From: a virus | Length of the DNA stretch: 24,795 bases | IMG/VR virus record: IMGVR_UViG_3300017752_000151 | Coordinates: 1 to 24,795 of that record | Direction: 5' to 3' (one strand) | Shown here: positions 1-24,795 of the stretch, one piece after another | Layout of the letters: every line of letters begins with the position of its first letter | Position numbering within the stretch: the stretch's first letter is position 1 | Made by a program: the position numbers and the translations under genes | The notes under the pieces: generated by a model | Seen by the model: the letters and a program-made list of their open reading frames with translations, nothing else | What the model was told of the DNA's origin: nothing | The model's database searches: none

Positions 1-24
1 ATAACATTTATTAGAAAACTAACA

Positions 25-31
25 TATTTAT
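25..31 (+). promoter_or_regulatory. TATTTAT intergenic motif, unit 1
   Basis: First of ten intergenic copies. It lies 22 nt before the first start codon, and its flank continues into the AT palindrome TTTATATATAAA. It is a candidate late-transcription signal; no separate -35 element is evident. The function is inferred only from recurrence and placement. Confidence 0.4.
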
Positions 32-53
32 ATATAAACAAAAAAAGATTACC

Positions 54-710
54 ATGAGTAAATATACAAACTTTGATTTAAGATCCTTTATAGCGGAAGG
101 TAAAAAAGGAAAAGAAGATAAAATGGACGAAGCCGGACCAGGATTCGATCATGATTGTGCAGCACATGTAGTGCATGAAACATACGGATATGGAGTATGT
201 ATCGCAGGAGAGCATACTTTAGTAGAGAATACTGAAACCGGTAAGCACGAAGTAACTCACTATGATGTATTTTTTAAAGAAGGTGGTGTACAGAAAAATA
301 TCCCAGTAAATGAACTAGATATTAAATCACTTGAAGAGCATCATCACGGTAAAAGAAAGAAAAACGAAGACTCTATTGAAGTTTCTGAAGAAGAGCAACT
401 AGACGAGCAAGCTGCTACTGATTTAGTAGACCTTATTCAAAACTTAGATCCTACTCAAATCGCAATGTTAGCATCATATGTAGGAGGAATAGGTGGAGCT
501 GTTGCAGCAAAACTAAAAGCATCAGATTACTGTGATGCAAATCCAGATAATAAGATCTGCAGAGCATGGAAAAGCTTCTCAAAAGACTTCTCATCAGCTA
601 AACAAACAGCTAGAGAAAAAGGAAGAGGCTACGAAGAAGGAGTTGAAGAAACAAAGCTTACTAAAGAAGCAGCTTTCAAAAACGAAATCAAAGACATACT
701 AGATTCATAA
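54..710 (+). CDS. Conserved phage protein upstream of scaffold
   Basis: 218 residues, function not established. Residues about 37-100 contain a His/Tyr/Gly-rich stretch (HVVHETYGYGV, then HYDVFF near 69-74) ending in HHHGKRK at 96-102. This resembles a small domain I associate with hypothetical proteins beside capsid genes of marine T4-like phages. Residues 104-120 are acidic. Residues 122-155 form a helical segment with a small-residue hydrophobic patch (MLASYVGGIGGAVAAKL). The C-terminal part is charged and helical, with two cysteines at 160 and 169. Position just before the scaffold gene suggests a prohead or capsid-assembly role, perhaps occupying the place of T4 gp67/gp68, but no homology to those is visible. 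The ATG follows an A-rich leader without a Shine-Dalgarno sequence. A strong terminator follows. Confidence 0.75.
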   Translation: MSKYTNFDLRSFIAEGKKGKEDKMDEAGPGFDHDCAAHVVHETYGYGVCIAGEHTLVENTETGKHEVTHYDVFFKEGGVQKNIPVNELDIKSLEEHHHGKRKKNEDSIEVSEEEQLDEQAATDLVDLIQNLDPTQIAMLASYVGGIGGAVAAKLKASDYCDANPDNKICRAWKSFSKDFSSAKQTAREKGRGYEEGVEETKLTKEAAFKNEIKDILDS

Positions 711-736
711 GGAAATCTAACACCGCTACACTTAAG

Positions 737-761
737 CCTGACTTTTTGTCAGGTTTTTTTG
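737..761 (+). terminator. Intrinsic terminator after first gene
   Basis: Perfect 6-bp stem CCTGAC/GTCAGG with a TTTTT loop, followed directly by a run of eight T. It ends the first transcription unit and separates it from the scaffold gene. Confidence 0.85.
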
Positions 762-770
762 TTTACTATA

Positions 771-777
771 TATTTAT
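771..777 (+). promoter_or_regulatory. TATTTAT motif before scaffold gene
   Basis: This copy directly follows the terminator and is 92 nt before the scaffold start, the longest motif-to-start distance in the window. The intervening leader holds a possible 19-codon reading frame (780-839) and a hairpin (821-850). Confidence 0.4.
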
Positions 778-820
778 ATATGAATATGCAGTCAAGTACT
801 GTATTAAGAACATATAAACT

Positions 821-850
821 TTCTATTACGATTGATTAATAATCGTAGAA
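821..850 (+). promoter_or_regulatory. Leader hairpin upstream of scaffold gene
   Basis: The arm ACGATT pairs with AATCGT around a 7-nt loop, and TTCT/AGAA extends the stem beyond a 3-nt bulge. It ends 19 nt before the scaffold start and is not followed by a T-tract, so it is not a terminator. The right arm also covers the stop of the possible leader ORF at 780-839. Regulatory function is inference. Confidence 0.35.
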
Positions 851-869
851 ATCACACAAATTTTTTATA

Positions 870-2006
870 ATGGCAAACAAAGATTTATTCAAGCAAGCTA
901 TTGCTGAAGCAAAATCTGTAAGGGAAGCCGCTATTGCTAACGCTAAAGAAGCTTTAGAAGAGACTTTAACACCTCATCTTAAAGACATGTTAGCTTCTAA
1001 ACTACAAGAAATGGAAGATAAATCCGATGAAGTAGAAGAAGTAGTTAACGAAGTCGAAGAAGATGAAGTCGAAGAAGGAATGGATAAAGACAAAAAAGAA
1101 GAAGCAGTAGCTGAAGATCTAACAGTAGCTCCAGAGATGGCTGAAGCTGAAGAAGACGAAGCAGAGGATGATTCAGAAGAATCTGAAGACGACGCTGAGG
1201 AAATCGAAGTTGACGGCGAAGAAGCCGAAGACGAAGACGCTGTTAATGGTGACGAAGATCTAGGAGACTTAACTGTTGATCAGTTTAAGGATATGATCAG
1301 AGACATCATAGCTCAAGAAATGGGCGGCGGCGAAGAAGAAATGGGTGCAGATATGGATGGCGGTGACATCGAAGGTATGGGCGACGAAGCTCCTATCGAA
1401 GAGCCAGCTGACGACATGGAAGTACCAGGAGAAGACGAAGAAGAAATCGATCTTGACGAACTACTTGCAGAACTAGAAGCTACAGTAGCTGAAGGTGATG
1501 ATAAAGAAAAAGATGTAGACGAAGCAAAAGAAGAAGATGACGAAGACAAAGTAGAGGAAGTATCAACTGCTAACTCAACTGATGTCCAAGATACAGCTGA
1601 TTCTCAAGCTCAAGGTACTAACATCAATAGAGTAGTTAACGAAGAAGAACTTACTGAAGCACTCGAAACAATCGAGCAACTTAAGAAAGATCTACACGAA
1701 ACTAATCTTCTAAACTCAAAACTTTTATATGTTAACAAAATCTTTAAGGCTAACAACTTAAGTGAGTCTCAAAAAGTTAACATTATTGCTGCTTTCGATA
1801 AAGCCGAAACAGTAAAAGAAGTAAAACTTGTTTTTGAAACAGTTTCTGAGAATGTTGTAACAAGCAAAAAAGAAACAGTTACAGAATCAAAAGTAAAAGG
1901 AATGGCGTCTAAAGCTACAGGGACTACTGCTACTAAACCAGAAGTAATCAATGAAGTTTCCGATACTGTTCGTAGAATGCAAAAATTAGCTGGAATAATT
2001 AAATAA
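870..2006 (+). CDS. 22: Prohead core scaffold protein (gp22-like)
   Basis: 378 residues. It is predicted to form the internal scaffold on which the capsid protein assembles; in T4 gp22 is then degraded by the prohead protease. The N-terminal 50 residues are a charged helix. Residues about 51-230 are extremely acidic, with Glu/Asp runs and a short Gly/Met-rich segment at 151-172. Residues 257-330 are a predicted coiled coil with the element NLLNSKLLYVNKIFKANNL (279-297) and then a FDKA/EVK/VFETVSE pattern, which I recognise from C-terminal regions of gp22 proteins of marine T4-like phages. The C-terminus RRMQKLAGIIK is also typical. Location immediately before the capsid gene supports the call. 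The acidic codons create a Ser-rich antisense frame that is not a gene. No prohead protease gene is in the window; it presumably lies upstream. Confidence 0.85.
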   Translation: MANKDLFKQAIAEAKSVREAAIANAKEALEETLTPHLKDMLASKLQEMEDKSDEVEEVVNEVEEDEVEEGMDKDKKEEAVAEDLTVAPEMAEAEEDEAEDDSEESEDDAEEIEVDGEEAEDEDAVNGDEDLGDLTVDQFKDMIRDIIAQEMGGGEEEMGADMDGGDIEGMGDEAPIEEPADDMEVPGEDEEEIDLDELLAELEATVAEGDDKEKDVDEAKEEDDEDKVEEVSTANSTDVQDTADSQAQGTNINRVVNEEELTEALETIEQLKKDLHETNLLNSKLLYVNKIFKANNLSESQKVNIIAAFDKAETVKEVKLVFETVSENVVTSKKETVTESKVKGMASKATGTTATKPEVINEVSDTVRRMQKLAGIIK

Positions 2007-2021
2007 ACATTTTTTAAAGAC

Positions 2022-3617
2022 ATGGAAATTAACAATCTTTTAGAAAGCTCAAACAACTACAAAAGCATGCAAGCTGACGCAGCTCGTTTGGCTGAGAAGT
2101 GGTCTGCATCAGGTTTGCTAGAGGGAATCGAGGACGAAAGATATCAGTCAAATATGGCGATGATCCTTGAGAACCAAGCAAAACAAATCGTAGCAGAAGC
2201 TAACTCAACAAACGTAGGCGGAGGAAGCTTTTCTGCTGGCGGAGGAGAACAATGGGCTGGCGTAGCTTTACCATTAGTACGTAAAGTATTCGCACAAATC
2301 GTTGCACAGGACTTTGTATCTGTACAACCAATGAACTTACCTTCAGGTCTAGTATTTTATCTAGACTTTAAATACGGAACTGCTACCAATGGTAGAGGTG
2401 ACGGAGAAAACCTATACGGTAACGTATCATCTGCATCTGTAAAGATGGGAGTAGATACTGACGTAGCTGGTGGTCTTTATGGCGCTGGACAGTTTGGTTA
2501 CTCAATCAACCAAGTAGCCTCTGCTGGAGGAACTGCTGCTGCTGTAGCAACTGCTACATCTGCATCTGTAAACTATGACACTGATGCAGTAGCAAACATT
2601 GCAGGACAGACTTTAGAAACAGTAACTATTGCTACTTCTGAGATCCCAGGATTTGATGAACTAGGCGTTAGAGCGTTTAGATTAGTAGGTACTACTGTTT
2701 TACCTCAGTATACTAAAGTAGTCGGTTCTAATATCGTATTTGTACAATATGGTACAGGAACTCACCTAGCAAACTCTGCTACTCCTGTAATCAACTATCA
2801 CAAGCAACCAGTAGACAACGACAGAGGAGACTTTGAAGCTTCTTCAGGTGCTGCTGTTGATACATCAATCACTATACCAGAAATCGACGTTAAACTTGCT
2901 TCTGAAGCAATTGTTGCCAAAACACGTAAGTTAAAGGCACAATGGACTCCAGAATTTGCTCAAGATCTTAACGCATATCACTCTATCGATGCTGAAGCTG
3001 AGTTAACTTCACTATTAAGTGAATATATCTCAATGGAAATCGATCTAGAGATTCTTGATATGTTGATCTCTCAAGCAAGAACTACAGATAAGTGGTCAGC
3101 TGAGAATAACAAAGTATGGGGAGGTTCAGATTGGACTACTTCTACTTCTGATTTCTACAATACTCAAGGACAGTGGTTCCAAACACTAGGAACTAAAGTT
3201 CAAAAAGTATCTAACAAAATCCACCAGAAGACATTGAGAGGTGGAGCAAACTTTATCGTAACTTCACCTAACGTAGCTACTATCTTAGAATCTATTCCAG
3301 GATATGCTGCTGCAACTGATGGAGATCAGGCAGAGTTTAACATGGGCGTACAAAGAGTAGGTAGCTTAGCTAACCGCTTTAAAGTGTACAAAAATCCTTA
3401 CATGACAGAGAACATCTTGTTATTAGGATTTAGAGGAAGCCAGTTCCTAGAAACAGGAGCTGTATATGCACCTTACGTACCATTAATGATGACTCCTCTA
3501 GTATACGATCCAGAAACCTTCACTCCTAGAAAAGGTTTAATGACTCGTTACGCTAAGAAGATGATCAGACCAGAATTCTACGGAAAAATCTTTATCTCAG
3601 ACTTATCTCAGATCTAA
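2022..3617 (+). CDS. 23: Major capsid protein (gp23 family)
   Basis: 531 residues, similar in length to T4 gp23 (521). It forms the hexameric shell of the head. Family signatures visible are VRKVFAQIVAQDFVSVQPMN followed by PSGLVFYLDFKYG (about residues 87-119), and near the C-terminus MTPLVYDPETFTPRKGLMTR and a PEFYGKIFISDL ending. The N-terminal about 59 residues are helical and end in IVAE|ANST. This fits a processing site for the T4-type prohead protease after E59 (T4 gp23 is cut after Glu65), so mature capsid protein probably starts at A60. An Ala/Gly/Ser/Thr-rich stretch around residues 145-200 is probably a surface insertion. Codons are visibly richer in ATC, AAC and TAC than in the downstream fibre genes, as expected for the most expressed virion protein. 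No gp24-like vertex gene follows. Confidence 0.95.
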   Translation: MEINNLLESSNNYKSMQADAARLAEKWSASGLLEGIEDERYQSNMAMILENQAKQIVAEANSTNVGGGSFSAGGGEQWAGVALPLVRKVFAQIVAQDFVSVQPMNLPSGLVFYLDFKYGTATNGRGDGENLYGNVSSASVKMGVDTDVAGGLYGAGQFGYSINQVASAGGTAAAVATATSASVNYDTDAVANIAGQTLETVTIATSEIPGFDELGVRAFRLVGTTVLPQYTKVVGSNIVFVQYGTGTHLANSATPVINYHKQPVDNDRGDFEASSGAAVDTSITIPEIDVKLASEAIVAKTRKLKAQWTPEFAQDLNAYHSIDAEAELTSLLSEYISMEIDLEILDMLISQARTTDKWSAENNKVWGGSDWTTSTSDFYNTQGQWFQTLGTKVQKVSNKIHQKTLRGGANFIVTSPNVATILESIPGYAAATDGDQAEFNMGVQRVGSLANRFKVYKNPYMTENILLLGFRGSQFLETGAVYAPYVPLMMTPLVYDPETFTPRKGLMTRYAKKMIRPEFYGKIFISDLSQI

Positions 3618-3641
3618 GATTAACTTAGAATAATAATAAAG

Positions 3642-3667
3642 AGAGGGCTTCGGCCCTCTTTTTTTTT
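3642..3667 (+). terminator. Intrinsic terminator after capsid gene
   Basis: Stem AGAGGGC/GCCCTCT closed by a TTCG tetraloop in its stable C(UUCG)G context, followed by nine T. It is the strongest terminator in the window and isolates the head block from the neck block. Confidence 0.92.
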
Positions 3668-3670
3668 GGC

Positions 3671-3677
3671 TATTTAT
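3671..3677 (+). promoter_or_regulatory. TATTTAT motif before neck block
   Basis: Starts 3 nt after the T-tract of the capsid terminator and 15 nt before the next start codon. Overlaps the palindrome TTTATATAAA. It would serve the compact run of neck and tail-completion genes. Confidence 0.42.
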
Positions 3678-3692
3678 ATAAAACTGTAATAA

Positions 3693-4841
3693 ATGGCAAG
3701 TGTAACTATATGGGATGGATCAGCTACTTTTACTTCTGGTAGCTCAACCCCCTTCGGATTTTATGATAGCGATGCTGATTTTCAAACTGATGCAACTAAG
3801 GTAGCAAAGTTTTGTGGTACTCGTTTAGGTTTTCCTTTAATGGATGTAGAGCTTCAAGATCAGAACTTTTTTGCCTGTTTTGAAGAGGCAGTTACAACTT
3901 ACGGAAATGAAGTATTTCAATATAAGATTAGAGAAAACTACCTATCATTAGAAGGTAGCGATAGTACTGCAGGATCGGCTAATAATAAAATAATTAACCC
4001 TACATTAGATAGAGTTGTTAATATTGGTAAAAACTACGGAACTGAAGCAGAAGTAGGAGGATTCGTAACTAGACATACAGGCTCTCTTTCAGTAACTATG
4101 TCTAAACAGGAATACGATTTAGATGCATGGGCAACAGCTGAAGGAGTTGATGGTAGTATAGAAGTAAGAAAAGTATTTTATGAATCACCACCTGCTATAT
4201 TAAGGTACTTTGATCCTTATGCAGGAACAGGTACAGGTGTACAATCGTTAATGGATGCTTTTGACTTCGGTTCATTTAGTCCTGGAGTTAACTTCTTATT
4301 AATGCCAGCATCATATGACCTACTTAAAGTACAAGCAATAGAGTTTAATGATCAAATAAGAAGATCAGCATATACATTCGAACTTGTAAATAATAAACTT
4401 AAAATATTTCCAATACCTAAACAAAACTACAACTTAAGGTTTGAATATTATAAAGTAAATGAAAAGAAAGCAGCTAGTTATCTAAATGGAACAGGATTAG
4501 TAACAAATGTTGCTGAAGTACCATATAATAATCCTAGCTATAATCAAATAAACAGTGTAGGTAGACAATGGGTATTTAGGTATACTTTAGCATTAGCTAA
4601 AGAACTATTAGCATATGTAAGAGGAAAGTACCAAACAGTACCGGTACCTGGATCAGAAGCTACATTAAACCAAGCAGACCTATTAACTGATGCAAGATCA
4701 GAAAAAGAATCATTACTTACTCAACTAAAAGAGATGCTAGATCAAACATCTAGACAAGCTCAGTTAGAAAGAAAAGCTAATGAAGGAGAAAACTTAAAGA
4801 AAACCTTAGGCGATGTGCCTATGACAATATACGTAGGATAA
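3693..4841 (+). CDS. Putative neck protein (gp13-like)
   Basis: 382 residues. An N-terminal Gly/Ser/Thr-rich region is followed by the helical pattern FPLMDVELQDQNFFACFEEA (47-66) and then YGNEVFQYKIRENYLSLEG. I associate this pattern with proteins annotated as gp13-type neck or virion structural proteins in marine T4-like phages. A mid-protein beta region (NFLLMPASYDLLKVQAIEF) precedes a helical C-terminal half (about 300-370) rich in Lys, Glu and Gln. In T4, gp13 joins gp14 on the portal after DNA packaging to form the neck. The role here is inferred from that recognition and from the gp14-like and gp15-like genes that follow. T4 gp13 is shorter (309 residues). The stop overlaps the next start by 1 nt (TAATG), so the two are probably translationally coupled. 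Confidence 0.55.
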   Translation: MASVTIWDGSATFTSGSSTPFGFYDSDADFQTDATKVAKFCGTRLGFPLMDVELQDQNFFACFEEAVTTYGNEVFQYKIRENYLSLEGSDSTAGSANNKIINPTLDRVVNIGKNYGTEAEVGGFVTRHTGSLSVTMSKQEYDLDAWATAEGVDGSIEVRKVFYESPPAILRYFDPYAGTGTGVQSLMDAFDFGSFSPGVNFLLMPASYDLLKVQAIEFNDQIRRSAYTFELVNNKLKIFPIPKQNYNLRFEYYKVNEKKAASYLNGTGLVTNVAEVPYNNPSYNQINSVGRQWVFRYTLALAKELLAYVRGKYQTVPVPGSEATLNQADLLTDARSEKESLLTQLKEMLDQTSRQAQLERKANEGENLKKTLGDVPMTIYVG

Positions 4842-5161
4842 TGAAGTTAAAAGATATCATATTAGGAGAGGCTATATACACACCTTACCGTGCTATGGTA
4901 CAAGTTGTGAGTAGAGATACTAGTCCTTCGGTACTAGCTGACCTTATTAGAGCTCTTCCTGGTGTTACTACCTGCACTATAGCAGGATCGGATGATGTAG
5001 CTAATAAGTATATTTTTAAAGTTAAACTAATCACAACTAAACCATCATCAGAAGCATTTATATCATTGAAACAGAATGCAATGAGTAAGTATGTAGAAAT
5101 AAATGCGTTTAAAGTAGCTGCAAACTCAGTTGAACGTATGAAAAGACCAGGAGAATACTAA
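4841..5161 (+). CDS. Small conserved protein in neck block
   Basis: 106 residues, not recognised. The pattern YRAMVQVVSR, a helix ending in ALPGVTTCTIAG, a strand YIFKVKLIT and a C-terminal helix with basic residues suggests a compact alpha/beta ferredoxin-like (beta-alpha-beta-beta) fold. The N-terminus MKLKDIILGEA has no signal peptide. It is locked between the gp13-like and gp14-like genes (overlap of 1 nt on the left, gap of 1 nt on the right), so a role in neck or head-tail joining is likely but unproven. Confidence 0.7.
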   Translation: MKLKDIILGEAIYTPYRAMVQVVSRDTSPSVLADLIRALPGVTTCTIAGSDDVANKYIFKVKLITTKPSSEAFISLKQNAMSKYVEINAFKVAANSVERMKRPGEY

Positions 5162-5162
5162 T

Positions 5163-5648
5163 ATGTTATTTGGATCAGGAAGAGACTTCGATTTACTCGT
5201 TAATATTAACAGAGAACTACTAAAAGATATAGTAGAACAAGAGATTCTTTACCATAAGTTAAGTTTAGAAGACTTAGACGTTAACTTATATGGAGAATCA
5301 CTACAGAAATCTTATTGGGCAGCTGTAAAACTAAACTGTTTAATAACTAGAGGTGATCAAGTGATAGATATTGATGACTTCGGACCAGATTTAGGTAGAG
5401 AAGCATCATTTGCCTTTTTAAGACCTGATTTAGTAGATACTAGTGTAGTTCCTGAAGTAGGAGATATAGTTCAATGGCATAATGACTTCTATGAAGTTGA
5501 TACAGTTAGAGAAAATCAACTTCTCTTAGGTAGAGATAAGAGTTATAACCTTGCTTCTTATGGTAACGGGTTTGGTTCTTCACTTTCTATTATTTTAGAT
5601 TGTCATTTAACAAGAGCCGACAGAGTTGGCATAACAGAAGTAAGATAA
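5163..5648 (+). CDS. Putative neck protein (gp14-like)
   Basis: 161 residues. Residues 8-40 are helical (FDLLVNINRELLKDIVEQEI) and lead to a beta-rich body with NLYGESLQKSYW, an FGPDLGREASFAFLRPDLV segment and PEVGDIVQWHNDFYEVDTV. The YGES and 'P..GDIVxWxxxxYEVD' patterns are ones I associate with gp14-like neck or head-closure proteins of T4-like marine phages. The GDIVxW strand is also common to head-closure folds generally. T4 gp14 is longer (256 residues), so this would be a short version. An AGGAG sequence ending about 10 nt before the ATG is one of the few Shine-Dalgarno-like sites in the window, though it lies in the preceding coding region. Confidence 0.55.
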   Translation: MLFGSGRDFDLLVNINRELLKDIVEQEILYHKLSLEDLDVNLYGESLQKSYWAAVKLNCLITRGDQVIDIDDFGPDLGREASFAFLRPDLVDTSVVPEVGDIVQWHNDFYEVDTVRENQLLLGRDKSYNLASYGNGFGSSLSIILDCHLTRADRVGITEVR

Positions 5649-5649
5649 T

Positions 5650-6471
5650 ATGGCAGAAAACACTCCAACTCCTAAATCTCAAGAGCAACTATCTAACGAA
5701 AGCTTAGGTTTAAGCACATCTACTACAAATAATAGAGCTTACCAGTTAAATCGTAATGATAACGTTGAGAATCTTACTATTGGTATAAAAGATATTGATG
5801 AAGCTATCTTTTACTACTTTAATGAAGTATTAAAACCCTCTGTTACACAGAATGGTAAAGTAATAAACGTTCCTATTGTGTATGGTTCACCTGAAAGGTG
5901 GGCAGCTATGCAGAAAGACGGGTATTACCGTGATAAAAACGGTAAAATGCAAGCACCTCTCATAGTATTTAGGAGAGATAGTCTAGAACGCAATAGAAAC
6001 CTAGGAAATAAGCTAGATGGCAATAAACCAGTGCACTTTGGAGTATTTCAAAAGAAGTTTTCAAGAAAAAACTCATATGATAAGTTTGATGTATTGAATA
6101 ACAGAGAACCTGTTAAAGAATACTATGCAGTAGCTATACCAGATTATGTAAATATAGTGTATAGTTGTATTATTTATACTGATTATATGGAACAAAACAA
6201 TAAAATCATAGAAGGTATTAACTTTGCTTCTGATTCTTACTGGGGAAATCCATCTAAGTTTAGATTTAGAGCTATGATTGATAACTATACAACTGCTACT
6301 GAGATAGTTCAAGGTAATGATAGACTAGTTAAGACTAACTTTAATATAAATCTACTTGGTCATATAGTAACAGATGCTATAAATGCACAAGCTCACAATA
6401 CAAAAAAGCATTATTCTAAAGCAGCAGTTAAAGTAACTACTGAAACCACTGGAAATATAAACGATATATAA
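5650..6471 (+). CDS. 15: Tail sheath stabilizer/completion protein (gp15-like)
   Basis: 273 residues, almost exactly the T4 gp15 length (272). In T4, gp15 forms a hexamer that terminates the sheath and tube and connects the tail to the head neck. The recognised core is IFYYFNEVLKPSVTQNGK (53-70), then VPIVYGSPERWAAMQKDGYY (74-93), then RDKNGKMQAPLIVFRRDSLE (94-113). This is the characteristic gp15 run of 'F.YFNE', 'YGSPERW' and 'DKNGK...PLI.FRR'. The first 35 residues are a flexible Ser/Thr/Asn-rich tail. Its neighbours on the left are the neck genes. On the right the T4 order would continue to gp16/gp17, but here a fibre cluster begins after a 1-nt gap. Confidence 0.9.
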   Translation: MAENTPTPKSQEQLSNESLGLSTSTTNNRAYQLNRNDNVENLTIGIKDIDEAIFYYFNEVLKPSVTQNGKVINVPIVYGSPERWAAMQKDGYYRDKNGKMQAPLIVFRRDSLERNRNLGNKLDGNKPVHFGVFQKKFSRKNSYDKFDVLNNREPVKEYYAVAIPDYVNIVYSCIIYTDYMEQNNKIIEGINFASDSYWGNPSKFRFRAMIDNYTTATEIVQGNDRLVKTNFNINLLGHIVTDAINAQAHNTKKHYSKAAVKVTTETTGNINDI

Positions 6472-6472
6472 G

Positions 6473-8140
6473 ATGGCAGGTAGATTTGATAGTATTTTAT
6501 CGGGATCGTTAGTATTTAGCAAAGATGGTGTATTCGCTTCTAGTGTAGTACCCCATCCTAATGCACTTACAATCACTGGATCTGTTAAAATATCAGGTTC
6601 TAACTTAATATTAAATGGTAGTGATGTAGGATTACGTATAACTACATTAGAATCTGGTCAAGGAGCAGATCAAGTTAAGTTTGGAGCTATTACTTTATGG
6701 ACAGCATCTATATCAGAATGGACAGGTTCTACTAATCAGTACATAGCTAACCTTAATGATGTATCAGGTTCATTAAATATATTTACTGGATCAGTAGAAA
6801 GTAGAGTTTCCTTATTAGAAACTTCTTCTTCACTTGAAAATATATCATCTTCTTTATTAGATACAAGATTAACTACTATAGAAAGTAAAGCTCTAATAAG
6901 TAGTTCAGCTCAAATCGATGCTTTAGGGTTTTTATCTTCAAGTATAACAGGTATTGTATCAAGATCAGCACAGATATCCGATTTAGGATTCATTACTGGT
7001 AGTAAATATAGTCAGTTAGAAGAAATACCAGGCGGTATCTTATCATCATCAGCCCAAATAGCTACTGAAATATCAGGAGCAGGAGCTATGACTTATGTAA
7101 CTAGTAGTGATCTTAACTTAAAAGAGATAAAAATCAATGATTATGATGCAGATGTTGCTGCTACTTACAATAGCGGTAGGCTAACACTTACTTTTGGTAC
7201 ACCTGCACAACCTTCTTCTATTAATATAGCATTATCTGGGTTTGATACCGATAGATTTAATCAAACATCCGATTCATATAATGTAAATGCTACATGGAAT
7301 AACGGAGGATACATTATACATACTGCATCTATATACGAAGGCAATGTACTACTATCAGAAGTTAATACAGGAACATCAATATCCTTACCAACTTCATCAA
7401 TAGGTAGTCATACTTACAAACTAATCTATACAGCTAGTTCGCCTTTAGATAACTCTATATATACAAACAGTGATACTGTTACTGGAACACTATCAAAAAC
7501 TAATCCTGCACAACCTTCACTAACATCTACACCATCAGTACAGTTAGGATATAGTTCAAATCAAATAGAACAAGGAGCTACAGGTAGTATTACATTTACT
7601 TCATCATCATCTGGTACAAGTAACCAATGGGAGCTTGATAGAACTGAAACAAATCTAACAAGTCCTTATAATATTACTGGTGCATTAACAGGATCATCAT
7701 CTATATCTATAACAGCTACTGCATATTATGATTCTCCATCAGGTCAAAACTCACCTGACACTAGTACTACACGTACAAGAACTAATACATACAGTAAAAT
7801 AAGAAGTGTAAGGTTTGGAGCAAGTACTTTAACTACGTTTAATACAAGTCAACTATCAGATTTAGCTTTTTGGGATAACACTATAGGTGGAGATGTAGGC
7901 ACTATTGATAAAGGCAACACTAATCCAAGTGGAGATAGTGTAACTATAGCATGGTCTGGAGATAAGTTTCACTATATAGTATATGATAGTTCAAGAAGTA
8001 ACTTATCCAACATTACTACTAGCGGTTTTGGGGTACTAGGACAGTTTAGTGTAACAACTATAGGTCAATACAAGGTATATAAAACAAATACACTACAAGC
8101 CGGTGGAGCCGGAAGTAGTATAACATATGATTTAACATAA
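6473..8140 (+). CDS. Fibre-like structural protein with SSSAQI repeats
   Basis: 555 residues. The N-terminal part is made of short beta strands of the 'ITGSVKISGSN' type. Residues 115-140 are helical, perhaps a short trimeric coiled coil. Three SSAQI-type motifs follow at about 143-148, 163-168 and 191-196, the first two followed by D.LGF. Residues about 210-440 look like beta-sandwich modules. The C-terminal about 110 residues (from RSVRFGASTL) form a separate Gly/Tyr-rich domain ending in YKVYKTN...TYDL, a pattern seen at the tips of phage appendage proteins. No signal peptide or membrane segment is present. Probable role is a tail or neck fibre or baseplate-attached decoration; the exact site is unknown. 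Confidence 0.75.
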   Translation: MAGRFDSILSGSLVFSKDGVFASSVVPHPNALTITGSVKISGSNLILNGSDVGLRITTLESGQGADQVKFGAITLWTASISEWTGSTNQYIANLNDVSGSLNIFTGSVESRVSLLETSSSLENISSSLLDTRLTTIESKALISSSAQIDALGFLSSSITGIVSRSAQISDLGFITGSKYSQLEEIPGGILSSSAQIATEISGAGAMTYVTSSDLNLKEIKINDYDADVAATYNSGRLTLTFGTPAQPSSINIALSGFDTDRFNQTSDSYNVNATWNNGGYIIHTASIYEGNVLLSEVNTGTSISLPTSSIGSHTYKLIYTASSPLDNSIYTNSDTVTGTLSKTNPAQPSLTSTPSVQLGYSSNQIEQGATGSITFTSSSSGTSNQWELDRTETNLTSPYNITGALTGSSSISITATAYYDSPSGQNSPDTSTTRTRTNTYSKIRSVRFGASTLTTFNTSQLSDLAFWDNTIGGDVGTIDKGNTNPSGDSVTIAWSGDKFHYIVYDSSRSNLSNITTSGFGVLGQFSVTTIGQYKVYKTNTLQAGGAGSSITYDLT

Positions 8141-8143
8141 GAT

Positions 8144-8665
8144 ATGGCAATAATACTACCAGGCGGGTTTAATATAACGAACAACGAACCAGCAGATGCA
8201 AGGTTTAGCGTTGAAAACGTTGCCGCTCGTTATGCTTTATCTTCAGCTAATGTATATGAAGGGTTAACTGTATATGAAAAGGATACTAATCGCTATTATG
8301 TACTAGTTGATGCAGCAAATCAAGGTAATGCAACAGGATGGAAAGAGATCTCCACCGGTAATGAACTATCTGGTTCATCTATTATAGGTTCTGATCTCTT
8401 AAATATACACAGTATAACAGGATCAGTAGGTATAACTGGATCACTTACATTACAAAACTCAGACCTTGAAGTTACAGGTTCGTTTAACCTACAGTTAGAT
8501 GGGGTTTCGAAGTATTTTTCTATTGATATAAACGGAGAAGAAAAAGTAAAAGTTAATAGTGAAGGAGTATTCCAACTTATATCACAAAGCTCTACTCCAA
8601 CCCCAGTAGAAGGAGGTATGTATTATGGTAATGATTATAATCTATACCTAGGAGTAAACGAATAA
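8144..8665 (+). CDS. Short fibre/decoration protein
   Basis: 173 residues. The N-terminal 70 residues (GGFNITNNEPADARFSVENV, RYALSSANVYEGLTVYEKDT, then YYVLVD and GWKEI) form a module that recurs at the start of structural proteins in marine phages, where it is likely a particle-attachment domain. The middle repeats 'ITGSVGITGSLTLQNSDLEVTGSFN' style strands in short pieces. The C-terminus has VKVNSEGVF and YYGNDYNLYLGVN, typical of a small beta-cap. It follows the previous gene after 3 nt and precedes a motif-bearing gap. Function is inferred from composition and context. Confidence 0.7.
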   Translation: MAIILPGGFNITNNEPADARFSVENVAARYALSSANVYEGLTVYEKDTNRYYVLVDAANQGNATGWKEISTGNELSGSSIIGSDLLNIHSITGSVGITGSLTLQNSDLEVTGSFNLQLDGVSKYFSIDINGEEKVKVNSEGVFQLISQSSTPTPVEGGMYYGNDYNLYLGVNE

Positions 8666-8672
8666 ACTGACA

Positions 8673-8679
8673 TATTTAT
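8673..8679 (+). promoter_or_regulatory. TATTTAT motif before 288-residue fibre gene
   Basis: In a 34-nt gap with no terminator, 20 nt before the start codon. The sequence after it (TAACATAACA) is A-rich, with no Shine-Dalgarno sequence. Confidence 0.38.
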
Positions 8680-8699
8680 TAACATAACAGTATTTTAGC

Positions 8700-9566
8700 A
8701 TGGCAACTTGGAAAAAGATAATAGTATCAGGGTCTTCGGCTAACCTAGCCAACTTACAAGTAGACTCTCTTTCGTCCGGTGTAGTAACTGGAGCATCAGG
8801 CAACTTAACAACCACACCTATAGCAGGTATTGGTAATATTGTTGCTACAGACGGTGCATTCGGTAACTTTAGTGGATCTTTTTCAGGTTCTTTTATAGGA
8901 GACGGCTCTCAGTTAACAGGATTAGTAACTAATCTAACCTTTAGCGGATCAGGCGCCACAGGAGGCGGTGATACTATCGATTTAAAAACAGATTCTCTCA
9001 AGTTTGAAGGTGGTAATAACTTATCAGCTACAGTAACTAACAATAAAGTTACTTATAACTTAGGATCGAGCATAGTTTCAAGTTCTGTATTAACTTCTAA
9101 CGCTCAAGGTCAAGCTGTATTAGTAACTAACGGGGTTTCTGGTTCAAATATTGATTTAGGTCTACAAACCACCGATGATGTAACGTTTAACAGTTTAAGC
9201 TTATCAGGAGATGCTGAAATAGACGGTAATCTTACAGTAAACGGTACATTAGCTTACTTAAACACCACAAATACTGAAATAAAAGACAAGTATATCCTTC
9301 TTAACTCAGGTTCAACTGATCCTGACACAGCAGGACTTGTTGTAGACCAAGGATCAGGTGCAGGAGATGCATTTTTATTCGATGCTACTGATTTAAGATG
9401 GGGTGTTAATAAAAACATTGCTGCAACCACAGGATCAGCTAATAGTGAAGCTCATATCTCTGTAGTAGTAGATGAAAATGATATAAACCACATAGATGAA
9501 GCGTATTACCAGAAAAACGGTAACATAAAAGTAGATAACACAGGTAATATTTTCATTTACTCATAA
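8700..9566 (+). CDS. Structural protein with WKK-VSGS handle
   Basis: 288 residues. It starts with MATWKKIIVSGSSANLANLQV, an N-terminal handle shared with the protein beginning at 9887. A GDGSQLTGL motif at 67-75 follows SFSGSF-type strands. Residues 177-235 contain LTVNGTLAYLNTTNTEIKDK followed by YILLNSG, AGLVVDQGSG and FLFDATDLRWGV, a block I recognise from structural proteins of cyanophages and other marine myophages. The C-terminus is short, without an evident receptor-binding domain. Likely a virion appendage subunit; whether it is tail or neck fibre cannot be told. Confidence 0.75.
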   Translation: MATWKKIIVSGSSANLANLQVDSLSSGVVTGASGNLTTTPIAGIGNIVATDGAFGNFSGSFSGSFIGDGSQLTGLVTNLTFSGSGATGGGDTIDLKTDSLKFEGGNNLSATVTNNKVTYNLGSSIVSSSVLTSNAQGQAVLVTNGVSGSNIDLGLQTTDDVTFNSLSLSGDAEIDGNLTVNGTLAYLNTTNTEIKDKYILLNSGSTDPDTAGLVVDQGSGAGDAFLFDATDLRWGVNKNIAATTGSANSEAHISVVVDENDINHIDEAYYQKNGNIKVDNTGNIFIYS

Positions 9567-9578
9567 AATAATAGTTAT

Positions 9579-9785
9579 ATGCCAGTTACGGCCAAAAAAG
9601 TTTTAAAAGGCGATGACGCCAAAGACATTATAGTAAACAAATCCATTTCTAAAAGCAATCTTACCAAAGCTGAACTTGAGTTTATACTTAATCACTTAAG
9701 AGATTCACAATATAAAGGTCATGAGTTCGAAAGATTTTATGTAGTATGGGTTAAGTTAAACTCCATGTTAGAAAAAATAAAATAG
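9579..9785 (+). CDS. Small conserved helical protein
   Basis: 68 residues, basic at the N-terminus (MPVTAKKVLKGDDAKD). The helical C-terminal pattern is LTKAELEFILNHLRDSQYKG followed by EFERFYVVWVKL. Similar short 'LT..E.EFIL..L..S.YKG' proteins occur in marine T4-like phages without known function; this statement is from memory. It differs in composition from the surrounding Ser/Gly-rich fibre genes and could be an assembly helper or fibre chaperone. A weak terminator-like hairpin follows. Confidence 0.7.
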   Translation: MPVTAKKVLKGDDAKDIIVNKSISKSNLTKAELEFILNHLRDSQYKGHEFERFYVVWVKLNSMLEKIK

Positions 9786-9792
9786 TTAGATT

Positions 9793-9808
9793 GGGCTTTA
9801 AGCCCTTT
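9793..9808 (+). terminator. Weak hairpin after small helical gene
   Basis: GGGC TTTAA GCCC stem-loop (the arms could extend to GGGCTT/AAGCCC) followed by only three T and then CCC. It is probably a partial or inefficient terminator. Confidence 0.45.
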
Positions 9809-9811
9809 CCC

Positions 9812-9818
9812 TATTTAT
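9812..9818 (+). promoter_or_regulatory. TATTTAT motif before 708-residue fibre gene
   Basis: Sits just after the weak hairpin and 68 nt before the start codon. The remaining leader contains two alternative short stems (9834-9863). Confidence 0.4.
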
Positions 9819-9833
9819 AAGAGTATATTATTG

Positions 9834-9863
9834 GCCTGAAAGGGAAGTGGGCAGGCAAACCTG
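9834..9863 (+). promoter_or_regulatory. Overlapping alternative leader stems
   Basis: GCCTG (9834-9838) can pair with CAGGC (9852-9856). CAGG (9852-9855) can instead pair with CCTG (9860-9863). The middle arm is shared, so only one stem can form at a time. The stems are only 4-5 bp, so a regulatory role is speculative. Confidence 0.2.
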
Positions 9864-9886
9864 TAACCAACCGTAATAAAGTAGAC

Positions 9887-12013
9887 ATGCCGAACTGGAA
9901 AAAACTGATTGTTAGTGGTTCTGACGCCGCTCTCAATAATCTTAATGTAACTAATGCTGTAACCGCTTCTTATTTTAAAGGAGATGGATCTGCATTAACT
10001 AATATACCAACAGCCGACGGCTTTCCTTACACAGGCTCAGCTTTAATATCAGGTTCTTTAACTGTAACAGGTTCAGTCTTAGTTTCAGGTAGCGTTACTG
10101 CTAACTCTTATATAGCTAAGAACGGTACAGGAACTCCTACTTTAACATCAGCTAATAGTATAATATTTAGCGGTTCAGAAGCAGCTATTTTTAAAGGACT
10201 GTCAATGAGACTGAATGCATTTACCAATGCTCAGACATCATCTTTGACATCTCAGAATGGTGATCTAATATTCAACTCAGACCGTAATAAAATACTTTTT
10301 TATACAGGTTCATCCTGGAAACACGTACTTGTTCAAGGAGATGCAGCTAATCTACCTGAAGGAGTAATATCAAGCTCAGCTCAAATAGATAACTTGTTCG
10401 ATATTGATGGTATCGTTTCATCTTCTGGGCAAATAACAGCATTAGGATTTATTTCACAATCTGCTGATGGATTTCCTTATACAGGATCTGCTATCATTAC
10501 AGGTTCTTTAAATGTAATAGGTCCATTAACTGCATCTAAGTTTGTAGGAGATGGTTCAGAACTTACAGGATTAACTTTTGCTCAATCAGTTACAGTAACT
10601 TCTACCTTTACTAGTTCAATAAGTACTAATGTATACCATGGATTCGATACTAGAAATATTTTAGTATCTGTTTATGATTTTAACTATGATCAAGTAATAC
10701 CAGCTCGAATAAGATTAACGGATACTAATAACGTAACAGTTGATTTTGCATCCACTACTTCTGGGCATATAGTTATAGCTAAAGGAGGACATATAGTATC
10801 CGGTACTCAAGAAGTATCAGAGTTAGCATCTTTTGCAGATACTTTTACTAATGCTACTTCCCACACAGCTACACATAACTTTAATACTAAAAATGTAGTA
10901 GTACAAGTTTATGATGAAAATGATTTTGTAATCATTCCTCAATCTATAGAACTTACTGATTTAAATACAGCAGTAATAGGATTTAGTTCACCTAAATCTG
11001 GAAATGTAGTAATAGGTAAAGCAGGACATATAGTTTCAAGCTCAGTTGACAATGCAGCAAATCTTGGAGGTCAACCTGGTACATATTATAGAAACTTTAA
11101 CAACCTAACTAATGTACCTAATGGTATTGTATCTTCATCTGACGCAATATATAATATTAGCGGTAGCATACTACCTTCTATAACAGAAGTATTTGATTTA
11201 GGATCTCCTACAAAAAGATGGAATGATTTATACTTAAGTGGATCAACTATCTACTTAGGTGCTACAAGACTTTCTTCAACTGGTAACCAGAATCTTGAAC
11301 TAAGAAACCATACTAATCAAAGAACAAACCTTATATTAGATGAACTGCATGTTGGAAAAACAACAGATACATCTATAATATTAAGACAGCATTCAGGAAG
11401 TTTATTAATACATCAATCAGGTTCTTCAAGTCCAATGCAAGTAGATTCTACTGCATCTTATGCATTAACAGCTTCCTACGCATTAAATGCAGCAGCTGGA
11501 GGTAGTGGAGCAGGATTTCCATTTAGCGGATCAGCTGTAATAACTGGTTCACTAACTGTAACTGAAGGAGGATTCGTTGGTGATGGTTCTGGATTAACAG
11601 GTGTAACAGCAACGATTGCTGAAACTGCTACTTTAGTAGATAACTTTACAAATGTTACATCACACCTTGCTACTCATAACTTTAATACTAAAAATGTATT
11701 AGTACAGGTATATAACGATAGTGATGAAGTGATTATACCATCAAGTATAAGCACTCCTAGCTTGTCGACAACCAGAGTTACATTCCCTGAAGCAGTAACA
11801 GGTAGAGTGGTAATAGCTAAAGGAGGACATATAGTATCAGGCTCAGGAGGAGGTGGAGGAGGCGGTTCTTCTGAACTATTAATGCACCCACAAACTCTTA
11901 ATAGTGATATAGTAGTACCAGATTTTTACAATGCACACTTGATTGGACCAATAGGACTTAATATGACATTAACGATTGGTGGCAGTTCAGTATTGAGTAT
12001 ATTAGAAAATTAA
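9887..12013 (+). CDS. Large modular fibre protein with three 67-aa repeats
   Basis: 708 residues. The N-terminus MPNWKKLIVSGSDAALNNL matches the handle of the protein at 8700. It then alternates three kinds of module. 'GFP-Y/F-T/S-GSA..TGSL' strands start at about 45, 195 and 543. GDGSxLTx motifs lie at 32-39, 221-228 and 565-572. Copies of a 67-residue beta-rich repeat lie at about 240-306, 319-385 and 586-652. SSSAQI/SSSGQI motifs occur at 162-183. Residues 425-535 hold a domain with FDLGSPTKRWNDLYLSG (widespread in phage fibres) and Ala/Ser/Tyr repeats. A seven-glycine linker at 654-660 precedes a short hydrophobic C-terminal tip. Probably a long tail fibre or similar host-contact protein; it is a paralogue of the protein at 18422. 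Confidence 0.8.
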   Translation: MPNWKKLIVSGSDAALNNLNVTNAVTASYFKGDGSALTNIPTADGFPYTGSALISGSLTVTGSVLVSGSVTANSYIAKNGTGTPTLTSANSIIFSGSEAAIFKGLSMRLNAFTNAQTSSLTSQNGDLIFNSDRNKILFYTGSSWKHVLVQGDAANLPEGVISSSAQIDNLFDIDGIVSSSGQITALGFISQSADGFPYTGSAIITGSLNVIGPLTASKFVGDGSELTGLTFAQSVTVTSTFTSSISTNVYHGFDTRNILVSVYDFNYDQVIPARIRLTDTNNVTVDFASTTSGHIVIAKGGHIVSGTQEVSELASFADTFTNATSHTATHNFNTKNVVVQVYDENDFVIIPQSIELTDLNTAVIGFSSPKSGNVVIGKAGHIVSSSVDNAANLGGQPGTYYRNFNNLTNVPNGIVSSSDAIYNISGSILPSITEVFDLGSPTKRWNDLYLSGSTIYLGATRLSSTGNQNLELRNHTNQRTNLILDELHVGKTTDTSIILRQHSGSLLIHQSGSSSPMQVDSTASYALTASYALNAAAGGSGAGFPFSGSAVITGSLTVTEGGFVGDGSGLTGVTATIAETATLVDNFTNVTSHLATHNFNTKNVLVQVYNDSDEVIIPSSISTPSLSTTRVTFPEAVTGRVVIAKGGHIVSGSGGGGGGGSSELLMHPQTLNSDIVVPDFYNAHLIGPIGLNMTLTIGGSSVLSILEN
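10604..10804 (+). repeat. 67-residue beta repeat, copy 1
   Basis: Residues 240-306 of the 708-residue protein. Pattern: TFTS, HGFDTRNILVSVYD, VIPARIRLTD, FASTTSGHIVIAKGGHIVSG. It is the most divergent copy in the N-terminal half of the module. Confidence 0.75.
10841..11041 (+). repeat. 67-residue beta repeat, copy 2
   Basis: Residues 319-385. Pattern: TFTNATSH, HNFNTKNVVVQVYDEND, IIPQSIELTD, SGNVVIGKAGHIVSS. It follows copy 1 after 12 residues. Confidence 0.75.
11642..11842 (+). repeat. 67-residue beta repeat, copy 3
   Basis: Residues 586-652. Pattern: NFTNVTSH, HNFNTKNVLVQVYNDSD, IIPSSI, TGRVVIAKGGHIVSGS. It is separated from copy 2 by about 200 residues and followed by the glycine linker. 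Confidence 0.75.
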
Positions 12014-12016
12014 ACA

Positions 12017-12023
12017 TATTTAT
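12017..12023 (+). promoter_or_regulatory. TATTTAT motif, 5 nt before start
   Basis: In a 15-nt gap, with only 5 nt between motif and ATG. It overlaps the palindrome TTTATATAAA. If it were a -10 element, the transcript would begin at or inside the start codon. Confidence 0.35.
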
Positions 12024-12028
12024 ATAAA

Positions 12029-12571
12029 ATGAGTATATTAAAAGTAAATACCATCCAGCCTTTCTCAGGTAATAAAGTTTCCATTACAGGAAACTCAGTT
12101 ATCTCTGGGTCATTTTCTGGATCTTTCGAAGGAGCATTTGATGGTACAGTAGAGTTTGTTGATCTAACAGGAAAGCCTACTCTAATATCTGGCTCAAATC
12201 AACTAGCAGGAACATCAATAGACGGAGACTTAACAGTTAACTCAACATTTAATATACTCTCTGCATCTCATGATTATCATCAAAACACAGATGCTGATAC
12301 AGGAACTGAAACGGTAGCGACATTAACAACCGGTTCTCACTCCTCAGCATTTTTTGATTACGTAGTAAGTGATGGAACGAATAGTAGAGCAGGAACAGTA
12401 ATGACTGCTTGGATTGGAACAAATATAACATATGCTGATACATCAACAGCAGATATAGGAAATACCGGTGATGTAGATTTAACTACTACAATAAGCGGTG
12501 CAAACGTACTCTTACAGGTAACTACTACTTCTGACAACTGGAATGTAAAAGCAGTAAGTAGGTTGCTTTAA
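12029..12571 (+). CDS. Fibre-like protein, MSILKVNTIQPFSG type
   Basis: 180 residues. The first 15 residues (MSILKVNTIQPFSG) are a recurrent start of marine phage fibre proteins, presumably an attachment segment. 'SGSFSGSFEGAF' strands and a DLTGKPTLISGSNQ element follow. The C-terminal domain, from about residue 95 (HSSAFFDYVVSDGTNSRAGT, then IGNTGDVDLTTTISGANVLL and WNVKAVSRLL), is a beta-sandwich type found at the distal ends of marine phage structural proteins. Probable short appendage protein with a compact distal domain. Confidence 0.75.
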   Translation: MSILKVNTIQPFSGNKVSITGNSVISGSFSGSFEGAFDGTVEFVDLTGKPTLISGSNQLAGTSIDGDLTVNSTFNILSASHDYHQNTDADTGTETVATLTTGSHSSAFFDYVVSDGTNSRAGTVMTAWIGTNITYADTSTADIGNTGDVDLTTTISGANVLLQVTTTSDNWNVKAVSRLL

Positions 12572-12579
12572 TATTGAAA

Positions 12580-12586
12580 TATTTAT
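12580..12586 (+). promoter_or_regulatory. TATTTAT motif inside 12-bp palindrome
   Basis: Four nt before the next ATG. It extends to the perfect palindrome TATTTATAAATA (12580-12591), which contains the T4 late promoter octamer TATAAATA on the + strand, overlapping the first base of the start codon. Confidence 0.4.
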
Positions 12587-12590
12587 AAAT

Positions 12591-12782
12591 ATGGCAAATC
12601 AAGTAGTACTAAGAAACGGGTTTACATCAATGCAAGATTCATTTGTAACAGGATCTTTGACTTCAACTGCAACGGTTGAAGGAAATATAGTAAACGCAAG
12701 AACAAACTTAACACAAGGAGGAGCAGACCAAACATTTGTAACAGATGGATTGGCAGCAGCTTTCGCAATAGCATTAGGATAA
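12591..12782 (+). CDS. Very small structural-type protein
   Basis: 63 residues, not recognised as a family. The composition (Ser/Thr/Gly/Ala, 'FVTGSLTSTATVEGN', 'LTQGGADQTFVTDGLAAAFAIALG') matches the neighbouring fibre genes, and the short alanine-rich C-terminal end is hydrophobic. It has its own motif-bearing gap on the left and 14 nt to the large gene on the right. It may be a fibre tip, a decoration peptide or a remnant of a longer fibre gene. Confidence 0.6.
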   Translation: MANQVVLRNGFTSMQDSFVTGSLTSTATVEGNIVNARTNLTQGGADQTFVTDGLAAAFAIALG

Positions 12783-12796
12783 AATAATATAATAAG

Positions 12797-15700
12797 ATGG
12801 CAAAATCGTTAGTAAATCACTATAGTGTAGACAGAGTCAATAACTCAATTTCCATTGAGAATAACGTTAGACCTGAAAGACTATTACTTATCTCAGATGT
12901 AGATAATAATAGAATACTCTACAACTTCGCTGTATCTGGATCAGGGATAACTTCCTCCTCTTTTGATAGAGTAACAGAATACACTAAATTCTTTATGCAG
13001 AAAAACCTGACTACCTTAGGTATAGATTCAGGTTCTAAACTGCAAATTTTTATAGAAAAGGATCATCAAGAAATAACACTAGATGAGACATATGTAGATC
13101 CGGTAAGTAAGATTAGAGTATCAAATCCGGAAAACCTTATTGATACTGACTTTGAATACGGACTTCAATCAACAAAATGGGAAACAGTAGAGTTATCTAA
13201 TAACGTGCCATCCTACTATATCTCAGATGCTGATTATGGAGTTAGTGGAGTAGTTCAAGTATCTTCAAAAGCAAACTCTGATATTATTACTGTTAGTACT
13301 ACTAATCCTCACAGGTTAGTTCAAGGTACTCCTTTAGATATAAGAGGGTTAAACTCACAAACAGCAGAAGGTAAATACTTAATCCAGACTGTAGTTGATG
13401 ATACTACATTTACTTACAAGTCTAGAGCTAGTCAAGGATCAACAGGTAGATTAGACGGTACATACACAGTTATTACTCCAGGACAGTTTTATGCTGGTTC
13501 TCAAATACCATTTGATAAAACCGCAGGTATAACAAGTGATGAAGCAGTTCAATCAACTGTAACAGTAACAACACCAAACGAACATGGATTTGTTTCTCAA
13601 TCCAACTTTTACTTAGTTAACTCTGTTTCTCCAAAAGTTCTCCAACTGGAAAATACTTCTGCAACAGCACCTGACGGTTTTCCATATGTAGATCCTGATA
13701 ATACAGTTCAAAGTGTTTTAAGAGCAGATGGCTCAAACACAGAAACTAAACAAATGAAATCTACTTATTCATTTAAGTTTAAGGCATCAGGAGTAGATGT
13801 TTCTAGTAATAAAATACTTTGGTCTAACAGTGACTTACGAGTTAATGACTGTATTTTATATGCACCTGCACAGGCAGACTCTCCTATTGGAGGTTTAGAA
13901 AGATTTCAACAGTACTATATTTCTTCTGTTGATGCATCAGGTATAACATTATCTACTACGTATAATGGATCAACAATAAACTTTACATCAGCAGGTACAT
14001 ATACCCACGGTAAAGGAAGTGTTCATTTATGTTATGAGGTTTACTATATGGATAGACCATATAATAATCCTAACAATAGATACTTTACTAGAAAATACTG
14101 GACAGGAACAGGATCAGGATGGGATAGAACAGCTGAAGCTGGATATTATAATGGTAACTACTGGGGTATAGGTAATACCCAACCCGAAGGAATCGCTTTC
14201 TTCTCACCAGTAGGTTCAAACTACACATCCTATGTAATGTCTCAACCATTTTATTCATCTGGTAGAAACTCGACATGTCAAATGCCTGAAGGAACGCATG
14301 CTAACCAAGCTAACTTCTTAGAAGACTGGACAATGTACAAACCGTACAGTAGATGTAATCCTAATAGCTATAGTCACTACGGTAATAGTTACATGCAAAT
14401 ATACTATTCATGGAGTGCTAGATGGAGTAACTATGCTTACACCACAGCCAACAGAAACGTATTCTATATACTACTGGAACAAGATCAAGAGCAAGACACC
14501 TTTTATGTAGAAAATCACGGTTTATCAGAAGGAACTACGGTTAATTTAGAAACCACTGGATCTTCTATTTACTACAGTAATCATAACGCAAGTTGGATTT
14601 CATTTAGCAACTCATCGTCAGTAGCTGATGGAGATTACACAGTAGAAGTACCTTCTAAAGATAGATTTAGATTAGTAAACGCAGATACTGGAGATAACTT
14701 CCGTATGATGAATGCGGATGGAGAGTATACATTTGTAGCTAATGTAGAAAAAGCTACAGCAAACTCATTTTATTCTGCAGAGCATGGATTATCAGATGAC
14801 GAGTCAGTAACATTTTCAGTACTGGCTGGAGGAACAATACCTACAACAGATACAGGAAGATTAACTATTAACTCTTCTAAAGATACCGGTAACGTTGATA
14901 TCTCCTGGACAGTATTTAAGAACTCATTAGAAGCTTACTTTGCTTCTAACTTATCAGGACATAAGGATATACTTATGGACGGACCAGATGCTAGAAATCC
15001 TATTCAAAATGGGGACTCCTCTGCAAACTCCACTTGGTTAAATAACTTCTTTTATGATGGTTTATATACTTACCATTACCAAAACGGAGGAGCTAGTACA
15101 GCCAATGCCGCTTCAACTTATACTTGGGGAGATGCAGTAGTAGATTTAGCTACAGGAACTAATAATGCTAGTTCAGGATTCAGTGCAAAAGGTACTAAAT
15201 ATGACTCAAATCAGACTACTAAGTTTTTTGGAGTATGTATGATGGCATCAAGAGTACTGCCTAGGAGTGGAATAGAGTTATATACTAGAACATATACCAG
15301 CTCCGGTCCAAATGATTATTCAAGATGGGCTGGCAGAAGTCATGCTGATAACTTCTATTCTGCAGGATACTATAATATAAGTAACTCTGGAGGAAGAGAC
15401 GGACACTGTCAGTTTGAGCTTGTACTATGGAATGAGAACTGGCAAACATCTAGTACAGCATATCACCAGGGGTACTTTAACAATAGTTCATCTGGATATG
15501 GATATACTTATGGAAACGAAGAAGGAAAATATGTAAAGTTCAACGCTATCTTTATGTTTGATAACGGTACATCTTTCAATAGTACTAGTTTCTACAACAT
15601 GATTGATTATTTAGTAACCGACTGGAAAACTAACTTTGCTAAACCATCGCTAACATCCGGTACTACATACAAAACTGAGGTAGTAACTAACGATCGATTC

Positions 15701-18331
15701 AGATTAAAAGATGCTAGCTCAGGTATTGAAGTGGATTTAACAAGCTTCGGTCTACCAGATTTTAACTTTGTTATTGGTAGAAATGGAGCTTCAGATGGAG
15801 CTTACACAGTATCTAATATCCCTCAATCTGATAAAATAAGCTTAAAGCTTCCTTTTAAAGTAAATAAAAGAACATTAGAGTTTGACGCATCATTTGTAAC
15901 TGCATCATCAGATTTACTAGGTATAGAAAATCACAAACTTATAGGCGGTTTACCAATGGTATATAACCCAGGCGGTAATACTCCTATCCCACCTCTAGTT
16001 TCAGGCTCTACTTATTACTCTGTAGTAAGAGATGAAACATTAATAGGGTTTGCTTCTTCTTCAACACAAGGAGCTGCTGGAGTAGTAATAGACTTAACCA
16101 ACTCAGGTTCAGGTACACATACATTAGAAGTTAACGCAATGAATGGTCAGTTCCCAGGAGAAGGAACAGTAACATTAAACAGTGGCTCTAACGTAGTATC
16201 AGGTTCTGATGATACACTATTCAAAAGATATTTTAAAGTAGGAGACACCTTTAGAATAAAGGATACATCTGAATCTCCTGCACGTCTAACTGATTATTCT
16301 ATCTCTGCTATAGCTGATGATAATAATATGGTGCTAGGTTCAGTATCTCCTTACGATACTAACCAAACAAAATATTTTGTACAAACTCAACTTTATGCTA
16401 GACCAGATGGTACGTTCTTACACAGACCATTTGATGGTGGTGTAGAGATTACAGCAGGTACTGCTCCATTCTCACAGATAGTAAGACAGACTAGAAAATA
16501 CTTTAGATACCAATCTGGTAAAGGTATACAGACATCACTTGCTATTAACTTTAATCCACCAGTATTATTCCAACAGTTGTTCTCTAGCGGTTCTACTGCA
16601 TTTGTAGAAACTAAATACCCTCACAGGTTAAATGTTAATGATACTATTAATGTAATAGATGTAGATGATAATGTATTTAATGGAAGAAAAACAGTAGATA
16701 ATATTGTCGATGAGTTTAACTTTTCTTACGATTTAAGCGGAAGTATTCCTCAAACATCTATTCCTGGAGGATTAGGTCAGTTTAATATTGAAGGTTGGGA
16801 AAATAGTGTAGTAAGAGCAGGAATGTTTGACTTTCAAAATGGATTCTTTTATGAATATGACGGACAACAGCTATATGCAGTTAGAAGATCATCAACTCAA
16901 CAAATATCAGGAACTGCTACTGTTAACTATAACTCTAATCTAGTAACTGGTCATAAATCTAACTTTACTGGTCAACTTAATGAAGGAGTAGATATTGTAA
17001 TCAGAGGTCAAACTTATAAAGTAGTAAAAATAAAGAGTGCTACTCAACTAGTAGTTCAGCCTCAATATAAAGGAGTATCTGCTGAGGGAGTTATACTTAC
17101 TAAAACCGAAGACGTTAGGGTACCTCAATCACAATGGAATATAGATAAGGCAGACGGAACTGGTCCTTCTGGATTTGAGTTAGACTTTACTAAGATTCAA
17201 ATGGCATACATGGATTATTCATGGTATGGTGCTGGTAAAGTAAGATTTGGATTTAAAGATAGATTAGGTAAAGTAATATATGTGCATCATTTCTTACATA
17301 ATAACCGTTTGACTGAAGCATATATGAGATCAGGTAACTTACCTGCTAGATATGAAATATTTAACACAGGTAATCCTACTTATGTACCAACATTATTTCA
17401 CTGGGGTACTTCTGTAATCATGGATGGTAAGTTTGATCAAGATGATTCGTATCTATTTACTGCATCATCTAAATCATTATCATTTACGAATGGTCAAACG
17501 TTATCTGCTACAACTACCAGTAGCTCTCAAACAATAAGATTGTATGATAGAAACTCTAGAACATACAACTGGTATGTAAGAATACCTTTTTCAACAACTG
17601 ATGATTCTAAATTCTCAACAGGTGTAAAACTTTCAGCTCCAGGTACACAGTTAAATGGACAAGAAGTAACCTATACTGAATACTCAGGTAGTACATTCTT
17701 TATCTACATTTTATTTGGTACAAGCTCAGTGTATTACGCACGACCTTCAGGTGAGTTCTCGGTAAGTAGTGGAACAGCAGTTACTATTGGAGAAGCAGCA
17801 ACAGGAACAGGAGTAAATCTTGGTACAGATACTGTACCTCTTATTACTATTAGACTTGCACCTTCAGTAGATAGTGGATTACCTGGATCATTAGGTCAGA
17901 GAGAGATTATTAATCGAATGCAGTTAATACTAAACGAGATTGGTATGATTATTACTCACGACTGTGAAGTATCATTATTACTTAATGCTGACTTATCATC
18001 AGCAAACTATGAAAATGTAACTTCACCTTCACTATCAGAACTAATCAAACACGAACAAGGAGATTCAGCATTGGGAGGAACACAAATCTTCCAGTACAGA
18101 GCTTCTGGTGGTGCTGTAAACAGTGATGGTGTACGTGGTTCAAATACATCTAACCAGAGTTTAGGAGCAATCATTGACCTTGGTAACTCAATATTAGGAG
18201 GGGATGGAACATTCCCGAACGGGCCTGATACGTTAACAGTAGCGGTTAATCTAGTTGATACGTCAGGTATTAATGCGACATCACCGTTTAACGTTTCATC
18301 TCGTATAACATGGTCAGAATCTCAAGCATAA
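12797..18331 (+). CDS. Very large virion structural protein (1844 aa)
   Basis: The largest gene. The N-terminus contains IRVSNPENLIDTDFEYGLQS followed by TKWETVEL and NNVPS, a block I recognise from very large structural proteins of cyanophages and other marine myophages. Repeated strand-turn modules of the type 'V.V.T..PHxL..G..ldI.G......G.Y.V......F.Y' occur with cores at 171-174 (PHRL), 262-265, 572-576 (ENHGL), 661-665 (AEHGL) and 1275-1278 (PHRL). Two aromatic- and Asn-rich segments (about 409-553 and 700-930) interrupt the modular backbone and look like inserted domains. Residues about 1447-1522 hold the conserved WNIDKADGTGPSG ... MDYSWYGAGKVRFGF ... HHFLHNN ... LPARYEI block. Near the C-terminus SPSLSELIKHEQGDSALGGT and FQYRASGG are also conserved. 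Likely a baseplate- or tail-attached structural protein. A terminator follows. Confidence 0.85.
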   Translation: MAKSLVNHYSVDRVNNSISIENNVRPERLLLISDVDNNRILYNFAVSGSGITSSSFDRVTEYTKFFMQKNLTTLGIDSGSKLQIFIEKDHQEITLDETYVDPVSKIRVSNPENLIDTDFEYGLQSTKWETVELSNNVPSYYISDADYGVSGVVQVSSKANSDIITVSTTNPHRLVQGTPLDIRGLNSQTAEGKYLIQTVVDDTTFTYKSRASQGSTGRLDGTYTVITPGQFYAGSQIPFDKTAGITSDEAVQSTVTVTTPNEHGFVSQSNFYLVNSVSPKVLQLENTSATAPDGFPYVDPDNTVQSVLRADGSNTETKQMKSTYSFKFKASGVDVSSNKILWSNSDLRVNDCILYAPAQADSPIGGLERFQQYYISSVDASGITLSTTYNGSTINFTSAGTYTHGKGSVHLCYEVYYMDRPYNNPNNRYFTRKYWTGTGSGWDRTAEAGYYNGNYWGIGNTQPEGIAFFSPVGSNYTSYVMSQPFYSSGRNSTCQMPEGTHANQANFLEDWTMYKPYSRCNPNSYSHYGNSYMQIYYSWSARWSNYAYTTANRNVFYILLEQDQEQDTFYVENHGLSEGTTVNLETTGSSIYYSNHNASWISFSNSSSVADGDYTVEVPSKDRFRLVNADTGDNFRMMNADGEYTFVANVEKATANSFYSAEHGLSDDESVTFSVLAGGTIPTTDTGRLTINSSKDTGNVDISWTVFKNSLEAYFASNLSGHKDILMDGPDARNPIQNGDSSANSTWLNNFFYDGLYTYHYQNGGASTANAASTYTWGDAVVDLATGTNNASSGFSAKGTKYDSNQTTKFFGVCMMASRVLPRSGIELYTRTYTSSGPNDYSRWAGRSHADNFYSAGYYNISNSGGRDGHCQFELVLWNENWQTSSTAYHQGYFNNSSSGYGYTYGNEEGKYVKFNAIFMFDNGTSFNSTSFYNMIDYLVTDWKTNFAKPSLTSGTTYKTEVVTNDRFRLKDASSGIEVDLTSFGLPDFNFVIGRNGASDGAYTVSNIPQSDKISLKLPFKVNKRTLEFDASFVTASSDLLGIENHKLIGGLPMVYNPGGNTPIPPLVSGSTYYSVVRDETLIGFASSSTQGAAGVVIDLTNSGSGTHTLEVNAMNGQFPGEGTVTLNSGSNVVSGSDDTLFKRYFKVGDTFRIKDTSESPARLTDYSISAIADDNNMVLGSVSPYDTNQTKYFVQTQLYARPDGTFLHRPFDGGVEITAGTAPFSQIVRQTRKYFRYQSGKGIQTSLAINFNPPVLFQQLFSSGSTAFVETKYPHRLNVNDTINVIDVDDNVFNGRKTVDNIVDEFNFSYDLSGSIPQTSIPGGLGQFNIEGWENSVVRAGMFDFQNGFFYEYDGQQLYAVRRSSTQQISGTATVNYNSNLVTGHKSNFTGQLNEGVDIVIRGQTYKVVKIKSATQLVVQPQYKGVSAEGVILTKTEDVRVPQSQWNIDKADGTGPSGFELDFTKIQMAYMDYSWYGAGKVRFGFKDRLGKVIYVHHFLHNNRLTEAYMRSGNLPARYEIFNTGNPTYVPTLFHWGTSVIMDGKFDQDDSYLFTASSKSLSFTNGQTLSATTTSSSQTIRLYDRNSRTYNWYVRIPFSTTDDSKFSTGVKLSAPGTQLNGQEVTYTEYSGSTFFIYILFGTSSVYYARPSGEFSVSSGTAVTIGEAATGTGVNLGTDTVPLITIRLAPSVDSGLPGSLGQREIINRMQLILNEIGMIITHDCEVSLLLNADLSSANYENVTSPSLSELIKHEQGDSALGGTQIFQYRASGGAVNSDGVRGSNTSNQSLGAIIDLGNSILGGDGTFPNGPDTLTVAVNLVDTSGINATSPFNVSSRITWSESQA

Positions 18332-18353
18332 AAGAGATTTAACTAACAGAAGA

Positions 18354-18391
18354 AAGGTAGTGATGTCTAGTATATTACTACCTTCTTTTTT
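18354..18391 (+). terminator. Intrinsic terminator after 1844-aa gene
   Basis: Stem AAGGTAGTGAT/ATTACTACCTT (one G-T pair), with a loop of about 9 nt, followed by C and six T. It closes the long structural gene. Confidence 0.8.
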
Positions 18392-18394
18392 ATC

Positions 18395-18401
18395 TATTTA
18401 T
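18395..18401 (+). promoter_or_regulatory. TATTTAT motif before 477-residue fibre gene
   Basis: Begins 3 nt after the terminator T-tract and 20 nt before the start codon, the same terminator-then-motif arrangement as at 3642-3677. Confidence 0.42.
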
Positions 18402-18421
18402 ACTAAAGAAACTTTTTATAG

Positions 18422-19855
18422 ATGAAAATATATGATGCCTCCGGTTTTGACTCAAAACTAACCGGCTCTTTTACCGGTTCATTTTATGGAGACGGTTCTA
18501 ACCTGACAGGAATAGTTACCTACACTCAATCTGAAATCTCAGGTTCATCTAACTTAGCTATATCTAACATACTAGACGGTACAACACCGGTACAATCTGC
18601 ATCTAGAGCAACTACAGCCTCTTTTGCATTAAACGCTGATTCATCAGGATTTCCTTTTAGTGGATCTGCAGATGTAACAGGATCTTTATTCGTAAGCGGA
18701 GGTAATATATCAGGAAGTTTTATTGGAGATGGATCAGGACTGACTGGTGTAACTATGCTCGAAAGTACTATTATAAGTGCTTCATTTACTAATGCTAATG
18801 AATATACCGCATCTCATAACTTAAATACTGAACAGGTACTTATTAATACCTATTTTAATGATGGCACTCAGTTTTTTCCTCAAGAAATAAAAGTATTAAA
18901 TAACTCTGCAGTAGCCTTAAAGTTTAATACTTCTACATCAGGTAGAGTAGTAATAGCTAAAGCAGGTCATTTAGTTACAGGAGCTACTCTTATAAGTGAA
19001 AATACTATTTCGGATACCTTTACTAATGCATCTGTTATAAGTACATCACATAACTTTAATACTAAAGATGTATTTGTTACTGTATATTTAGACGATGACA
19101 CTCAGATTATTCCTTCAGAAATAAAAACTACTAATGAAAATACTGTATTAGTCACTTTAGATCAAAATAGATCAGGTAGAATAGTAGTAGGTAAAGCTGG
19201 TCATATAATAAGTGGTTCGACTAATATAACAGAAACTTCTACTATTACTGATACTTTTAGTAATACAGCTACGAAAACTGTTAACCACGGATTTAATACT
19301 AAGGATATCTTGGTAAACGTATACACATCAGACGATGAAATGATTATTCCATCATCGGTTAACACAATATCTAGTGGTTCAGTCAGAATAACTTTTGATA
19401 CACCAAGATCAGGAAGAGTAGTTGTGGCTAAAGGAGGTCATTTAGTATCTGGGAGTTCAGTAGCTTCTAGTGTTGAGTTTAATAATATTTTAAACAAACC
19501 ATCATTTATTTCATCTTCAGCTCAGATAACCAGTTCTGATTTAGATATGAACGGTAATAAAGTATTATTTGCAAATGTTTACGGTGGAACTGGAGATTTA
19601 CCTTCAGCATCTACATATCACGGAATGTTTGCACACGTACATAGTACCGGTCAAGGATACTTTGCTCATGCAGGACAATGGGTAGAACTTGCCACATCAG
19701 CATCATTAAGCTCTAATACAGGTTCTTTATCAACAAAAGTTGATAACCAAAATGCTAACAGTGGAAGTATAAGTTTTTGGCAAGGAAGTCAAACAGAATA
19801 TAATGCTATTTCTTCTTCTGCTGATCCTAATACACTATACATAATAAGATCATAA
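18422..19855 (+). CDS. Modular fibre protein with three tandem 67-aa repeats
   Basis: 477 residues. The short N-terminus (MKIYDASGFDSKLTGSFTGS) lacks the WKK handle of its paralogue at 9887. GDGSxLTG motifs lie at 23-30 and 102-109, with a GFPFSGSADVTGSLFV strand between. Three copies of the 67-residue repeat follow in tandem at 121-187, 199-265 and 278-344. Next come an SSSAQI motif (364-369) and the domain LPSASTYHGMFAHVHSTGQG followed by YFAHAGQWVELA (393-424), common in cyanophage structural proteins. The end, FWQGSQTEYNAISSSADPNT followed by LYIIRS, is the widespread phage-fibre ending 'W.GTQ.EYDAI...D.NTLY.I'. Likely a host-contact fibre. The stop overlaps the next start (TAATG). Confidence 0.82.
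   Translation: MKIYDASGFDSKLTGSFTGSFYGDGSNLTGIVTYTQSEISGSSNLAISNILDGTTPVQSASRATTASFALNADSSGFPFSGSADVTGSLFVSGGNISGSFIGDGSGLTGVTMLESTIISASFTNANEYTASHNLNTEQVLINTYFNDGTQFFPQEIKVLNNSAVALKFNTSTSGRVVIAKAGHLVTGATLISENTISDTFTNASVISTSHNFNTKDVFVTVYLDDDTQIIPSEIKTTNENTVLVTLDQNRSGRIVVGKAGHIISGSTNITETSTITDTFSNTATKTVNHGFNTKDILVNVYTSDDEMIIPSSVNTISSGSVRITFDTPRSGRVVVAKGGHLVSGSSVASSVEFNNILNKPSFISSSAQITSSDLDMNGNKVLFANVYGGTGDLPSASTYHGMFAHVHSTGQGYFAHAGQWVELATSASLSSNTGSLSTKVDNQNANSGSISFWQGSQTEYNAISSSADPNTLYIIRS
18782..18982 (+). repeat. 67-residue beta repeat, copy 4
   Basis: Residues 121-187 of the 477-residue protein. Pattern: SFTNANEYTASHNLNTEQVL, FFPQEIKVL, TSGRVVIAKAGHLVTG. It is the most divergent of the three tandem copies. 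Confidence 0.72.
19016..19216 (+). repeat. 67-residue beta repeat, copy 5
   Basis: Residues 199-265. Pattern: TFTNASVISTSHNFNTKDVF, IIPSEIKTT, SGRIVVGKAGHIISG. Start-to-start spacing from copy 4 is 78 residues. Confidence 0.75.
19253..19453 (+). repeat. 67-residue beta repeat, copy 6
   Basis: Residues 278-344. Pattern: TFSNTATKTVNHGFNTKDIL, IIPSSVNTI, SGRVVVAKGGHLVSG. Start-to-start spacing from copy 5 is 79 residues. Confidence 0.75.
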
Positions 19856-20433
19856 TGTCGTTTAAAGTTGGTCAATCTAATGTTTCTAAATATTATATAG
19901 GTAACTCTGAGGTAGATAAAATATACCAAGGAGGAACCGAAATATATACATCAGGACCTAGTTTAGATGATTTAGTACTGTTAAATAGTACATCTTTGGT
20001 TTCATTAGGTCAAGGTACATCTGCCTGGACATATATTTTTAATACTAGCAATGCGTTTGATGATAACTATAGCTTACCCTCTTCTACTTTTTGTGCTTCA
20101 ATGGGTAATGATAATCACGTAGGTTATGGTACTACTATGACCTTCACAGTACCTACAGCTTTATACGAGTTTAGAATACAGACAGGGTATACTAAAATGA
20201 TGACTATGAAGTTAGAGTATAACAGCGGTGGTGGATGGACAGATTATTTAACTAATCTAGATAAATCATCTGGTTCTCCTTTATTTGTAACTATTGATGG
20301 TAGAACTTGGTGGCAGGTAATAACTAATAATACCTCTACATATGCAAGTAGTTGGAGAATGACATGTACTGTAAACGGTTCAAATGTATCTAATGAATAT
20401 TGGCAAGAACTTTACTTAAGAGGATTTCAATAA
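19855..20433 (+). CDS. Tail appendage protein with discoidin-like domain
   Basis: 192 residues. The N-terminal 31 residues (MSFKVGQSNVSKYYIGNSEV, then DKIYQGGTEIY) repeat the pattern 'KxYxGxxxVxKxYxGxTxIY', a short virion-attachment element found at the start of many phage appendage proteins. Residues about 45-192 form one beta-rich domain. It has NAFDDNYSLPSSTFCASMG, a WTDYLTNL strand, WWQVITNN and a YWQELYLRGFQ ending. This layout recalls F5/8 type C (discoidin-like) sugar-binding domains, in which a 'AFDxN' strand opens the domain and an 'I.EL.L.G' strand closes it. The resemblance is by pattern only. A glycan-binding appendage is plausible. Confidence 0.72.
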   Translation: MSFKVGQSNVSKYYIGNSEVDKIYQGGTEIYTSGPSLDDLVLLNSTSLVSLGQGTSAWTYIFNTSNAFDDNYSLPSSTFCASMGNDNHVGYGTTMTFTVPTALYEFRIQTGYTKMMTMKLEYNSGGGWTDYLTNLDKSSGSPLFVTIDGRTWWQVITNNTSTYASSWRMTCTVNGSNVSNEYWQELYLRGFQ

Positions 20434-20645
20434 TGGGGTACTATGCTAACATATCAGGAAGTAACGTTATACAGAATATAGTATCAGATAGTATACCAGT
20501 ATCTGAAGGTAACTGGATAGAACATTCTCATATGCATGTTTGTGATGGATTTATATATGACTCAGGTAGTTTTTATCCTCCTTCTCCTTATGAGGGTTGG
20601 ATATTAAATAAAGATACGTTACTTTGGGAAGACCCAAATGGTTAA
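20433..20645 (+). CDS. Small protein with Trp-motif C-terminus
   Basis: 70 residues from the ATG at 20433, whose A overlaps the previous stop (TAATG). A longer frame beginning at TTG 20400 would overlap that gene by 34 nt and is less likely. The N-terminus MGYYANISGSNVIQNIVSDS is similar to appendage proteins. The C-terminus PPSPYEGWILNKDTLLWEDP carries the W-I-L-N-x5-W motif that is also in the small protein at 23755. In marine T4-like phages such short proteins sit beside fibre genes and may be fibre chaperones or decoration proteins; that is inference. The acidic end stops right after the motif. Confidence 0.7.
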   Translation: MGYYANISGSNVIQNIVSDSIPVSEGNWIEHSHMHVCDGFIYDSGSFYPPSPYEGWILNKDTLLWEDPNG

Positions 20646-20652
20646 TATTTAT
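20646..20652 (+). promoter_or_regulatory. TATTTAT motif before protease gene
   Basis: In a 12-nt gap, directly after a stop codon and 5 nt before the protease ATG. Suggests the protease can be expressed as its own unit with late genes. Confidence 0.37.
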
Positions 20653-20657
20653 ATTAT

Positions 20658-22232
20658 ATGGAAAGAGAGTATAATGTTATTTTAAAAAAAGGAGTTGATT
20701 ACGATCAGTTTGGTAATGATATGATTACTATTACCAATAAAGATGGTATACCTAATAGAGAAATAGAAATAGCTAATGCAAGATTAGGAAGTTATAGACA
20801 AACTCATTATAATCTTACAGACGAAGAAGCAGCTGAGGTAAGAAATCATCCCAATGTATTAGAAGTAGAGATTCCACCAGAAAATAGAGATGATGTAATC
20901 ATTGGACATAATGGTAGACAATCAGGAACATTTACTAAATCTCCAGGTACTACTCAAGAACATGCAAACTACGCTCTACTTAGATCTAAATATAAAAATA
21001 ATCCATACGGAACAGGAACTGAACTTTCAGAAGACTACCTTTTTAATCTAGATGGAACTGGAGTAGATGTAGTTATTCAAGATAGTGGAATCGAAGTTAA
21101 TCATCCAGAATGGGAGGATGCCAATGGAGTTTCTAGATTACATCAAATAGATTGGGGTTCAGCATCAGGATTAGGATTTGCTCAAAGTGGAAATCATTAC
21201 AGAGATTATCATGGACATGGTACTCATGTGGCTTCTACTGTAGCTGGTAAAACATTTGGTTGGGCTAAAAATGCAAGGATATATGCACTTAAGGTATCTG
21301 GATTAGAAGGATCAGGGGATAGTGGAACAGGAATATCTACATCATATGTACATGATGCTATAAAACTTTGGCATAGAAATAAACCTATAGACCCTAAAAC
21401 TGGTTATAAAAGACCAACAATAGTAAATATGTCTTGGGGGTACTTAACAACATATTCAACTGTATCTTCTATAAACTATAGAGGTACTTCTTATACTGAT
21501 TCAACTATTAATACTGCAACATCAAGAGAAAGTAACTATGGATTAATAAATTACTATTCAGCTCAGTTTGGAACTTATGTTACGAACACTAGAATAACCT
21601 CAGTAGATACAGATGTAGAAGAGCTTATTGATGAAGGAGTACTCGTATGTATAGCAGCAGGAAATAGAAGACATAAGATAGATCTAACATCAGGTACCGA
21701 TTATGACAACTATGCAGTTACTGATAGCGGAACAAAATACTACCATAAAGGTTCATCCCCATCACAAGAAAAAGCTATTATGGTTGGTTCTTTAGATAAT
21801 AACTCATACAGTTCTACTCAAGACCAGAAATCTACATACTCAGAAACTGGACCGGCAATAGATATATGGGCTCACGGAAGCTCAATAATGGCAGCTTCAT
21901 CAAATACAAACGAAATAGGAGGATATACTTATCCCTTAAACAATAGCTACAAACAAGTAGCAATATCTGGTACATCAATGGCTACACCTCAAGTAAGTGG
22001 AGTAGCAGCATTAATAGCACAAGCTAATCCCGGTATAACACCAGCAGTATTAAAATCAGCCTTAAAAAACCAAGCTGGTTCAGCAGTATGGGATGGAGGA
22101 AATAATAACTACGATAATAATAGAAGTATACAAGGAGCACCTGCTGAAGTACTTTTCAATAAGTTCGGTAAAGTCGAAAACTGTATTGAATATTCAGGTA
22201 CCTTAGATATACCTTTAACAATAACTTTTTAA
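20658..22232 (+). CDS. Subtilisin-like serine protease (peptidase S8)
   Basis: 524 residues with a full S8 triad in order: Asp142 in VVIQDSGIEVNHPE, His187 in HGHGTHVAS, and Ser440 in GTSMATPQVSGVAAL. Asn336 in CIAAGN is the expected oxyanion-hole residue. Residues 1-72 resemble an inhibitor-I9 propeptide (strand YNVILKKG, then LTDEEAAEVRNHPNVLEVEI), which in this family folds the enzyme and is then self-cleaved. There is no signal peptide or membrane segment, so the protein is made in the cytoplasm and probably packaged in or on the virion. There is no obvious C-terminal fibre domain; the last about 50 residues (APAEVLFNKFG ... GTLDIPLTITF) are a short beta-rich extension. It lies inside the fibre cluster. 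Possible roles are cutting fibre or tail proteins during maturation, or degrading host surface protein; neither is shown by sequence. Confidence 0.93.
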   Translation: MEREYNVILKKGVDYDQFGNDMITITNKDGIPNREIEIANARLGSYRQTHYNLTDEEAAEVRNHPNVLEVEIPPENRDDVIIGHNGRQSGTFTKSPGTTQEHANYALLRSKYKNNPYGTGTELSEDYLFNLDGTGVDVVIQDSGIEVNHPEWEDANGVSRLHQIDWGSASGLGFAQSGNHYRDYHGHGTHVASTVAGKTFGWAKNARIYALKVSGLEGSGDSGTGISTSYVHDAIKLWHRNKPIDPKTGYKRPTIVNMSWGYLTTYSTVSSINYRGTSYTDSTINTATSRESNYGLINYYSAQFGTYVTNTRITSVDTDVEELIDEGVLVCIAAGNRRHKIDLTSGTDYDNYAVTDSGTKYYHKGSSPSQEKAIMVGSLDNNSYSSTQDQKSTYSETGPAIDIWAHGSSIMAASSNTNEIGGYTYPLNNSYKQVAISGTSMATPQVSGVAALIAQANPGITPAVLKSALKNQAGSAVWDGGNNNYDNNRSIQGAPAEVLFNKFGKVENCIEYSGTLDIPLTITF

Positions 22233-22233
22233 A

Positions 22234-22989
22234 ATGATACATACTAGTCCAATATTTTCCGGTTCAATATCAATGTCTGGTTCACTTTTAGTCAACGGTA
22301 ATGATTTATCAAACGGAGCTACTCCTATAGATGGAACTGTTTCAAATGCTAAACTAGCAGCAGAGTTTAATACAACTTCTACATTAACAGCAGGAGCTTC
22401 AGTAGATGTGGATTGTTCATCAGCTCAAGTATTTTCATTAACTCCTAATCAAAATACAGCTCTAAATATTACTAATCCAAGAGTAGGTTCAACTAAGCTT
22501 ATATTAGTAACTGGGGCAGGAGGATCAAGTGGTGCGCTAGATTTTTCCGGTATTACTTGGACAAGCTGGTCGGCTACTAATAGTTCTGGAAGCCCTGCAA
22601 ATAAGTTAGTTTTAGTCACAAGTGGTTTTGATTGGTCTCCTCACGTAGGAAATGCAAGCTCAGATTTTTCGTTTGGTACTATTGGCAACAATGGTAATGT
22701 AAATATTAACGGTGCTGATATTACTGCTGGAGATTCTACTGGAGTTACTATGTCTTTTAGTTTTATTATTACATCTAATGGAAGTGGGACTCCTGGTGAT
22801 TTAAGTGGAGGACCAACTGGTACAGGTATAAGTTCATACGGATTAAGCTTTACTGTCGGAGGATCTTCAGGAACTTTTAATCAAGTAGCAGGTACATACA
22901 ATGATACTTCATCAGCAAAAAACTTTATACAACTAACATGTGTAGCACCAACTGAGTTTTGGTATACTATATCACAAATAGCATCATAA
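22234..22989 (+). CDS. Fibre-like structural protein A (251 aa)
   Basis: 251 residues. The N-terminus MIHTSPIFSGSISMSGSLLV is of the 'SGS' strand type. Residues 25-45 (GATPIDGTVSNAKLAAEFNT) resemble a widespread phage-fibre trimerisation or hinge element. Residues 58-95 (VDVDCSSAQVFSLTPNQNTA, then LNITNPRVGSTKLILVTG) form a beta module common in phage tail proteins. The C-terminal part is Gly/Ser/Asn-rich and ends KNFIQLTCVAPTEFWYTISQ, a pattern typical of the last strand of marine phage appendage proteins. One nt separates it from the protease gene, so the two are probably cotranslated, making it a candidate partner or substrate. Confidence 0.75.
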   Translation: MIHTSPIFSGSISMSGSLLVNGNDLSNGATPIDGTVSNAKLAAEFNTTSTLTAGASVDVDCSSAQVFSLTPNQNTALNITNPRVGSTKLILVTGAGGSSGALDFSGITWTSWSATNSSGSPANKLVLVTSGFDWSPHVGNASSDFSFGTIGNNGNVNINGADITAGDSTGVTMSFSFIITSNGSGTPGDLSGGPTGTGISSYGLSFTVGGSSGTFNQVAGTYNDTSSAKNFIQLTCVAPTEFWYTISQIAS

Positions 22990-23745
22990 ATGAATCAAGG
23001 AATACTTTTTGGATCTATATTTGGTCTACCTTCTGTTACTACCAGTACAACTACTTTAGTTGAAGCGGAAACTTTTACTGCTAATGGAGAAATAACAGAT
23101 ACAGGAGCAGGAGGAGTTACAGTAAGTAGAGGTTTTTATATAGGAACTGATTCTACCTACTCTAATAATACTAAACATACAATAGCCGGTACACAAAGTA
23201 TTGGCACATTTTCATATAATGCAACAGGATTAACAGGGGCTACTACATACTACATAACTTCTTTTGCAATAGGGTATAAAGGAGAATCAGTAGGTACAAC
23301 AGTAAGTGTTGCTACCGCTACAGGAACAGTACTAGCTTATACTGCAGGTCAAACAACAGGATGGACTTATGATCAGTGTTTTTGTGGTTCAGCCAACGGT
23401 TCAGGAACTTTAGGTGCTTCTTATATGGAAATATATGCTCCTTGGTGGGGAGGAGGAGGATTTACAACTAATACTACTCTAGCATTAACTGGAAAAACTT
23501 ATGTAGAAGTTGATTATACAACTACGGCCGGAGTAGGATCTTATATGGCTTTTTCTGTAACGACTGGACATAACGGGAGTAATCCAACTGGTACATCTAT
23601 TATTACAGGAGGAAGTAGCCCTTCAGTTGCGTATACTTCAGGAGCTCAGATACCAGTAAATTTTCCGCAAGATTCAACTGTAGCTACAAGTCTGGGTAAC
23701 GCATCAAGTAGTAGAGTAAGAATAACTAGAATAGAATACTTTTAA
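22990..23745 (+). CDS. Appendage protein with FN3-like domain (251 aa)
   Basis: 251 residues, with the ATG directly after the previous stop (TAAATG). A short N-terminal attachment segment (MNQGILFGSIFGLPSV) leads to residues about 20-110. These show the pattern ANGEITDTGAGGVTVSRGFY, then GTFSYNATGLTGATTYYITS and a FAIGYKG strand, as in fibronectin type III-like domains of phage and Bacteroidota surface proteins ('TGLxxxTTYYxxxFA'). The C-terminal half (from about residue 118) has two cysteines (CFCG), aromatic residues and a jelly-roll-like strand pattern ending RVRITRIEYF. A carbohydrate-binding distal domain is plausible. It has the same length as its left neighbour but no visible homology. 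Confidence 0.75.
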   Translation: MNQGILFGSIFGLPSVTTSTTTLVEAETFTANGEITDTGAGGVTVSRGFYIGTDSTYSNNTKHTIAGTQSIGTFSYNATGLTGATTYYITSFAIGYKGESVGTTVSVATATGTVLAYTAGQTTGWTYDQCFCGSANGSGTLGASYMEIYAPWWGGGGFTTNTTLALTGKTYVEVDYTTTAGVGSYMAFSVTTGHNGSNPTGTSIITGGSSPSVAYTSGAQIPVNFPQDSTVATSLGNASSSRVRITRIEYF

Positions 23746-23754
23746 ACTAATATT

Positions 23755-23919
23755 ATGCCAAGTATAGAAAAACCTTTTCCAAGTTGGATATTAAACGAAG
23801 AACTCGATACATGGGTAGCTCCAGTAGAGTACCCTGATGTAAACTTTATCTATACATGGGATGAAGAAAACGGTGCCTGGGTACATACAGGTAACAACCA
23901 ACACCCACCTTATTCATAA
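23755..23919 (+). CDS. Small Trp-motif protein (54 aa)
   Basis: Short gene with an ATG 10 nt after the previous gene and a stop at 23917-23919. The protein reads PFPSWILNEELDTWVAPVEY (7-26) and then IYTWDEENGAWVH (32-44). These are two successive W-x-x-[ND]-E-x4-W units, the first matching the C-terminal motif of the 70-residue protein at 20433. I recognise this double-Trp pattern as a frequent small protein, or protein end, beside fibre genes of marine T4-like phages. Its function is unknown; a fibre-associated decoration or assembly role is likely from context. It is too regular in motif and spacing to be a chance frame. Confidence 0.8.
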   Translation: MPSIEKPFPSWILNEELDTWVAPVEYPDVNFIYTWDEENGAWVHTGNNQHPPYS

Positions 23920-23923
23920 AAAG

Positions 23924-23952
23924 TTGTTTGTACGATAAGTTTTTATTATATT
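23924..23952 (+). promoter_or_regulatory. Possible sigma70-type promoter
   Basis: TTGTTT (23924-23929), a 17-nt spacer and TATATT (23947-23952) give one mismatch to the -10 and three to the -35 consensus. The expected start is about 10 nt before the ATG at 23970. No TATTTAT motif occurs in this gap, unlike the structural-gene gaps. The AT-rich background makes chance matches common. Confidence 0.3.
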
Positions 23953-23969
23953 ATAGTAAAACCTGTAGT

Positions 23970-24746
23970 ATGTTCAACAAAAAGAAAAAACAAAAGTTAG
24001 TCTGGGATTTTATACCTAAACGATCTTCTAATGTTACATTTAATAACGACGGAGGAAAAAGTTTAGACGATTATTTAGTTCCTTTAGTTAGTGTTATGCC
24101 TGATTGGTTTAAAACACTTAAACAAACTAAAGATTATCTACAACAATATCCTAACGTTAGAACATGCCCATCTTTTATAGAGTTATTTAAAAACTCATAT
24201 GCTTTTATTGCTCCATGTGATTTAATATTTAAGTTTTCTAAACAAGGTATGGATGTAGTTCAAACAGAAGATGGATGGGTTAATATATCTTCACATACTG
24301 CTGTACCACCTGAAATGGGAGGAACACAAATGGGACCATTATGGGATAAAAGCTTACAGAATATAAAAATAATGTCAGGATTACAAATAGGTGTAAATAA
24401 AGGAGAGTGTAATATAATGCATATACCTGCTTATTATCATAATCCTAGATCTATTTTTTATGCACCCACAGGTATCTCCACTCTAACATCAGCTAATCCT
24501 TTAGATTTAAATCTTAATATATTTGTTGATATGACTAAACTAGATATGGATAACGGAGATACTATAAAGATTAAACACGGCACTGTTTTAGCTTATATTT
24601 ATATGCCTTCTGGTATTTTACCGCACTCTAAAGTAAAACTTGATAAAAAAATGAGAAAGAGTTTTTTAGGAGATTATCAAAGACAGTTAGATGAGTTTAG
24701 AGAAGAAAAACCTAAAGGTAAATGTCCTTTTAGTTTCTTACACTAA
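23970..24746 (+). CDS. Conserved phage protein of unknown function
   Basis: 258 residues from the ATG at 23970. A TTG at 23928 would add 14 residues but overlaps the possible promoter and is less likely. Starts with a basic run (MFNKKKKQKL). Residues about 43-48 (VMPDWF), the RTCPSFIELFKNSYAFIAPC segment (64-83) and GVNKGECNIMHIPAYYHNPR (141-160) give the protein a cupin-like or other globular beta character. The C-terminus is Lys/Glu-rich and ends KCPFSFLH. I associate this 'CP.F.......IA.CDL' pattern with hypothetical proteins widespread in T4-like cyanophages. It lacks the Ser/Gly/Thr composition of the fibre genes, so it is probably not an appendage. No catalytic motif is evident. Confidence 0.8.
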   Translation: MFNKKKKQKLVWDFIPKRSSNVTFNNDGGKSLDDYLVPLVSVMPDWFKTLKQTKDYLQQYPNVRTCPSFIELFKNSYAFIAPCDLIFKFSKQGMDVVQTEDGWVNISSHTAVPPEMGGTQMGPLWDKSLQNIKIMSGLQIGVNKGECNIMHIPAYYHNPRSIFYAPTGISTLTSANPLDLNLNIFVDMTKLDMDNGDTIKIKHGTVLAYIYMPSGILPHSKVKLDKKMRKSFLGDYQRQLDEFREEKPKGKCPFSFLH

Positions 24747-24762
24747 ATGATTATAAAGTAAC

Positions 24763-24769
24763 TATTTAT
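24763..24769 (+). promoter_or_regulatory. TATTTAT motif at right edge
   Basis: Five nt before an ATG, within the inverted repeat TATTTA-T-TAAATA (24763-24775). Its spacing equals that before the genes at 12029 and 20658. Confidence 0.38.
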
Positions 24770-24774
24770 TAAAT

Positions 24775-24795
24775 ATGATACTACAATCCCCAATA
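24775..24795 (+). CDS. Partial gene entering right edge
   Basis: Seven codons (MILQSPI) are visible before the window ends. The start is supported only by the TATTTAT motif 5 nt upstream and by the 28-nt gap after the previous stop. The product cannot be named. Confidence 0.45.

Follow-up and report, generated by a model that had tools for sequence, protein, structure and literature searches.

A virus-derived stretch of DNA (the window, all 24,795 bases of it, from an IMG/VR virus record) was found to contain six copies of a predicted beta unit of four strands and about 65 residues, divided between two fibre-like genes here called A and B. The unit probably serves as a shaft bead in tail or baseplate fibres of a T4-like phage, and in related proteins as the last domain of such fibres, the fibre genes themselves being modular. 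We base this reading on the confident fold of the single unit, on the three equivalent units of B with their low-confidence linkers, on the internal or terminal placement of 151 copies and on the T4-type head protein encoded upstream. Further evidence comes from structure matches to fibre proteins, from the PHROG 16122 and PHROG 9729 matches of B and its Phage_tail_C end, and from the constant three units of A, the three units of B against two in a homologue and a third unit-bearing gene in the nearest relative.

In the mechanism that we propose, fibre genes would be built from short interchangeable modules: first a GFP[FY]xGSAxITGSL segment and a GDGSxLTG turn, next between one and three beta units with a conserved KGGH[IL]VSGS linker connecting them, and finally ends that differ. 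The A and B proteins would form trimeric fibres in which the linker packs, and the units would space or present the receptor-binding end. The unit would be copied and exchanged as a module, with whole units gained or lost by recombination.

Gene context and phage affinity

The window contains a structural gene cluster in which a T4-type major head protein (phrog_138, E 2.7e-74) is followed downstream by a run of fibre-like genes together with an 1844-aa protein and a subtilase. Among 2498 annotated phage records matching the capsid, the nearest were four Flavobacterium phage immuto records (66 %), and the immuto homologue is annotated as Gp23, which places the cluster with T4-like structural clusters. 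The identity to Flavobacterium phage vB_FspM_immuto (Immutovirus) extends over the whole major capsid protein, and seven further window proteins align at its head-gene locus. Unlike the window, immuto gave no match to the unit profile at E <= 1 in the two stretches searched (43.8 of 160.4 kb). The phage is T4-like and uncultured, with a host probably among the Bacteroidetes, as judged from capsid affinity alone. When bacterial and archaeal genomes were scanned with the six-copy alignment, there were 98 pattern matches, none of which was confirmed, and thus no host is named from prophages.

The features of the two genes are as follows (window coordinates, strand).

9887..12013, +, 708-aa fibre protein A with three beta units (ORF; unit matches)
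10017..10074, +, GFPYTGSA-type segment with no unit directly 3' (direct repeat family D3)
10467..10524, +, GFPYTGSA-type segment ahead of A1-A2 (direct repeat family D3)
10589..10807, +, beta unit A1, residues 235-307 (profile; E 5.0e-14 with A3 as query)
10826..11044, +, beta unit A2, residues 314-386 (profile; E 3.9e-23 with A3 as query)
11511..11568, +, GFPFSGSA-type segment ahead of A3 (direct repeat family D3)
11627..11845, +, beta unit A3, residues 581-653 (profile; modelled alone within an 81-residue query)
11721..11860, +, tract, mostly the second half of A3, with 12 of the 20 gene A differences from contig L007
18422..19855, +, 477-aa fibre protein B with three tandem beta units (ORF; three-unit model)
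18645..18702, +, GFPFSGSA-type segment ahead of B1-B3 (direct repeat family D3)
18767..18985, +, beta unit B1, residues 116-188 (profile; without counterpart in the nearest relative's homologue)
19001..19219, +, beta unit B2, residues 194-266 (profile and single-copy query)
19238..19456, +, beta unit B3, residues 273-345 (profile and single-copy query)
19772..19849, +, Phage_tail_C domain (PF24243) at the end of B (31.0 bits, cut-off 23.7)

The unit boundaries of A were renumbered by 22, because the frame used in the profile search begins 22 residues earlier. A single copy used as query recovered all six places in the window (E 1.5e-41 to 2.9e-13), and A and B aligned with 38 % identity over 248 columns (E 1.3e-45), so that the similarity is not due to chance. 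The six copies of the original prediction were all present, their starts as first given falling five residues inside the profile-defined units, and the consensus proposed for them agrees with the six-copy alignment. The description of A and B as paralogues applies to the units and to the GFP[FY]xGSAxITGSL segment, which are common to both, and not to the whole proteins, which differ in their ends; Phage_tail_C terminates B only and is not found in A. A and B are thus mosaics assembled from common modules, and not simple paralogues.

Fold and conservation of the unit

Unit A3, modelled alone with AlphaFold2 from 125 aligned copies, had a mean pLDDT of 88.8, with block means of 93-98 over residues 11-70 and strands at 8-22, 30-36, 46-51 and 54-71. 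The same order of four strands was repeated three times in a monomer model of B, in which the linkers (182-192, 260-271 and from 340) had pLDDT under 50 and which was poor overall (mean pLDDT 59.1, pTM 0.26, single chain). With the single unit confident and three equivalent units in B, structure prediction bore out the earlier expectation that the segments form equivalent folded units.

Conservation was expressed as mean column entropy over 97 internal copies. The end of the unit had been said to be better conserved than its middle, and this was so: the second half of strand 4 (0.83 bits) and the KGGHIVSGS tail (0.79 bits) compare with 1.4-2.0 bits in strands 1-3, the 37-45 loop and the first half of strand 4, the exception being a second conserved island, the HN[FL]xTKN turn, at 0.88 bits. 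The idea of variable exposed loops was not supported, as this HNFxTKN loop varies little more than the end does, and the bulk of the variation sits at alternate strand positions, in strand 3 and in the 37-45 loop rather than mainly in loops. H23, P44, G65 and G73 were invariant in all 97 copies and the histidine of KGGH was kept in 95. The linker is conserved yet poorly predicted in a single chain, as might be expected of a contact that forms only on fibre assembly. For five units compared between the window and its nearest relative, dN/dS was 0.06-0.27, i.e. purifying selection, and thus nothing points to the beads having diversified strongly.

Distribution and relation to known families

Viral contigs were scanned, and of 304 pattern matches 157 were confirmed and 80 loci were kept, two of these (L009 and L070) being one contig. 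With the profile, 226 matches were found in 123 open frames of the 80 loci and the window. Among 97 distinct frames, 36 had one full-length copy, 37 two, 19 three and one six, while 4 had fragments only, these being counts on contigs of which many are cut. The 151 distinct copies comprised 112 internal ones and 39 that form the last domain before the stop. Most internal copies (88) follow a GDGSxLT-like motif, counted by a loose pattern, a further 20 lie at most 12 residues after another copy, and 4 do neither. Each of the 22 records searched whole (22 of 22) contained two to seven copies.

Repeat-only tblastn searches of 50,697 phage records gave no match at E <= 1e-3 with a window copy and none at E <= 1 with a copy from L050, and thus no cultured phage with a close form is at hand. 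Whole B matched 56 phage records; among the best 40 of these, most matches are confined to residues 373-422, a C-terminal stretch also present in cyanophages, and matches across the units had E 0.1 or worse. The available text of the literature on fibre domain repeats and shuffling, and on the cultured relative, yielded no description of this beta unit. By its distribution among contigs, the unit is a general module of fibre-like genes of uncultured phages, and it looks like an ordinary fibre part that can be rearranged and that has no name of its own.

In Pfam searches of A and B, no model reached its cut-off on the repeat. The only match above cut-off was Phage_tail_C at residues 451-476 of B, 31.0 bits against the curated value of 23.7, which makes the end of B a member of that family. 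The solved structure 6v8i ('Fiber Upper, gp68'), from staphylococcal phage 80alpha, matched B weakly (E 0.28) over the last ~35 residues only, the beta units being unmatched. Single copies had weak and scattered Pfam matches (ArlS_N, Big_8, FlgD_ig and others), none of which was adopted. Among PHROGs, at E <= 0.001, PHROG 21918 matched 124 and PHROG 16122 matched 122 of the 125 aligned copies; these are uncharacterised or generic whole-protein families, described without a named domain or repeat. B as a whole matched PHROG 16122 (virion structural protein) and PHROG 9729 (tail fiber protein).

None of 894 matches of the unit model to solved structures reached E <= 0.001, and structural Z-scores were at best 6.0, with phage rows at 5.4 and below. 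Z-scores up to 6.0 lie in the range where common arrangements fall, and no solved fibre thus confirms the fibre role. A sequence-profile search of solved structures gave chance-level rows only (E >= 0.24). Among predicted viral structures there were 54 matches at E <= 1e-3, and the named proteins in the best 50 of them include phage tail fibre, S74-peptidase and collagen-repeat proteins.

The copies define a widespread phage fibre-like domain on which no Pfam cut-off is reached in A or B, and their profile can be used to annotate those fibre genes of uncultured phages which are otherwise read as hypothetical. Proteins with one to six units also provide a natural series for the evolution of fibre length and host recognition.

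Evolution of the arrays

Gene A carries three units in all five genomes compared (the window and L007-L010). In a tree of 51 copies, built on 73 columns only and with 23 of its 47 inner branches unresolved, A1 (5 rows, support 99) and A2 (5 rows, 96) formed clades, the five A3 copies formed a fork at 84, and B2 and B3 paired with the two copies of the nearest relative's B homologue (support 97 and 96). Clustering by position across the five genomes indicates that the A array is old and stable, and the position-wise clades that most copies are older than the split of these genomes.

The nearest relative is collinear with the window over 18 kb at 82 %. As had been suggested, relatives were compared for copy number, and a change was found: the B homologue of this relative has two units instead of three, and what is missing is exactly copy 1, i.e. 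one period. The relative also has a third gene with two more copies, which group with units 4 and 5 of the six-unit L055 protein (support 100 and 97). B1, the most diverged of the copies (nearest 44 %), had no close relatives in a scan with that unit alone, and a scan with whole B found one near homologue among 79 loci, on a contig already among those compared. B1 may have been gained in the lineage of the window or lost in the relative.

Expansion by recombination, as originally proposed, was thus only partly supported: the position-wise clustering of the A copies speaks for an old and stable array, and recombination is suggested, with caveats, for B1 and within A3. We take the arrays to be mostly old and stable, with an occasional change of a whole unit or a short tract. 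In this they resemble the tail-associated BACON arrays of crAss-like phages, for which the accessible part of one report describes position-wise clades showing array stability and separate cases of domain transfer (PMC6949934), the BACON model PF13004 being unmatched here.

Somewhat short of an even chance is given to old duplication and loss only, without recent exchange, in which case the old unit B1 disappeared from the relative, and the cluster of differences in A3 marks a local mutation hot spot. Such a history competes with the recombination step only and leaves the assignment of the unit as a fibre bead untouched. The clustering by position and the divergence of B1 agree with it. Against it, of 31 synonymous codons B1 and B2 have 25 in common, 15.3 being expected, and the observed number was reached in 0 of 5000 simulations (15 pairs tested). 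However, B1 and B2 did not significantly exceed the orthologous B2 pair in synonymous identity (Fisher p 0.13), and A2-B1 was also high (21 of 26 codons, 4 of 5000 simulations), which a duplication from B2 to B1 does not predict. The synonymous divergence from the relative rises over 9.4-19.4 kb of the window, which may reflect mosaic exchange or unequal codon constraint; the rows of B against L007, L008 and L010 were left out of this divergence comparison, as B is paired there with a different gene. Gene conversion was assessed with the relative's copy as outgroup, and B1 to B2 (p 0.019), A2 to B2 (p 0.044) and A3 to A2 (p 0.032) all failed correction for 16 tests.

Also against a history of duplication and loss only, comparison of gene A with the near-identical contig L007 placed 11 of 20 differences in A3, where 1.0 was expected, A3 having been chosen post hoc. 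These differences fall between 11721 and 11845, a twelfth following at 11860, and any window with the observed maximum of 12 differences occurred in 2 of 2000 scatterings. A donor copy for the A3 tract was looked for and none was identified. A second cluster of at least ten differences from L007 was seen near 8835-9011, outside the repeats.

Possible alternative functions of the unit

Binding of receptor glycans by the units, lectin-like or BACON-like and with avidity tuned by unit number, is in our opinion unlikely. It draws on the tandem BACON domains near tail genes of crAss-like phages, likewise small beta domains in tail-associated proteins, which the accessible part of the source proposes to bind the Bacteroides surface (PMC6949934), and on the two nearly invariant histidines of the internal copies (97 of 97 and 95 of 97). 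However, no carbohydrate-binding Pfam model reached cut-off in A or B, and conservation is highest at turns, at glycines and in the linker, with no obvious site. BACON was absent from the families at E <= 1 for A (3 families) and B (8), and was not among the best 25 of the 58 Pfam families listed for single copies.

It is more doubtful still that the units are head-decoration or neck-fibre (Hoc-like) domains of proteins that protrude from the capsid and hold surface glycans. The A and B genes do lie downstream of head genes, at least 6 kb from the major head protein, PHROG 16122 is filed under head and packaging, and PHROG 2647 ('head decoration') matches 69 of the 125 copies; part of the unit family may thus sit on heads. 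The latter match is weak, however (best 4.4e-07), B matches the tail fiber PHROG 9729 and Phage_tail_C, and related units form the C-terminal domain of proteins, as a fibre tip would. A site in each bead formed by H23 and the histidine of KGGH (e.g. a three-fold metal site locking the trimer), with half-unit exchanges like that in A3 swapping surfaces and leaving the lock intact, is a far-fetched reading, under which the fibre would diversify bead by bead.

Measured against the nearest relative, a viral contig collinear with the window over 18 kb, synonymous divergence was approximately 0.4-0.74 in the fibre block (window 9453-19430). For the head genes, and for the stretch past the block, most values were 0.2-0.45. 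For the final 97 residues of B, the 477-aa fibre protein (window 19562-19852), synonymous divergence from the relative was low (pS 0.28) and identity was 93 %; the beta repeat units of B that precede these residues have diverged more from the relative than the 97 residues themselves.

Divergence between the window and L007, a near-identical viral contig, climbs from about 1 % to about 9 % (window 13366-14505) within the gene for an 1844-aa protein, which suggests a mosaic breakpoint near 12.6-13.4 kb. This gene (window 12797-18331) is flanked by both repeat-bearing genes, and a Pfam search with its product gave no match at E ≤ 0.01.

The run of fibre genes also contains a gene for a 524-aa subtilase (window 20658-22232), which matches Peptidase_S8 (E 2.4e-35) and is 87 % identical to its homologue in the nearest relative.
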